A stretch of 64,000 nucleotides of DNA, from assembly GCF_001007935.1 (NCBI RefSeq), contig NZ_CP011451.1:3782001-3846000 (forward strand), written 5' to 3'. Shown piece after piece: positions 1-64,000 of this stretch (position 1 is the stretch's first letter; each line of letters starts with the position of its first letter). This DNA is from Nitrosomonas communis. Lineage in GTDB: Bacteria > Pseudomonadota > Gammaproteobacteria > Burkholderiales > Nitrosomonadaceae. Under the pieces are notes generated by a model, which saw nothing but the letters and a program-made list of their open reading frames with translations, ran no database searches and had not been told where the DNA came from. Position numbers and translations under genes: made by a program.

Positions 1-494
1 TAATAAAGTACGCTGATCTGCCCTATTTTTGTTGGCGCGGCTTGCTGTAATCTGTTCAGCACCTCAATTAGCCGCTGCAACGTAATCGGCACCTCTTCTG
101 CCACACTGTGACTTTCAATAAAAGCAGCAATATGAAAGTTCTCGAGTAATTTGCTCTCAAGCTTGCGCCCCACCACTACCATCAAAGTTTCTCTTTGCAG
201 TTGCTGGCTGTTTAAGAATGTAACTAACGATTCATTATAATCACCGCAAAAACCGCGTTCTGAACCGATGACAATCAATAGTTGCTGATGGCCCGGTTGA
301 GCTGGGATCTGAGGATAAAAATACAGAAAATCCTGTGCCGTCATTTCAATGCTGGTAGTAACACGGCGTTGCGTGTCGAGGAACATTTCCAGTTTACGGA
401 TTTCAAGCAGAGCGAGGTTTTTCATCGTTTTCATGACGCTGTTGATTTCATCCAGCGTCGCTAGCCGCTCTTTTACCTCACGTCGTTTACTCAT
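1..494 (-). CDS. atpG: N-type ATPase gamma subunit (partial, runs off window)
   Basis: Gamma subunit, the central rotor stalk of F1. Reading leftward from ATG at 494 the frame stays open to base 1 (164 codons). It begins [20 protein letters not shown] and contains [16 protein letters not shown], the usual gamma N-terminal helix, then a Rossmann-like stretch [17 protein letters not shown]. The start codon overlaps the atpA stop (ATGA), so translation is probably coupled. It is the last gene of the operon, as in other N-ATPase clusters. The C-terminus lies outside the window. Confidence 0.93.
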
Positions 495-1993
495 GCCCTA
501 CCCATTTCATTCAACCAGGTACGAACCAGGATTCTCCACTGCTCGTGGCCTTCCTCAATACTCAACCTGGTACGGGCTATTTGTTCTTGCAGATATTGCA
601 AGCACGGTTTTATCTGATCCAATTCAAGATGATCAAACATTCCTTCGTTATAGGCAACCAGCCAGGCCATCTGGAATTCAATGGTTAACGGAGTAAGCAG
701 TTCTTGCTTGAGTATCTCTCGTAATATCTGACCACGCCGTATGCGTGCCTCCATAGTGGGTTCGAGTCGTGAACCAAAACGGGTGAATACTTCGAGCTCA
801 AGAAATTGCAAATAATCCAGCTTCATTCGCCCGGCTTCCTTTTTGATATTGGGATGCTGCGCATTTCCCCCAATACGCGACACTGAGCGCGTGACATCGA
901 TAGCCGGCAGGAAACCACGCGCAAATAACTGTTGATCAAGATAAATCTGTCCATCCGTAATGGAAATAAGATTGGTGGGAATATATGACGCAATTTCACC
1001 CTGTTCTGTCTCTATAATCGGCAATGCGGTCATACTGCCGCCCCCCTGTTTGGATGACAAACGGGTAGAACGCTCCAGCAAGCGAGAATGTAAAAAGAAA
1101 ATATCGCCAGGATAAGCCTCGCGGCCAGGCGGTCTGCGCAGTAGCAAGGAAAGTTCGCGATAACTTCTTGCATGCGTGCTTAAGTCGTCATAGACCACGA
1201 GCGTATCATAACCTTCTGCCATCCAGGCCTCTGCCACAGCGCAACCGGCAAAGGGTGCCAGATATTTTAAGCCAGGCATGGCATTTGCCTCTGCAACCAC
1301 CAACACAGTATTACTCAATGCTTGGTTGCGCCGCAGAATCTCGATAGTATTCACGACGGTGGAACGTTTCTGGCCAATTAAAACATAAACACAATAAACA
1401 TTCTTGTCACGCTGATTAATAACCGCATCGATAGCGAGTGAACTTTTACCAGTACCATTATCCCCGATGATCAATTGTCGTTGTCCTTTGCCGACCGGAA
1501 TCATGGTATCGATAATTTTGTTGCCGGTATACAGCGGCTGCGCCACAAAATCACGTGCAATAATGGGGGGGGAGCGCACGTCCAGCAAACGATAGATATC
1601 GAATTGAATCGGGCCGGCATCATCAAGCGGAATACCCAATGGATCGATCACTCGACCCAGCAGGGCACGCCCCACCCCTATACTCAAACGTTTCCCTGTC
1701 AGAAAAACAGCGGTGCCCGCGGTCAATTGGCTGGTCTGTCGTAGCAGGATGGCGCCCACCCGATCGCGGGCAAGATGAAACACTAAGGCACGGCTGCCAT
1801 CTTCCAGATGAACCACATCCTCCATCCGCGCAGAAGGCAATCCACTAATCCAGGCAATGCCATCACCGATAGATACCACGTTGCCTTGCTCTGACAAACG
1901 AAGACCATACTGGTAGCGTGCTAACCAGTCGGCCTGTCTGTCAAAAAGAGAATTACTCAAAGAATTGGCACTGCTAGCTTCCCGCGGTAGCAT
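491..1993 (-). CDS. atpA: N-type ATPase alpha subunit
   Basis: Non-catalytic nucleotide-binding subunit of F1, about 500 residues. The P-loop reads [13 protein letters not shown], against GDRQTGKT in ordinary F-ATPases; the arginine-finger region [11 protein letters not shown] and a helical C-terminal domain follow. The frame extends upstream to a GTG at 2008, but the ATG at 1993 is preferred because GTGGATC precedes it; either start overlaps the 3' end of atpF. It ends in an ATGA overlap with atpG. The divergent P-loop and long atpF neighbour fit the N-ATPase branch rather than the housekeeping enzyme. Confidence 0.93.
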
Positions 1994-2732
1994 GCTGCAA
2001 AGATCCACTAAAAAATTTTAATTCATCGCGTAAATTAGCATGCAAGATCCACGAACCTATTACTATCTGAAATCCTGCGATCAGATCAGAATTTACCTGA
2101 AATTCGATTGGCAGCATTCTTCCAGCGACATCTGACAAATAACGGGTAAGTTCATTTTGTTTGTTCTCATCCAGTGGAAATGCACTTTGAATTTTTATCT
2201 GCAACTCTGGTACTACCGTGGCTTCTGTAATAACGCGCTTATTTTCTTTGCTCAAACCATGTAAATCTTCCAGTAGCAATGCATAAAGAGCTGCTTCCAA
2301 TTCAGGTGAGGCAAGGCGAAAGAGTAATTTAGTAGTAAATGCGATACCTTGCGCAATGCCTTGTTCTTCCATTCTGCGTTCAAATTCACGTTTAGCGCGC
2401 TCATCCAGCACCTTACGCCGTTCTGCTTCTTCATTGATTTTGTCATTCAGTTCAGCCAGTTTATTTTCACGCATTGCCGCCAGCTCAGCCATCAGGCGTG
2501 CCTGAGCCCTTTCTTTTTCCTGTTCCCATTCAGCCAGAAATTTTTCATGTTGTTGCTTAAGCTCATCTGCCTCAGCTTTGATTTGTTGCGCATCAGTCAG
2601 CGTCTTTTCGATACCAGCGCGACGTCTAGCAATAATGTCCAATATAGGTTGATACAAAAAATGCTTTAAGATCCAGACAAGTGCCAGAAAATTGATGATT
2701 TCGAGGATGAAGGTTGTCCAATCAAAAGTCAC
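1974..2732 (-). CDS. atpF: N-type ATPase b subunit (long form)
   Basis: Peripheral-stalk subunit. The N-terminus [20 protein letters not shown] is a membrane segment, followed by a long charged coiled coil (about residues 30-130) rich in Glu, Lys, Arg and Gln, then a globular C-terminal region of about 110 residues. At 252 residues it is much longer than the ~156-residue b of ordinary F-ATPases. Long b subunits with a delta-like extension are typical of N-ATPases, and no separate atpH (delta) gene is present, so the C-terminal part probably does the delta job (inference). The start is GTG at 2732, with AGGTG just upstream. Confidence 0.9.
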
Positions 2733-2746
2733 GCATACACCTGTAC

Positions 2747-3016
2747 TTATCGGTTAATCAAATATTCCAGCAGCGGGTTACGAAACAGGATGATAAGCAC
2801 AATTACCAGCACATAGATAGCAAGTGATTCAATCATCGCCAAGCCTATAAATAAAGTGCGCATAATAGATTTTTCTGCCTCTGGCTGACGCGCAAGCGAA
2901 TCCAGCGCCTGGCTGATTGCCCGTCCCATCGCCATCGCTGGGAACATCATGCCAATAGCTACACCCAATACTGCGCTGATGGTAGAAAATATCGTAAACC
3001 AGGATATATCACTCAT
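2747..3016 (-). CDS. atpE: N-type ATPase c subunit (rotor ring)
   Basis: An 89-residue two-helix proteolipid. The hairpin loop is ARQPEAE. Helix 2 carries the ion-binding carboxylate in GLAMIESLAIYVLV: Glu, Ser directly after it and Tyr five positions on are the ES...Y pattern of Na+-type c rings. In helix 1, aligning on RQPEA puts Met where Na+-binding c subunits have Gln and where N-ATPase c subunits generally carry a second Glu (GRAISQAL is conserved, but the preceding segment is FPAMAM). The start codon overlaps the atpB stop (TAATG). Ion specificity cannot be settled from sequence alone. Confidence 0.92.
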   Translation of the reverse strand: MSDISWFTIFSTISAVLGVAIGMMFPAMAMGRAISQALDSLARQPEAEKSIMRTLFIGLAMIESLAIYVLVIVLIILFRNPLLEYLINR

Positions 3017-3684
3017 TAGCTAACTCCTTGTACATTTTGTTGAGATTGCATGGCGCCGGCAACATAAATCAACGCTAACATGCCAAAAATATAGGCCTGA
3101 ACCAATGCCTCGATGATATGCAACATTAACACGGGTACCGGCACCAACAAGCCAGCTACGAGCAGGACCAGCAATGCCACCAGTTCGAGGCTCATAATGT
3201 TGCCGAATAAACGTACCGCTAAAGCAATCGTGCGGGTAACTTCACTAATCAGGTGAAAGGGTAACAAGATGGGCGAAGGGCTAAGATAGTGCTTAAGATA
3301 ACCTGCTCCCTCATTGCGTATCCCAAACCAATGTACCGACAAAAAAACCAATAACGCAAGACCTGCGGTTACGGACAAGTTGCCAGTGGGAGAATGGAGC
3401 TCCGGAACAATGCCAACAAGGTTGGCAATGAGAATATAAATCCATAACGTTCCGATAAATGGCATCATTTGTTGCGAATAACCTGGAGATACCGCTTCGA
3501 TGCTTTCCTCAATTAACAAAATGATTCCCTCCAGCATGGTTTGTAATGGCCCTGGCTCGAGCGACAGCTGCCGTGTAGCAAGCCAGCAGAATACGCCTAG
3601 CAATAATATGATGCCCCAGGTAGTGATCACAATGGATGTAATCGCAAAAGGTCCAGCATAAAATACGACAGCAGCTTCTTCCAT
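3016..3684 (-). CDS. atpB: N-type ATPase a subunit
   Basis: Membrane stator subunit with the ion half-channels, 222 residues and mostly transmembrane helix. The essential arginine lies in TIALAVRLFGNIMSLEL, followed by a long hydrophobic hairpin and LVQAYIFGMLALIYVAGA, the usual final helix. The start overlaps the atpQ stop and the stop overlaps the atpE start, so atpQ-B-E are tightly coupled. There is no room for atpR between atpQ and this gene. Confidence 0.93.
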   Translation of the reverse strand: MEEAAVVFYAGPFAITSIVITTWGIILLLGVFCWLATRQLSLEPGPLQTMLEGIILLIEESIEAVSPGYSQQMMPFIGTLWIYILIANLVGIVPELHSPTGNLSVTAGLALLVFLSVHWFGIRNEGAGYLKHYLSPSPILLPFHLISEVTRTIALAVRLFGNIMSLELVALLVLLVAGLLVPVPVLMLHIIEALVQAYIFGMLALIYVAGAMQSQQNVQGVS

Positions 3685-3956
3685 CAGTCGTGCTTCCGCA
3701 CATATAAATAAACGTTAACCATACCCACTATAATACCCAAAATAAGGAGTCCTATGGTCCAATGAACAGAATAGCCTTGCGCCTTATCATCCAACCAGTT
3801 ACCAAGATAGACACCAGCGAGGATGGGCAGTATGAACAATAAGGAAAGTGTTCCCAAAAATATGGATTGAGCAAGCAGAGTAGGACGGTCCTGCTGTGCA
3901 CGTTGCATCCGTTTCACTTGACGCTCGACTGATTTGCGTAGCTGTTCGTTGTTCAT
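3684..3956 (-). CDS. atpQ: AtpQ / AtpI-like accessory membrane subunit
   Basis: A 90-residue protein with a basic N-terminus (KSVERQVKRMQRAQQ) and two membrane helices; the second half, GVYLGNWLDDKAQGYS...LGIIVGMVNVYLYV, matches the AtpI/AtpZ 'ATPase gene 1' pattern. In N-ATPase operons this position is called AtpQ and is thought to help assembly or cation supply. The known order is D-C-Q-R-B-E-F-A-G; here Q overlaps B directly, so R is absent. Confidence 0.82.
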   Translation of the reverse strand: MNNEQLRKSVERQVKRMQRAQQDRPTLLAQSIFLGTLSLLFILPILAGVYLGNWLDDKAQGYSVHWTIGLLILGIIVGMVNVYLYVRKHD

Positions 3957-4161
3957 GATTTATTCTCAGAGGTTGTAAATTAATCTACTGCGCACCCAAA
4001 TCGCTGTGTTGGGCGGTACTAGCTCCTCGCCTATCTTTTGCTATGTAGCTTTGCCGAAACTCGCAAGGCTCGTTTTATCGAAACTCACTCTGTTCGTTTT
4101 CTCGTCTCTACGTTCCGTCCGCCTCGCACTTTGGGCGCTCGCTACGTTTTCTTCATACCCC
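3957..4161. other. Non-coding gap inside the atp operon with a tandem repeat
   Basis: About 205 bases separate atpC from atpQ, while most other genes of the operon abut or overlap. The gap holds two imperfect tandem units of about 27 bases (CGAAACTC...TCGTTTT, 4053-4110) and GC-rich palindromic pieces. No convincing protein is encoded on either strand. It looks like inserted repeat DNA and may contain an internal promoter or processing site (inference). Confidence 0.5.
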
Positions 4162-4577
4162 TCAGACCGTTTGAGTGGTAAGGTGTCCAATTTGCCATAA
4201 GCGCCGGAACATCTCTTGCTCCAGATGAGCGAGGCTATCTTTTAGCTCTCGTAGTGCTTCTTCTTCCTTGAGCAGCTGCTCCAGCAAGCCTTTACTAATG
4301 CGCTGATAATCCTTATCTTGCAGGAAGTGGCGCGTACTCAGATAGAGATGATTATTGGCAAAATAAAGTATGCCACCAGGAAGCCCAAGATAAATCCAGC
4401 CGCCATCTTGTAGTTGGTAGCGCGCCAGCCCGTAGTCCATTGCAGTCATCATGCGTTCATGATTCGCAAGAATACCAAAACTGCCAGTACTATCCTCTCC
4501 TACAAAACTGATCACATTGTCAGCGTATACATATTGCGTCGCACTCTGGATATGCAAATTGAAAGTCTTCATATTCA

Positions 4578-4578
<1 letters not shown>
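4162..4578 (-). CDS. atpC: N-type ATPase epsilon subunit
   Basis: A 138-residue F1 epsilon subunit: an N-terminal beta sandwich (FNLHIQSATQYVYADNVISF, then GSFGILANHERMMTAM) and a C-terminal helical part rich in Glu and Leu (LLKEEEALRELKDSLAHLE). The frame is open further upstream, but ATG at 4578 is chosen because it overlaps the atpD stop as TAATG. The last residues (GHLTTQTV) run into the repeat-containing gap downstream, so the C-terminus may have been altered by that insertion. Confidence 0.9.
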
Positions 4579-5999
<1,421 letters not shown>

Positions 6000-6006
6000 T
6001 CAAATT

Positions 6007-6083
6007 AAATGCGGAGCAAACTCGATAAGTATACTCTTAAGACCGTTTATCCATGAGCTAGTTTATTTTTTTGCGGAGCAAAT
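6007..6083. other. Left prophage attachment region (attL candidate)
   Basis: AAATGCGGAGCAAA at 6007-6020 recurs exactly at 43467-43480, just beyond the integrase gene. A second form, TTTTGCGGAGCAA at 6069-6081, recurs at 43448-43460. The outer pair would be the duplicated core and the inner pair arm-type sites or remnants (inference). Confidence 0.7.
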
Positions 6084-6107
6084 TTTAGGTAAAAATAGGG
6101 GGAATTT

Positions 6108-6374
6108 GTGCTTACGGAATACGGCAGATTAATTAGAGAATCTAGACTTGAGATCGGGGAAACATTAATGAGCATGGCAACCAGTATGAAAGCTAACGTG
6201 TCTTCTTTATCAGGTATGGTAACAGGAAGAATTAAAATAGAAGACGATATCATCACGAAAACGCATAAATTTTTTCTATTAAGAGGACTTCGTCTTGATG
6301 ATGGATTGATGCGCAGATTGGCTAAAGGGAGTAATGACCGCCTTAAGAACGGCAATCCATTATTTAAAAGATAA
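6108..6374 (+). CDS. Small HTH-like prophage protein
   Basis: 88 residues starting at GTG 6108, with AGGGGGAA as ribosome-binding site. The N-terminal half (YGRLIRESRLEIGETLMSMA, then KANVSSLSGMVTGRI) resembles a Cro/CI-type helix-turn-helix (weak match); the rest is basic. It is the first gene inside the left attachment site and reads away from atpD. Function unknown; a regulator is possible. Confidence 0.6.
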   Translation: MLTEYGRLIRESRLEIGETLMSMATSMKANVSSLSGMVTGRIKIEDDIITKTHKFFLLRGLRLDDGLMRRLAKGSNDRLKNGNPLFKR

Positions 6375-6427
6375 GGAATAATAATTAATGAACAACTGGC
6401 CGTGTTTGATGGAAAAGTGAGGGACAA

Positions 6428-6568
6428 ATGATCAATATACTAATTATTGCATTGACGATACTGGTATCTTTAGTAGAATTATCTGTGGTTATTTGGTCGT
6501 TAAAATCAACCAGAGATAAATTTGCCAGAGCTGATAATGATTCAGATAAAAATAGGAGGAATAATTAA
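6428..6568 (+). CDS. 46-residue single-helix membrane peptide
   Basis: ATG at 6428 to TAA at 6566-6568. MINILIIALTILVSLVEL is a hydrophobic helix; the tail KSTRDKFARADNDSDKNRRN is charged. The stop overlaps the next gene's start (TAATG), which favours real translation. Function unknown. Confidence 0.5.
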   Translation: MINILIIALTILVSLVELSVVIWSLKSTRDKFARADNDSDKNRRNN

Positions 6569-6771
6569 TGTCTGAATGGATTAAATTTAATGGAAGTGAA
6601 CAACAGAAAAAACATTTAGAGCATTTGTCTGACGAGAGAATGAAATCATTAAGCAATAATCTTGAAAAGTTTTCTGCCGCCTTGAATAAACATATCCTTA
6701 CTATGGAAGAGGCTACAAAAAACATCCAAGAGGCAGGCAAGAAGATGGGTATATTTTTATCAAAATCATGA
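6568..6771 (+). CDS. Small coiled-coil prophage protein
   Basis: 67 residues, almost all helix-forming with heptad-like hydrophobics (MKSLSNNLEKFSAALNKHIL, EEATKNIQEAGKKMG). AGGAGGAA lies 6-13 bases before the ATG. Translationally coupled to the 46-residue membrane peptide and followed by a terminator. Family not recognised. Confidence 0.6.
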   Translation: MSEWIKFNGSEQQKKHLEHLSDERMKSLSNNLEKFSAALNKHILTMEEATKNIQEAGKKMGIFLSKS

Positions 6772-6788
6772 TTGATGGCAGTAAAAAC

Positions 6789-6819
6789 AAAAGCCAGCGC
6801 AGATGTACCGCTGGCTTTT
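6789..6819. terminator. Bidirectional terminator hairpin
   Basis: AAAAGCCAGCG (6789-6799), 9-base loop, CGCTGGCTTTT (6809-6819): an 11-bp perfect stem with A and T runs, placed between the rightward small-gene operon and the leftward lysis operon. Confidence 0.85.
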
Positions 6820-6868
6820 GTGGGATGAAGTGAACGAATCGTGCCAGATTCGAGTGGGTATTATAACA

Positions 6869-7273
6869 TTACCTTGCAACGCCTTTGGCTTTTTCCCAAG
6901 TTCTGGTAACACTCAGTCCTAGCATAGCCAGCACTAACTCCATCAGATAATCTGTTTGTATGCTAGGCAACGATTCAACAGGCAGATTAAAAACATGGAT
7001 AGACCAGGTAGCGACAGGCTGAATGAAGAACACCCAGGCGCGCCCGAGCACACACACCCACCCTATTCCTGGCCTCCACCCAGCAACAAATACAGAGCTA
7101 TGCGCAGCTTCGACCTTATTGATTTCTCGCTGATCTGCAGCTGCTTGGTTGATAGCTTTCTGCAGATCGCCTTCTAGTTGCTCCCTAGCCCTAGCTCGCT
7201 CGTTCTCATTCGGTATCAGGTCCAGAACCTTATTGATGATTGGTGTTATTGCCGGAAATAATAATTGCCACAT
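6869..7273 (-). CDS. Holin (3-TM family)
   Basis: About 134 residues. A short N-terminal region MWQLLFPAITPIINKVLDLI and an amphipathic helix full of Glu, Arg and Ala (ENERARAREQLEGDL) lead to a conserved GWRPGIGWVCVLGRAW segment and C-terminal hydrophobic helices, the layout of the 3-TM holin family. ATG at 7273 is preferred because it directly follows the endolysin stop; the frame is open to 7297. It should form the membrane hole for lysis together with the upstream endolysin. Confidence 0.78.
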   Translation of the reverse strand: MWQLLFPAITPIINKVLDLIPNENERARAREQLEGDLQKAINQAAADQREINKVEAAHSSVFVAGWRPGIGWVCVLGRAWVFFIQPVATWSIHVFNLPVESLPSIQTDYLMELVLAMLGLSVTRTWEKAKGVAR

Positions 7274-7274
7274 T

Positions 7275-7706
7275 TTATCGCTCCACGTCTTTGTCAAGAT
7301 TGTAAAAATTCAGCCTTCCGATTTTCCCGACGAGCCGGTCAGGATTTTCTTTGGCCCACTTGGGGATGGCATTACCTTTAAGTGAGTCGTCATAGTATGA
7401 ATCGATACCTTTGAGAGGTGATTTGTGCGATCCATCAACTACTGATCTTGCTATCTCAAGACATTCTGAAAATACTGGATCACCCGTTTTAGGCCAATTC
7501 GTCAGCTGCCTATCATTGGGATCAGTCATGCTTGAATACTGCCATTTTTTGGTGAGCACACTAATGATGTCATTGCCCCACCAGCCCGGGTTATTCACCC
7601 GGTTAACGATGGTATGAGCGACAGCAATTTTTGCCTCACGTGTTTCTCCCCTCGCCTCACGCCAAATGGTTAGCGCGAGCATTACAATTTCGTAATAACT
7701 CCACAT
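7275..7706 (-). CDS. Endolysin, SleB-type cell wall hydrolase
   Basis: 143 residues without a signal peptide, resembling the SleB/Hydrolase_2 family: LALTIWREARGETREAKIAV holds the catalytic Glu of the WREARGE motif, followed by AHTIVNRVNNPGWWG and the C-terminal aromatic segment. GAGGTAGGG precedes the ATG. It abuts the holin gene, so release through the holin is expected. In a prophage this is the lysis enzyme, not a spore protein. Confidence 0.85.
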   Translation of the reverse strand: MWSYYEIVMLALTIWREARGETREAKIAVAHTIVNRVNNPGWWGNDIISVLTKKWQYSSMTDPNDRQLTNWPKTGDPVFSECLEIARSVVDGSHKSPLKGIDSYYDDSLKGNAIPKWAKENPDRLVGKIGRLNFYNLDKDVER

Positions 7707-7716
7707 ATGCCCTACC

Positions 7717-8007
7717 TCACAATGTAATGATCACGTAGATGTTGACCGCGACAATCGCAACAATTGACGGAACCAAAAATTCCAGCCTGGCTTGATTACT
7801 CCAGTTCCTGATATCGAACCAATACAGCATACATTCAGCGCCTCGCCGTTCCTGATCCATAGCAACACGCTGACCAAGTTCCCACATGTACCAGCTCGCT
7901 ACTACGGCAATAGTCACAGCAATCAGGTGCGGCAGCAACAATAAAACAATCATCATCGCCAGAGACGCAATAGAATGCGCCAGGATGTCTTTTAAGTTTT
8001 TATTCAT
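7717..8007 (-). CDS. Small prophage membrane protein in lysis cassette
   Basis: 96 residues from ATG 8007, chosen because AAGGAAAAGG precedes it although the frame opens at 8049. Two hydrophobic segments (ASLAMMIVLLLLPHLIAVTI and a C-terminal LVPSIVAIVAVNIYVIITL) flank a charged loop. It may be a second holin or a spanin-like partner; no family recognised. Confidence 0.6.
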   Translation of the reverse strand: MNKNLKDILAHSIASLAMMIVLLLLPHLIAVTIAVVASWYMWELGQRVAMDQERRGAECMLYWFDIRNWSNQARLEFLVPSIVAIVAVNIYVIITL

Positions 8008-8058
8008 ACCTTTTCCTTGTTTTAATAAAAATAATTGCTTGCGGCTCAAATAAAACGG

Positions 8059-8286
8059 TCAATTTCTCAGCCAGTTGCTGATGCCGTGCTTGATGTAATC
8101 CACATTCTGAAAAAACCACCAGCCTACAGACGCGCAACCCATTACAACGTACAGAGCAACCCTCCCGGCAAACATCATTCTCTCTATGCTTTGCAAACGC
8201 TGATCGATGTTCTTCAATGTGGCAGTCATGTCGCGCACGCTTTCAGGATTCATTGGGCATTCATCCGATGTCTTCTCTCTCGCCAC
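8059..8286 (-). CDS. Small tail-anchored lysis-cassette protein
   Basis: 75 residues: a helical N-terminal half (ESVRDMTATLKNIDQRLQSI) and one membrane segment (GRVALYVVMGCASVGWWFF). This layout resembles XhlA-type haemolysin/holin accessory proteins, an analogy from topology only. Confidence 0.55.
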   Translation of the reverse strand: MAREKTSDECPMNPESVRDMTATLKNIDQRLQSIERMMFAGRVALYVVMGCASVGWWFFQNVDYIKHGISNWLRN

Positions 8287-8396
8287 GATTCATGCTCCAG
8301 TCCGTTCTATACCCATGATTCACCCCTCTATAAATGTCTCAAATGAGAGACAAAAATGATAAAATGACGACTTGGTTAACTCCAATTTGGATGGAA

Positions 8397-8424
8397 CACG
8401 AGCTCTGCTGGAACAGGGCTCGTG
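8397..8424. terminator. Hairpin after tail-fibre gene
   Basis: CACGAGC (8397-8403) pairs with GCTCGTG (8418-8424), and inner CTG/CAG bases extend the stem. It lies just downstream of the leftward tail-fibre stop. There is no clear T run, so it may be a mRNA 3'-end hairpin rather than a strong intrinsic terminator. Confidence 0.4.
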
Positions 8425-8438
8425 CATATGATGTAGTT

Positions 8439-9146
8439 TTAAAACAATCTCTCCACGATCATTCTCGCTCTACCTGCCGCTCCAGCCATAGCGGTGCCAT
8501 CACCGTGCGCTCTTAGAACCGTGCCAGCCGCAAGGTAACCTGTATAGCCGTTACCTGTTGGCGCGTCTGATTCACCGGCCGAATTATTACCGCCTGCATA
8601 AATAAGCTTCTGTGCTTCCGCTATTGATGTGAATGCAGTCGTTAAAGTAGTACAGCTCTTTGATACCCCGAAAGACCCTACGGCCGCGCTAAATTCATGC
8701 GATAAATTCACATGGTAGATTCCGCTCGTATTGATAGTGAACCGGCCGCCATTCGCTGCGCTGTCTGCATAGGTGATTGATGCTCCCAAGTTTTCCAGAA
8801 TGGTAGCGAATCGAAATATCTTGTTATCTGTTGATGCGTAGCCGTTTCCAGTGTGGACTGTGACTTTATCAGTGCCAGGAAAAGGCAAGATAATTGGTGA
8901 AGCCTGGCTGATTATCCAAGCGGCCAGCGTACCCGAGCCGTTAATATGGGTAATGTTCATACCCAATGCGCCGGTAGTTGAGTTGTAGCTAGTGACTTCA
9001 CCCTGCATCCATTTTGATGCGTCAGCTGTATTCGCTAAGCGAAGAGTCATTCCAACCACGTAGGATTTTCCAGCCTGAGTAGTGAAAGACTTTGCACCGG
9101 TACCAATAGCCACGCTGCTTGCGCTGGTCCCATTCGTACTATTGAA
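8439..9146 (-). pseudogene. Phage tail-fibre/receptor-binding protein, 5' end removed
   Basis: About 235 residues of native sequence, rich in Gly, Ser, Thr and Asn, with beta-rich repeats (NGTSASSVAIGTGAKSFTTQ, GKSYVVGMTLRLANT, FTINTSGIYHVNLSHEF) typical of tail-fibre or C1q-like tips. The frame enters from IS110/IS5 end sequence at 9147, which replaces the N-terminal part that would attach to the tail. No tail genes remain upstream. Confidence 0.65.
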
Positions 9147-9154
9147 GGGCACCT

Positions 9155-10267
9155 CTTTCAAGAAACAAATGTAACACAATGGTTTTACAGCAAATATTAA
9201 GTAGCCTCAGGAACAGGGGTAAGATTAAACCCCAGCTTCCGAGCGCGAACAGTCAGATGATGCAACACGCGTTGACGATATCGCTCCTCATAGTACTCCT
9301 GCCCTTTATCGACGTACTCGGTTCCTTTCGTTAGCATCGTGTAGATCAAGCGCGCCAGTTTGTGTGCTGTCGCTGTGATTGCCTTTGCCTTGTCGAGTCT
9401 GCCACATAATCTTCTGTAATAGGCACCCAGTGCAGACTGGCTGGATTTCAATGAAACTGCCGCCATGCGCAGTGCCTGAGCCGCACGGTTCGCTGTGCGC
9501 TTGCTTGCCCCCGATAGCACTTTTCCGCCCGATATCTTTGTTCCAGGACACAACCCAAGCCACGAGGCAAACTGCTTCGCACTCTTGAACCTGCTCATGT
9601 CAGCGCCCACTTCACTCAGGACTTTCATCGCAGTCATCACTTCGATGCCGTCAATTCGCGTCAAATCAACCCCACACATGCCAATCAGATGGGCACGCAA
9701 ATCAAATTTGGGGGCGTTCTTGACATTGGAGCGGCGCTTCTTCTGGCAGATCTCTACCTTGTGCACCTGAAGTGCCGCCAGCATGGTTTCAAGCTGCCGG
9801 TCACATTCGGTGAGTCGTTCGCTGTAGGCGTCATAGAGTGACATCGCTTGCTTGAGTGCAAACAGGTGTTCTTCCCGCCAATTCCCGACTAACGATTTCT
9901 CAATCTCGTCTTTGCCAGCCCGGATGCGATTGCTCTTGAGATTCGCCAGGATGTGCCCATCTCTCTCACCAGTAATGATGGCACGAACGATCTTTTGACC
10001 GGTTTCGCCCACAATATCCGAAATCACGTTCGCCAATTGTATGTTCATTTGCGCCAGAGCCTTTTGCATATGTTGCACATGTCGCGCCTGATAACGGATC
10101 AGCATATCGCGTTGATGAGATATGGCTCGTAGTGCACATATCTCATCTTTCGGACGGAATGCGCCAGACATCAACCCAAAGCTCATCAGTTGCTGTAACC
10201 ATTGGCAGTCCAGTACATCCGACTTCCGGCCAGAAACATTTCTAACGTGCCGCGCATTTACTAGATA
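9155..10267 (-). mobile_element. IS110-type element, 3' part only (copy 1)
   Basis: Matches the right two-thirds of the complete copy at 38201-39834. The right terminus (CTTGAAAG on the minus strand) ends at 9155, followed by AGGTGCCCTT, the end of the IS5-type inverted repeat. The left third is missing because an IS630 copy interrupts it at 10268; the matching 5' part is at 18236-18758. Confidence 0.85.
9197..10267 (-). pseudogene. IS110-family transposase, C-terminal fragment
   Basis: About 355 residues of the 443-residue transposase. The retained part has the linker helices and the C-terminal Transposase_20 domain (SAKQFASWLGLCPGTKISGG, conserved Gly/Ser segment). The N-terminal DEDD domain with AGIDIGSASHFVAV is lacking, so this copy should be inactive. 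Confidence 0.85.
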
Positions 10268-11154
10268 TAGCAGATCCCATATAAAATGATTTAAATTTCA
10301 TAAGCGGCCAAAGAGTTGCTCGATGGAACAACCTTCCTTTTTTCTGATGGCTTTGGCCTGAGCCCATTTGGGTTCAATGCCATTTAAGTCAGGGGAATAA
10401 GGCGGCAGGTATTCAAGTGTATGCCCGGCATTGGCAATGGCGGTTTGGATATCCTGCCGTTTATGAAAGGTTGCGTTGTCCATGACAATCACGCAAGCGG
10501 GCAGAAGTTTAGGCAAAAGGTCCTGTGTTATCCACGCATAGAAAATGTCAGCGCAGATATTGGCGATGAACAGACTTATGGTCAGCAGCGTCTTTCCGAT
10601 GAGAGCGCCAATCACATTGATTCGACCTCGTGCATGCCAGTCTTTTACGCCATGGACGCGCTCACCCACTGGCGCATAGCCATGCGTGCGTGGCATGTCG
10701 TGCGCAAAGCCGCTTTCATCAAGGTAGACGATAACGCGGCCTGCTCGCTCATAGTCTTCAATTTTTTGCTGGAAGATACGCCGCTCTTTTTCGCTGGCTT
10801 TGGGGTGACACAGGCTTTTTTTTTTATAAGTCACGCCCAGACGCTTTAAAGCATGGTTAATGCCTTGCTTGCTGACACCCAACCGTTTGGTGCGCTCGTA
10901 CTGATACGCGTCCGGATAATTCTTGATGTCCTGCGCCAACATTTCCATGTTGATCTTGGTGGCAGGTTTGTTGCGGGTGGTCTTGGGATCGGGAGTTTTG
11001 ATCCAACGCATCACGCTGGCGACCCCTACACCAAAACGCTTGGCCACTTGCGCCATTGAGAGGTTCTCCTTCTCACGAACGGATAATACTTTACGGCGAA
11101 ATAATATCGGATAGGTCATCTGTAAATTATAATCAATTTATAGGGGACATGCTA
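10268..11154 (-). mobile_element. IS630-type element (copy A)
   Basis: 887 bp with related ends TAGCAGATCCC and, inverted, TAGCATGTCCCC, flanked by TA on both sides (10266-10267 and 11155-11156), the IS630/Tc1 target. It lies between the IS110 fragment and a truncated terminase gene, which are not contiguous in an intact phage or IS, so it marks a rearrangement junction. Confidence 0.88.
10298..11119 (-). CDS. IS630-family transposase, single reading frame
   Basis: 273 residues: N-terminal helix-turn-helix (LSMAQVAKRFGVGVASVMRW), then a DDE domain with VIVYLDESGFAHD, VIVMDNATFHK and YLPPYSPDLNGIEPKW. It is the only copy in one frame, because the A tract near 10815-10824 (minus strand) has 10 As instead of 8. 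An extra base near 10315 changes the C-terminus from LFAAYEI to LFGRL. Confidence 0.85.
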   Translation of the reverse strand: MTYPILFRRKVLSVREKENLSMAQVAKRFGVGVASVMRWIKTPDPKTTRNKPATKINMEMLAQDIKNYPDAYQYERTKRLGVSKQGINHALKRLGVTYKKKSLCHPKASEKERRIFQQKIEDYERAGRVIVYLDESGFAHDMPRTHGYAPVGERVHGVKDWHARGRINVIGALIGKTLLTISLFIANICADIFYAWITQDLLPKLLPACVIVMDNATFHKRQDIQTAIANAGHTLEYLPPYSPDLNGIEPKWAQAKAIRKKEGCSIEQLFGRL

Positions 11155-11155
11155 T

Positions 11156-12079
11156 ACCACGCTTGGTGAAACGTGGGAAGACAAAGCATCCAAACTCGAC
11201 GCGCACAGCATGCTGAAGTGCCTGGAGAATATTCCTCAGCGTTCGATTACCAGAGGTTGCCTGGCCCTGACGGTAGGCATCGATACTCAGGATAAATGGC
11301 TGGCTGTGAAGCTGCTCGGCTGGGGAGCCGATAACCTGTGGATTATCGAATGGCACACGATTGAGGGTGATACCACAAGGCCCGAAGAATGGGATAAATT
11401 AGAGGAATACCTCAATACCCCCTTGATCAATTCATGCGGTAACGCCATCCGCATCGAAGCAGCTGCGATCGATACCCGTGGCCACAGAGGTGAACAGGTC
11501 AAGAAATTCATTGCGCGCAAAACATTGAAGGTGCCTGTCTATGCTGTACAAGGCTCGACCACCAGACTAGGCAGAGCGATTGCTACCACCGCATCCCATC
11601 CTGAAAAAACGCACAGAGGCAAGGTCGTCAAGACTGGCTATTCTTTATGGAACGTTGGTACCGAGTATTGCAAGGATTTTATTTACGGTACCTTGGCCAG
11701 TGATGAAAAGCTCCCTACCCATAAGCGGGTAATCCATTTTCCTGAAGGCCTGACTGAAGATTATTTCGATGGTCTGCTATCGGAAATACTCGATCCTGAA
11801 ACAAATCGATATATCAAAAGAAAAGGCGCTAAGCACCAACGCAATGAACCGCTGGACACGCTGGTTTATGCCTGGGCAATTGGTCACCACAACCGGGTAA
11901 GGATAGGCATGACATCACGCGGGGAATTCGATCCTGGCTACTGGACTAGGAGAGAAGCCATCCTGGAAAACCCATCGCTTTTTACGTTTGAGCATCAAGA
12001 CACCGATAAGGTAGAGGTCATACCCAAACCAATACCAGAGTCGGGAGGTATCTCACTCAATGGCTGGAGGCGTGGATGA
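11156..12079 (+). pseudogene. Terminase large subunit, N-terminal half missing
   Basis: The frame is open from the IS630 edge and reads TTLGETWEDKASKLDAHSML onward, the middle and C-terminal part of a GpA-type terminase (lambda-like DNA packaging). The nuclease region includes VGIDTQDKWLAVKLLGWG and EAAAIDTRGHRGEQVKKF. The ATPase domain with Walker A lay upstream and is lost, so packaging should not work. It opens the head gene cluster and overlaps the next gene (ATGA). Confidence 0.88.
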
Positions 12080-12381
12080 TCGAGGAAAAAGATATCGTCG
12101 AGGATATTTTCTCTCAAATCAGAGAGATTATGGGCAACCAGTTCCATGGCGAAATATTCCTCAAACTTACTCAGATTGAAGCGAGAGTTCGTCAAAAGTG
12201 GGGCGGGACTGAGCCGTATGTACCTAAAAGCAGGGAAAAGAAGAGGGCTAAAGCTGCAAATGATTTAAAAAATGGGATGTCGCCAAAAGACGTTATGAAA
12301 ACGACAGGCATCAGCAGGAGCGAAGTTTACAAGTTATTAAATCGCAACAATTGGAGCAGTCATGGCAGGAATAACACTTGA
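12076..12381 (+). CDS. Mor-like DNA-binding phage protein
   Basis: 101 residues. The N-terminal acidic helix (DIVEDIFSQIREIMG) and the segment IEARVRQKWGGTEPYVPK, followed by a basic helix-turn-helix (SPKDVMKTTGISRSEVYKLL), resemble the Mor/C transcription activator family of Mu-like phages. Overlapping terminase at ATGA and placed before the head-joining gene, it could control late genes or be a packaging partner. Confidence 0.65.
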   Translation: MIEEKDIVEDIFSQIREIMGNQFHGEIFLKLTQIEARVRQKWGGTEPYVPKSREKKRAKAANDLKNGMSPKDVMKTTGISRSEVYKLLNRNNWSSHGRNNT

Positions 12382-12589
12382 GCAGGCAGAGGCGCGGCTT
12401 GCAACATATTTAGAAGCTGAGGCAAAGGTATTATCTGGACAATCCTATGAGATTGACGGAAGAGCATTAAAGAGAGCGAACCTTGCTGAAATCCAGGCTG
12501 GAATCAATATCTGGAATCAGCGAGTAAAGGACTTGTCCGCGAAAGCAAGCGGCAGAAGCAGATCAGCAAACGTGAGTCCAGGATGGTGA
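12362..12589 (+). CDS. Small head-tail joining-type protein (gpW/DUF6148-like)
   Basis: 75 residues, MAGITLEQAEARLATYLEAE then GQSYEIDGRALKRANLAEIQ and a final helix; the pattern fits small phage head-completion proteins between terminase and portal. It begins inside the 3' end of the Mor-like gene. Confidence 0.7.
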   Translation: MAGITLEQAEARLATYLEAEAKVLSGQSYEIDGRALKRANLAEIQAGINIWNQRVKDLSAKASGRSRSANVSPGW

Positions 12590-12593
12590 TGAA

Positions 12594-14177
12594 ATGAAAA
12601 ATCTTCCTAAGATGAATTTTTTAGATCGAGCAATCGCGGTCATTGCTCCCGGCACCGCTCTAAACAGGATAAGAAATCGAACAGCTTTGGCGCTTTCCGG
12701 ATCCTATACTGGAGGATCGAGAAGCAGGGCGTCGATGAGAAACTGGAATCCATACTCAGGCGACGCAAACAGCGACATTATTTATGACCTGGAAATATTG
12801 AGAGCGAGATCAAGAGACCTTGCGCGCAATGCTCCTATTGGTGGGGCTGCTATTAACTCGGTCGTCACTAATGTAATTGGCACCGGGCTATCGATGCAGT
12901 CAAATCCAGACACTAAATTTCTTGGAATGACTGATGAGCAGGCTAACGAATTTAAGCGAGAGGTTGAGGCGGAATGGTCTATCTGGTGCAATAGCACTGA
13001 GTGCGACGTTTCGCGCAACATGAATTTCTATGGATTGCAGGGGCTGGCTTTACGATCCATGCTGGAGTCAGGTGACGTGCTTGCATTAACTCCTGCGATC
13101 GCCAAGAAAAGCAATCCCTACAGACTGGCTATCCAGTTAATAGAATCGGACAGGATCAGCAATAAGGGCTATGCAGCAGATACCGATACTAAATTTGCTG
13201 GCGTTACTTTGGACAGTAACGGTGCGGCTATTAAATACGACATAGCAAAAAAACATCCCGGATCTTTGTTAAGAAGGGGAAATGAATGGATTGAGGTGGA
13301 CGCATTTGGACAGGATGGGCGAATAAATGTAATACATCTTTTCGACAAAACTAGACCGGGTCAAGTGCGCGGCGTTCCATTCCTTGCTCCAGTGATCGAG
13401 CAGCTCAAACAATTGTCCAGATACACCGAGGCTGAGTTGCAGGCGGCAGTAGTGTCTGCGGCGCTTGCTATCTTCGTTAAGATGGATACGGACGCTTTTG
13501 AGAGTTTGTTTCAAGAGGATGCAAAACAGAGCTACATTAAAAACGCTGCTGGATGGGACGGTTTTCTCAATTTCACCATGGATGATTCAGGCAAGGTGAT
13601 TAACCTGTTGCCCGGTGAAGACGTTTTATCTCCTGATTTGGGCAGGCCGAATGCAAACTTTGATCCTTTCTTTTTGGCAATGCTGAAGCAAATAGGGCCG
13701 GTGTTAGAGATTCCGTTTGAGGTTTTAACCAAACATTTCTCAGCCAGCTACTCAGCAAGCAGGGCTGCACTACTGGATTTCTGGCGGATAGTCAGGAGAC
13801 GTCGCGATTTTATGGCAACATACTTTTGCGAGCCGATCAAAGAGCTGTGGTTCGAGGAGGCGGTATCATCAGGAAGAATCGCAGCTCCCGGCTTCTTTGC
13901 AGATATAAGAATCAGGCAGGCATATACTAGGGTCACGTGGGTAGGAGATGGTCCGGGCAGCATTGATCCATTGAAAGAAGTAAGCGCAGCTGAGAAGCGT
14001 ATTGCAGTCGGCATCAGTACCAGGGAAAAGGAAACGGCCGCTTATGATGGTGGCGATTATGAATCCAACATCGAGCAGCTTGGCAAAGAGAAAAAGCTGA
14101 TGGAAGCAGCTGGATTATCTACGGAATCCAAGCCATTGGACACGGGATCGCTTGTCATCTCACCCGAGCAAACCTGA
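12594..14177 (+). CDS. Phage portal protein (lambda GpB type)
   Basis: 527 residues, full length for the lambda-type portal family. It begins with a basic N-terminus and SYTGGSRSRASMRNWNPYSG; RARSRDLARNAPIGGAAINS and VTNVIGTGLSMQSNPD are hallmark segments, and FEVLTKHFSASYSASRAALL followed by WRIVRRRRDFMATYF is the conserved C-terminal region. It would form the dodecameric DNA gate at the capsid vertex. It appears intact. Confidence 0.92.
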   Translation: MKNLPKMNFLDRAIAVIAPGTALNRIRNRTALALSGSYTGGSRSRASMRNWNPYSGDANSDIIYDLEILRARSRDLARNAPIGGAAINSVVTNVIGTGLSMQSNPDTKFLGMTDEQANEFKREVEAEWSIWCNSTECDVSRNMNFYGLQGLALRSMLESGDVLALTPAIAKKSNPYRLAIQLIESDRISNKGYAADTDTKFAGVTLDSNGAAIKYDIAKKHPGSLLRRGNEWIEVDAFGQDGRINVIHLFDKTRPGQVRGVPFLAPVIEQLKQLSRYTEAELQAAVVSAALAIFVKMDTDAFESLFQEDAKQSYIKNAAGWDGFLNFTMDDSGKVINLLPGEDVLSPDLGRPNANFDPFFLAMLKQIGPVLEIPFEVLTKHFSASYSASRAALLDFWRIVRRRRDFMATYFCEPIKELWFEEAVSSGRIAAPGFFADIRIRQAYTRVTWVGDGPGSIDPLKEVSAAEKRIAVGISTREKETAAYDGGDYESNIEQLGKEKKLMEAAGLSTESKPLDTGSLVISPEQT

Positions 14178-14189
14178 ATATCATAAAAA

Positions 14190-14215
14190 GTCTCGTTTTC
14201 CCCTAAAAACGAGAC
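14190..14215 (+). terminator. Hairpin between portal and protease genes
   Basis: GTCTCGTTTT (14190-14199), 6-base loop, AAAACGAGAC (14206-14215): 10-bp perfect stem. No T run follows, so it may be an attenuator or mRNA stabilising stem in the head operon. Confidence 0.5.
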
Positions 14216-14232
14216 AATCATATCTATAAAGT

Positions 14233-14259
14233 ATAAGCCAGTTTATAAGGCTGGCTTAT
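14233..14259 (+). promoter_or_regulatory. Start-site hairpin of the head protease gene
   Basis: ATAAGCCAG (14233-14241), loop TTTATAAGG, CTGGCTTAT (14251-14259). The loop carries the AAGG ribosome-binding sequence and the 3' arm ends in the AT of the start codon at 14258, so folding would affect initiation. Confidence 0.5.
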
Positions 14260-15094
14260 GCAAATCACTGATGTTCTGACTAGCCCTTGGGCTATCGTCC
14301 CCGAAAAATTACTTGAAATACATGCCATCTATGATGCTCGCGTAAAAGGTGAGCGCATAGACCTTGCTGCCGTGGAAGCCCGCATAGGGAAACCGTTAGC
14401 TAACGAGAACCAGGGCTATCAAATCAATAATGGCGTGGCAGTCATCCCCATTCACGGCGTGATCGCCAAGAAAATGAATATGTTCGATGCCATATCCGGC
14501 GGTGTTTCTACTCAGTTAGTAGCGCGGGATATTCGGGCAGCGGTTGATGATCCTGCCGTTAAGTCAATTCTCCTGCATATCGATTCACCAGGTGGAACGG
14601 TGGATGGTACGCAGACACTGGCAAACCTGGTCAAAGAGGCTTCAGCCATAAAGCCAGTCATGACCTTTGCTGATGGCGTCATGGCGAGTGCGGCGTATTG
14701 GATCGGTTCTGCTGCATCTGAAATCGTTTCATCTGGAGACACGACTCAGATCGGCTCAATAGGCGTCGTCACGACGCATAAAGATATCTCCAAAGCCGAA
14801 GAGAAAAGCGGCGTCAAAACCACTGAGATAAGCGCAGGCAAATATAAGCGCATTGCAAGTCAATTTTCTCCTTTGTCCGAAGAAGCTCAAGCCCATCTGC
14901 AAGATCAGGTAGACCAGCTCTACACCATCTTTGTTGATTCTGTTGCAGAGAACAGGGACGTCTCGTCTGACGTTGTGCTGGAGCAAATGGCGGATGGGCG
15001 CGTATTCCTCAGCAAGGAAGCGCTTAAGCGCGGAATGATCGATCACATAGCAACCTTTGAGCAAACAATTACTAACATGCAAAACGGAGTATAG
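14258..15094 (+). CDS. Phage head maturation protease, S49 family
   Basis: 278 residues of the SppA/lambda gpC type. The serine nucleophile is in FADGVMASAAYWIGSAASEI; the general-base lysine is probably in EISAGKYKRIASQFSPLS. LLHIDSPGGTVDGTQTLANL is the conserved beta-strand/turn. It would cleave the scaffold and portal during capsid maturation. The scaffold-like domain, fused in many relatives, is here the separate next gene, 3 bases downstream. Confidence 0.9.
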   Translation: MQITDVLTSPWAIVPEKLLEIHAIYDARVKGERIDLAAVEARIGKPLANENQGYQINNGVAVIPIHGVIAKKMNMFDAISGGVSTQLVARDIRAAVDDPAVKSILLHIDSPGGTVDGTQTLANLVKEASAIKPVMTFADGVMASAAYWIGSAASEIVSSGDTTQIGSIGVVTTHKDISKAEEKSGVKTTEISAGKYKRIASQFSPLSEEAQAHLQDQVDQLYTIFVDSVAENRDVSSDVVLEQMADGRVFLSKEALKRGMIDHIATFEQTITNMQNGV

Positions 15095-15097
15095 CCA

Positions 15098-15607
15098 ATG
15101 AATCAAGAGGTAACAAATCAACCGGCGGCAGCAAGCGCAGACAATGCGCCAGTTGCGAATAAGCCGGTAAGCATAGATGAGATTAAAGCCGCGTATCCAG
15201 AAATCTCCCAGGCACTGATCAACGAAGGCGCGGAAAAAGAACGAGCTCGTATCAAATCCTGTGAAGAAGCCAGTATGCGCGGCTATGAAAATTTGGTGGC
15301 AAGCATGAAATTCGATGGCAAGTCTACCGGCGAAACCATAGCACTTGCAATCGTTCGGGAAGAACAAAAAATCCGCAACGATAAGAATGCGGCCTTTGTT
15401 TCCAATGCACCACAGCCAGTTAAATCAGATCCTGTGAATGCGCTGGAAAAACCAAAAGACGAGGCAAAGGACAAAGTGAACGATCAATCATTGCCGCTTG
15501 AAGAACGCGCTAAAGCCGCATGGGATAGTGATGCAGGCTTACGTGCTGAATTCAGTTCCTTTGGTTCTTATTTCTCATTCGTTGAAGCTAATGGAGGCAA
15601 GCTGTAA
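15098..15607 (+). CDS. Phage scaffold-like protein (detached protease C-domain)
   Basis: 169 residues. IDEIKAAYPEISQALINEGA then EKERARIKSCEEAS is the conserved motif at the C-terminus of S49/Clp-type phage proteases; the rest is charged and Ala/Lys-rich, as expected for a scaffold. It overlaps the decoration gene by one base. Confidence 0.75.
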   Translation: MNQEVTNQPAAASADNAPVANKPVSIDEIKAAYPEISQALINEGAEKERARIKSCEEASMRGYENLVASMKFDGKSTGETIALAIVREEQKIRNDKNAAFVSNAPQPVKSDPVNALEKPKDEAKDKVNDQSLPLEERAKAAWDSDAGLRAEFSSFGSYFSFVEANGGKL

Positions 15608-16020
15608 TGACAACCCTCGCTAAAGACCAACCACGAGATTTTTTGAAAGGCGACTTCCACGATTATCCGGTGATTGCATCGGACATTATTTACCAAGGCG
15701 CAGCGGTAGGAGATAACGGCTCAGGCTATGCGCGGCCTTTGGTTGCTGGTGATCCTTTCCGTGGTTTTGCTGACTACCGTGCTGACAATGCGATCGGCTC
15801 AGCTGGTGATGTTTATGTTCGCTGCCGTACGCGAGGAAAGATCAGACTTTCTATTTCCAGCCTGGCAATCACTGATGTGGGCAAAGATGTGTTTGCCTCA
15901 GACGATGACACGTTCACCTTGACGCAAGGCAGCAATACCAGAATAGGTGTCGTAGTTGGTTGGGTATCTACTGGCGTTGGCATCGTGGAATTTAACACGA
16001 CTCGCGGGGTATTGACTGAA
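15607..16020 (+). pseudogene. Head decoration protein, C-terminus cut by IS5
   Basis: About 138 native residues: MTTLAKDQPRDFLKGDFHDY, then VIASDIIYQGAAVGDNGSGY and RPLVAGDPFRGFADYRADNA, a beta-rich capsid-decorating protein (gpD/DUF2190-like). At 16021 the reading frame runs into the IS5 terminus and adds LRAPLKIQAIK. The major capsid gene expected next is absent. Confidence 0.75.
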
Positions 16021-16352
16021 TTAAGGGCACCTCTAAAAATTCAAGCTATAAAATGAGGCGCGTTAGGAGAAAGTAGTATTTTCTTGATTTGTCCAGGATA
16101 ACACGTTGTTTAAAATGTATAATAATGAGATTATGCTCCCCGATATGAGTCCTCACCATGCAACTCGGTTTTTTTGACCTTGACAATCGATATGCTCAGC
16201 TAAGTAAGTTAAATGATCCGCTTGAAGAGCTGAATCGCATAATCGATTGGAATCTATTCGCTGATCTTCTTGCAGAGACAACGACGAAGCCCCGGAAAAG
16301 TGAAGCAGGCCGCAAACCCTTTGATCGGGTGATGCTATTCAAAATGCTGGTA

Positions 16353-17236
16353 TAGCATATCCCATATAAAATGATTTAAATTTCATAAGCGGCAAAGAGC
16401 TGCTCGATGGAACACCCTTCCCTTTTTCTGATGGCTTTGGCCTGAGCCCATTTGGATTCAATGTCATTTAAGTCAGGGGAATAAGGCGGCAGGTATTCAA
16501 GTGTATGCCCGGCATTGGCAATGGCGGTTTGGATATCCTGCCGTTTATGAAAGGTTGCGTTGTCCATGACAATCACGCAAGCGGGCAGAAGTTTAGGCAA
16601 AAGGTCCTGTGTTATCCACGCATAGAAAATGTCAGCGCAGATATTGGCGATGAACAGACTTATGGTCAGCAGCGTCTTTCCGATGAGAGCGCCAATCACA
16701 TTGATTCGACCTCGTGCATGCCAGTCTTTTACGCCATGGACGCGCTCACCCACTGGCGCATAGCCATGCGTGCGTGGCATGTCGTGCGCAAAGCCGCTTT
16801 CATCAAGGTAGACGATAACGCGGCCTGCTCGCTCATAGTCTTCAATTTTTTGCTGGAAGATACGCCGCTCTTCTTCGCTGGCTTTGGGGTGACACAGGCT
16901 TTTTTTTATAAGTCACGCCCAGACGCTTTAAAGCATGGTTAATGCCTTGCTTGCTGACACCCAACCGTTTGGTGCGCTCGTACTGATACGCGTCCGGATA
17001 ATTCTTGATGTCCTGCGCCAACATTTCCATGTTGATCTTGGTGGCAGGTTTGTTGCGGGTGGTCTTGGGATCGGGAGTTTTGATCCAACGCATCACGCTG
17101 GCGACCCCTACACCAAAACGCTTGGCCACTTGCGCCATTGAGAGGTTCTCCTTCTCACGAACGGATAATACTTTACGGCGAAATAATATCGGATAGGTCA
17201 TCTGTAAATTATAATCAATTTATAGGGGACATGCTA
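16353..17236 (-). mobile_element. IS630-type element (copy B)
   Basis: 884 bp inserted in the IS5 transposase at TA (16351-16352 and 17237-17238). One end reads TAGCATATCCC rather than TAGCAGATCCC as in the other copies. Confidence 0.88.
16376..17201 (-). CDS. IS630-family transposase, two frames (copy B)
   Basis: The first frame (17201 to 16842, 119 codons) carries the helix-turn-helix; the second (ending 16376) carries the DDE domain with VYLDESGFAHD and VIVMDNATFHK. They are joined across an A8 tract near 16905-16912; a one-base skip or transcript slippage to 7 or 10 As would give the full protein. Without that the product is truncated. Confidence 0.75.
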
Positions 17237-18235
17237 TATTACAAAGAATGAATAATCTGTCGGATGATCGGCTGGAGTATCAAGTCCGGGACCGGTTGAG
17301 TTTCATGCGGTTTTTGGGACTTGGTCTGGCAGGGGTAGTGCCTGACGCAAAGACCATGTGGTCGTTCCGGGAAGAGTTGAAAGAGAACCATCTGATGGAT
17401 CGTCTGTTTGCAAGATTCGATGAATGTTTACGAGAGTTGGAGGTAGAACTGAAGTCAGGTCAGATCATTGATGCGACCTTTGTGAGTGTGCCTAAACAAC
17501 GCAATACACGTGAAGAAAACAAGATGATTAAAGAAGATGCCGTTCCGATTGAATGGGGACAGAATCCCCACAAACTGGCGCAAAAAGACATTGATGCGCG
17601 TTGGACGAAGAAGAACAGCGAATCGTTTTATGGTTACAAAGATCACGTCAATATGGATCGCGATACCAAGCTGATAACCACATGGGAAGTTACTTCAGCG
17701 CAAATTCATGACAGTCAGGTTTTGGAAGAAGTGCTGCAATCCCCTGAAGTGGGAGGCGCAGATATTTATGCGGACTCAGCATACCGCAGCAATGCACAGG
17801 AAGAAAGTCTGGTCACCTCAAAATACACGAGTCAGATTCACGAAAAAGGCGCTCGCAATCATCCCCTCACGCAAGCACAAAAATCCAGTAACAAAGAGAA
17901 ATCACGGGTACGTGCACGAGTAGAGCATGTGTTTGGTTCGATGACGAATGAACTGGGCGGAATCACGATTCGTACCATAGGTTATGGGAGAGCAAAAGTA
18001 CAAATAGGCTTACTCAACCTCGTCTATAACATCAAGCGTGTAGCGACGCTGATTCGAAAAGGGTATTTCAGTTTCGATAGGGTTAGTGCGCCCGAAATGG
18101 CTTAAAGGGAGCAAAAACGAGAAGATAACAACCCGAATCACCTTGAATTTAGAAAAATTTAATTATTGGACAGAAAAACTTTGAGAATCAAGTGAAATTG
18201 CCCTCCTGGTTGAATTGATTTGCTTTTTTTAGGTA

Positions 18236-18758
18236 TTTTTAGCGTAGTAATCCGCTAGAGGCGGCAAGGCGCGCAGAAGAAACAAGCGGCGTCAGAGCTT
18301 GAGGAATAAAGTTGGAATGTCGCGCTGGAGAAGACCGACCCATCACTGGTGCTAATCCGCCCGTTTTTTAGCGTGGTCATGGGTCACGTCGGCGACATTG
18401 GTGAGTCCGTGGCAACGGACATCCCGTTTGAAAGAGTGAGTACAACGACGTACCTGAACCAGCGCGACATTCCAATAGAGATAATGGAGGATGTCATGGC
18501 AAAGTTCAAGCAAAGTAAATTGGAGTTAATCCATCCGAATGCAGCGGGGATTGATATTGGCTCTGCGAGCCATTTTGTGGCGGTACCGCCGGATCGAGAT
18601 AACAAGCCGGTAAGGGAATTCAAGAGTTTCACCGCAGACCTGAATGGTTTAGCGGACTGGTTAGAGGCCTGTGAAATTGACACTGTGGCAATGGAATCGA
18701 CGGGGGTATACTGGATTCCACTGTATGAACTTTTGGAGTCGCGCGGGCTGACTGTGTA
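18236..18758 (+). mobile_element. IS110-type element, 5' part only (copy 2)
   Basis: Matches the first 520 or so bases of the complete copy at 38201, starting TTTTTAGCGTAG. It is inserted at the right end of the IS5 element and stops at TA where IS630 copy C begins. Confidence 0.85.
18496..18758 (+). pseudogene. IS110-family transposase, N-terminal fragment
   Basis: Begins MAKFKQSKLELIHPNAAGID with GGAGG before the ATG. It contains the first catalytic Asp of the DEDD (RuvC-like) domain in AGIDIGSASHF and VAMESTGVYWIPLYELL, then is cut by IS630 after LTVY. Confidence 0.85.
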
Positions 18759-19642
18759 TAGCAGATCCCATATAAAATGATTTAAATTTCATAAGCGGCA
18801 AAGAGCTGCTCGATGGAACAACCTTCCTTTTTTCTGATGGCTTTGGCCTGAGCCCATTTGGGTTCAATGTCATTTAAGTCAGGGGAATAAGGCGGCAGGT
18901 ATTCAAGTGTATGCCCGGCATTGGCAATGGCGGTTTGGATATCCTGCCGTTTATGAAAGGTTGCGTTGTCCATGACAATCACGCAAGCGGGCAGAAGTTT
19001 AGGCAAAAGGTCCTGTGTCAGCCACGCATAGAAAATGTCAGCGCAGATATTGGCGATGAACAGACTTATGGTCAGCAGCGTCTTTCCGATGAGAGCGCCA
19101 ATCACATTGATTCGACCTCGTGCATGCCAGTCTTTTACGCCATGGACGCGCTCACCCACTGGCGCATAGCCATGCGTGCGTGGCATGTCGTGCGCAAAGC
19201 CGCTTTCATCAAGGTAGACGATAACGCGGCCTGCTCGCTCATAGTCTTCAATTTTTTGCTGGAAGATACGCCGCTCTTCTTCGCTGGCTTTGGGGTGACA
19301 CAGGCTTTTTTTTATAAGTCACGCCCAGACGCTTTAAAGCATGGTTAATGCCTTGCTTGCTGACACCCAACCGTTTGGCGCGCTCGTACTGATACGCGTC
19401 CGGATAATTCTTGATGTCCTGCGCCAACATTTCCATGTTGATCTTGGTGGCAGGTTTGTTGCGGGTGGTCTTGGGATCGGGAGTTTTGATCCAACGCATC
19501 ACGCTGGCGACCCCTACACCAAAACGCTTGGCCACTTGCGCCATTGAGAGGTTCTCCTTCTCACGAACGGATAATACTTTACGGCGAAATAATATCGGAT
19601 AGGTCATCTGTAAATTATAATCAATTTATAGGGGACATGCTA
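18759..19642 (-). mobile_element. IS630-type element (copy C)
   Basis: 884 bp with the same ends as the other copies, TA at 18757-18758 and 19643-19644. It joins the IS110 5' part to a truncated phage gene, so it is a rearrangement or deletion junction. Confidence 0.87.
18782..19607 (-). CDS. IS630-family transposase, two frames (copy C)
   Basis: Same split structure as copy B: a 119-codon helix-turn-helix frame (19607-19248) and a DDE frame ending at 18782, separated by an A8 tract near 19311-19318. Nearly identical in protein sequence, so a recent copy. Confidence 0.75.
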
Positions 19643-19644
19643 TA

Positions 19645-19811
19645 TCGCCAGTTATCCCACCGACAGCTACACCTTCAGTTGATGGTGCACCCAGTTCACG
19701 CTCCCCTTCCTGCAGGTACACCAGCTTCACCTCATCGCCAAACACATCCCGCACTTCATCAGCCAGCTTGCATGCCTCAGGGAACAATTGCCTTACCTGT
19801 TCTTTTTTCAT
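19645..19811 (-). pseudogene. Small phage protein truncated by IS630
   Basis: MKKEQVRQLFPEACKLADEV then a short beta segment KLVYLQEGERELG. ATG 19811 is chosen because AAGGTG precedes it. After about 55 residues the frame enters the IS. Family not recognised; its place after the primase suggests a replication-module protein. Confidence 0.5.
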
Positions 19812-19825
19812 AGATTCCACACCTT

Positions 19826-20072
19826 GCCTGAGGTATGGAACAGGTATGGAAGCTGGAAACGAGCGTCTGTGCTTGTTCTTCCTAACCTTCCATACCTTCC
19901 ATACCTTCCATACCGATATATGAATAAATATTTAAAGCATCCTATACGCGCGCGTGTGCGCGTGTGCGTGCGCGCGGTGAGGTGTGGAAGGTATGGAAGG
20001 TATGGAAGAAGCCCTATCCATGCGGCTTTTGAGGCTCCATACCCTTGCGCCAGGTGTGGAAGAGGTGTGGAA
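19826..20072. other. Candidate prophage replication origin (iterons, AT-rich and Z-DNA block)
   Basis: At least ten copies of a 9-mer GGTATGGAA or GGTGTGGAA lie here in both orientations: forward near 19831 and 19843, three inverted at 19886-19914, three forward near 19981-20007, one inverted near 20035, two forward near 20052-20071. Between the two arrays are an AT-rich stretch (19915-19937) and 34 bases of strictly alternating pyrimidine and purine (19943-19976). Position directly downstream of the primase-helicase gene suggests an origin recognised by that protein, as in P4-like replicons (inference). Confidence 0.6.
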
Positions 20073-20081
20073 CTTATGATG

Positions 20082-22457
20082 TCAAAATGCGATGCCATGA
20101 TCGCTACCTTTCTCTTCATCACCACGCCCGGTTCTTCGATCGTGTCCCATTTCTGTGGGGGACTTGTACCAAAACCTGGTTGTTGCGTGCGTCCGTTTCT
20201 CAATACGCTTACAGCCCAATTGCCGCAATGCGTTCCCTATCCTAGTCTGAATATCCCTACTCAACCGTGCTGCATCTATCTTCAAACACTCTATTGCGAC
20301 ATCTGCTACGCAGAATTCCTTATACTGCTCATACACCCAGCGCTCGATCATATCGACATAGCTGTCTGAGGTGCCTCGCTTGTATTGTTCTGGATTGAAT
20401 ATTTCCCGCTGCTCATTGCTATCCGGCCAGAAACGCTCGCCATTCAGATACACCTGATAGGCTTCCGCGAAGAGCTGATCGCGCGTGGCTGCCAGCCCAT
20501 CGGTATCGACATCGCCATCACATTCCACCGGCCAGAAGCGACGACCGCCAGTCGGGTCCTTGTTCCACTCCCACTCATTGGTAGTTCCCCCGAACACCAG
20601 CTGGCGCGGGCAACGTATTTCACGCGAACCATAAGCAGGCCGATATTCATCAACTTGACGGGAGAAAAATGATTTTTGCTTAGTCGCTTCCGCACGAGCC
20701 AGAGAGCCCAGTTCAGCAATCTCATAAAGCCATTTGCCACGTAGCGCAGACATGGAATCCTTGCTATGCAGATCAAGGTCAGTATCACCGTACCACTCCC
20801 CACCGAGCACGCGCAGCGCAGCCGATTTTTTACGCCCCTGCTCGCCTTCGAGCACTAGACAATAATCAAACTTGATCCCAGGCTGCATAGCACGGGCTAC
20901 CATGCCCACTAAAAACCAGCGTGACACGCGCCACACATAGTCGGTTTTCTTCGCACCCAGAAAATCTGAAATCCAGTCGTTGATGCGCTCCACCCCGTCC
21001 CATTTAAGCGAGCACAGATAATCCTGCACCGGATTAAACCCATGGAACTTGGCCAAGGCTTCAACCGCAAGCCCTACCAAATTCTCGCGTGGGGCAAAAC
21101 CATACTTGCGCGTGATCCACATGGCGGTTTGCACATCGTCATCATCCGTCCATTCGCCGACCTTGCCACCGGCATAAGGGGGCGGTTTAAGCTTCATGGT
21201 GCGGTAAGAAAATTCATCGTAGCCAAGCACGCCCTGCCATTGCTTGTCATGTTCAAGAATGTCATATACATTGGATAAACAACTGGCCGGCCGTTTGCCA
21301 TCCCATACCAGATCATGTGGCGTCCAGGGTGGAGCGCCATCATCACCACCTGATGAGGAAATGTTGTTTTGTCTGACAGGCGCCTGTTCTATCGGTCTTG
21401 TATTGAGGATAAACTGCTTCAACTCCTGCGCAGTCATGCCATCCTGAATGGCATCGGCAATATCCCAACCGTCCGGCTTCTCACCCGGCTTTGGAATATC
21501 GACAATATGGAAATTGCCAGGATTGCCGAGCAGCTTACGTATCTTGAGCATGGCTGACATGCCGGGTTGTTGCGATTCAGGAAGCAGATGATTGCCTGTT
21601 CTATCGCGTTGCGCGTCACAATCTGCCCAGGCATAAAGCATGCACCCTCGCAATGGCGTCCAATCGATCTTTCCAATTGCCTTGCTCCCGCCTGGCCATG
21701 CCATCACTACAAATTGATCTCTTAAATACTCATGCCCGGCATCAGCGCACTTCTCCCCCTCCACCAGCAACACCGGCTTATCAGGATGCTGTGCCAGCTC
21801 GTACAACCCATAAAGCGGTCTAGGTTCAGGAAATGCCATCCAGCGCCATTCACGTTTTTTGTTTTGCGTATGTTCAGCAAAACAACACGGCAATACTTCC
21901 TTGCCTCCGTCTGAGGTGATAAACCGGCAAATAATGCCCAGTAAATTCCCTTGCGCATCGAAATACTCATAGGTTGCCTGCGGACGACCGCGCACAGGAT
22001 GAGCCAATGGATACTGGCCAGCCTCATCCGGTACCGGCAAAACAGGACGCCATAACGTGCGCTTATTGGTTGCTTCCTGCTCAGGTGCAGGCTGTGCTGA
22101 TTGCTTAAGCGGTATAACATTGCTGCGCGGGCTAGGCTCTGATGCCGAATCATCTGTCATAATGCCCACCTGTGCTGCTACTTCCTTGGCGGCCTCAAGC
22201 TGGGATAATCCGTTAATGTAGGCATACAGGCTGATCAAATCCGCGCCGGATTCATTTGTGGAAAAATCTGACCACACACCCGACCGAAGATTGATCGAGA
22301 ACGATCCTTTGGAACGATCACCGCGGGTAGGATTGAGCGCCTTGTACTCACCGCCGGACACATCACCACCTGGTAACCATTGCGCTACCAGTATATGGGC
22401 ACGATTCAGCGCGGCTGAGGCGATTGCTTTGAAATCCAGCCTTTTCTTCGCGCTCAT
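20082..22457 (-). CDS. Phage primase-helicase (VirE-type C-terminal domain)
   Basis: 791 residues. The N-terminal ~100 residues resemble a CHC2-like primase domain (ALNPTRGDRSKGSFSINLRS, WSDFSTNESGADLISLYAY); a Toprim-like segment follows (KPVLLVEGEKCADAGHEYL, then CMLYAWADCDAQRD). The C-terminal half is a VirE/SF3-like ATPase with Walker A LVLEGEQGRKKSAALRVLGG, then WLYEIAELGSLARAEATKQK and FGGTTNEWEWNKDPTGGRRF. It would prime and unwind at the prophage origin. The start overlaps the antirepressor stop, so the two are cotranscribed. Confidence 0.9.
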   Translation of the reverse strand: MSAKKRLDFKAIASAALNRAHILVAQWLPGGDVSGGEYKALNPTRGDRSKGSFSINLRSGVWSDFSTNESGADLISLYAYINGLSQLEAAKEVAAQVGIMTDDSASEPSPRSNVIPLKQSAQPAPEQEATNKRTLWRPVLPVPDEAGQYPLAHPVRGRPQATYEYFDAQGNLLGIICRFITSDGGKEVLPCCFAEHTQNKKREWRWMAFPEPRPLYGLYELAQHPDKPVLLVEGEKCADAGHEYLRDQFVVMAWPGGSKAIGKIDWTPLRGCMLYAWADCDAQRDRTGNHLLPESQQPGMSAMLKIRKLLGNPGNFHIVDIPKPGEKPDGWDIADAIQDGMTAQELKQFILNTRPIEQAPVRQNNISSSGGDDGAPPWTPHDLVWDGKRPASCLSNVYDILEHDKQWQGVLGYDEFSYRTMKLKPPPYAGGKVGEWTDDDDVQTAMWITRKYGFAPRENLVGLAVEALAKFHGFNPVQDYLCSLKWDGVERINDWISDFLGAKKTDYVWRVSRWFLVGMVARAMQPGIKFDYCLVLEGEQGRKKSAALRVLGGEWYGDTDLDLHSKDSMSALRGKWLYEIAELGSLARAEATKQKSFFSRQVDEYRPAYGSREIRCPRQLVFGGTTNEWEWNKDPTGGRRFWPVECDGDVDTDGLAATRDQLFAEAYQVYLNGERFWPDSNEQREIFNPEQYKRGTSDSYVDMIERWVYEQYKEFCVADVAIECLKIDAARLSRDIQTRIGNALRQLGCKRIEKRTHATTRFWYKSPTEMGHDRRTGRGDEEKGSDHGIAF

Positions 22458-23104
22458 TATTTCCCCCTACCCATCCAACGTTTCAGATAGTTTGTTCCAA
22501 CGCTTATGTGAAGCAGCGCCTCATCCACTTCGGTCCAGCCAGCGATCAGCAAATTGCTGAGATCATCTAGCGCATCCCATAGTGGTGATCCGATATTGTG
22601 CGGGAGGGTATTAGCCCATACCTTTAATTCAGTGATGATCTTCCTGGATGCATCGATACTGCGATCAGTGCCTTTTTCATGCAGCGGGCCCGGGCGTGTC
22701 CATACGGGTGGGTTGATTGGCTGATATTTCGCCTCAAGCTTTTGTATGCGTGCTTCGAGCTGGTTAGGTAAGGCAGGTTTGCTGGTTCGTTCCAGAGAAA
22801 TGAAATACCGTCGAATCTGACGTCCTTTTTCATTGTTCTCGACCATCGCCAGCTCTTTGGCCATGTCGAGGTTTAGGTGGTATTCGGTGCGGCGCTTGCC
22901 TGCTTTGCCGTCAGACCTATTTAACAAAATTGTTAAATAGTCTTCTCCTTCAGTAAAACCGTATTGCGCGATTCGTTCTTTAATCCAATTGGCAAATTGT
23001 CGTTGTGACTCCAAGAATTGGTGCAAGTCACGTGCATTGCAGAGTTGGATAGATTGATGCTGAATGGTACCAGTGAATACCGGTATTAAATCGGTATGTG
23101 TCAT
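22457..23104 (-). CDS. Phage antirepressor, AntA/AntB type
   Basis: 215 residues from ATG 23104 (GGAG seven bases upstream). The N-terminal AntA domain reads [40 protein letters not shown] and [20 protein letters not shown]; the C-terminal part is helical. Such proteins counteract the lysogenic repressor. The frame opens upstream to 23296, covering an Ash-like leader. It is the first gene of the replication operon. Confidence 0.85.
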
Positions 23105-23296
23105 GATGTGCGCTCCAGTTCGTTTAACGAACCGCCGACCACGATGCCAATCATGGTGGGCGGAACTGAACAGGTTGGCATACTGGTGGAGCGCACCAGC
23201 GGCCTTGCGGCCCCTGCCCAGCCCACCCATAAACGGACGCACTGAGGCATAAAAAAAGCCACATAGCATGATGCTTTGCGGCCATTGCCGCTCCAT
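23105..23296 (-). CDS. Ash/Icd-like leader upstream of antirepressor
   Basis: In frame with the antirepressor and opening at ATG 23296. It contains [20 protein letters not shown] and [20 protein letters not shown], which match the short Ash/host-cell-division-inhibitor proteins that precede P4-type antirepressors. Either an N-terminal extension or an overlapping separate product; it is not known which is made. Confidence 0.5.
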
Positions 23297-23370
23297 TTCA
23301 GGATGCCAATCCTGACCACGTTTTTTTCCGTGGTAAAGAAAGGATAAACCTGGATGGCTGGCCTGTCAAA

Positions 23371-23415
23371 TGTACATACAAAAATGATCACACAAGGATG
23401 ATTGTTGTATGTACA
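23371..23415 (+). promoter_or_regulatory. brnTA operator palindrome
   Basis: TGTACATACAA (23371-23381) and TTGTATGTACA (23405-23415) form a perfect 11-bp inverted repeat just upstream of brnT. A BrnA-bound operator for autoregulation is likely by analogy with other brnTA pairs. Confidence 0.6.
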
Positions 23416-23424
23416 ATAATATTG

Positions 23425-23700
23425 ATGAAGATTACATTCGATCCTGCCAAAGATGCTGTCAATACCGCCAAGCATGGTGTTTCGATGGCGCTGGCAGATC
23501 AATTTGAATGGGATGCGGCAGTGATCTGGATAGATGATCGCAAAGATTACGGCGAGCCAAGAATGTGCGGGTTGGTGCCGTTGGATGAGCGGCTGTTTTT
23601 TGTGGCCTTCGTAGATCGCGCCGATGGGCGGCGCGTCATCAGTCTGCGCAAGGCCAATAACCGGGAGAAGAGACACTATGCAAAAGTATTTGACGACTAA
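23425..23700 (+). CDS. brnT: BrnT-family toxin
   Basis: 91 residues from ATG 23425: MKITFDPAKDAVNTAKHGVS, ADQFEWDAAVIWIDDRKDYG, then a strand-rich core ending VDRADGRRVISLRKANNREK. This is the BrnT pattern (RelE-like fold, ribonuclease in studied members). An ATG at 23398 in the same frame lies inside the operator and is disfavoured. Overlaps brnA by 23 bases, as usual for this toxin-first pair. Confidence 0.88.
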   Translation: MKITFDPAKDAVNTAKHGVSMALADQFEWDAAVIWIDDRKDYGEPRMCGLVPLDERLFFVAFVDRADGRRVISLRKANNREKRHYAKVFDD

Positions 23701-23968
23701 ATCAGGACGGAAAATCCTGCTCAATACACCAGAAGAAGACAAAGCCATCACCGAAGCCGCAATGTCCGATCCGGACGCTTTGCCGCTGACCGATGAAGAT
23801 TTCGCGAAATTGAAACGGGTGGGCCGCCCACGCGCAGCCACTACCAAAGAGCGCATCACCATCCGGTTATCACGTGATGTGGTGGAATCATTCCGCGCTA
23901 CTGGCAGTGGATGGCAAACCAAAATTGATGAAGTGCTCAAGGAATGGATACGTAAGCACCATGGTTGA
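23678..23968 (+). CDS. brnA: BrnA-family antitoxin
   Basis: 96 residues. The acidic linker (PEEDKAITEAAMSDPDALPL) should bind the toxin, and the C-terminal ribbon-helix-helix (TKERITIRLSRDVVESFRAT, then WQTKIDEVLKEWIRKH) should bind the operator. ATG 23678 follows a GGGAGAAG site inside brnT. Confidence 0.88.
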   Translation: MQKYLTTKSGRKILLNTPEEDKAITEAAMSDPDALPLTDEDFAKLKRVGRPRAATTKERITIRLSRDVVESFRATGSGWQTKIDEVLKEWIRKHHG

Positions 23969-24002
23969 GAGGTAAGCGATATCAAGATCATGTATTACCT
24001 AA

Positions 24003-24331
24003 TCAACCCAGTCTGATTTCAGGTTCTTCTGCTAAAGGAGCAATTGAATTAATTTCTTCAATTATCTTGATCAATTCGTCATTAATGCTTTTTGCTTCAG
24101 ATAACTTGGCTTGCAATGCATCAAAGTCACATTGCTTGACTGCTAATACGGACTCATCTCGTATCATCCTGTATCGATTACTTGATACATTGCCTAGCTC
24201 ATAAGATACTGTGTACAAAAGCTCGTTTCGCTTGGAGATAAGCTCTTTAGCTCTCTTTGAAGCAGCGTGATAACGTCCTATTACTTCATAATTAATTTCA
24301 GCCTTTTCCACCTCAGCAATGCATTCATCTA
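24003..24331 (-). pseudogene. P-loop phage protein, C-terminal part (split by IS630)
   Basis: About 108 codons open to the IS edge; DECIAEVEKAEINYEVIGRY then long helices (HAASKRAKELISKRNELLY, VKQCDFDALQAKLSEAKSI). It joins in frame to the fragment at 25213-25419 when IS630 copy D and one TA are removed, giving a protein of about 175 residues. Confidence 0.65.
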
Positions 24332-25215
24332 TAGCATGTCCCCTATAAATTGATTATAATTTACAGATGACCTATCCGATATTATTTCGCCGTAAAGTAT
24401 TATCCGTTCGTGAGAAGGAGAACCTCTCAATGGCGCAAGTGGCCAAGCGTTTTGGTGTAGGGGTCGCCAGCGTGATGCGTTGGATCAAAACTCCCGATCC
24501 CAAGACCACCCGCAACAAACCTGCCACCAAGATCAACATGGAAATGTTGGCGCAGGACATCAAGAATTATCCGGACGCGTATCAGTACGAGCGCGCCAAA
24601 CGGTTGGGTGTCAGCAAGCAAGGCATTAACCATGCTTTAAAGCGTCTGGGCGTGACTTATAAAAAAAAGCCTGTGTCACCCCAAAGCCAGCGAAAAAGAG
24701 CGGCGTATCTTCCAGAAAAAAATTGAAGACTATGAGCGAGCAGGCCGCGTTATCGTCTACCTTGATGAAAGCGGCTTTGCGCACGACATGCCACGCACGC
24801 ATGGCTATGCGCCAGTGGGTGAGCGCGTCCATGGCGTAAAAAACTGGCATGCACGAGGTCGAACCAATGTGATTGGCGCTCTCATCGGAAAGACGCTGCT
24901 GACCATAAGTCTGTTCATCGCCAATATCACCGCTGACATTTTCTATGCGTGGCTGACGCAGGACCTTTTGCCTAAACTTCTGCCCGCTTGCGTGATTGTC
25001 ATGGACAACGCAACCTTTCATAAACGGCAGGATATCCAAACCGCCATTGCCAATGCCGGGCATACACTTGAATACCTGCCGCCTTATTCCCCTGACTTAA
25101 ATGACATTGAACCCAAATGGGCTCAGGCCAAAGCCATCAGAAAAAAGGAAGGTTGTTCCATCGAGCAGCTCTTTGCCGCTTATGAAATTTAAATCATTTT
25201 ATATGGGATCTGCTA
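24332..25215 (+). mobile_element. IS630-type element (copy D)
   Basis: 884 bp in the opposite direction to the other three copies, TA at 24330-24331 and 25216-25217. It interrupts a small P-loop gene. Confidence 0.88.
24367..25192 (+). CDS. IS630-family transposase, two frames (copy D)
   Basis: Helix-turn-helix frame 24367-24726 and DDE frame ending 25192, separated by an A8 tract at 24661-24668. Small differences from copies B and C (for example GVKNWHARGRTNVIG) show some divergence. Confidence 0.75.
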
Positions 25216-25419
25216 TAAGTTAAACACTTCTTCAAAGACTTCACAGAAATCAAGCGCACCTTTGATACCAGGAACGCTAGTCAATGCCAGCGTACCTTCA
25301 GGTAATTCCTGATCTGGCATCCAGTCATCAATAATGTTGGATAAGCCAAGATGCTTGGCCAACTTCTCAGCATTTCTCGTTTTTCCGCAACCTTGCGGGC
25401 CGTAGATAATTGCACTCAT
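25213..25419 (-). pseudogene. P-loop phage protein, N-terminal part (split by IS630)
   Basis: MSAIIYGPQGCGKTRNAEKL carries a Walker A motif (GPQGCGKT); ALTSVPGIKGALDFCEVFEE follows. AAGGAGAA precedes the ATG. The stop at the 3' end is supplied by the IS. Small P-loop proteins of this type are common in prophage early regions; function unknown. Confidence 0.65.
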
Positions 25420-25628
25420 TTTTTCTCCTTTTTTATAAGAAAGTAGCGTTGATTAAATTTGGATAAGCCCGAGAGGTTGGCGGTGTCAAGCTCTTAAATA
25501 CCTTCCCGTTTAATTGATGAGTTGAGCTATGTTTCATCTCTTAATCCGCATTTAAGTTGCGATCAAATCTGGTACGTTCTCTGCTTGAATTCCCGAACTC
25601 CACATATAACCATAAGAGGAATCCCGTT

Positions 25629-25925
25629 ATGTTTTCTGAATACTCTAAAGAACCCTTGCAGAAAGACCGCCCCATGGTATCCATTACAATAAGTGTTCCG
25701 GTTGATGTAGTGGACTCTCTGAGAAGAATAGCGTCAATTACAGAATTTACCGAATACCAGGAATTGATAAAGTCATACATTAATGAAGGGTTGCGCCGAG
25801 ACGAATGTAGATATTCCGGCATATCAATTGCGCGTTTTATCGAAGCGCTAAAACAACATGGCGTACCTGAGATCGTAATCCAACAAGCTACATGGGATTT
25901 AATTGAGTCCGGCACACCGCAGTAA
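25629..25925 (+). CDS. Ribbon-helix-helix-like prophage protein
   Basis: About 98 residues from ATG 25629 (GAGGA eight bases upstream). VSITISVPVDVVDSLRRIAS and EFTEYQELIKSYINEGLRRD fit a ribbon-helix-helix DNA-binding fold; the remainder is helical. No partner toxin gene next to it, so a stand-alone regulator is likely. Confidence 0.6.
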   Translation: MFSEYSKEPLQKDRPMVSITISVPVDVVDSLRRIASITEFTEYQELIKSYINEGLRRDECRYSGISIARFIEALKQHGVPEIVIQQATWDLIESGTPQ

Positions 25926-25959
25926 ACCAGAGAAGCTAGATATGTCATCAGCATCATAA

Positions 25960-26026
25960 TTGGCAGCCTCTCCTATGCTGATAGAATAGTAAGTTCCACC
26001 AAACTATTAACAGCAAAGGAGAGACC
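25960..26026 (+). promoter_or_regulatory. Duplicated upstream control unit (copy 1)
   Basis: TTGGCA (25960-25965), 16 bases, TAGAAT (25982-25987) is a possible promoter. CTCTCCT (25968-25974) is complementary to the AGGAGAG ribosome-binding site (26017-26023) of the next gene. A 22-base block after the 5' arm is identical in copy 2 at 26424. Confidence 0.55.
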
Positions 26027-26383
26027 ATGAAAGAGATATACCTTGTGTATGCCGAAGCAATACCTGCAAGAGCTGCAATCAATTCTAATATTGTCGAGGT
26101 TGATGCAATCATTTTTGTAGCTGCGGAATCTCAAGTAAATGCCCAGATACTGGCTCGTTCTGCATTGATGAATTATGAGTATGATCTAACAAAGGTCATA
26201 GCAGTCTCCATGCCAACTCCCTCCGATATTTCGAATTGCGACTCACAATTAATATCCCTGTACCACGAGGCGATTGATCGAGGATATGGAATTGAGATAA
26301 TTGCTCATGCGCTTGATTCGGAACATCCTTTAGAGATGCGCTCTTTAAGCACTCCTACTATTAACGAGACAAAAAAGTATTAA
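26027..26383 (+). CDS. Unknown prophage protein (with duplicated upstream unit)
   Basis: 118 residues: MKEIYLVYAEAIPARAAINS, EVDAIIFVAAESQVNAQILA and ISLYHEAIDRGYGIEIIAHA suggest a small alternating alpha/beta protein. No family recognised. It shares its leader with the gene at 26475, so the two are probably made under the same conditions. Confidence 0.6.
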   Translation: MKEIYLVYAEAIPARAAINSNIVEVDAIIFVAAESQVNAQILARSALMNYEYDLTKVIAVSMPTPSDISNCDSQLISLYHEAIDRGYGIEIIAHALDSEHPLEMRSLSTPTINETKKY

Positions 26384-26413
26384 CTGATTCATTACTAATC
26401 GCCTATTTAGGTG

Positions 26414-26474
26414 GTTTCTCCTATGCTGATAGAATAGTAAGTTACAACAAACTAATAACAACAAAGGAGAAACC
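26414..26474 (+). promoter_or_regulatory. Duplicated upstream control unit (copy 2)
   Basis: GGTTTCTCCT (26414-26423) pairs perfectly with AGGAGAAACC (26465-26474), which holds the ribosome-binding site and ends directly before the ATG at 26475. TAGAAT lies in the shared block. Confidence 0.6.
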
Positions 26475-26840
26475 ATGAAACTTAGTGACGATAAGAAATT
26501 TATAACCTTATCAATCAATGAAAAATTATCAGCGAACGAGCTTTCGACACTAATATATGAACTGTCTCTTCTCAGAGCAGAGATGCTTCCTGAGGTGCCG
26601 TATAACCTATCAGTTAACGGGGATGACAACATGGCTTCTATGCAAGAGGATCCAGAAATATTCATTACAACTATCGGAGATAACATTGGATTAGGGTTTA
26701 GAGATTCCGGGTTTGGCTGGCTTATCTTTAAGCTCCCTCACAGCCAAGTTTGCAACATTCGAGACTACCTCACTGCTTATACAAAGTCCGGAACCAGCGA
26801 TCTCTTCATCAGCAACGGAAGCAAGAACCTCCTCCATTGA
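26475..26840 (+). CDS. Unknown prophage protein (with duplicated upstream unit)
   Basis: 121 residues: MKLSDDKKFITLSINEKLSA, then helix and strands (ELSTLIYELSLLRAEMLPEV, GLGFRDSGFGWLIFKLPHSQ). No family recognised and not similar in protein sequence to the gene at 26027 although the leaders match. A possible antisense frame (26888 to 26691) starting MTDKNILFIEGSDSPG has its own AAGGTG site and overlaps the 3' end; one of the two may be spurious. Confidence 0.55.
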   Translation: MKLSDDKKFITLSINEKLSANELSTLIYELSLLRAEMLPEVPYNLSVNGDDNMASMQEDPEIFITTIGDNIGLGFRDSGFGWLIFKLPHSQVCNIRDYLTAYTKSGTSDLFISNGSKNLLH

Positions 26841-26907
26841 TCCGGGAGAATCTGACCCTTCAATAAAAAGTATATTTTTATCAGTCATATTTATTCACCT
26901 TGTAAAA

Positions 26908-26965
26908 AATCCCCGCAACACCACACCGGAGGGAAGTCGGCAGTAAGGGAGGAGTTACGGGGATT
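26908..26965 (+). other. Long stem-loop upstream of small membrane genes
   Basis: AATCCCCG-C-AAC (26908-26919) pairs with GTT-A-CGGGGATT (26954-26965) with one mismatch, enclosing a purine-rich loop. Could be a leader structure or the end of the upstream transcript. Confidence 0.35.
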
Positions 26966-26969
26966 CGTC

Positions 26970-27041
26970 ATGTCAACTACTCGTATTACCTTTAAATTAA
27001 GATATTGCGTGTATGCAATAATCATATTTTTGATGTTATGA
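26970..27041 (+). CDS. 23-residue membrane peptide
   Basis: MSTTRITFKLRYCVYAIIIF then LML and stop. Its TGA overlaps the ATG of the next gene (ATGA), suggesting a coupled leader peptide. Weak evidence beyond overlap and hydrophobicity. Confidence 0.3.
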   Translation: MSTTRITFKLRYCVYAIIIFLML

Positions 27042-27400
27042 TTTCCAGTTTATCAACCGCGCCCAAACAAATGATGGAGAATCCGCTTTCCAAGCTTGCG
27101 CTTGACTACTTGTACCAAGTTCTCATGGTGGTTTGCTTTTTTGTTTTCTTGTTTACTGGCTCCGGGTTTCTTTCCGAATTCCCGACCGTTCCGACTGCCT
27201 TGATGTCTATCGGTGGTTTTTTTGTTGGCCTGGGAGAATTGATCAATCATCCGCTTCAAACGAGACTCCTTCCAACTACAGCCAATACCCTTGGCGCCAC
27301 TGCTAAGGGCTATCCGCGCAATAACAAACCAACCGGAATAGTTTTTGTTCTTTCTGGGCTTTCCATTGCTGGAGTCGGTATTTACAAATTGCTTAGTTAA
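27038..27400 (+). CDS. Prophage membrane protein
   Basis: 120 residues with hydrophobic segments YQVLMVVCFFVFLFTGSGFL, VPTALMSIGGFFVGLGELIN and GIVFVLSGLSIAGVGIYKLL. ATG 27038 is chosen over the upstream opening at 27005. A minus-strand frame starting at 27469 with a CPKCGCDL zinc-ribbon-like motif overlaps the 3' end, and its first ~25 residues could be real. Function unknown. Confidence 0.55.
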   Translation: MISSLSTAPKQMMENPLSKLALDYLYQVLMVVCFFVFLFTGSGFLSEFPTVPTALMSIGGFFVGLGELINHPLQTRLLPTTANTLGATAKGYPRNNKPTGIVFVLSGLSIAGVGIYKLLS

Positions 27401-27481
27401 ATCACATCCGCATTTTGGGCAGTTCTTGTATAACGGCGTTACATCCCAACCAGGCTCTAGTTCTTTCATTTTTAACCTTAA

Positions 27482-27931
27482 TTACTCGGAAAATCTTTTA
27501 TAAAGGCTCGCCGTCACCTGATTCAAAGCAAGCAACAGCGGCGCTAGTTCTTTACGCTCAAAGGCATCGTACTTGCCATCATTGCTTAAATGCTCTGATC
27601 CTTTGTTCAGGCAGGCTGAAGCAGTAGCAACTAATGACAGGAAATGTTTAACCTGCCCCTCATCGCTCATGTCATTACCACTCATATCCATATCCATCGG
27701 AATTTGATTCACCAGCTGGCATATCTCAAACACAGCTCGTTTCTCTTGAGTTAAATCGATCATGTTGATGATGGTCGAGAATGAAGGAGGCTGCGTTTCA
27801 TGATTAGGATCGAGACTGTTTGCCAGTCCTATAGGTGATTTACCCAAACGCTTTGCCAGCTCGGTTATTCCCCCATTGAATGCTTTTGCGTCACGCTGCA
27901 ATGCTAGACCCGAATATTGCACAAGCATCAA
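27482..27931 (-). CDS. Phage regulatory protein CII-like (CP76 type)
   Basis: 149 residues. The N-terminus (YSGLALQRDAKAFNGGITEL, AKRLGKSPIGLANSLDPNHE, then FSTIINMIDLTQEKRAVFEI) matches the CP76/YmfL-type regulators of lambdoid and P2-like phages, a helix-turn-helix family that activates early or lysogeny promoters. An alternative start is ATG 27928. The ~150 bases upstream are AT-rich and likely hold the promoter. Confidence 0.75.
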   Translation of the reverse strand: MMLVQYSGLALQRDAKAFNGGITELAKRLGKSPIGLANSLDPNHETQPPSFSTIINMIDLTQEKRAVFEICQLVNQIPMDMDMSGNDMSDEGQVKHFLSLVATASACLNKGSEHLSNDGKYDAFERKELAPLLLALNQVTASLYKRFSE

Positions 27932-28089
27932 AAATAAGAGCGAATTTGCCAGAAACTCATTTTACAATTGGATAAATCAGATCTCTATTCAAAATTTGTT
28001 GTGATGGAATGCGTTTTTCTGAGGATTTTGTCGGAAATTATGACAAAAAAGAGGTTTTTCTTTGTTGACAGGCGTAGCCCATCCACCCC

Positions 28090-29550
28090 ATTGCTATTTT
28101 ATGCGGTAAACGGCGCTTCATAATCCTGGGAATGAGTTACCCAGGAGCAAGTCTGGCCGCGGTTTGGAAGAACAGTTTTTGGTAGGGACAGCTACTTGCC
28201 AGTAAAAAGCGAATACGGCGGGTATTACGTAGCATGACGGCACCGATTTTGATCAGTTTGAGGCGTAATGTGCTCACATAGGCCTGAGCCAGTTCGGTAC
28301 CTTGCAAGGCGAGTCGCCGTATGGTTTCCAGCAAGATGTAAGCCAGCGAGGACAGGAGTAGACGAAATTGATTTGACCACCACCGATGGCAACTGGTGCG
28401 GTCTGCAAACAGATCGAGCTGTTGTTCCTTGATCCGGTTTTCCATTTCACCGCGTAAACAATAAATCTTATCGTACAGAAGCTGCGGTTTACCGGTCAGA
28501 TTGGTGACGAGATAACGTGGATGACTGCCTTTGTCAGTGTGTTCGATTTTAACAATGATGCGCCGTGTCCGCTGCCAGCTTTTTGCAGCATATTGAAACT
28601 CGTCAAATCGTCGTACTTTCTCACCTGATTCAACATACTGCTTCTCTGCCGCTTGCTGCCATTGCGCAGTGATCTCATTCAGCCGCTTGTTTTGGGCGAT
28701 ACCCACGATATAACCCACCTCATGCCGCTCACACCATGCCAACATTCTGCGGCGGCAAAAACCACTGTCACCTCGAAAAATGATACAAACTGCAGGCCAG
28801 CTCTGCCTGAACCGTTTTACCAGCAATGACAGAATGGCCCAGGCATGTTTTGCCCCATCAATATTACTTGGCCGCAGGTAGCTTACCAGCAGTTGATCCT
28901 GGCAGAACACATACAGCGGCAAAAAGCAGTAGTGATCTGAATGCCATGAAAGAAGCGGCCTTCCTGTTTGCCATGAACCGCATCATCAGTAACATCAAAA
29001 ATCCAGCATCAGTTCCTTGGGTGGCTGTTTAAATGAAGCCATAAACCGCTCTACCATTACTTGATGAACATGCCAGGCCGTTTGCCGATTCGCCCGATTC
29101 TCCCAGCGGCATAAGGTAGAGCTGCTCGCCAATACCTCTGCGCGTTCAACCGCTGATTGAATCGCCAAATCATGGCGTAATTGCTGATGATCATTGAGGT
29201 CTTCATAGCCACATGCCAACGCATAAACCCGTTGGCGCAATAGCGTCAAACTATCATGCCTGCAACTTGCCTGCCGACGATTATCGTCCAGTACTTGAGC
29301 AACCGCTTTGCTCAACCCAATGCGTTTATCCACCTGGCGCAATAACATGACGCCACCATCTGAAGTAATATCGCCACCCTGGAAATTCACTTCAACAGTA
29401 CGCTTTTTTACCTCTGGAAAATTAAACGATTCCTGGGTACACTTTGTCACTGGCAATTCCTTTTCTTTATTCAGCATAGGTAACTGAATTATAAAGATTT
29501 AATGGGGAATTGCCACTTCCCTTCGTGCAATATTCGGGCTAGAAACAACG
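28090..29550 (-). mobile_element. IS1380-type element (approximate ends)
   Basis: Built around the broken transposase at 28137-29477. A likely right terminus is near 29520-29545 (GTGCAATATTCGGGCTAG, as in IS1380-type ends); the left end near 28090-28130 could not be fixed by eye. Confidence 0.65.
28137..29477 (-). pseudogene. IS1380-family transposase, frameshifted
   Basis: The N-terminal part (29477-28995) has VNFQGGDITSDGGVMLLRQV, RRQASCRHDSLTLLRQRVYA and LCRWENRANRQTAWHVHQVM; the C-terminal part (28922-28137) has RQSWPAVCIIFRGDSGFCRR, CLRGEMENRIKEQQLDLFAD and SLAYILLETIRRLAL. The join at 28923-28995 needs two frame corrections (stop after LMLDF, second shift near 28950). The copy is inactive. 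Confidence 0.82.
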
Positions 29551-29664
29551 ATCTGTATTCTTGTTTAAATGTTCTGGTACCCACCTTTAATCCTCCAACT
29601 TTTTAATCTATGAAGTTTTTATTGCCTTGCTGATAATGACGACATCATTTAATTAGGAGCCGTC

Positions 29665-29853
29665 ATGAAATTCTTACCGCCAGTTAAAAAGCCACCGCCA
29701 GAACCGCTTGATATGCGATCAGCGTCTGCATGGGCTGCCATTATTGGGGCCGTCATCGAAGCTGAGCGGATCAGGACTGGCAAAGAGAAAGTGGATTCAT
29801 CTTGCATTAGCGATTCCATAGCTCCAACTGAACGATCTGATGTAAATAAATAA
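29665..29853 (+). CDS. Small unknown prophage protein
   Basis: 62 residues with AGGAG before the ATG. A proline-rich start (KFLPPVKKPPPEPLDMRSAS) is followed by a short helix WAAIIGAVIEAERIRTGKEK. No family recognised. Confidence 0.45.
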   Translation: MKFLPPVKKPPPEPLDMRSASAWAAIIGAVIEAERIRTGKEKVDSSCISDSIAPTERSDVNK

Positions 29854-29861
29854 GCGCCATG

Positions 29862-30182
29862 TCAGCTTTGACGACGATCAAACACACGCCTGTATTCCTT
29901 GCGCCTGTAATTTTTACGCCTGTCTTCTTGACGACGCTCATGGATACGTCGTTCCGGAAGCTCGCCAGCAATAATTTGTTCGCTAGCAGCAGACTTCCTA
30001 ACGTACAAATCAGGTCTCAATTCTTCGCGAGATATGCCGGTAACTTTTTCAACGTCCAGTATCCTGTCAGCTGGAATCACTTCCCATTGAGACACGGCAG
30101 CCCTGCTTAAACCAAGCTTCTTTGATAGCGCAACTACCCCGCCGACCCTTTTTGCTATATTTTTGATATGTTCTTTACTCAT
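29862..30182 (-). CDS. Cro-like / YdaS-type HTH protein
   Basis: 106 residues from ATG 30182. KNIAKRVGGVVALSKKLGLS then RAAVSQWEVIPADRILDVEK is a YdaS/Cro-type helix-turn-helix. The C-terminal third is a striking Arg-rich tail (ERRIHERRQEDRRKNYRRKE). Divergent from the CI-like gene, so it is the likely Cro partner of the switch. Confidence 0.75.
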   Translation of the reverse strand: MSKEHIKNIAKRVGGVVALSKKLGLSRAAVSQWEVIPADRILDVEKVTGISREELRPDLYVRKSAASEQIIAGELPERRIHERRQEDRRKNYRRKEYRRVFDRRQS

Positions 30183-30265
30183 GAAAGAAAGTTTAGAGTC
30201 ACTTAACAACAAATGTCAAGCTCTACTTGATTACAGAAGTATAGTTTTGCTATACGATTAAATAT
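30183..30265. promoter_or_regulatory. Divergent lysogeny-switch operator region
   Basis: Short AT-rich gap between the Cro-like and CI-like genes. It holds GTATAG-TTTTG-CTATAC (30239-30255), a 6-bp inverted repeat suited to a repressor operator. A similar AGTATAGCTA recurs near 34740, upstream of the accessory gene at 34804. Confidence 0.5.
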
Positions 30266-30957
30266 ATGGAAATTGGAACTAAACTATTAAAGTTAAGAAA
30301 AGCCTTGGATTAAACCAGGAGCAATTTGCCGAATATGCCGGCATTTCTAAATCCGCTGTCTCCCAATGGGAAAATGGCGCGACCACACCAGGGCTAGAAC
30401 AACTGTTAAGGTTGAGAGAAAACCTGTCTTTTTCTTTTGATGAGTTACTTTGTGATGAATGCAGAGAGCCATCATGTCTTAAGTTGACGACAAAAAAAGA
30501 AAGCAGCAAAATCCTGCCTTTTGAGAGAAATGTAGTGAATATTTCCGTGTTTTCAGCTAAAGGTTCAATGGGATCAGGTGAGCCGCAATCTGGCTACGAG
30601 ACCATTGTTGGCGACATCAAAGTTAGCAAAGAGTGGGTTGAGGAGAATTTAAAAGGTATTACGAATGTAAGAAATCTTGCGGCAATGACCGGCAGAGGCA
30701 ACTCTATGTCGCCAACATACAAGGATGGAGATATCCTGATTGTTGATACCGGGGTGAAGGCAGTAGATGTTGACGGCGTATATGTTTTTACTACTAATGG
30801 TAATCTATTTGTTAAAAGAATAAGAAAAAGACTTGACGGAAAGCTTGAGGTGTCAAGCGATAACCCTATCGTAAAGTCTTACGATATCTGCGACGAAAAA
30901 GATCAGCTAAACATCCTTGGCCTGGTAAGGTTGTCGTGGAATTGTAATAAGATTTGA
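30266..30957 (+). pseudogene. CI-like repressor with N-terminal frameshift
   Basis: ATG 30266 reads MEIGTKLLKLRK and then meets a stop. One frame over, KSLGLNQEQFAEYAGISKSA and VSQWENGATTPGLEQLLRLR complete the helix-turn-helix, and the C-terminal S24/LexA-like domain follows (GRGNSMSPTYKDGDILIVDT with the Ser; FTTNGNLFVKRIRKRL with the Lys). Restoring one A in AGAAAAGCC near 30300 gives one protein of about 230 residues. The shift hits the DNA-binding domain, so repression is probably lost unless slippage rescues it. Confidence 0.78.
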
Positions 30958-30980
30958 TCGACTATCAGACTTATTGAAAA

Positions 30981-31043
30981 TTGCCAAGTGCAGCTGTTTG
31001 TAGAGCTGATACGGGACGGCGTGATGTAACTTAAAGCGCAGCG
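30981..31043 (+). repeat. Dispersed intergenic repeat, copy 1
   Basis: Related to copies at 31512-31560 and 32200-32270; shared words include CCAAG, TGTTTGTAG, GCTGATA and GGCGTGATG. Confidence 0.5.
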
Positions 31044-31102
31044 AAACAAAGTTTTCTAAAAATCCTCCAAATAAAAATCACAACATTTATGCGGAGGTAT
31101 CT

Positions 31103-31486
31103 GTGAATCAGATAACTCAACTCAAGAGTTACTCAATAAGAGTACATAAGATAAAAGATACGATTCAAATTCTAGCTTTTCTCATAATTTTATGGCTGCT
31201 TTTATGGCTGCCTTCTGTTGAAGTTCACGCATTTAGTGCGATCACTAGAGGTGGGTATGTTGCTTGCACAAAAAAAGAATGGCTAGAAGACATGTTTCGT
31301 TTTAGTGCAGCGAAAGATATATATAGCCTCCAATCCTACTTAGACTCTAGAAAGTGCATCATTCTCAAAGAAGGGCTTCTAGTTACGGTAAAAGAATTTC
31401 CTGATTTGAATAATATTGTAGGATTTACCTATCGTCGCGAGGTGATAATGTGGGCTAATATAAAGGCATTAGATTATCGAGATTAA
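31103..31486 (+). CDS. Secreted or membrane-anchored prophage accessory protein
   Basis: 127 residues. One hydrophobic segment (IQILAFLIILWLLLWLPSVE, about residues 22-41) may be an uncleaved anchor or signal; the rest (YVACTKKEWLEDMFRFSAAK, LDSRKCIILKEGLLVTVKEF) has two cysteines that could form a disulfide. GGAGG precedes the GTG/ATG start. Possibly a lysogenic-conversion gene; function unknown. Confidence 0.55.
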   Translation: MNQITQLKSYSIRVHKIKDTIQILAFLIILWLLLWLPSVEVHAFSAITRGGYVACTKKEWLEDMFRFSAAKDIYSLQSYLDSRKCIILKEGLLVTVKEFPDLNNIVGFTYRREVIMWANIKALDYRD

Positions 31487-31511
31487 AAATAGTCACATTT
31501 GCGCGTCATAT

Positions 31512-31560
31512 AGCGGCAAGGCTACCAAGCGCGACTGTTTGTAGGGCTGATACTGGATCA
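31512..31560 (+). repeat. Dispersed intergenic repeat, copy 2
   Basis: GCGGCAAGGCTACCAAGCGC start shared with copy 3 at 32200; GTTTGTAGGGCTGATAC shared with copy 1. Confidence 0.5.
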
Positions 31561-31680
31561 ATTTGAAAAACATTAATATCATCATGGATTTATTGGCCTC
31601 ATCTTATACGTCTCCAATTGACGACAACAGCATATAAGGAGAGAATCTCACCTTTTTGTTAATTACTCAAAGGGGAGAGA

Positions 31681-32117
31681 ATGAAAAGATCAGTAGTAGT
31701 TTTAGCTGCAGTCACGTTATTGTCAGGGTGCGCTTCTATGTTTAATGGCACATCGCAACAAATATCAATCAGAAGCAACCAGCCGGACGCTGATCTTTAT
31801 GTAAACGAAATGTTTATAGGCAAAGGAAATGGAATCACGTCCTTCAAGAAAAAAAAGAATACATAATTACTGCGCGTAAAGATGGGTGTCAGGCTGTCTC
31901 TGTGCCAGCTTCCAAATCATTCGATGCCACTACTTTACTTGGTATATGGTTAGATTTTGGGATCATTACTGTGCTAATGATAGATGGTGCTGCAACCGGA
32001 GCCTGGAAGAAATTTGACCAAACAAGCTATATCATTGATCCGCAATGCAGCACACCTGTTGCCACAATGCCAAGCACGCCAACTCCAAATACAACAGCGC
32101 AGAAAGAAGATAAGTAA
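31681..32117 (+). pseudogene. Lipoprotein (PEGA-like) with -1 frameshift at A8
   Basis: The N-terminal signal MKRSVVVLAAVTLLSGCASM has a lipobox (LSGC). ISIRSNQPDADLYVNEMFIG resembles a PEGA beta domain. The frame ends after FKKKKNT at 31866, but the -1 frame continues as EYIITARKDGCQAVSVPASK to a stop at 32117 and includes a membrane-like segment LLGIWLDFGIITVLMIDGAA. The shift point is A8 then G, containing A AAA AAG in phase. Either a mutation or programmed frameshifting. Confidence 0.6.
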
Positions 32118-32199
32118 ATTAACAGCACTGCAAGTAAATCTTACTAAATGCCCCGAGATGGGGCGCTTTGTTCTATTAAAATTATTGATATTCATCTTG

Positions 32200-32270
32200 T
32201 CGCAGCAAGGCTACCAAGCGCAGATTTTTGCAGGGTTGATATGGGGATGGCGTGATGAAGCGAAGCAATT
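32200..32270 (+). repeat. Dispersed intergenic repeat, copy 3
   Basis: GCAGCAAGGCTACCAAGCGC, then GCAGGGTTGATATGGG and GGCGTGATGAAGCGAAGC; the longest copy. Confidence 0.5.
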
Positions 32271-32478
32271 ATTTTTTTATCTTAAAATGAAATTATCAAA
32301 TACATTCAAAAACTTCTCAATTAATCCTTCAATTGCTTGTCTAAAATTGATCAGACGTGATCTGGTTTGATTTCGGTTACAATACTCGCAAAGATATGGA
32401 CGCTGAACATTGATGTGGTTCCCTGTAACTGGACAACCTGAAAGAAAGTTCAGCTCTGATATGTATAGTTAAACAGGT

Positions 32479-33306
32479 TCAGGCAACCCGATCAATTCTT
32501 GGATCACTATAGTAGATTTCATCAGGCGTAAGACGGTCAAGGCTTTGATGAAATCGTTCTTGATTGTACCATTCAAACCATGTGGATAAATTCTGCTTTA
32601 TCTCCTTCAGATTATTGAATTCTCTGGTATATAAAAGCTCATACTTAACTGTCCGCCAAAGTCGTTCAACAAAAATGTTGTCATAGTAGCACCCCTTGCC
32701 ATCCATGCTGATCTGAATATGATGATCTTTTAGTATGGAGGTAAATGCTTCGCTGGTAAACTGTACGCCCTGGTCGGTATTCATGATCTGTGGACAGCCA
32801 TAATCCTGGATGGCTGCCTCCAGCGCCTGAGTACAAAAGTCAGTATCCAAGGTATTGGACAAGCGCCAGCTCAACACCTTACGCGAATGCCAGTCGATGA
32901 TGGCAACCAGATAGCCAAAGCCTTTCTCCATGGGGACATAGGTTATGTCGGCAGCCCAAACCTGATTGGGTTTATTAATGACAAGTTCTCTAAGCAGATA
33001 AGGATAGACCTTATGCTGTTTGCTTGAGATGCTGGTCCTGGGTTTTGGAGCTATGCTGACAATACCGAGTGTCTTCATTAAGGAAGAGGCTTTCTTGCGC
33101 CCTAACATGATTCCCTGGCGTTGAAACCAGGTAGCATAACTGCGTGAGCCATATTGTGGCGTCTTTAAGTACTGTTCATCCATCATGCGCAGCAGAACCA
33201 GATCAGCATTACTGATTGGTTGCGGTTGATAATAATAAGTTGAGCGCGCCAGATCCAGCAGCTGACATTGACGAGTTTGACTAAGTTTGCCATGGGGCTC
33301 AATCAT
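32479..33306 (-). CDS. IS3-family transposase OrfB (DDE integrase)
   Basis: 275 residues. The rve domain has VWAADITYVPMEKGFGYLVA (first D), QIMNTDQGVQFTSEAFTSIL (second D) and DNIFVERLWRTVKYELLYT (E). An HTH_21 segment precedes it (MMDEQYLKTPQYGSRSYATW). Separated from orfA by about 20 bases; a fusion through frameshifting is typical for this family. Confidence 0.9.
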   Translation of the reverse strand: MIEPHGKLSQTRQCQLLDLARSTYYYQPQPISNADLVLLRMMDEQYLKTPQYGSRSYATWFQRQGIMLGRKKASSLMKTLGIVSIAPKPRTSISSKQHKVYPYLLRELVINKPNQVWAADITYVPMEKGFGYLVAIIDWHSRKVLSWRLSNTLDTDFCTQALEAAIQDYGCPQIMNTDQGVQFTSEAFTSILKDHHIQISMDGKGCYYDNIFVERLWRTVKYELLYTREFNNLKEIKQNLSTWFEWYNQERFHQSLDRLTPDEIYYSDPRIDRVA

Positions 33307-33326
33307 CTCTTTGCGTTCTACAAGAC

Positions 33327-33608
33327 TTAATGATTGAGCTTTCTTGCTAAAAAATCGCGTTCTACCGCCAATTGACCAATAACCCGGTGCAGGTCATCTG
33401 TTGTAGGCTGCTCCTTATTGGCGGCAGTATTATTTTTACAAAACAGCTCGGCAGCTTGCTCAATGAGTTGCCGTTTCCAGCTATTGATCTGCGTGGGATG
33501 TACATTATAACGCGCTGCTAATTGGGGGACAGTTTCATCACCACGTATCGCTGCCAGCGCTAGTTTTGCTTTGAATTCGCTCGAATATTGTATGCGCTTT
33601 TTACTCAT
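33327..33608 (-). CDS. IS3-family transposase OrfA
   Basis: 93 residues: helix-turn-helix (YSSEFKAKLALAAIRGDETV, QLAARYNVHPTQINSWKRQL) followed by a leucine-zipper-like tail (VIGQLAVERDFLARKL). Confidence 0.9.
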   Translation of the reverse strand: MSKKRIQYSSEFKAKLALAAIRGDETVPQLAARYNVHPTQINSWKRQLIEQAAELFCKNNTAANKEQPTTDDLHRVIGQLAVERDFLARKLNH

Positions 33609-33670
33609 TGTTATTAAGCTCCTTTTTAATTCTGCCAGAGCTTAACAACCTGTACAGTTTTTGGGTACCA

Positions 33671-33994
33671 CTTCACCCTGTTATTCCAGTACAACCAACA
33701 CCAAAAATAATTGATAGCGCCAGAGCGCTGATATGGGAATATGGATTAAATATAAAAACAATAGATGCGATCCATATCGCAACAGCAATAACGCTAAATT
33801 GCAGTGCATTTATCACTACCGATGAGAAACTGGCAGATTTAATAAATAACTCCGATCATAGATTATCAATAAAAATAGGATTTGCTGAAATTTTTAGCGA
33901 ATATTTACCTGATAAATACAGACAAAATATTTTAGAGCTGAGAAGAGAAGAAAAAAATAATGAAAAAATCAGAAACAACATAATCTCAAAATAA
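33671..33994 (+). pseudogene. PIN-domain toxin-like protein, C-terminal remnant
   Basis: After the IS3 edge the frame reads ARALIWEYGLNIKTIDAIHI, ATAITLNCSAFITTDEKLAD, the C-terminal half of a PIN (VapC-like) nuclease with the DAIHIA and TTDEKL acidic motifs. The N-terminal half is not on the other side of the IS, so insertion came with a deletion. The tail is Lys/Glu/Asn-rich. Confidence 0.65.
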
Positions 33995-34311
33995 AAAATT
34001 CGATGAAGTCTTGCGTCGAATGCTTTTTACTCATCCATAAAAGCCAAAACCAATCCAAGAATTAGATGCGGCGCATAGCCAGACAAAAGGGATATAAAAT
34101 CTAAACTATGCGTCGCAAGAGACATTACTTAAAGGAGTTGCTATATGACAAAGTCGTGAAAGAGGGACGTCAGTAACAGCAGCAAATTTGATACTCCTAA
34201 ATTGCTGGAGCATAATTAAGACTGACTTTCAGCAGCAAAGTTCAAAAACTTAGATATCTGATGGCGCTTACCAGGAAAGATTGAAAGACGCAGCACATAA
34301 CAAAGACTGAT

Positions 34312-34499
34312 TTATGAATAATCCCTCTCTAAATATTTCTCATATTCGTCAGGATAATTATTTCTCAACTCACTGGATAATTCATTAACCCTCTCAACGC
34401 ATCTATTAACCCATTCATCAGAACCAATATACCCAGAATTATTATCTACCGCTCTCTTTAATTCAGTTTGAGCTTGGTCAATTTCTTGCTTAGTTCCAT
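34312..34499 (-). pseudogene. Small unknown protein, frameshifted at start
   Basis: AGGAGG lies eight bases before an ATG at 34499, whose frame closes quickly. One frame over, 61 codons are open: GTKQEIDQAQTELKRAVDNN, GYIGSDEWVNRCVERVNELS. A single missing G after the ATG would explain both. Family unknown. Confidence 0.35.
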
Positions 34500-34570
34500 A
34501 TCAATTTCCTCCTATTAGAAACTTCTTTTGAACAACATTCATATCAATTCAGACACATGCAAACTGTTTT

Positions 34571-34592
34571 AAATCCCTAACGGGATTTTTAA
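34571..34592 (+). terminator. Terminator-like hairpin
   Basis: AAATCCC (34571-34577), TAAC, GGGATTT (34582-34588) plus T run. Confidence 0.45.
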
Positions 34593-34803
34593 CGGATTAT
34601 TTCTAATCTACATTACATTTTTTTGACTCGTTTTTACCTTTTGCCCTACCCCACACCCTCTTAAATAAGCTCATAGAAACTCCTTGCGTTAAACATAAGT
34701 AGATTTTAACAGCCTATGTTAAGTTATACTTGACTTGATAAGTATAGCTACTCTAAACTTATCCTACCAACACAACAAAAATGTTATCTACCAGGAGACA
34801 AAC

Positions 34804-34980
34804 ATGGCATTCCAATATGAATTAGATGAAGAAGTCATCGACGACAACGGCAAAGAGGGCTTGATCATCGGTCGGTTTAAATTTAGCGGCAGCTCACCCG
34901 GCTACCTGGTCACATTCGTGAATAGTGAAGGCTTACCGTTTGATCAATATAAATCAGAGTCAGCATTAACAAAAAAGTGA
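34804..34980 (+). CDS. Small acidic prophage protein
   Basis: 58 residues from ATG 34804 (AGGAGA upstream): MAFQYELDEEVIDDNGKEGL, IIGRFKFSGSSPGYLVTFVN. A short beta-barrel-like (KOW/SH3) fold is suggested by spacing of strands and glycines. First of a run of tightly packed small genes; the upstream region contains an AGTATAGCTA word also found at the lysogeny switch. Confidence 0.55.
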   Translation: MAFQYELDEEVIDDNGKEGLIIGRFKFSGSSPGYLVTFVNSEGLPFDQYKSESALTKK

Positions 34981-34986
34981 GGAACC

Positions 34987-35163
34987 ATGAAACCGACTGC
35001 AAAAGTTAAACGGCTAATCAACTTCAAGATTTCAGTCACTTGGATTGGAGGCATGTATACATGCTATCAAATGCTGTTTTTCAATTCTGAATCGGCTCGT
35101 TATTACGCCACTGAGGTGCATGGCATTGAGCCAAAGATCAAAGTGGAGCCATGCGCGGATTGA
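34987..35163 (+). CDS. Small unknown prophage protein
   Basis: 58 residues, MKPTAKVKRLINFKISVTWI then GGMYTCYQMLFFNSESARYY, six bases after the previous stop, with TGAGGAACC as ribosome-binding site. Packed operon position supports expression. Family unknown. Confidence 0.45.
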   Translation: MKPTAKVKRLINFKISVTWIGGMYTCYQMLFFNSESARYYATEVHGIEPKIKVEPCAD

Positions 35164-35297
35164 TTCAGCAAATTGGATTTCAGTTAATTGTCGGTGCTCT
35201 GTACGTGGCAACACTGTTCATCACCCTGCTTTCAATTGATGAGGTTTATTTCCCAATGGTTCTGGATTCAATCAAGAAACAAGGATGCTGCTCATGA
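35151..35297 (+). CDS. 48-residue membrane protein
   Basis: MRGLIQQIGFQLIVGALYVA then TLFITLLSIDEVYFPMVLDS; one membrane helix and a Cys-Cys tail. It overlaps both neighbours (13 and 4 bases), and GTGGAGCC precedes the ATG. Confidence 0.45.
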   Translation: MRGLIQQIGFQLIVGALYVATLFITLLSIDEVYFPMVLDSIKKQGCCS

Positions 35298-35479
35298 ATA
35301 TTAGCCCAGGAATGAAAGTGAGATTCCACCCGATCATAGGCGGCAAGCATGATGGCAATCTCTACGAAGTTAGATGTATTGGGAAATTATATGGCCGTGA
35401 CTTTGCATGGCTTGAGGGAAAGCTTGATCTTATTGATATACGATCATTGACCATGCCGACGTCATTAAAGGACTGTTAA
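35294..35479 (+). CDS. Small unknown prophage protein
   Basis: 61 residues from ATG 35294, chosen for the ATGA overlap with the previous stop. MNISPGMKVRFHPIIGGKHD and YEVRCIGKLYGRDFAWLEGK suggest a small beta barrel. Function unknown. Confidence 0.5.
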   Translation: MNISPGMKVRFHPIIGGKHDGNLYEVRCIGKLYGRDFAWLEGKLDLIDIRSLTMPTSLKDC

Positions 35480-35514
35480 GATCTTGGTTGTGATAGTTAA
35501 TAAAGGTTATTGAT

Positions 35515-35796
35515 ATGAGCAGGCAATTCAGCAATATAGAAAATCTTCGTGAACTTAGGCTTAAGTTTGGCCTGAGCCAGACAGAATTTTGGAGCGCGGT
35601 AGGAATTACGCAAACAGGCGGATCAAAATATGAGTCAGGTAGAAGCATGCCAAGACCAGTAAGAGAGCTGGTGAGACTGATTTATGTTGAAAAGGTAGAT
35701 TTGGCTAAAGCCAAAAGAATCGATCTGGAGATAGTAAGAATGCTCAAGGAGCAGCATCCTGAAATCTATAAAAGCATCAAAGAGTCAATTAAATAA
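35515..35796 (+). CDS. XRE-type HTH regulator
   Basis: 93 residues: NIENLRELRLKFGLSQTEFW, SAVGITQTGGSKYESGRSMP is a clear helix-turn-helix; the rest is helical (LVRLIYVEKVDLAKAKRIDL). Probably controls the accessory gene run in which it sits. Confidence 0.75.
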   Translation: MSRQFSNIENLRELRLKFGLSQTEFWSAVGITQTGGSKYESGRSMPRPVRELVRLIYVEKVDLAKAKRIDLEIVRMLKEQHPEIYKSIKESIK

Positions 35797-35813
35797 TTTT
35801 TATGGGAGTGGTT

Positions 35814-35894
35814 ATGGGATTTGTTGGTGGAAAAAAAGAAAAGCAATTAGCACACATTGCACACAAGTTTGATTATGTAAGGCCACAGATATGA
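35814..35894 (+). CDS. 26-residue small ORF
   Basis: MGFVGGKKEKQLAHIAHKFD then YVRPQI; its stop overlaps the next ATG (ATGA). GGGAGTGG lies just upstream. Confidence 0.3.
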   Translation: MGFVGGKKEKQLAHIAHKFDYVRPQI

Positions 35895-36022
35895 GTTTTT
35901 GGGAGCGTTTTAGGTTCTGGCATGATCGCAAATTATCCATACTCGAATCAATAAGACGGGCTCGCAATATTAATAGCATCCTGTATTACGAATTTTACGA
36001 TTTTATGCATAGAGATTCATGA
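35891..36022 (+). CDS. 43-residue small ORF
   Basis: MSFWERFRFWHDRKLSILES then RRARNINSILYYEFYDFMHR; aromatic and basic. Supported only by overlap with the preceding small ORF and short spacing. Confidence 0.35.
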   Translation: MSFWERFRFWHDRKLSILESIRRARNINSILYYEFYDFMHRDS

Positions 36023-36067
36023 ATGGGCTTTGTTTGAGCCAAAAGATTCAACAACAAGGGAGATGTT

Positions 36068-36638
36068 ATGAGCAACAACATATTAGAAACCTGCCGCGAG
36101 CTAATAAATATATACCCTCTGGTCTAAAGACGAGGAAAAACTGTTGGCGCATCTCTACCCCAACAGCCACCACCAAGCATTGGTCAAGCTGTTCAGAGGG
36201 CGCTTTGATTATGTCAAGATCAGAGCCAAAGCTATGAAAGAAAGATTAAATAAATCAGAGCGCTATTACCAGGGCATCTATACCAAGAATGCAAATCCCT
36301 GGAATAAAGGGCTCACCCTCAATCCAGCGTTAAAACAATACCAGATGCCAGGCTTTGGCCGTATCAGAAAAAATCGTAACGGTTACCTGGAAGTCTGGCA
36401 TCAAGGCAAGCTCCAGGTGCTCTCCCATGTCATCTGGGAAAAGCACCACGGCAAACCGGTACCACACGGCATGACCTTGCGCTATGCCGATGGTAACAAG
36501 GACAACGTAGATCCAAGCAACCTGGTACTGGTGAGTAGAAGTGACGTCATACGCGAACACTCATTCAGCAATTATCCGAAAGAAATCAGGGAAGTTCACC
36601 TGATGAACAAAGCAATCAACAGGATCATCAATGAATAA
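36068..36638 (+). pseudogene. HNH endonuclease, N-terminal frameshift
   Basis: ATG 36068 (AGGGAG upstream) starts MSNNILETCRELINIYPL, then a shift near 36117 moves to the frame SKDEEKLLAHLYPNSHHQAL. The HNH_3 core is HVIWEKHHGKPVPHGMTLRY then DNVDPSNLVLVSR. If a downstream TTG at 36144 is used the nuclease domain is still whole, so it may retain activity. Confidence 0.7.
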
Positions 36639-36975
36639 TAATCAAAACAATATCACCGAACTGCGCGCCATTCTGTTCGACACACTGCGCGGATTGAAAG
36701 ATAAATCAATCGACATCGAGCATGCCAAAGCGATCTCTGACACCGCTCAAGTCATTATCAACTCAGCCAAAGTGGAAGCAGACTACGCCAAACATTACAA
36801 AAAGAAAACCACATCATTTATGCACGACAAAATCATAAATTCATCGTCAGACGAATCTAATGACATCGATGATGACGATACAGATGATCGACGTGAGCTG
36901 GCAGACGTTAACCGCACCGAACCCAAATTAACCAGTTATGTGCACCGCACTGGCGGTGGGAAGCAGCGGATTTAA
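36631..36975 (+). CDS. Unknown phage protein with acidic stretch
   Basis: 114 residues. The N-terminal helical part (ELRAILFDTLRGLKDKSIDI, EHAKAISDTAQVIINSAKVE) is a pattern seen in many phage early proteins of unknown role; an Asp-rich stretch (DESNDIDDDDTDDRRE) follows. Overlaps the HNH gene by 8 bases. Confidence 0.6.
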   Translation: MNNNQNNITELRAILFDTLRGLKDKSIDIEHAKAISDTAQVIINSAKVEADYAKHYKKKTTSFMHDKIINSSSDESNDIDDDDTDDRRELADVNRTEPKLTSYVHRTGGGKQRI

Positions 36976-37220
36976 TTTAGCAAATTTACCGGGACCACCA
37001 GAAAAACGAGAGTATGAGGTTCTGTTTCATCTGGATCCAAGATCTCATCAACACGTACAGAAATTGGCTCATATGTCTCAGGACGAACAAGGCAAGGTCT
37101 AATGATTAAATCACCCTTATTCGGCAGCGTAGCGCAAGATGAATCACATAGATTTTCATTATATGACACCTGTTCTACATCCCATGGATACACAGCCCAT
37201 CCTACAGCCGGATTACTCAT
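36972..37220 (-). CDS. Small unknown protein (minus strand)
   Basis: 82 residues from ATG 37220 with GAGGAA upstream: MSNPAVGWAVYPWDVEQVSY, LPNKGDLIIRPCLVRPETYE. It faces the upstream gene tail to tail (4-base overlap). The frame opens further at 37268, but the internal ATG has the better site. Confidence 0.5.
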   Translation of the reverse strand: MSNPAVGWAVYPWDVEQVSYNENLCDSSCATLPNKGDLIIRPCLVRPETYEPISVRVDEILDPDETEPHTLVFLVVPVNLLN

Positions 37221-37320
37221 TGTCGTTCCTCGGCGACATTGTGAAGTGAATTTACATAATAACACCATATTATTGTGGGTTATGAAAAGTTAATGAACCA
37301 ACACCAAAAAGATAAATTAG

Positions 37321-37419
37321 ATGCGAGTCTACAATCAAATCATCAAATTCCCTGATTTAGAAGAACTCAAACAGCCTGAGAATGTTGGCAATACTTCTGG
37401 TATTAAACGGATGCTTTAG
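37321..37419 (+). CDS. 32-residue small ORF
   Basis: MRVYNQIIKFPDLEELKQPE then NVGNTSGIKRML. It lies eight bases before the next gene. Reported at low confidence. Confidence 0.3.
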   Translation: MRVYNQIIKFPDLEELKQPENVGNTSGIKRML

Positions 37420-37427
37420 GGTAGCCA

Positions 37428-38192
37428 ATGACAGACAACATTAAACCGGCAATAAAAGAGCGCCCTATTCTATTTTCTGGGCCAATGGTTAGAGCAATTT
37501 TGGAAGGGAGGAAGACGCAGACTAGGCGTGTTGTTCATCCCCGTTTCACTGATTACATAAAGTGGTTACACGATGAAGATAGCCCAGTGCGCATCACGTA
37601 CGATCAATGGACTAACGAAGAAGGAAAGCAGATGCACTCAGAGTGGATGCTTTACACATCAGAATATCCTGAAGAGGGTGTTATTCCTATTGGACAGCTC
37701 TTCGGTGCGCAGGGAGACAGGCTTTGGGTGCGCGAGAATTCCATCATTACTCCAAAACATTGGAACGATGGGCTAGGTTGCAACTGCAAGGATAAGGAAG
37801 GGCTGCCTAGAATTGTTCAGTACCTAGCGACTGATCCAGATCGTGAAGTGGCAAAGGATTATAAATTAAAGGTAACACCTTCAATACACATGCCACGCTG
37901 GGCATCTCGCATCAACCTGGAAATCATCAACATCAGCGTAGAGCGTTTGCAGGATATAAGCACCATAGATGCCATTCGCGAAGGAATTGCAGAGACGTGG
38001 GGAGAATTTGGCGGCAACCCACCGCAGTGGGCTTTGGATTCAATCACTAAGGAGTATGGCTCACCGGGATCACATCTCTACGACAACAGGCAATCAAGGG
38101 AAAATTACCGTTTGCTATGGGAATCCATCAACGGAAAAGGCTCATGGGATCTGAATCCATTCGTGTGGAAGATTGAGTTTAAGAGGGTTTGA
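37428..38192 (+). CDS. ASCH/PUA-like phage protein
   Basis: 254 residues. KERPILFSGPMVRAILEGRK then TQTRRVV is the start of a family common in phages; IHMPRWASRINLEIINISVE, RLQDISTIDAIREGIAETWG and WDLNPFVWKIEFKRV complete it. An ASCH-type RNA-binding fold is likely; exact role not known. IS110 copy 3 begins eight bases after the stop. Confidence 0.75.
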   Translation: MTDNIKPAIKERPILFSGPMVRAILEGRKTQTRRVVHPRFTDYIKWLHDEDSPVRITYDQWTNEEGKQMHSEWMLYTSEYPEEGVIPIGQLFGAQGDRLWVRENSIITPKHWNDGLGCNCKDKEGLPRIVQYLATDPDREVAKDYKLKVTPSIHMPRWASRINLEIINISVERLQDISTIDAIREGIAETWGEFGGNPPQWALDSITKEYGSPGSHLYDNRQSRENYRLLWESINGKGSWDLNPFVWKIEFKRV

Positions 38193-38200
38193 TGAAAAGC

Positions 38201-38460
38201 TTTTTAGCGTAGTAATCCGCTAGAGGCGGCAAGGCGCGCAGAAGAAACAAGCGGCGTCAGAGCTTGAGGAGTAAAGTTGGAATGTCGCGCTGGAGAAGAC
38301 CGACACATCACTGGTGCTAATCCGCCCGTTTTTTAGCGTGGTCATGGGTCACGTCGGCGACATTGGTGAGTCCGTGGCAACGGACATCCCGTTTGAAAGA
38401 GTGAGTACAACGACGTACCTGAACCAGCGCGACATTCCAATAGAGATAATGGAGGATGTC
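38201..38460 (+). ncRNA. Candidate IS110 bridge RNA region
   Basis: Non-coding left end. TTTTTAGCGTGGTCAT at 38330-38345 repeats the left terminus (38201-38216) with 14 of 16 bases the same, and TTGAAAG at 38393-38399 repeats the right terminus. Between them lies a perfect hairpin GTCCGT-GGCA-ACGGAC (38370-38385). IS110-group elements are known to encode a bridge RNA in this place; the assignment here is inference. Confidence 0.45.
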
Positions 38461-39792
38461 ATGGCAAAGTTCAAGCAAAGTAAATTGGAGTTAATCCATC
38501 CGAATGCAGCGGGGATTGATATTGGCTCTGCGAGCCATTTTGTGGCGGTACCGCCGGATCGAGATAACAAGCCGGTAAGGGAATTCAAGAGTTTCACCGC
38601 AGACCTGAATGGTTTAGCGGACTGGTTAGAGGCCTGTGAAATTGACACTGTGGCAATGGAATCGACGGGGGTATACTGGATTCCACTGTATGAACTTTTG
38701 GAGTCGCGCGGGCTGACTGTGTATCTAGTAAATGCGCGGCACGTTAGAAATGTTTCTGGCCGGAAGTCGGATGTACTGGACTGCCAATGGTTACAGCAAC
38801 TGATGAGCTTTGGGTTGTTGTCTGGCGCATTCCGTCCGAAAGATGAGATATGTGCACTACGAGCCATATCTCGTCAACGCGATATGCTGATCCGTTATCA
38901 GGCGCGACATGTGCAACATATGCAAAAGGCTCTGGCGCAAATGAACGTGCAATTGGCGAACGTGATTTCGGATATTGTGGGCGAAACCGGTCAAAAGATC
39001 GTTCGTGCCATCATTACTGGTGAGAGAGATGGGCACATCCTGGCGAATCTCAAGAGCAATCGCATCCGGGCTGGCAAAGACGAGATTGAGAAATCGTTAG
39101 TCGGGAATTGGCGGGAAGAACACCTGTTTGCACTCAAGCAAGCGATGTCACTCTATGACGCCTACAGCGAACGACTCACCGAATGTGACCGGCAGCTTGA
39201 AACCATGCTGGCGGCACTTCAGGTGCACAAGGTAGAGATCCGCCAGAAGAAGCGCCGCTCCAATGTCAAGAACGCTCCCAAATTTGATTTGCGTGCCCAT
39301 CTGATTGGCATGTGTGGGGTTGATTTGACGCGAATTGACGGCATCGAAGTGATGACTGCGATGAAAGTCCTGAGTGAAGTGGGCGCTGACATGAGCAGGT
39401 TCAAGAGTGCGAAGCAGTTTGCCTCGTGGCTTGGGTTGTGTCCTGGAACAAAGATATCGGGCGGAAAAGTGCTATCGGGGGCAAGCAAGCGCACAGCGAA
39501 CCGTGCGGCTCAGGCACTGCGCATGGCGGCAGTTTCATTGAAATCCAGCCAGTCTGCACTGGGTGCCTATTACAGAAGATTATGTGGCAGACTCGACAAG
39601 GCAAAGGCAATCACAGCGACAGCACACAAACTGGCGCGCTTGATCTACACGATGCTAACGAAAGGAACCGAGTACGTCGATAAAGGGCAGGAGTACTATG
39701 AGGAGCGATATCGTCAACGCGTGTTGCATCATCTGACTGTTCGCGCTCGGAAGCTGGGGTTTAATCTTACCCCTGTTCCTGAGGCTACTTAA
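38461..39792 (+). CDS. IS110-family transposase/recombinase (complete)
   Basis: 443 residues from ATG 38461 (GGAGG upstream). The DEDD_Tnp_IS110 domain carries AGIDIGSASHFVAVPPDRDN and VAMESTGVYWIPLYELL; SGRKSDVLDCQWLQQLMSFG follows. The C-terminal Transposase_20 domain has IGMCGVDLTRIDGIEVMTAM and QFASWLGLCPGTKISGGKVL with its catalytic Ser region. The open frame extends upstream to 38314 through the left end, but the ribosome-binding site decides the start. Confidence 0.92.
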   Translation: MAKFKQSKLELIHPNAAGIDIGSASHFVAVPPDRDNKPVREFKSFTADLNGLADWLEACEIDTVAMESTGVYWIPLYELLESRGLTVYLVNARHVRNVSGRKSDVLDCQWLQQLMSFGLLSGAFRPKDEICALRAISRQRDMLIRYQARHVQHMQKALAQMNVQLANVISDIVGETGQKIVRAIITGERDGHILANLKSNRIRAGKDEIEKSLVGNWREEHLFALKQAMSLYDAYSERLTECDRQLETMLAALQVHKVEIRQKKRRSNVKNAPKFDLRAHLIGMCGVDLTRIDGIEVMTAMKVLSEVGADMSRFKSAKQFASWLGLCPGTKISGGKVLSGASKRTANRAAQALRMAAVSLKSSQSALGAYYRRLCGRLDKAKAITATAHKLARLIYTMLTKGTEYVDKGQEYYEERYRQRVLHHLTVRARKLGFNLTPVPEAT

Positions 39793-39970
39793 TATTTGCT
39801 GTAAAACCATTGTGTTACATTTGTTTCTTGAAAGAATTGTTTTGTGTTTGCGCGTTATGTTCGGCAGGTTCGTTTTTATCATATTTAATAATGAGGTTAT
39901 TAACTCCTGCCATACTGAATTTTATTGAATGAAAATGACAACTGATGAGGAAAGCAAGGGGTTGTAATTT

Positions 39971-40198
39971 ATGGAACAGACGATAGAACAAGAAAGCATC
40001 TGGCTGAGCGATCGTGATTTAGAGAAACTTACCGGATGTAAAAAACAATCATTACAGATAGAGTACCTGCGCGAACAAGGTATCGCATTCAGGATTAACC
40101 GCCTGGGTGAACCTGTTGTGTCCAAGGATGCTGCAAAGGGTATTCACACTAATGTGCAGCATATTAAACCTAAATGGCAGCCCAATGTAATTAAATGA
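39971..40198 (+). CDS. Excisionase-like protein (DUF4224 type)
   Basis: 75 residues: IWLSDRDLEKLTGCKKQSLQ, IEYLREQGIAFRINRLGEPV. DUF4224 proteins usually lie just before tyrosine integrases and resemble small winged-helix excisionases. Overlaps the next gene by 4 bases (ATGA). Confidence 0.75.
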   Translation: MEQTIEQESIWLSDRDLEKLTGCKKQSLQIEYLREQGIAFRINRLGEPVVSKDAAKGIHTNVQHIKPKWQPNVIK

Positions 40199-40647
40199 AA
40201 CAGGGAACGGCAATAAAAAATGCTTTAAAGATAGCAGAAAGAATAAGACAAGTTAATGGTTTAGTAGGAACTCCAGCCACTAGATTTGAATGCTACAGAA
40301 TTAAAAGAGCCTGGATATTTGGGTCGACTATAAAAGGAAAGCTTAATCCAAATGATCTTGATATATTAATTGATGGGCATCACTGCGGCAGACATTACGT
40401 AGCAAACAAAAAATATACAGATCTATCTTTGTATGTTGGAGCCAAAAAAGACAGGGATAAATACAGGAGGAGCGGACTAATCCTTCCTGTTGAGTCTGAT
40501 ATTACAGCATATCGGTACATTAGAGATAACCTCAAAATGGTTAGATTTCATGATTACCGTATTGATAAGGATGTTGCCAACCCAAGAATCATGATTTATC
40601 CACGGAATGATCTTATATCATGGGTAGAAAACCAAGCAAAAATCTAA
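40195..40647 (+). CDS. MNT-like nucleotidyltransferase-fold protein
   Basis: 150 residues. RAWIFGSTIKGKLNPNDLDI holds a GS...DLD motif, the signature of the nucleotidyltransferase fold (Gly-Ser then Asp-x-Asp). The rest (RRSGLILPVESDITAYRYIR) is unfamiliar. Its placement between an excisionase-like gene and the integrase, overlapping both, is unusual. It could be a phage-borne antitoxin-like AMPylator or a defence factor; not proven. Confidence 0.6.
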   Translation: MKQGTAIKNALKIAERIRQVNGLVGTPATRFECYRIKRAWIFGSTIKGKLNPNDLDILIDGHHCGRHYVANKKYTDLSLYVGAKKDRDKYRRSGLILPVESDITAYRYIRDNLKMVRFHDYRIDKDVANPRIMIYPRNDLISWVENQAKI

Positions 40648-41434
40648 ATTTGCCAAAACGCATGAGGGCCAGGAAGCGCCACAAGGTAATTCATTATTAC
40701 TATGACAATGGTGGCAAGCCTCGCAAGGAGATACCGCTAGGATCAGACTATGCACTAGCTGTTAAGTTATGGGCAGAGATTGAGACAGCGAAAAAAGATA
40801 CCAAGCCAAGCGTTATTACTTTCAGGTATGTGGCTGAGAGGTACATAAGAGATGTTATACCTACCAAATCTCCTACAACTCAAAAAGACAACATGCGGGA
40901 GCTAGACAGACTGTATAAATTCTTTGATAACCCCCCTGCCCCACTTGAGGAAATAGAGCCTATTCACATCAGGCAATATCTTGATCAGCGTGAAGCAAAA
41001 TCAAGAGCCAATCGTGAGAAAGCGTTATTCTCGCACATCTGGAATAAAGCTAGGGAATGGGGCTATACATCGCGATCTAACCCATGCCTGGGAGTTAAGG
41101 GAAATAAGGAAGTTGGAAGGAAAGAAATCTACATAGAAGATGATTTATACAATGCGGTATATCAAGCCGCAAGCGTTCCTCTGCGTGAAGCAATGGATAT
41201 GTCTTACCTAACGGGGCAAAGGACTTCAGATGTACTAAAAATGCGTGAGAATGATGTAGTTAATGGGATGCTGCAAATCAGGTAAAATAAAACTGGAGCA
41301 AAACTAAGGATAAGTGTTGAGGGTGAACTGCTTAGCTTAATAGAAAGGATTAAAGAAAGGAAATCTAAATATCCGATTAGATCATTGCACATGATTGTTG
41401 ATGAGAAGGGTCGGCCATTTACCTATAACATGCT
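40620..41434 (+). pseudogene. Tyrosine integrase, N-terminal part (nonsense codon, IS insertion)
   Basis: The N-terminus binds arm sites (RMRARKRHKVIHYYYDNGGK), a SAM-like core-binding domain follows (PTKSPTTQKDNMRELDRLYK), then the catalytic domain with Arg I in MSYLTGQRTSDVLKMREND. A TAA at 41284 interrupts, and the same frame continues NKTGAKLRISVEGELLSLIE; CAA to TAA explains it. The gene is then cut at 41435 by the ISNCY-like element; the rest is at 43241. Confidence 0.85.
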
Positions 41435-41440
41435 TAATTA

Positions 41441-43234
41441 GTGTCGGCCCGAAAACCCTCTTCTTCTATAATAAACATAGGGTTGCGTCTAATTCAAGAA
41501 AAGAAGATTGCTGAAAAATTGAGTGAAAGTGCCGTTATTAGGTGGTTTTGGCGTATTTTCAAGCAAAACAATTTCAAACTTCGATTCAAATCAGCGAAAA
41601 TATTGTCCTCAAAGACAAACTTCGTTCAAGTGGAAATCAAATGCGCGTAACCCAAACTTCCCAGATGGAATTAGGTGAAATTGATGTATCCCACATCAAA
41701 TTTGACTTGAGATCACGAGATGATATTCCGAGGATACTGCGCGGCTTACAGCACCTGTACCTGGATGAGGCATTGTGCCACAAAGTTTTTGCCTTACTGG
41801 AAAGTGAAATTGCCCCCAAGGTGGATAAGCACAATGGTCGTCCTGGCATGACCCTATGGAGTGTCCTGGTATGTGGCGTATTACGGCTGGACTTAAATGC
41901 TGATTATGACCGTCTGCACGAATTGGTCAACCAGCACAGGACCTTGCGCGCAATGTTGGGGCATAGTCTGTACGATGAAGACAAGAAATATGCCTATCAA
42001 ACCCTGGTGGAGAATGTCAGTTTGTTCACGCCAGAATTGCTGGACAGATTAAACCAGATCATCGTCGAGGGAGGGCATATCCTCATAAAAAAGGACGAAA
42101 GCGCCCTGCGCAAAGCGATTACGCTGACGGCGCGCTGGTGCGAAAGCCAGCACTTAAGCGACTGGGGGCAATATCGCTACAATCTACGTCAATTAAAACG
42201 ACTTATGCGCAATGCACAGAGCAAGAAGCGCCGCAAAGCCGCAGACCAACAAAGCAACCTACAAACGATTCAAGCGTATCAGGCCTATATTGAGCAAGCC
42301 CAATGTTACGTGAACAAAATTCAAACCACCTTAACCAAGCTGGTTACAACTGCTACGCGCGAGTTGCTGCAAAAGATTGAAATTGAAGACTACCTCCAAC
42401 ATGCCAAGCGCCAAATAGACCAAATTGAGCGTCGTGTTATCAAAGGCGAAATCATTCCTCACCAGGAAAAAGTATTCTCCATTTTTGAACCCCACACCGA
42501 ATGGGTCAGTAAAGGCAAAGCCGGTGTGCCTGTCGAGTTAGGCGTCAAAGTGTGCATTCTGGAAGACCAGCATCAATTCATCTTGCACCATCACGTAATG
42601 GAAAGACAAACCGATGATCAAATTGCGGTAAACATGGTCACGCAAGCTAAAAAACGCTTTCCCATACTCAATGCCTGCAGCTTCGATAAAGGTTTTCATT
42701 CACCTGCTAACCAGGCTGAATTAGCCCAACATCTTGAGCAGGTTACGCTGCCCAAAAAAGGCAAACTATCCAAAGAGCGCAAAGCAATAGAACAAATGGA
42801 AGAATTTGTTAAAGCCCGTCGTGCGCACTCAGCAGTAGAGTCAGCAATCAATGCGCTGCAGGTGCACGGACTAGACAAATGCCCAGATCATGGCATGGGT
42901 GGTTTTAAACGTTACGTTGCACTGGCTATTGTCGCCAGAAATATCCGCCGAATAGGTAATATTCTATGGCAGCAGGATGTGGAGCGTGAGCGCAAAGCGA
43001 TAAAACGTAATTTAAAGCACCAACAAGCAGCTTAAGCTCTCCCGCTAACGCAAAAAACCGCCTGATTGCGAGCAATCAGTGGTGAGTGCTGGGTAGAAAC
43101 CGTATTTTTCATGCCATGCCTCACAAAAATACAATCAGAGGCTTTTTTGGATGTATGGTTTCGTTGCATTTTTACAAAGGCACTTAAAAATTAAGCAGAT
43201 TACTGGTGAAAAAATGGGGTTTTCGGACTGGCAC
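41441..43234 (+). mobile_element. ISNCY-like element
   Basis: 1794 bp. The left end GTGTCGGCCCGAAAACCC matches the inverted right end GTGCCAGTCCGAAAACCC. TAATTA is duplicated at 41435-41440 and 43235-43240. Removing the element and one TAATTA restores the integrase frame exactly. Confidence 0.85.
41641..43035 (+). CDS. ISNCY-like transposase
   Basis: 464 residues from ATG 41641 (frame opens at 41542). HNGRPGMTLWSVLVCGVLRL near the start, a long helical middle (QAYIEQAQCYVNKIQTTLTK) and a C-terminal DDE-type domain (KAGVPVELGVKVCILEDQHQ, NACSFDKGFHSPANQAELAQ, ARRAHSAVESAINALQVHGL). No frameshift seen; may be active. Confidence 0.82.
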   Translation: MRVTQTSQMELGEIDVSHIKFDLRSRDDIPRILRGLQHLYLDEALCHKVFALLESEIAPKVDKHNGRPGMTLWSVLVCGVLRLDLNADYDRLHELVNQHRTLRAMLGHSLYDEDKKYAYQTLVENVSLFTPELLDRLNQIIVEGGHILIKKDESALRKAITLTARWCESQHLSDWGQYRYNLRQLKRLMRNAQSKKRRKAADQQSNLQTIQAYQAYIEQAQCYVNKIQTTLTKLVTTATRELLQKIEIEDYLQHAKRQIDQIERRVIKGEIIPHQEKVFSIFEPHTEWVSKGKAGVPVELGVKVCILEDQHQFILHHHVMERQTDDQIAVNMVTQAKKRFPILNACSFDKGFHSPANQAELAQHLEQVTLPKKGKLSKERKAIEQMEEFVKARRAHSAVESAINALQVHGLDKCPDHGMGGFKRYVALAIVARNIRRIGNILWQQDVERERKAIKRNLKHQQAA

Positions 43235-43240
43235 TAATTA

Positions 43241-43445
43241 TGCTTTTTATAAAGCAAGAGACAAAGCCGGAATCGATAAAGATAAATTTCAGTTTAGGGA
43301 TTTGAGGGCTAAAGCTGGAACAGATAAAGCAGATTCATCTGGTGATATTAGGCAAGCTCAAAAACAGCTTGGCCATAAGAGCGTCACCATGACTGAGCAT
43401 TATGTGAGAGATAGAAAAGGTAATAAGGTTACCCCAACTAAGTAA
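43241..43445 (+). pseudogene. Tyrosine integrase, C-terminal part
   Basis: Continues the split gene: YAFYKARDKAGIDKDKFQFR, DLRAKAGTDKADSSGDIRQA (box II RDLR instead of HxLR), then QKQLGHKSVTMTEHYVRDRK with the nucleophilic Tyr. It ends three bases before the inner attachment repeat. Confidence 0.85.
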
Positions 43446-43447
43446 AC

Positions 43448-43480
43448 TTTTGCGGAGCAAGGTATAAAATGCGGAGCAAA
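43448..43480. other. Right prophage attachment region (attR candidate)
   Basis: TTTTGCGGAGCAA (43448-43460) and AAATGCGGAGCAAA (43467-43480), matching the left-end pair at 6069-6081 and 6007-6020. It follows directly after the integrase stop, as expected for the end of an element. Confidence 0.7.
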
Positions 43481-43717
43481 ATATATTTTAAAATACTTAA
43501 CAAGCATTTGTTTTATAAGAAAAAAATACAATCGCTCAGGTGCATTTTAAAGGGATCATCTGTTCCATCGGAAAAACTCCCTCAGTTACAGTTGTACTCA
43601 ATGACTGCTTTTTATATTGCTGAATTGAAGACTGGCGACTTGTATATTATATCCGTCAGCAATGGTCGTCTAGTCTGAAAGAAATTAAATGAAATGAACT
43701 ACAGAAAATTATCGTTT

Positions 43718-43819
43718 ATTCCATTTCCCAATCAAACATGACGTGAAGGCGAACCGCAGGCTGTATCAGTATACGGCAAGGTGAAGCCGACAAAGCCGGT
43801 TTTGATTGGGAAATGGAAT
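43718..43819. repeat. Palindromic-end repeat (~102 bp), copy 1
   Basis: Perfect 19-bp inverted ends: ATTCCATTTCCCAATCAAA and TTTGATTGGGAAATGGAAT. The interior has GGCGAACCGCAGGCTGTAT and GAAGCCGACAAAGCCGG. No coding capacity; MITE-like. The surrounding ~400 bases hold no gene. Confidence 0.75.
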
Positions 43820-43879
43820 TAAATTGTTAAGTCAGTCCTTCAAAGATACCAGAGCTTATCTCTCCTTACGAAAGCATTA

Positions 43880-46351
43880 TCAACTCACTTTGTTTTTTTC
43901 ATGTAATACATTGGCAAGTTCAGGCATGGGTAAAGGTCGACAAAAATAATACCCTTGCACCAGATCACAATCGTGTCTACGCAGGAATTCAAGTTGGCCA
44001 CTCGTTTCTACACCTTCTGCTGTTACTTCCATATCAAGCTTATGCGCAAGAGAAATACTCGCCTCAACGATCGCTGCATCACCCGAATGATCAGTTAAGT
44101 CAGTCATAAAAGTCTGATCAATTTTCAGTGCATCCAGTGGGAAACGTTTCAAATAAGCCAGTGAAGAGTAACCTGTTCCAAAATCATCCACAGCGATCCG
44201 TACACCCAATGCATTGATTGACTCCAGTACTTCGGCCGCGCCAGCTGGATCACGCATCAAAATATTTTCGGTAATTTCCAGTTCAAGCGCATGCTTGGGC
44301 ATTTCTTCATCGCGTAATGCATACCGTATCTTATCAAGCAAATCGATATCATTAAATTGAGTAGCAGAAACGTTAACAGAAATACGGATGTCGTTGAATC
44401 CCGCTGCTCGCCAATCACGATGTGTTTTGCAAGCCTGGCGCAAGACCCATTCACCTACTGAAATGATCATCCCCGACCTTTCCAAAAGCGGAATAAAATC
44501 AGCCGGAGGCACGAGCCCACGCACCGGATGGTGCCATCGAATTAATCCTTCCGTTCCAATCACACGGTTATTATGGAGATCAATCTGCGGCTGATAATGC
44601 AGCACAAATTCATTTTGTGCCACAGCACGTCGCAGATCGGCCTCCAAAGCTAACAGCTCGTGACCACGGATATTCATATCCGATGCATAGAAACAATATT
44701 GATTAGGCCCCATCGACTTTGCGCGGTACATAGCAGTATCAGCATGCCGCAATAAATCTTCTATTCGGTCACCATCATGTGGATAAAGAGCAATGCCAAT
44801 ACTGAACGTGACATAGACATCGTGGTTATGAATAATCACTGGATGTTTGAACGCATTATATAGCTTGTTTAGCACATCCAGTATATTTTCAGGATCCTTT
44901 AACTCGTTGATGATAATGGTAAATTCATCACCCCCATGGCGTGCAACGGTATCATTTGACCGCATACAGCTTTGCAGGCGCTGCGCAAGCTGTTCAAGCA
45001 AGATATCCCCTGCTGTATGACCGAGGCTATCATTGATTCGTTTGAAGTTATCAAGATCGATAAATAGTACGGCAATATTATAATTGTGTCGTTGAGCATT
45101 CTTTAATGCTGAGGCAAAATGTTCAAGCAATAAAAAACGGTTTGGTAAACTGGTTAAACGATCGTGAGTAGCCTGATGCTGCAGTTCGGCCTCGAAGCGC
45201 TTCCGTTCCGAGATATCGCGTGCAGTCGTTGATAAATATTCAATAGTATCATCGCTCTCCTTATGGGCAAGCACTACCTGTGAAACCGGTAGCTCTTTTT
45301 TTCCCGGAATCTGTAATAGCGTTTCGCCACTCCAGCTACCCTGCTGCCGAGCTATCGCAAGAATCTCAGCAAATGGTTGCTGGTTCTTATCCGTAGCAAA
45401 TAATTCCTGGATGGTATACCGGCTGATATCTTTTTCCACACTCAGCTCCAGCAATCGACGCCCTGATTCATTCAGATAGCGTAAATGACCCTCCGGCTCA
45501 AAAATAGCGACCAAATCGGGAGTGGCATTTAATATGGCGGTTAGCCGCGTGCGCTCTTCTTCTACTTTAATGCGAGAAGTGATATCTCTTCCAGTAGAAA
45601 CAAAGTGAGTGATATGGCCTTGTTCATCCTTCAAAGGGGTGATAACTTGTTCCTCGTAAAATAACTCCCCATTTTTATGTCGGTTAACAAAGGTGCGCTG
45701 ATAAACCTGACCACTCGAGATAGTTTGCCATAGTTGCAAATAAAAATTGTCGCCATGGAGACCCGAGTAAAGAAACGCAGGCGTTTTTCCTTTAACTTCT
45801 TCAGCGCTATAACCTGTTTGCTTCTCAAAGGCTGGGTTAACATATTCGATACGACCTGCGGGGTCGGTGATAAATATACTGTCAGTTGCTTGATTGACTG
45901 CCAGCGACAATTTACGCAGTAACTGATTGAATTCACGGTGCTCCCGGCGTTTCTGAGTTTCTTGCAGCTCGCGATTGACAGCAGGGAGCAAACGGTTGAG
46001 ATTTCCCTTCATGACATAATCTTGAGCGCCCAGTTTCATGGCTTCTACTGCCACATCTTCACCGATCGCACCTGAAATGAAAATAAAAGGAATATCAGCA
46101 TCTCGCTGGCGAACGATTTCCAGCGCCCGAATGCCACTAAACCCAGGCATGGAATAATCCGAAAAGATAATATCCCACGGCTTCTGTAATTCTGCGATCA
46201 CACCTTTTTCAGTGTCTACCCGTTGCCAATCAAACTTGAGCCCTTGTGACTCAAAATAATCAATTAGCAATAAAGCATCATCTTCTGCATCCTCTATGAA
46301 CAAGAAGCGCAATAATGGTAATTGCATATGTTGTTTCCGGGTAGTTGACAT
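43880..46351 (-). CDS. Response regulator with PAS, GGDEF and EAL domains
   Basis: 823 residues. REC domain (FLFIEDAEDDALLLIDYFES; phospho-Asp in WDIIFSDYSMPGFSGIRAL; Lys in GAQDYVMKGN), two or three PAS/PAC domains (DSIFITDPAGRIEYVNPAFE, LVAIFEPEGHLRYLNESGRR), GGDEF (AVLFIDLDNFKRINDSLGHT, DTVARHGGDEFTIII, intact active motif) and EAL (GTEGLIRWHHPVRGLVPPAD, motif EGL instead of EAL; VAVDDFGTGYSSLAYLKRFP in form IAVDDFGTGYSS). It may make or break cyclic di-GMP under control of the neighbouring kinase. GAGGAACCAGG precedes the ATG. Confidence 0.93.
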   Translation of the reverse strand: MSTTRKQHMQLPLLRFLFIEDAEDDALLLIDYFESQGLKFDWQRVDTEKGVIAELQKPWDIIFSDYSMPGFSGIRALEIVRQRDADIPFIFISGAIGEDVAVEAMKLGAQDYVMKGNLNRLLPAVNRELQETQKRREHREFNQLLRKLSLAVNQATDSIFITDPAGRIEYVNPAFEKQTGYSAEEVKGKTPAFLYSGLHGDNFYLQLWQTISSGQVYQRTFVNRHKNGELFYEEQVITPLKDEQGHITHFVSTGRDITSRIKVEEERTRLTAILNATPDLVAIFEPEGHLRYLNESGRRLLELSVEKDISRYTIQELFATDKNQQPFAEILAIARQQGSWSGETLLQIPGKKELPVSQVVLAHKESDDTIEYLSTTARDISERKRFEAELQHQATHDRLTSLPNRFLLLEHFASALKNAQRHNYNIAVLFIDLDNFKRINDSLGHTAGDILLEQLAQRLQSCMRSNDTVARHGGDEFTIIINELKDPENILDVLNKLYNAFKHPVIIHNHDVYVTFSIGIALYPHDGDRIEDLLRHADTAMYRAKSMGPNQYCFYASDMNIRGHELLALEADLRRAVAQNEFVLHYQPQIDLHNNRVIGTEGLIRWHHPVRGLVPPADFIPLLERSGMIISVGEWVLRQACKTHRDWRAAGFNDIRISVNVSATQFNDIDLLDKIRYALRDEEMPKHALELEITENILMRDPAGAAEVLESINALGVRIAVDDFGTGYSSLAYLKRFPLDALKIDQTFMTDLTDHSGDAAIVEASISLAHKLDMEVTAEGVETSGQLEFLRRHDCDLVQGYYFCRPLPMPELANVLHEKNKVS

Positions 46352-46386
46352 ACCTGGTTCCTCTGTACTTTGTACTCTATATACAG

Positions 46387-46827
46387 CTAGAGTTTATAGG
46401 GTGGTTCATTCACTGACAACCAGTATTGCCCAAGCTGCCCGGCTACCCTGAGAAAATCATCGTAATCCACTGGTTTGCGTACATAGCTATTGGTTCCCAG
46501 GGAATACGCTTTGAGTCGATCTTCATCCTCATTGGAGGAAGTCAAGATCACAATCGGTATCAGACGTGCGTGTTCATCAGCACGAACGCGACGTAATACT
46601 TCTAATCCATCTACCTTCGGCAGTTTAAGATCGAGTAGCATAAGTACCGGTAGTTGGGTAGGACTCCGTCCTTCATACACTCCTTGCCCAAACAGGTAAT
46701 CAAGCGCCTCCACACCATTTTTTGCTAAAAATATCTTATTACGGATATGGTTAGCTTGCAGTGCATCGATCGTGAGTGTAGCATCGTCTTGATTGTCCTC
46801 TACCAGCATTATTACTTCAGTGTTCAT
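46387..46827 (-). CDS. Stand-alone response regulator receiver
   Basis: 146 residues, Rcp1-like: MLVEDNQDDATLTIDALQAN, phospho-Asp in MLLDLKLPKVDGLEVLRRVR, ILTSSNEDEDRLKAYSLGTN and the Lys in SYVRKPVDYDDFLRV. No output domain. ATG 46827 (AAGGAAA upstream) lies inside the 3' end of the kinase gene, so the pair is coupled; it probably carries phosphate between the kinase and the GGDEF-EAL protein. Confidence 0.92.
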   Translation of the reverse strand: MNTEVIMLVEDNQDDATLTIDALQANHIRNKIFLAKNGVEALDYLFGQGVYEGRSPTQLPVLMLLDLKLPKVDGLEVLRRVRADEHARLIPIVILTSSNEDEDRLKAYSLGTNSYVRKPVDYDDFLRVAGQLGQYWLSVNEPPYKL

Positions 46828-49396
46828 ATATTTCCTTCTCATTTAATGTGAAATAAAAAGTCGATCCTTGATCAATAGTACTCTCCGCCCAAATATCTCC
46901 ACCATGCTTATGAATTACGCGTTGTACAGTGGCAAGTCCGATACCGGTACCCGGGAATTCGTGCGGATCATGCAATCGTTGAAAAACACCAAATAATTTA
47001 TCAGCATAGGTCATATCGAAACCAACACCATTATCTCGGATAAAATAAATCATCCTTCCTTTTTTTATGTTGCATCCAACTTCAATCAAAGCCTGTGGGT
47101 TGTGAGCGGAAAATTTCCAAGCATTACTCAGCAGATTATCCAGCATGATGTGCAGTAATTGCGCATCACCACGGACAATCAAACCGGATTGTACCGTATA
47201 TCGCACTTTTCGATCAGGTTCCATCTGTTGCAGCGTAGCTAGTATTTCATTTGCAAGCGACGTTAGATTGACCCTCTCCCACTTAAGTTCGGTACGAGTG
47301 ACGCGTGATAATTTGAGCAAACTATCAATGAGCTCAGCCATGCGCTGCGCAGCCAGCCGTATTCGCTTAAGCCGGTCACGCCCGCGTTGATCGAGCTGAT
47401 CAGCATACTCATCGAGCAAAGTGCGACTGAAACCATCCAATGCGCGTAAAGGGGCTCGTAAATCATGGGAGACAGAATAACTAAATGCTTCCAGTTCGTG
47501 ATTGATCGCTTCTAACTCGTTAGTGCGGAATCGAAGATTCTCATTCAACAGCTTAATCTGCCACTCACTTTCCTTGCGTACACTGATATCTTCTACAATG
47601 CCATCAAAATAGATACCAATAATTTCATCCTTTTTCATCACTGCCGTCAATCCAGCATAGAATTCCCGACCTTTTAGTGTTTTCAAGCGCACCTCTTCTC
47701 CATAAACATACCCTTGGAGTAAAACTTTACCCATTAGTGCCTTACGTTCAGCAAGCTCACAATAAAATTCACCAAAAGAGTGGGCGAGCAGCTGCTCGGT
47801 GGATTCAGCTTCGAACAAATTAACCATGGTAGGGTTTATTTCGAGAAAGCTTCCTTTTGCATCAGGCAGACTGCGGAAAACGCCAACAGGCAGATTATTC
47901 AGTAGCTCGCGATAACGTTCCTGAACCCGTTTCCTGGCTATTTGTGCTTCCTTACGAGCGGAAATATCACGAATAATACTGGTAGTCAAGGTACCTTGCT
48001 CTGTCTCAAGGGGATTTACGCTGATTTCAATCGGAAATTCACTGCCATCCTTGCGCCTGCCATAAAGTTCCATCCCACTGCTAACTGCCTGAGTTCCTGC
48101 ATCAGCAATAAATTGATGTGGGAGAAACGGATGCGCTTGATGAAACCGTTCTGGTATAAGTTGTAGCGCTGATTGACCCACTAACTCACTACGGTTATAG
48201 CCAAACCACTTCTCGGTCTGAGAATTCATTAAAGCAATCTGTCCAGCCTGATCCACCAGAAGGATAGCCTCGGGTGCGGATTCGAGTAATCTACGAAACT
48301 GGAGTTCGCTTCTTTGCACGCGGCCCTCCGCCCTCCGACGTTGTAGTGCATAATGGGCGACTATTCCACTTAACAGCACAAGTAATATCGTTAGCAGTGC
48401 GCCTACCAAAGCCAGATTACGACCATATTCAGCAACACTCGCAGCAATAATTTTTGGGGAGACGTAAGAAACTAAAACCCATGTTTCGCCAGTTTCGATA
48501 TTTAAATCTGACTTAGGGCTTTGTATTTTTGACAAATTTATCTTAACGTAAGTAAAAAGTCCCTTTTCATGCATCCATTGGCCGATGGGTGCATCACGCG
48601 AAATAAATGACCATATCTCTTCACCAAATTTTTTCTCAAGGTTTTCTGTTCCTTGACTTCGGAACATAAAGCCGAGTTCCCCTGCCGGATGAGGTTCTAG
48701 TAACCATCTTCCCTGGTCGTTAACTAATCCCAGCTCGCCCACGGAAATATCAGAAATGGCTCGCAGGCGTCTCATTAATCTCTCCCCTTTATAGTTAAGG
48801 ACGATGAGACCGCGTAGTTCGTTGTTACTATCAAAAACGGGTGCACTGAATCGTACCGTTGGTTTGATGGGTTGTGCAATAACGCCACGCTCGATAGTGG
48901 GTTCAAACGGAGATATATAAATGCTCTTTGCACTCAGGGCAAGCGTTTTCTGCACAAAGTCGAGTTCAAATTGGTTTTGTAGCTGCTCTTGCGGTGTTAT
49001 TGTTGGCTTACCTTGATAATTATGGATACGTGTTATTTCCTGACCTTGCTTATCGATGAAACGAACTTTTCCATAAAGTTGGCGAGAGTCCAAAAAAGTT
49101 ATCATATCTTCGGTCAGGCGTGAATAGGCTGCGGAGTCACCCGTATCCAGCCATTGCCGCAATGAAGAAAGCTCTGCAAGATAAAGAGCATCACCTCGTA
49201 ATACACCGAATGTATACTCGATGGCCTTCTCACCCAGTTGTGCAGACAATCGCTCGTTCGCCTCAATAATTGCATAATTTGCATCATCGTGAGCATCGAA
49301 CAGAAGCGACAATACGATTGCAAGTGATAGAAGAAGGGGGATGCATATAATCAGGAAATACTTTATAAACCTGTAGCGGCTTCTATCTGATTTCAT
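46817..49396 (-). CDS. Membrane sensor histidine kinase with dCACHE-like and PAS domains
   Basis: 859 residues. TM helix 1 (FLIICIPLLLSLAIVLSLLF), a ~280-residue periplasmic region with dCACHE-like features (IYISPFEPTIERGVIAQPIK, LRGLIVLNYKGERLMRRL), TM helix 2 (LALVGALLTILLVLLSGIVA), two PAS domains (PEAILLVDQAGQIALMNSQT, LPVGVFRSLPDAKGSFLEIN), HisKA (FSYSVSHDLRAPLRALDGFS with the His) and HATPase (DNLLSNAWKFSAHNPQ, RDNGVGFDMTYADKLFGVFQ, GTGIGLATVQRVIHKHGG). All catalytic boxes are present. First gene of a kinase-receiver-GGDEF/EAL operon. Confidence 0.92.
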   Translation of the reverse strand: MKSDRSRYRFIKYFLIICIPLLLSLAIVLSLLFDAHDDANYAIIEANERLSAQLGEKAIEYTFGVLRGDALYLAELSSLRQWLDTGDSAAYSRLTEDMITFLDSRQLYGKVRFIDKQGQEITRIHNYQGKPTITPQEQLQNQFELDFVQKTLALSAKSIYISPFEPTIERGVIAQPIKPTVRFSAPVFDSNNELRGLIVLNYKGERLMRRLRAISDISVGELGLVNDQGRWLLEPHPAGELGFMFRSQGTENLEKKFGEEIWSFISRDAPIGQWMHEKGLFTYVKINLSKIQSPKSDLNIETGETWVLVSYVSPKIIAASVAEYGRNLALVGALLTILLVLLSGIVAHYALQRRRAEGRVQRSELQFRRLLESAPEAILLVDQAGQIALMNSQTEKWFGYNRSELVGQSALQLIPERFHQAHPFLPHQFIADAGTQAVSSGMELYGRRKDGSEFPIEISVNPLETEQGTLTTSIIRDISARKEAQIARKRVQERYRELLNNLPVGVFRSLPDAKGSFLEINPTMVNLFEAESTEQLLAHSFGEFYCELAERKALMGKVLLQGYVYGEEVRLKTLKGREFYAGLTAVMKKDEIIGIYFDGIVEDISVRKESEWQIKLLNENLRFRTNELEAINHELEAFSYSVSHDLRAPLRALDGFSRTLLDEYADQLDQRGRDRLKRIRLAAQRMAELIDSLLKLSRVTRTELKWERVNLTSLANEILATLQQMEPDRKVRYTVQSGLIVRGDAQLLHIMLDNLLSNAWKFSAHNPQALIEVGCNIKKGRMIYFIRDNGVGFDMTYADKLFGVFQRLHDPHEFPGTGIGLATVQRVIHKHGGDIWAESTIDQGSTFYFTLNEKEIYEH

Positions 49397-49933
49397 AAGC
49401 ACTTTTTTTATTAATCCGACATTCAGATAAGCAAATCATTCACTATCAAAAATGAAGAATATCCATCCATCACAATACCCTACACTATATCTAAAGTAAA
49501 AACGACTTTGTCGGCTTCCTTGCCGTATGATTGATCCTGTCTGCGGCTCGCGCCTTCTCGTTATTTTTTGATGTGGAATGGGAATTAATCGTCCGGGCAG
49601 TAGGTAATATCGTAATTACTCGTACCATAAATTTGTTGATATAAATTAATATTTCTTTAATTCAAACAAGAGTGGTGGAGATGGTGATTTGAGCATAAGA
49701 TTCCCGGGTCATCATGCGATGGGCCAGATGAGTCAGTATACCCTATTACTAATAAAGTAAATCATAATTGATGCTCCACTTGCTTTTCCTCTATATTCAA
49801 TTGACACATTGGCCTGTTTATGCTGCACGAACCATAACGTTGGCCTGTACAATATACTCATGTGCTCAGAATTTCAATGCTCATCATCTTTTTTTGCGAT
49901 ATCTCAATATTTTATTGTTCTCTTCTTGCATGC
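49397..49933. other. Intergenic region with repeat remnant
   Basis: About 540 bases without a gene. It holds a degenerate copy of the palindromic-end repeat (49498-49587) and AT-rich DNA that probably carries the kinase operon promoter. Confidence 0.5.
49498..49587. repeat. Palindromic-end repeat, copy 2 (reverse, degenerate)
   Basis: The reverse complement matches the interior of copies 1 and 3 (GACTTTGTCGGCTTCCTTGC, CCGTATGATTGATCCTGTCT); the terminal repeats have decayed. Confidence 0.65.
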
Positions 49934-52900
49934 TTATTTAGATATTTCCGTATTATTATTCTTGCGATATAGGTGAATATCCAATTGCGGGAATGCAATG
50001 TTGATTTTTTCTTCAGCAAAACGACGATTAATCTCCATGTTCAAATCATGAGCCAGATCCTGTCGATCTGAAAGCTGACCCGCATAAACCCTCAATTCGA
50101 AATCCAGCGAGCTTGCGCCAAATCCCTGAAATAAGGCGACGGGCTCCGGTTCACGTAGAACCAAAGGATGATTTTTGGCAATTTCCAGTAGCAATGTTCT
50201 AGCCCTGTCACAATCAGATCCATAAGCAATGCCCACAGGTATTTTGATACGCGTGACCTGATCACTGAGAGTCCAGTTTAACAACTGCTGAGTAATAAAT
50301 GTTTTATTAGGTACCACGACTTCCTTTCGATCAGCATCGATCAAAGTTGTCGCACGGATATTAATCTTGCTGACTGTACCGGTCACATCATTCAATGTGA
50401 CAAGATCGCCTATTCTGATAGGACGCTCAAATAGCAGAATAAGTCCGGAGACAAAATTAGCCACGATTTCCTGCAAACCAAAACCCAGGCCGACACCCAA
50501 TGCTGCAACCAGCCATTGAATATTGGACCACTCCATACCGAGCATTTGGAATGTAACCATCACACCGATAATGATAATAGCATATCTGAGTAGTGTGGTA
50601 ATCGCGTATCCGGTACCCGTATTCAAGGATAAATGTCGAAGAACTAAAAGTTCCAGCGTACCGGGTAAATTATGCGCAGCCACCATGACCAGGCTCAGAA
50701 TGATCAATGCCACCAGCAATGTTTCCAACGTGATCAAGCGCACGACCGCTTCACCTTCCCTCATAATCGAGGTTCGCCAGACAACAATATCTTCCAGAAA
50801 TCCCAACGCCGGTAGCATTTCATACCAGATGACGCTTAAGCCACCAATCAGCAATCCCCATACACTGATTTTTAATAAAGTAGCTGATTGTGTGCTAATT
50901 GATTCAATATCAATGTAGTTGTCATCCACGAACTCAGTTTCACTTTTTCCAGCCGTTGCGCGCAGGGCAAGCACTTCTTCCCGTTTGGCAATGGCTCTTT
51001 TAAACGCAATTCTACGTTGGGCAATTAATAGACTACGGTAGCTCAGGAAAAAAACCAGACTACACAGTATGATCAAGATGACTGATTGGAAGATCAGAAT
51101 ACTTTGATACAATGCAGCGAAGTAATAGCCTCTTGCCGCCATGACAATCATGTACACTTGCTGTACGAAAAGAAGTAACATCCACAGACGCGGATTCTGA
51201 ATAAAAGTAAAACTTTTTCCTTGATAGAGCACTTTTCCGGAAGGCGTAATCGCCATCCAGCCTAAAGCAAATACTGCCAATACTATGCAGAGCAGCATAA
51301 AAGCAATTCTTCCGATACTATTACGCACGACGTCATCCGCAAGTGCATCTGTAAAAGCAATGGTAACACTTAATACCAATATAGTAGGCGCATAATACTT
51401 GATATCCCTATACATTTTATTCACCATATCCGCATGCCATCGGAATTGCGTAATGAGTAATCCTGTTGGTTGGCAAAGCTCAAGAAGGAAATACCAGAGA
51501 AAAACAGTCACAGCAGCCACATAAAAAGCAAGAGAAAACGCATGACTCATTTCAGTGTTCATACTGTACTGTAGAACGAGATGAATCAGTAATAACGGTA
51601 AGGAAATCACTAAAGATTGAACCACTACGAACAACAACATCCCGATGGGGTAGCGTGCCTTGTCTTGATTGACTTTTCCCCAGGCCTCTTTTCCAATCTC
51701 TTCCCATTCCCGATAGCGAGACCAATAAAACCGCTTTAAAATCAAGCCGATCAATAAAGAAAAAGCCAGAATGGCTATAGCTGGCAGCCATACTTTTTCG
51801 CTAGTTTTTACTAGAGCAGTTTGCGTCTTATCAGAAACAAGCCAGGCGGCTGCAGCGCTGAGATCGTTATTGATATTTAAATCGATTGGTCTTGCACTGC
51901 GGGTGATCAGCAGGTTTTCTTTGAGTAAAAGCTCATATTGATTGATTTTCTCAATCAATTGATTCTTAATTGAAACATAAACTTCTAAATCTTTAACATA
52001 GGAGTGCAATATTTCCTGGAATTGATCGATAATATGTAAACGGGAATCTTTAAGCTCCTGGAATCCTGCTGTGATCTCCTGATAAAAAGGTGTTTGCTCA
52101 TCAATAGCATAATCTTCCGTCATTTTTTTGAAATAAGCTTTATCGTTCATCATTTCCAGCTTTTCTTGTTCAAGCTGGAACAATTCCAGTTTTGCATTAC
52201 TGAGTGATTTTTGTGTTGGTCTGATATTAGGTTTGGATAATAGTTCCTTTAATTGTTTTCTGATCTCTGTTCCTAATTCTTCATCTTCTTCTTGGAATTC
52301 GAGTCTCTGCTGAAGTGCGGCATAATTTTTTGTAATAAAATCAAGCCGATTCTCGTTGCGATTCTTTTGCATCATCAATTTAGTCGCATGCGCAGCATAA
52401 TTACTGAGTTTAGCGGCAAGCTCTTCATTATGTTTAATTATCTTAAGCAGCGCTGGATTCCATTTACTTTCACCTAGCAATTGCTCAGACTTCTCAACCA
52501 CTTTTTTAGTCTCAGTTTTTCTTTGCAGGTTGATCTGCTTGGTTAACCATTCTACTTTCTGCACCAGCATTTGGATCTCTGGATTAAGTGTCAGCTTTTC
52601 CTGTAAGGTGGCAATTTCAATCGCTTTGGGTAACGTTAAAGCTTCCAGTTCCAGCATGCGAATCTTGTCTGTCAGCGCTCGACTCTGATATTCCTGAAGC
52701 ATCTTAAAGGCATCGGCAATTTTTTCATCAGGCATGTCTGCCGCCAGAGATGCTTTTTCAACCAGCGATGCACGTGTCTTGCTTGTTGCGTCTATTTCTT
52801 CACGGATTTTAATGGTGCGCTGACGGAGCGTCCCAATTTCGGAGGTCAGTTTGTGCTGCTGATTTTGTAGTTCTGATAATTTTGCTTGAGTAATAACGTG

Positions 52901-53254
52901 CTGCTGCTCCATTTCGCTTAAAGACAATCCTGCCAACGCTGTGGCATTAAATGTGAGCGAAATCGCTTTGTCTTTCTGCTTTCTCAGTATCTCAAGCTGC
53001 TGTGGATATTCTTTTAGCTGCTGCGAACAAAGTTGGGTTCTTTTGAGGTATTCCTGGTGGTCAAGCAATACCTGTTGAGTATCGAGATAAATCTCTTTAA
53101 GTTGCTTTTTTTGCGGGGTTTCTTCCCCACCATTCAATGTCTCAATCTTAGCCTGAATTACCCGAGTTTGATTAGCGAGCTCATCTGCCTGGCTATGCTC
53201 AGCACCTGTAACGGACCAAAATAAAAAAGAGAGGATAGCAAGTAGTTTCATCAT
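49934..53254 (-). CDS. MscK/KefA-type mechanosensitive channel
   Basis: About 1106 residues. A signal peptide (MKLLAILSFLFWSVTGAEHS), a long periplasmic coiled-coil region (about residues 25-470), about eight membrane helices, then an MscS core: pore helix VAALGVGLGFGLQEIVANFV, SGLILLFERPIRIGDLVTLN, and the beta and alpha/beta domains (TTLIDADRKEVVVPNKTFIT, LDFELRVYAGQLSDRQDLAH). It releases solutes under osmotic downshock. The frame extends to 53296, but its first codons lie in repeat copy 3; ATG 53254 or 53251 at the signal peptide is preferred. Confidence 0.9.
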   Translation of the reverse strand: MMKLLAILSFLFWSVTGAEHSQADELANQTRVIQAKIETLNGGEETPQKKQLKEIYLDTQQVLLDHQEYLKRTQLCSQQLKEYPQQLEILRKQKDKAISLTFNATALAGLSLSEMEQQHVITQAKLSELQNQQHKLTSEIGTLRQRTIKIREEIDATSKTRASLVEKASLAADMPDEKIADAFKMLQEYQSRALTDKIRMLELEALTLPKAIEIATLQEKLTLNPEIQMLVQKVEWLTKQINLQRKTETKKVVEKSEQLLGESKWNPALLKIIKHNEELAAKLSNYAAHATKLMMQKNRNENRLDFITKNYAALQQRLEFQEEDEELGTEIRKQLKELLSKPNIRPTQKSLSNAKLELFQLEQEKLEMMNDKAYFKKMTEDYAIDEQTPFYQEITAGFQELKDSRLHIIDQFQEILHSYVKDLEVYVSIKNQLIEKINQYELLLKENLLITRSARPIDLNINNDLSAAAAWLVSDKTQTALVKTSEKVWLPAIAILAFSLLIGLILKRFYWSRYREWEEIGKEAWGKVNQDKARYPIGMLLFVVVQSLVISLPLLLIHLVLQYSMNTEMSHAFSLAFYVAAVTVFLWYFLLELCQPTGLLITQFRWHADMVNKMYRDIKYYAPTILVLSVTIAFTDALADDVVRNSIGRIAFMLLCIVLAVFALGWMAITPSGKVLYQGKSFTFIQNPRLWMLLLFVQQVYMIVMAARGYYFAALYQSILIFQSVILIILCSLVFFLSYRSLLIAQRRIAFKRAIAKREEVLALRATAGKSETEFVDDNYIDIESISTQSATLLKISVWGLLIGGLSVIWYEMLPALGFLEDIVVWRTSIMREGEAVVRLITLETLLVALIILSLVMVAAHNLPGTLELLVLRHLSLNTGTGYAITTLLRYAIIIIGVMVTFQMLGMEWSNIQWLVAALGVGLGFGLQEIVANFVSGLILLFERPIRIGDLVTLNDVTGTVSKINIRATTLIDADRKEVVVPNKTFITQQLLNWTLSDQVTRIKIPVGIAYGSDCDRARTLLLEIAKNHPLVLREPEPVALFQGFGASSLDFELRVYAGQLSDRQDLAHDLNMEINRRFAEEKINIAFPQLDIHLYRKNNNTEISK

Positions 53255-53278
53255 GAATAACCACGTTTCGATGGATTT

Positions 53279-53381
53279 ATTCCATTTCCAAATCAAAGAT
53301 GAAGCGAAGGCGAGCCGCAGACTGCATCAATCATACGGCAAAGTGAAGCCGACAAAGCCGGTTTTGATTTAGCAATCGAAT
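53279..53381. repeat. Palindromic-end repeat, copy 3
   Basis: ATTCCATTTCCAAATCAAA at the left and a worn TTTGATTTAGCAATCGAAT at the right, with the same interior as copy 1 (GAAGCCGACAAAGCCGGTTT). It lies immediately upstream of the channel gene. Confidence 0.7.
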
Positions 53382-53547
53382 TAAACACCATCCTGATCTG
53401 ATTGTTTCAACATTTCCAAAAGAAAGAATTTAGGGCAACTCACAGTCATTACTGCAAACTTGTTTGTATCTACCTGGCGATGCTGATTAGGTAAAAAAGC
53501 GGGAAAAATAAAAGTAGGTAATTAGGCATAATCTAATTGCATTGGAG

Positions 53548-54330
53548 CTACTCGTCTTTTTTGCTCATAGCCGGATTATTTACACTATTGACCATTTGTT
53601 GATCTGACACCGGGTTCGCGGGTTTACTCGTTAAGCCAGCAAGGAATATACCTAGTTCGTAAAGTAAATAGAGCGGCACTGCCAGCATAAACTGTGAAAT
53701 CACATCAGGAGGCGTAAAAATCGCACCGATCACAAAGGCGCCGACTAAAACATAAGGGCGCACCTTTTTCATCTTTGCCAACGAGATGACCTCTGTCCGA
53801 ACAAGTACGATAACGAACACAGGAACTTCAAAAGTAATGCCAAAGGTTAGGAACATGGTAAGGACAAAACCGAGATATTCGCCAATATCGGTCATAACCG
53901 CCACCCCTTCAGGTGCAAAATAAACAATAAACTCAAATACCAGCGGCAATGCAACCAAATAAGCAAATGCCATCCCTATGAAAAATAATAAGCTGCTCAC
54001 GATAACAAGTGGCAAAAACAGGCGCTTCTCATGGGAATACAGTCCGGGTGCGACAAAAGCCCAAATCTGATAAAGCGTATGGGGCAAGGTTATCAAGAAA
54101 GCTGTCATCAGAGCCACTTGCATGGGTATAAAAAAAGGTGTGGTGACTGCTGTGGCAATCATTTGTCCACCTAATGGAAGCTTCTCCAGCAAAGGTTGCG
54201 CCAGGATAGTATAAAGATCGCGCGCAAAGTAAGCGCAAGGTAAAAAACCGAGTACTAACACAGAAAATATACGAATCAACCTGCTACGTAATTCCACTAG
54301 ATGTGAAATAAAGGTACTCTCGTCATTCAT
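53548..54330 (-). CDS. tatC: Twin-arginine translocase TatC
   Basis: 260 residues, six membrane helices. FISHLVELRSRLIRIFSVLV is the N-terminal TatC signature (HLxELRxR), QIWAFVAPGLYSHEKRLFLP and TFGITFEVPVFVIVLVRTEV are conserved, and VIGAIFTPPDVISQFMLAVP is the C-terminal one. It binds twin-arginine signal peptides. The C-terminus is extended and charged. Confidence 0.95.
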   Translation of the reverse strand: MNDESTFISHLVELRSRLIRIFSVLVLGFLPCAYFARDLYTILAQPLLEKLPLGGQMIATAVTTPFFIPMQVALMTAFLITLPHTLYQIWAFVAPGLYSHEKRLFLPLVIVSSLLFFIGMAFAYLVALPLVFEFIVYFAPEGVAVMTDIGEYLGFVLTMFLTFGITFEVPVFVIVLVRTEVISLAKMKKVRPYVLVGAFVIGAIFTPPDVISQFMLAVPLYLLYELGIFLAGLTSKPANPVSDQQMVNSVNNPAMSKKDE

Positions 54331-54436
54331 AAGCTCATGATAAATCAGACTGGGTGAATAGTGAGTGCTAAACTTGACAGTTACGCTATCAAGCAGCTCG
54401 TCAAGCTGAAATAGCCATTGAAAAGCATAATATTTT

Positions 54437-54850
54437 TCAGAATACGGTATTGCTTTTATTTGATTCTGAAGTCTGTTGTGAAGGCAGAGCTTGACTCTGA
54501 ACAGCTATTGTCTTTTCTGTGGAAGCGCCAGTTTGCTCGATCTCAATCAGTGCTGGTTTTGTTATCTTTTCTGCAGCATTGATATCAACAGCATTCTCTA
54601 TTTGATCAAATTCCTTCCTCACAGTTTGTTCGATGGAATGGGTCGTCTCCTGGACAGAATTTTTTAAACGCCTTAATTCTTCGAGTTCTATCTCGTAGCG
54701 AATATCATTCTTGACGCTATCCACATACCGTCGTGCACGTCCTAGTAAGTGCCCCATGGTACGCGCTACCCGAGGAAGTCGTTCTGGTCCGATTACAATG
54801 AGTGCTACAATCAAAATGACGAGCATTTCTGTAAAGCTGACATCAAACAT
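54437..54850 (-). CDS. tatB: Twin-arginine translocase TatB
   Basis: 137 residues: [26 protein letters not shown] start is diagnostic (single helix, then GPERLPR), followed by an amphipathic helix ([20 protein letters not shown]) and a polar tail. It works with TatC in signal recognition. Confidence 0.95.
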
Positions 54851-54975
54851 GCCTCATTTCCTCCTAACCGATTACTTTGCCGAAGGAGCTATCGGGCAAA
54901 AAACTGCTAATATGTATTCTTTACTGATAGTACTCACCAATATCAATATCATAAGCCCTGTGCAACGCAATGATA

Positions 54976-55209
54976 TCATAATTTAATTTCATTCTTCTCT
55001 TTGACACCTGCTTCGGCAGAGTGATGGGTGATCTGCGGAGACTGAGAAGAAGATGGTGTATTATCTTCATCAGCACCTTTCATACCTTCCTTAAATCCTC
55101 TGACTGCATTTCCGAGGTCACTGCCCAAATTACGCAGCTTTTTCGTACCGAAAACCAACACGACAATCGCTAACACTACCAGCCAATGCCAAATGCTAAA
55201 TGTTCCCAT
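54976..55209 (-). CDS. tatA: Twin-arginine translocase TatA
   Basis: 77 residues: [20 protein letters not shown] helix, [20 protein letters not shown] amphipathic helix with the FGTKKL hinge, and a charged tail. It forms the pore-like oligomer. Confidence 0.95.
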
Positions 55210-55234
55210 TGTTTATCCTTTTAATAAATCTAGA

Positions 55235-55585
55235 TTACCCATGATGAATCATCGTGGGCAAACGATCTTTCCCTGCAATGATATGAATATGAAGATGGAG
55301 CACTTCCTGACCGCCTACCCGTCCTGTATTGATAATGGTACGAAATCCATTGACACACCCTTGCTCTTTTGCCAACTGGGGAATCAGCCATAACATCTTC
55401 CCTAATAGCGGCTGATCTGCTTCGCTCACATCATACAGTGAGCTGATATGTCGCTTGGGTATCAGCAGGAAATGAACGGGTGCAGCCGGATGAATATCAT
55501 GGAACGCAACAAAATCCTGATCTTCAAACACTTTATTGGCAGGAATTTCTCCTTGCACAATCTTGCAAAAAATACACTCTTCCAT
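55235..55585 (-). CDS. hinT: HIT-family nucleotide hydrolase (HinT-like)
   Basis: 116 residues. ECIFCKIVQGEIPANKVFED zinc-site start, FLLIPKRHISSLYDV, and the catalytic HLHIHIIAG (HxHxH). It hydrolyses AMP-lysine or other aminoacyl-adenylate conjugates. It sits between hisE and tatA, a conserved order in betaproteobacteria. Confidence 0.93.
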   Translation of the reverse strand: MEECIFCKIVQGEIPANKVFEDQDFVAFHDIHPAAPVHFLLIPKRHISSLYDVSEADQPLLGKMLWLIPQLAKEQGCVNGFRTIINTGRVGGQEVLHLHIHIIAGKDRLPTMIHHG

Positions 55586-55915
55586 TTATTGACCTGTTTT
55601 ACGCGATAGTTTTTCTTCAATACCCGAAATACCTTCTCGTCGTTCTAATTCGCGCAGCACATCCTCTGGTTTTAATCCGTGATGGGCCAGCAATACTAGA
55701 CAATGAAACCACAAATCTGCCATTTCATAAACAACATGCGCTGTATTCTCGTCCTTTGAAGCCATGATTGTTTCTGCAGCCTCTTCGGCAATTTTTTTGA
55801 GTATCTTATCCTGACCACTGGTGAGCAGTTTTACCACATAAGAATTGGAGGAATCAGTCGTTTTACGCGCCTCGATCGTTTCTGCCAGACGATGAAGTAT
55901 AGATGAATCAGTCAT
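55586..55915 (-). CDS. hisE: Phosphoribosyl-ATP pyrophosphatase
   Basis: 109 residues: [20 protein letters not shown], then [20 protein letters not shown] with the metal-binding EEAAE helix and [20 protein letters not shown]. Second step of histidine synthesis. Its start overlaps the hisI stop (ATGA). Confidence 0.94.
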
Positions 55916-56301
55916 TGCTTATAGATCTCCGTCGGATCCTTAATAATGGGCGTTACCACTACCCACTGATCTCCTTCCAATTTATTAAAAAAACAACTCT
56001 GCCTGCCTGTGTGACAGGCAATCCCCCCTATTTGCTCGATGGCAAGTAATATCACATCCTCGTCACAATCCAGATAAATTGCTTTTACCTTTTGCACATG
56101 GCCAGACTCTTCTCCTTTGTGCCAAATTTTCTTGCGGGAACGCGACCAATAAACAGCCTCACCTGTTTCGACAGTCAATTTAACAGCCTCTCGATTCATC
56201 CACGCTACCATTAATACTTTACCGCTCTTTTCATCCTGTGCAATAACAGGTATTAACCCATCTGCAGACCAGTTTATTTTATTTAGCCAAGCATCCGACA
56301 T
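55912..56301 (-). CDS. hisI: Phosphoribosyl-AMP cyclohydrolase
   Basis: 129 residues. [20 protein letters not shown], the Mg site [11 protein letters not shown], and the zinc cysteines in [11 protein letters not shown]. Third step of histidine synthesis, monofunctional here because hisE is separate. Confidence 0.95.
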
Positions 56302-56347
56302 AAAAGTTCATCTTAATAAGATATTTTAAAATGCTATTGTTTGTGTA

Positions 56348-57124
56348 TTACAAACGTACTTCAATTCCATGCTTTGCCAAATATTGCTTGGCTTCCTGGA
56401 TCGTATGCTGACCATAATGAAAAATGCTGGCCGCCAGTACTGCATCTGCATGTCCTTGTAGAACCCCCTCAACGAGGTGATCCAGACTACCTACCCCACC
56501 ACTCGCAATTACCGGCAAATCGATTGCGTCTGAAATGGCGTGAGTCAGGGCCAGATCAAATCCATGGCGTGTGCCGTCTCTGTCCATACTGGTTAGTAAA
56601 ATTTCACCTGCACCGAGTGTCTGCATTTTTTTAGCCCATTCAATCGCATCAAGCCCTGTTGCGTTACGACCGCCATGAGTAAATACCTCCCAACGGGGAC
56701 CGGAGTGCTGATTGTTCATGACATGTTTGGCATCTATCGCGACCACGATGCACTGCGAGCCGTAATGACTTGCTGCATCTGCTACCAATTGCGGATTGAG
56801 CACCGCAGAAGTGTTGACGCTCACCTTGTCAGCGCCTGCATTTAACAGCCGACGGACATCCTCCACTTTACGTACTCCTCCACCGACAGTGAGTGGAATG
56901 AAGACCTGGGCCGCCACCTCTTCCACAATATGCAGAATCAAATCGCGATTATCAGAACTGGCGGTAATATCCAGAAAAACAAGCTCATCAGCACCCTGCT
57001 CATCATAGCGGCGCGCTATTTCCACAGGATCACCTGCGTCCCGGAGTGAAATAAAATTAACTCCCTTGACAACACGTCCATTATTGACATCAAGACACGG
57101 AATAATTCGTTTGGCAAGACCCAT
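56348..57124 (-). CDS. hisF: Imidazole glycerol phosphate synthase, cyclase subunit
   Basis: 258 residues from ATG 57124 (the frame opens at 57196, but [20 protein letters not shown] is the conserved start). Catalytic Asp in PCLDVNNG and in [11 protein letters not shown]; phosphate loops [20 protein letters not shown] and [23 protein letters not shown] barrel; pairs with HisH. Confidence 0.96.
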
Positions 57125-57214
57125 GAATCCGGAGACCTTTATAATATCGAATAAGAAGAGGAAGGAAATATGTGAATAGGCCTGAATTCCATTCACGACA
57201 TCATGTTATTTTTA

Positions 57215-57961
57215 TCAAACCATTGCACTTAGTTCATCAGCCAGTAGTTGTGCCTTTTTAAAATCCAGTGTACCCTCATAGATAGCACGCCCAGTAATCG
57301 CACCCATGATGCCTTCTGACTCAATTTCACAAAGTGTTTTAATATCATCCAGATTGGTAATGCCACCACTGGCGACTACCGGAACAGTCAGTTTCCGCGC
57401 CAATGCTATTGTTGCCTCGATATTGATACCAGCCAGCATGCCGTCACGACCGATGTCAGTATAAATAATCGCCTCAACCCCATAATCTTCAAACTTTTTC
57501 GCCAGATCGACAACATCATGGCCAGTCACTTTGGACCAGCCATCCACTGCCACCTTACCCTCCTTAGCGTCAAGACCTACCATAATCTGACCAGGGAAAG
57601 CATAGCACGCATCATGCAAAAACCCGGGTATTTTTACCGCAGCTGTTCCAATAATGATATAACTAATACCATTATCCAGATAACGCTCGATGGTTTCCAG
57701 ATCACGAATTCCCCCACCGAGCTGGATCGGAATGCTTCCATCAATTGCCTTAACAATAGCACGAATAACTGATTCATTCTTTGGCTTGCCAGCAAAGGCA
57801 CCATTTAAATCAACTAAATGTAATCGACGTGCGCCTTGTTCCAACCAATGCCGAGCCATATCCTCAGGGTTTTCAGAGAATACGGTTGCGTCATCCATGA
57901 CTCCTTGTTTAAGACGTACGCATTGCCCATCTTTAATATCTATTGCAGGAATAATCAACAT
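57215..57961 (-). CDS. hisA: ProFAR isomerase
   Basis: 248 residues: [20 protein letters not shown] with the catalytic Asp, [20 protein letters not shown], and [20 protein letters not shown] with the second Asp. TIM barrel; fourth step. Confidence 0.96.
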
Positions 57962-58040
57962 ATGTTGTCTGGATAAATAATTAAGAATAAAAATAGCGGA
58001 CTGAAAAAACCATAAGTAATATAAATTAGATTAGATGGTA

Positions 58041-58691
58041 CTAACGATTTGAATGCGGCTCCCACTTGGTAAAATTACTTAATAACGTCAAACCTGCCAA
58101 CTGACTCTTTTCCGGATGAAATTGAACAGCAAAAATATTGTCCTTAGCGATGGCACAGGTAAATGGAGTTGGATAAAGCGTATAAGCAGCTGTTATTTCC
58201 GAGTTCACTGGTTCTACATAATAGCTATGCACAAAATAAAAGCGCGCATCATTGGAAATACCATTCCACAATGCGTGCTGGATGGTTTGATGCACCTGAT
58301 TCCAGCCCATGTGAGGAATTTTGAGCTTATTTTTATCAGAATCTATCATTGCATCATGCGAGAAATGACGCACTTTGCCAGGTAAGATCCCTAAGCCTTT
58401 TACATTTCCTTCTTCACTTTCATCAAATAACATTTGCAAACCCAGGCAGATGCCAAGAAAAGGTTTATTCCTGGCTGCTTCCAGCACAGCATCCTTTAAT
58501 CCATGACCCGTTAGTTCACGCATGCAATTAGGCATCGCCCCTTGACCCGGAACAACAATGCGTGACGCTTTTTGCACAACGGATGGGTCACTGGTTACGA
58601 CAATGGAAGCGGTGGGCGCAACATGCTCGAGCGCTTTAGATACCGAACGTAAATTACCCATTCCGTAATCAACAATGGCGATATCAGTCAT
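58041..58691 (-). CDS. hisH: Imidazole glycerol phosphate synthase, glutaminase subunit
   Basis: 216 residues. Class I glutamine amidotransferase with Cys in KPFLGICLGLQMLFDESEEG and His-Glu in IFAVQFHPEKSQLAGLTLLS; PGQGAMPNCMRELTGHG oxyanion region. Supplies ammonia to HisF. Confidence 0.96.
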   Translation of the reverse strand: MTDIAIVDYGMGNLRSVSKALEHVAPTASIVVTSDPSVVQKASRIVVPGQGAMPNCMRELTGHGLKDAVLEAARNKPFLGICLGLQMLFDESEEGNVKGLGILPGKVRHFSHDAMIDSDKNKLKIPHMGWNQVHQTIQHALWNGISNDARFYFVHSYYVEPVNSEITAAYTLYPTPFTCAIAKDNIFAVQFHPEKSQLAGLTLLSNFTKWEPHSNR

Positions 58692-58716
58692 ACTTGATGT
58701 GAAAAAATGAAGAAGT

Positions 58717-59304
58717 TTACAAAGAACCTTTTGTGGAAGGAATCAAATCGATAGCACGCGGATCGACTTCTAATGCCATGCGCAAAGCGCGCCCAAATGC
58801 CTTAAAAATAGTTTCTGCCTGATGGTGAGCATTATTACCTGAGAGGTTATCGATGTGCAAGGTGATCATGGCATGATTGACTAGACCCTGAAAAAACTCG
58901 TGTACCAGATCTACATCAAATTCACCAATACGCGCACGAACAAATTCAACGTGGAATGCCATGCCAGGACGGCCCGATAGATCAATGACTACTCTTGACA
59001 ATGCCTCATCGAGCGGCACATAAGCATGTCCGTAGCGACGTATGCCTTTTTTGTTCCCGAACGCTTGGGCTAATGCCTGTCCCAAGGTGATACCAATGTC
59101 TTCCACTGTATGATGAGCATCGATATGTAAATCACCTTTCGCTTTTATTGTTAAATCAATCATGCCATGACGTGCGATCTGATCAAGCATATGATCAAGG
59201 AAAGGTACGCCGGTATCCAGTGTCGCTTGACCGCTGCCATCCAGATGGATTTCGACAGTAATTTGAGTTTCCAGCGTATTACGTGTAACTTGGGCTTGAC
59301 GCAT
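58717..59304 (-). CDS. hisB: Imidazoleglycerol-phosphate dehydratase
   Basis: 195 residues, monofunctional. Metal-binding motifs [20 protein letters not shown] and [20 protein letters not shown]. Sixth step; the phosphatase part of enteric HisB is absent, as usual in this lineage. Confidence 0.96.
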
Positions 59305-59334
59305 AGAGAAATTCTGGTTCGTGGTTATTGACGA

Positions 59335-60423
59335 TCAGGCTAATTGCAGTGGTTTCTCGAGTATGTGGCGGAGTGTTTTGCAGAATAGTGTATTTTCATC
59401 AGAAGCACCTACTGTGACACGCAGGCAATTTTTTAACAATGGATGTGACCCATCAAGATTCTTGATTAATATCCTATGTTGCTGAAGTTCCTGAAAAATC
59501 CGACTAGCCTCATTGAGACGAAATAAAACAAAATTTGCATCGGATGGAAAAACTTCCACCCCCTTCATCGTTGCCAGACGAGCTCTTAAGATAGCCCGTT
59601 CAGCTTTGATGGCTGCAGCCTGCTCCAATAATATATCATAATGCTGAAGTATTCTCTCCACTACCAATTGTGTCATGATTCCGACATTATAGGGCAAACG
59701 CAGTTTTTCCAATTGCGCCAGCCATTCAGGCCGCCCAACCAGCAATCCCAATCTTAATCCAGCCAATCCTAATTTTGAGAGGGTACGCATCAGCAATAAA
59801 TTGGGATATTGAGTGAGCATATCCATAAAAGTTGCATCGGCAAATGCCTGATAGGCTTCATCGACTACGACAATGCCGGGAGTAGCCTCAATAATACGAC
59901 AGATTGCCTGGGGATCAAATAAATTACCACTGGGATTATTCGGATAAGCCAGAAAAATAACTGCAGGCTGGTGTTGGGAAATTGCAGCAAGCATGGCCTC
60001 CAGGTCAATAGAAAAATCAGCGGCTAATGGCACTCCCACATAATTCATACCACAAAAAGTAGCAATAATACGAAACATGGCAAATCCCGGATCAACACCC
60101 ATCAGCACCGCTCCTGGTCTAGCCGTAGCAAGTGCAATCACCTGAATGATCTCGTCTGATCCATTTCCCAGCATAATCGCCATTTCAGAAGGAATGGCCA
60201 GCGTATCTCTTAATATCGCTTTAAGTGGTGCGGCACTAGGATCAGGATAACGATTAATATGAGCCTCTTCTGCTAATTGAGAAATTTCTTCACGCAAAAT
60301 CAAGGGCAAAGTATACGGATTCTCCATTGCATCCAACTTTATCATACCCTCTGCAGAAGGAATATGATAAGCAGAAAGCGCAAGAATTTCTGGGCGGATG
60401 ATACTTTCGAGTAAATTGGACAT
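59335..60423 (-). CDS. hisC: Histidinol-phosphate aminotransferase
   Basis: 362 residues. PLP lysine in [40 protein letters not shown] and [20 protein letters not shown] are fold-type I motifs; [20 protein letters not shown] carries the Asp. First gene of this his run; hisG and hisD, usually upstream, are not in the window. Confidence 0.95.
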
Positions 60424-60456
60424 GCTATTTGATCAAGAATAACAGGAAGCTCAAGC

Positions 60457-60485
60457 TTATAAGGCAAGAAGTGAAGTCATGTAAA
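60457..60485 (-). promoter_or_regulatory. Candidate hisC promoter
   Basis: On the minus strand: TTTACA (60485-60480), 17 bases, TTATAA (60462-60457), about 35 bases before the hisC start. The rest of the 60424-60748 gap is AT-rich with no gene visible. Confidence 0.4.
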
Positions 60486-60748
60486 GCATTTAATCGCAGA
60501 AAATTAAATTGGAGTATCGATATTGACTAACATGTTATATCAATCAAATTACCAATCTCAATGGATAGATCATCATTTAGTATTCCATTTTTTATTAGAT
60601 ACTCATTTTACTCATTTTATTTTATAGCTAGCCAAAAAGGATCTTGAGCTTTAATGTACAAAGTTTAACACACACGATCAGAAACCAAAGTATTAAAAAA
60701 GCTTGTATAAATTTGAATTATCCAATGATATAAATCTATCAGTTCTTC

Positions 60749-61078
60749 TTATAATGACTCATTATCCTTTTTCTCTTGCCATGTGAGATATAAAAAAACA
60801 CCCACAATGACTGCAACAGGAAAAATGACATAATAGCCAAGCGCATAAATTGCCACCTCTGCCTCCTCCCCTGCTGGCAAGGGACTGCTGATAATTTTAT
60901 AGCCATGGAATACCGCCACAAAAAATACAACTACCAGTCCTGCAATTCGCCGATTCAGTAATCGCCGATCTGCTATCAGATTCAGTCCATGAGTAGCAAA
61001 ATATCCTAGAAAATAGATGACCGTATAAAAAATTAATGCGCCCACTGAAGTCAATAAATCTATGAGTTTATCGTACAA
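60749..61078 (-). CDS. Small unknown membrane protein
   Basis: 109 residues, three predicted helices: VGALIFYTVIYFLGYFATHG, RIAGLVVVFFVAVFHGYKII and YYVIFPVAVIVGVFLYLTWQ. Charged tail EKKDNES. No family recognised; separate from the his operon by 325 bases. Confidence 0.6.
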   Translation of the reverse strand: MYDKLIDLLTSVGALIFYTVIYFLGYFATHGLNLIADRRLLNRRIAGLVVVFFVAVFHGYKIISSPLPAGEEAEVAIYALGYYVIFPVAVIVGVFLYLTWQEKKDNESL

Positions 61079-61281
61079 ATCAAATAATTGGTCAAATCAA
61101 TCGCTTCCTAATCTCTTTTAATCGCGATGATACCTAAACAGTCGATCATCAATCAACTTGTATTCCTCAATTGAATAAGCTCAAACACCTGATTCGGTTA
61201 ACGTCTTGCCTCGCATTTTAATCAAAATCAAAAATTTTTGTCATAACAGAAGTCAATTCTGCATATAAATAAAATATTTAC

Positions 61282-61469
61282 TTAAGGGTACCTCTAAAAA
61301 TTCAGAGTTCTAAACAAGACAAGGCGACAACAAAAAATGTTGGCGCAGCCTATCACTGATAGGTAAGGAAATATTTTTTGTCAACTGCGAGGTACTGTGG
61401 CGAAGCGGAGTAAGCAGGCAAACCGTGAAGCAGATGCTCGCAAATATGAAGTTTTAAAGGTGCCCTTAA
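61282..61469. repeat. MITE-like element with IS5-type ends
   Basis: 188 bp: TTAAGGGTACCTCTAAAAAT at the left, inverted AGGTGCCCTTAA at the right, TTAA at both edges as target duplication. The left end matches the IS5 left end at 16021 in 19 of 20 bases. Interior hairpin CCTATCACTGATAGG. No coding capacity; likely moved by the IS5 transposase in trans. Confidence 0.72.
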
Positions 61470-61598
61470 TATATTTCATCAATTCTAAATAGTCATGAAT
61501 AGTTACCACACTCGTCTGTCACAATCCCATCTTCAAGGCTCTTCAATTTCAATTTAGATTTGAAGTGCTATGATCATGCAAAAAACTTAAGGGCACCT

Positions 61599-63232
61599 CT
61601 TTCAAGAAACAAATGTAACACAATGGTTTTACAGCAAATATTAAGTAGCCTCAGGAACAGGGGTAAGATTAAACCCCAGCTTCCGAGCGCGAACAGTCAG
61701 ATGATGCAACACGCGTTGACGATATCGCTCCTCATAGTACTCCTGCCCTTTATCGACGTACTCGGTTCCTTTCGTTAGCATCGTGTAGATCAAGCGCGCC
61801 AGTTTGTGTGCTGTCGCTGTGATTGCCTTTGCCTTGTCGAGTCTGCCACATAATCTTCTGTAATAGGCACCCAGTGCAGACTGGCTGGATTTCAATGAAA
61901 CTGCCGCCATGCGCAGTGCCTGAGCCGCACGGTTCGCTGTGCGCTTGCTTGCCCCCGATAGCACTTTTCCGCCCGATATCTTTGTTCCAGGACACAACCC
62001 AAGCCACGAGGCAAACTGCTTCGCACTCTTGAACCTGCTCATGTCAGCGCCCACTTCACTCAGGACTTTCATCGCAGTCGTCACTTCGATGCCGTCAATT
62101 CGCGTCAAATCAACCCCACACATGCCAATCAGATGGGCACGCAAATCAAATTTGGGAGCGTTCTTGACATTGGAGCGGCGCTTCTTCTGGCAGATCTCTA
62201 CCTTGTGCACCTGAAGTGCCGCCAGCATGGTTTCAAGCTGCCGGTCACATTCGGTGAGTCGTTCGCTGTAGGCGTCATAGAGTGACATCGCTTGCTTGAG
62301 TGCAAACAGGTGTTCTTCCCGCCAATTCCCGACTAACGATTTCTCAATCTCGTCTTTGCCAGCCCGGATGCGATTGCTCTTGAGATTCGCCAGGATGTGC
62401 CCATCTCTCTCACCAGTAATGATGGCACGAACGATCTTTTGACCGGTTTCGCCCACAATATCCGAAATCACGTTCGCCAATTGTATGTTCATTTGCGCCA
62501 GAGCCTTTTGCATATGTTGCACATGTCGCGCCTGATAACGGATCAGCATATCGCGTTGACGAGATATGGCTCGTAGTGCACATATCTCATCTTTCGGACG
62601 GAATGCGCCAGACATCAACCCAAAGCTCATCAGTTGCTGTAACCATTGGCAGTCCAGTACATCCGACTTCCGGCCAGAAACATTTCTAACGTGCCGCGCA
62701 TTTACTAGATACACAGTCAGCCCGCGCGACTCCAAAAGTTCATACAGTGGAATCCAGTATACCCCCGTCGATTCCATTGCCACAGTGTCAATTTCACAGG
62801 CCTCTAACCAGTCCGCTAAACCATTCAGGTCTGCGGTGAAACTCTTGAATTCCCTTACCGGCTTGTTATCTCGATCCGGCGGTACCGCCACAAAATGGCT
62901 CGCAGAGCCAATATCAATCCCCGCTGCATTCGGATGGATTAACTCCAATTTACTTTGCTTGAACTTTGCCATGACATCCTCCATTATCTCTATTGGAATG
63001 TCGCGCTGGTTCAGGTACGTCGTTGTACTCACTCTTTCAAACGGGATGTCCGTTGCCACGGACTCACCAATGTCGCCGACGTGACCCATGACCACGCTAA
63101 AAAACGGGCGGATTAGCACCAGTGATGGGTCGGTCTTCTCCAGCGCGACATTCCAACTTTATTCCTCAAGCTCTGACGCCGCTTGTTTCTTCTGCGCGCC
63201 TTGCCGCCTCTAGCGGATTACTACGCTAAAAA
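61599..63232 (-). mobile_element. IS110-type element, complete (copy 4)
   Basis: 1634 bp, reverse orientation. It lies in the right end of an IS5 copy: GGGCACCTCT (61591-61600) on one side and CCTAAAAAAAGC (63235-63246) on the other. Confidence 0.88.
61641..62972 (-). CDS. IS110-family transposase/recombinase (complete)
   Basis: 443 residues, almost identical to the copy at 38461 (differences such as IEVTTAMK instead of IEVMTAMK). ATG 62972 has GGAGG upstream. The DEDD and Ser-containing domains are intact. Confidence 0.92.
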   Translation of the reverse strand: MAKFKQSKLELIHPNAAGIDIGSASHFVAVPPDRDNKPVREFKSFTADLNGLADWLEACEIDTVAMESTGVYWIPLYELLESRGLTVYLVNARHVRNVSGRKSDVLDCQWLQQLMSFGLMSGAFRPKDEICALRAISRQRDMLIRYQARHVQHMQKALAQMNIQLANVISDIVGETGQKIVRAIITGERDGHILANLKSNRIRAGKDEIEKSLVGNWREEHLFALKQAMSLYDAYSERLTECDRQLETMLAALQVHKVEICQKKRRSNVKNAPKFDLRAHLIGMCGVDLTRIDGIEVTTAMKVLSEVGADMSRFKSAKQFASWLGLCPGTKISGGKVLSGASKRTANRAAQALRMAAVSLKSSQSALGAYYRRLCGRLDKAKAITATAHKLARLIYTMLTKGTEYVDKGQEYYEERYRQRVLHHLTVRARKLGFNLTPVPEAT

Positions 63233-64000
63233 TACCTAAAAAAAGCAAATCAATTCAACCAGGAGGGCAATTTCACTTGATTCTCAAAGTTTTTCTGTCC
63301 AATAATTAAATTTTTCTAAATTCAAGGTGATTCGGGTTGTTATCTTCTCGTTTTTGCTCCCTTTAAGCCATTTCGGGCGCACTAACCCTATCGAAACTGA
63401 AATACCCTTTTCGAATCAGCGTCGCTACACGCTTGATGTTATAGACGAGGTTGAGTAAGCCTATTTGTACTTTTGCTCTCCCATAACCTATGGTACGAAT
63501 CGTGATTCCGCCCAGTTCATTCGTCATCGAACCAAACACATGCTCGACTCGTGCACGCACCCGTGATTTCTCTTTGTTACTGGATTTTTGTGCTTGCGTG
63601 AGGGGATGATTGCGAGCGCCTTTTTCGTGAATCTGACTCGTGTATTTTGAGGTGACCAGACTTTCTTCCTGTGCATTGCTGCGGTATGCTGAGTCCGCAT
63701 AAATATCTGCGCCTCCCACTTCAGGGGATTGCAGCACTTCTTCCAAAACCTGACTGTCATGAATTTGCGCTGAAGTAACTTCCCATGTGGTTATCAGCTT
63801 GGTATCGCGATCCATATTGACGTGATCTTTGTAACCATAAAACGATTCGCTGTTCTTCTTCGTCCAACGCGCATCAATGTCTTTTTGCGCCAGTTTGTGG
63901 GGATTCTGTCCCCATTCAATCGGAACGGCATCTTCTTTAATCATCTTGTTTTCTTCACGTGTATTGCGTTGTTTAGGCACACTCACAAAGGTCGCATCAA
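63233..64000 (-). mobile_element. IS5-type element (copy 2), runs off window
   Basis: The right part of the same IS5 element as at 16025-18235, including the ~125 bases between transposase stop and IS110, identical by eye. Its left end is outside the window. Confidence 0.82.
63363..64000 (-). CDS. IS5-family transposase (partial at window edge)
   Basis: The frame is open to the window edge (IDATFVSVPKQRNTREENKM onward). DDE residues in DATF, DIYADSAYRS and RARVEHVFGSM. Unlike copy 1 no IS630 insertion is seen in the visible part; the N-terminus is outside. Confidence 0.9.
   Translation of the reverse strand, partial: DATFVSVPKQRNTREENKMIKEDAVPIEWGQNPHKLAQKDIDARWTKKNSESFYGYKDHVNMDRDTKLITTWEVTSAQIHDSQVLEEVLQSPEVGGADIYADSAYRSNAQEESLVTSKYTSQIHEKGARNHPLTQAQKSSNKEKSRVRARVEHVFGSMTNELGGITIRTIGYGRAKVQIGLLNLVYNIKRVATLIRKGYFSFDRVSAPEMA

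Follow-up and report, generated by a model that had tools for sequence, protein, structure and literature searches.

A conserved mirrored repeat array with an alternating purine-pyrimidine core beside a VapE-type primase gene of Nitrosomonas communis: a probable prophage replication origin

The array and its surroundings

The window analyzed here, a 64,000-nucleotide (64-kb) stretch of the Nitrosomonas communis genome, carries a block of short repeats directly downstream of a gene for a VapE-type primase-helicase. Neighboring genes encode a portal protein, an S49 peptidase, CII-like and Cro-like proteins, an S24 protein, and AntA, and the locus was therefore assigned to the early region of a prophage. 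Its features are as follows.

19626 to 19820, minus strand: next gene downstream of the primase gene, encoding a small protein and overlapping the outermost repeat; a transposase copy seems to have truncated it
19815 to 20072: whole origin-like array of 13 repeats (one with a single mismatch), AT-rich stretch, and alternating core; repeat count, conserved in relatives
19815 to 19823, minus strand: outer repeat GGTGTGGAA of the primase-distal half; exact match
19832 to 19851, plus strand: two outer repeats GGTATGGAA (19832 to 19840 and 19843 to 19851) of the primase-distal half; exact match
19852 to 19878: 27-bp spacer of the distal half
19879 to 19887, minus strand: repeat GGTTAGGAA, with the other center type; sister copy L088 has mainly GGTTAGGAA
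19888 to 19914, minus strand: distal inner triple, three GGTATGGAA with a 9-bp period; positions 0, 9, and 18 also in relatives
19915 to 19942: AT-rich stretch, 79% A+T
19943 to 19976: strictly alternating 34-nt core, with the highest predicted Z propensity in the window; alternation kept in relatives
19981 to 20007, plus strand: proximal inner triple, GGTGTGGAA followed by two GGTATGGAA
20008 to 20034: 27-bp spacer of the proximal half
20035 to 20043, minus strand: reversed repeat with a single mismatch, 54 bp from the inner edge
20053 to 20072, plus strand: two outer repeats GGTGTGGAA (20053 to 20061 and 20064 to 20072)
20082 to 22457, minus strand: VapE-type primase-helicase gene, 791 amino acids, probable initiator (PF05272, E value of 1.9e-71); F762 codon at 20172 to 20174

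The repeat GGTRTGGAA was found in 11 exact copies, every one within positions 19815 to 20072, against a mean of 0.76 and a maximum of 4 copies in 100 shuffles of the window, and a tandem pair of it occurs nowhere else in the 4.07-Mb genome. The remaining two repeats were one exact GGTTAGGAA and the single-mismatch copy. The first repeat lies at 19815, correcting the original prediction, which had the array start at 19826. That prediction had described two opposed repeat clusters around an AT-rich stretch and 34 nt of alternation; all these elements were confirmed, but the clusters are not purely opposed, as the inner triples face each other while each half also has outer copies reversed relative to them. 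The AT-rich stretch spans 28 bp, and strict purine-pyrimidine alternation extends over exactly 34 nt, compared with 14 nt for the second-longest run of the window and a maximum of 23 nt over 200 mononucleotide shuffles. Only 9 bp separate the end of the array from the stop codon of the primase-helicase gene. On its other side, the downstream frame, which is on the same strand as the primase gene, begins within the outermost repeat, and small proteins judged alike by eye follow several other arrays.

The nearest solved relative of the primase was SaPI PriRep1 (7pds), with an E value of 5.2e-90 by profile and 9.5e-30 by fold. In the AlphaFold model (mean pLDDT of 87.7), residues 699 to 765 form three helices and two strands, with residue 762 in the last strand. 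The C-terminal domain modeled alone (mean pLDDT of 76.0) matched winged helices with middling Z scores of up to 7.5, PriRep1 being among them at 6.4. It is a generic winged helix, and no Z-alpha domain was named among the 50 fold matches listed, which does not speak against such a fold.

Several other elements were seen in the region. Transposase-like sequences occur in four almost identical copies (10298 to 11119, 16376 to 17201, 18782 to 19607, and 24367 to 25192), of which some have a broken frame and one seems to interrupt the gene that follows the array. A BrnT/BrnA toxin-antitoxin pair with overlapping frames (23398 to 23968) adjoins the AntA antirepressor gene. By eye, the 27-bp spacer separating inner triple from reversed repeat, in the window and at the corresponding position of related loci, often holds an AAAGCC/GGCTTT or AAACCC/GGGTTT inverted pair; a similar CTGAAAGCC stretch was visible in phage PS3, whose repeats are unrelated.

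Conservation of the array and covariation with the primase

Viral stretches with three tandem repeats numbered 39 for GGTRTGGAA and 33 for the second repeat type, GGTTRGGAA, and included 36 and 28 two-strand clusters of at least five repeats, respectively. A primase relative pointing at the cluster was present within 600 bp in 35/36 and 27/28 of them; the two clusters without one both lay close to where the retrieved sequence stopped. Alternation extended over at least 16 nt in 29/36 and 23/28 of the clusters, and over 12 to 15 nt in a further 5 and 4. When loci were collected by a primase search instead, 26 of 27 had downstream repeats, 25 of these with an alternating run of at least 13 nt; in the 27th (L018), the sequence ends at the gene. 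Species genomes yielded at least 119 stretches with three tandem GGTNNGGAA, 27 of which were two-strand clusters. A primase accompanied 20 of these clusters and an alternating run of at least 16 nt accompanied 18, and the seven further clusters, without a primase, had runs of 4 to 9 nt. The other 92 stretches were not two-strand clusters of at least five repeats, and neither a primase gene directed at the repeats nor 16 nt or more of continuous alternation was found in any of them. A BLAST comparison of the block with phage records gave only short, weak matches in unrelated genes, the best with an E value of 0.9.

The 128 loci were reduced to 83 by removing exact copies and to 80 by removing near-identical ones; geometry and core were examined in 76, the other 4 having no inner gap under the rule used. 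Repeats stood 0, 9, and 18 bp from the core region between the inner repeats in 76, 76, and 74 loci on the proximal side and in 76, 72, and 61 on the distal side. A reversed copy followed at 53 to 54 bp (74 proximal and 62 distal of the 76 loci), the outer copies lay mostly at 65 to 83 bp, and the core region measured 64 to 103 bp. With one mismatch allowed, the median count per half was six (exactly six in 48/73 and 51/73 loci; range, five to nine), counted in 73 loci because 3 stretches were too short, with about 0.4 chance matches expected per half by our own arithmetic. Related prophages keep the architecture of mirrored halves, fixed spacing, and a 64- to 103-bp core. The original prediction had named repeats unconserved beside related primases as one refuting outcome; the array, its geometry, and the position of the primase were instead conserved.

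Three other accounts of the repeats were rejected. Chance abundance was ruled out, the noncluster stretches (92 of at least 119) lacking a primase or a long alternating run. A coding tripeptide repeat with a 9-bp period was ruled out by the presence of both orientations, of 9- and 11-bp spacings, and of 64- to 103-bp cores. A general role for a G-quadruplex, with GG-TAT-GG-AA read as a two-tetrad motif, was dismissed, as the pattern is not kept in other repeat families beside like cores (L287 and L306).

Among the 80 nonredundant loci, the center of the repeat was mainly RT (AT or GT) or TR (TA or TG), and it was matched by the amino acid in the column of residue 762. Loci with RT (GGTRTGGAA) had Phe in 41 cases and His and Ser in one each, and loci with TR (GGTTRGGAA) had Tyr in 26 and Arg in 10. 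The agreement extended over 79/79 loci with no exception, and the 80th (L129), with a cut frame, also had Tyr beside TR repeats. Column 762 shared 0.99 bits with the repeat center, compared with 0.49 for the next best column. On a helicase-domain tree of 73 rows (a quick tree with SH-aLRT support only, 7 of the 80 loci being left out with too little protein), the repeat type changed 13 times. There were 12 independent Phe/Tyr pairs; the six on starred, well-supported branches were scored and all six agreed (P = 0.031). The Arg rows form one clade with a different motif and were counted once. Because residue 762 covaries with the repeat center in this way, the 9-bp repeats are very probably recognized by the primase through its C-terminal winged helix.

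A switch of repeat type is visible within the genome itself, which contains a second primase copy (L088 and L096; G000:C1:1155687-1158061), split in two frames that are 86 and 90% identical to the window primase. L088 has Tyr at the covarying position, mainly GGTTAGGAA repeats, and a core that also alternates over 34 nt but with other letters. The GGTTAGGAA copy at 19879, among the GGTRTGGAA repeats of the window, is possibly a relic of a specificity switch.

The wider family was sampled with a VapE-primase profile. Its best 80 loci comprised one already in the set and 79 new ones; one of these was dropped for want of a clear stop and 7 of 8 named phage or plasmid records were added (Mica, L101, being absent), giving 85 loci. 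At least five copies in both orientations were found within 1,100 bp downstream in 53/85. An automatic consensus check classed 43/53 arrays as other than GGTNNGGA, and 26/43 had an alternating run of at least 14 nt exceeding background; the check is crude, as L263, L273, and L274 are close variants of the same repeat (23/40 without them), and near copies such as L313 to L318 and L334 were kept among the 43. Unlike repeats with an alternating core occurred at L275, L287, L295, L298, L306, and L321 and in Pseudomonas phage Haddon (16 nt) and Marinobacter phage PS3 (14 nt). Such a core was absent from 17/43 arrays with other repeats, for example, those of plasmid pKNA06 and Staphylococcus phage 2638A, so that VapE origins taken as a whole do not require one. 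As judged from these arrays, the alternating core is common, but not universal, among VapE origins. The automatic search found no array beside the VapE genes of VarioGold, a Comamonas plasmid, and pGO128.

By eye, short GTGCT/AGCAC repeats were visible in pGO128. A third primase-like gene of the N. communis genome (L340, G000:C1:1453500-1461500) is of another type, which we take to be DUF927-like. Downstream of it there was no comparable array and no alternating GC-rich core; a short TTGACGC-type repeat pair flanking an AT-rich stretch was noticed by eye.

The alternating core

The longest alternating run between the inner repeats had a median of 25.5 nt over the 76 loci. For comparison, 6,319 windows of equal length from these loci gave a median of 6, a 99.9th percentile of 15, and a maximum of 20 nt. 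The core run exceeded every window of its own locus in 73/76 cases (the misses being L205, L230, and L254), and the fraction of alternating steps did so in 63/76. The unusual core pointed out in the original prediction is therefore also conserved in relatives. The runs had a median G+C content of 0.68 against 0.62 for the loci, and 0.74 against 0.51 in the window.

Substitutions were compared in 10 independent close pairs (primase identity of at least 0.88 and at most 8 gap columns). Transitions were about as frequent in the core (0.088 per site) as at four-fold sites of the primase gene (0.091), whereas transversions were approximately five-fold rarer (0.024 against 0.128). Elsewhere in the gap, there were 0.030 transitions and 0.053 transversions per site. 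The transition:transversion ratio of the core differed from that of the four-fold sites (Fisher P = 1.3e-6) and from that of the rest of the gap (P = 1.8e-4), with a core mask, alternation in either sequence, that favors transitions somewhat. In 26 pairs including distant cores, 161 transitions and 77 transversions were counted in the core, against 390 and 797 at four-fold sites. Little neighbor preference was seen beyond alternation and composition, and there was no hairpin signal. Within each base class, the letters of the core turn over almost unhindered, while changes between classes are eliminated. What selection preserves therefore seems to be the shape of the DNA: comparison of the sequences argues strongly that purine-pyrimidine alternation, not an exact sequence, is under selection in the core.

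At its proximal inner edge, the gap starts with a short T/C tract; at the distal edge, about 18 bp are AT-rich. Among the core differences between near relatives at L174 and L251 are two neighboring transitions (CA to TG) that leave the alternation intact. The primase-sense strand of the 76 cores was asymmetric, with 417 CA against 245 TG and 430 AC against 300 GT.

Z-DNA propensity was calculated with the B-Z energies given in Table 1 of PMC3024258 and a simplified single-site model of our own for a 4-kb circle. The window core was predicted to flip at a sigma of -0.0369, followed by the next site at -0.0450. It is thus the easiest predicted B-Z site of the 64 kb, at an ordinary superhelix density, in line with the original prediction of a strong Z-DNA former. 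The gap held the easiest site in 68/76 loci (median of -0.0395, against -0.0447 elsewhere in the locus) and did not have that rank in 8/76. TA steps, which are poor Z-DNA formers, were not avoided in the cores (178 against 158 expected), and AT steps numbered 127 against 153 expected. By this model, the core is predicted to be probably Z-forming and responsive to torsion.

Interpretation and comparison with known systems

Taken together, the data make a strong case that the block is a prophage replication origin of the VapE/SaPI type, with the adjacent VapE-type primase-helicase as initiator. The C-terminal winged helix would bind the 9-bp repeats, as the covariation of one residue suggests. 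About six mirrored repeats would make up each half-origin, one per subunit of a hexamer, and it is therefore probable that two hexamers load in opposed orientation on the duplex. Supercoiling, or the action of the two motors, could then provide the torsion that flips the core to left-handed Z-DNA; opening at the B-Z junctions and in the AT-rich flank beside them would supply single strands. The combination of a VapE-type origin, a primase reading the repeats, two hexamers, and a torsion-responsive core selected for alternation is, in our judgment, likely to be right. Given that the block is an origin, the chances are about even that a torsion-driven Z flip is followed by opening at the junctions and the AT-rich flank. 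More tentatively, and with the odds somewhat against it, the locus may represent a widespread class of proteobacterial phage origins in which a Z-DNA switch is the unwinding element, two hexamers undertwist the core, and one aromatic residue (Phe or Tyr) sets the repeat that is read, so that a single substitution could switch origin specificity.

The same origin might instead have a core selected for flexible pyrimidine-purine steps, one at every second position, that let the DNA bend, wrap, or untwist on the initiator, with Z-DNA never forming. This stays a serious rival because the cores show no shortage of TA steps, and a few AT-richer cores (L007 and L024) alternate yet are poor Z-formers. 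We nevertheless consider it unlikely, since the cores are GC-richer than their loci, 68/76 are the easiest B-Z site of the locus, and TA-rich DNA would serve flexibility or melting alone better. A cruciform or hairpin element with incidental alternation is scarcely credible: alternating DNA is often self-complementary, but the longest stems averaged 5.6, against 5.4 after shuffling within purine and pyrimidine positions, and just 2/69 cores beat their own shuffles at 0.05.

Selection itself would be unnecessary if alternation were a mutational by-product at the origin, of dinucleotide slippage or untemplated synthesis. Slippage does yield alternating DNA, and indels touching the core were even in length in 138 cases against 44 odd (pairwise alignments with overlapping pairs). 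Against this, close-pair core changes are no faster than at four-fold sites and transversions are suppressed five-fold, while the cores are of mixed sequence and alternate at the same place in distant loci, making a by-product very unlikely. Marginally less improbable is an operator, partition, or termination site that the primase binds for regulation while replication starts elsewhere. The covariation shows that primase and repeats have coevolved and nothing more, and the next gene begins inside the block; the position, the two-half symmetry, and the six repeats per half nonetheless fit an initiator site, and related VapE/SaPI initiators have origins in this place, according to the relevant part of PMC7581432.

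Returning to an origin read by its primase, the Phe/Tyr switch with its covarying repeats offers a code of specificity in an initiator family that is large and little studied, and also a way to locate VapE phage origins from sequence. Establishing what Z-DNA naturally does in bacteria has long proved difficult. Here, a defined site in many prophages keeps its alternation while its letters turn over, making a Z-DNA or flexibility function testable on a plasmid. A VapE/SaPI-type initiator with a downstream origin is already known; the alternating core and the Phe/Tyr code look new, being undescribed as far as searched. Among the papers that full-text searches listed on origins, iterons, prophages, primases, VapE, or SaPI, none concerned such a core, judged by title and abstract; most subscription journals fall outside the scope of these searches, and older work could exist.

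In P4-type origins, the repeats are bound by the primase-helicase, and the P4 alpha-type initiator has separate ori and crr sites. The original prediction had pictured a P4-like origin of this kind. An iteron origin read by the adjacent primase is indeed very probable, but the nearest solved relative is SaPI PriRep1 and the position 3' of the gene is SaPI-like. The arrays beside the VapE genes of Haddon, PS3, pKNA06, and Staphylococcus phage 2638A are alike in having two orientations 3' of the gene, and differ in their repeat sequences and in the core, which alternates over 16 nt (Haddon) or 14 nt (PS3) and is missing from pKNA06 and 2638A. For SCCmec Cch2, the C-terminal domain of the helicase binds direct repeats downstream of its gene, a putative origin with three 5-nt iterons (PMC7581432, in part). 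The arrangement of helicase and repeats is alike, whereas Cch2 belongs to a different helicase family and no alternating core is mentioned for it in the portion of PMC7581432 used here. SV40 T-antigen recognizes its origin via its N-terminal domain (same portion of PMC7581432). As two inward-directed hexamers on duplex DNA, it melts 150 bp, for which a model of shear or torsion between the hexamers is given (PMC9894130, in part). The origin sequence is unrelated, but two opposed hexamers would be shared with our proposal, and this melting contributes to a plausible path to undertwisting of the core.

The closest likeness is to SaPI Rep. Its C-terminal domain acts on iterons directly downstream of the gene, its origins sit just 3' of the initiator gene (citing Ubeda et al. 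2007), and binding as two hexamers has been suggested (all from the same portion of PMC7581432). Shared with Rep/PriRep1 are a homologous helicase, an origin directly 3' of the gene, two sets of short repeats flanking a core, and a C-terminal DNA-binding domain, here predicted from covariation. The portal, repressor, and CII-like genes of the present locus point to a prophage, not a satellite island, and its 9-bp repeats are contiguous and in strict mirror geometry. SaPI origins have an AT-rich core between the repeat sets, whereas the core between the half-sites described here is alternating and mostly GC-rich (median G+C of 0.68), within a gap that is AT-rich in part only.
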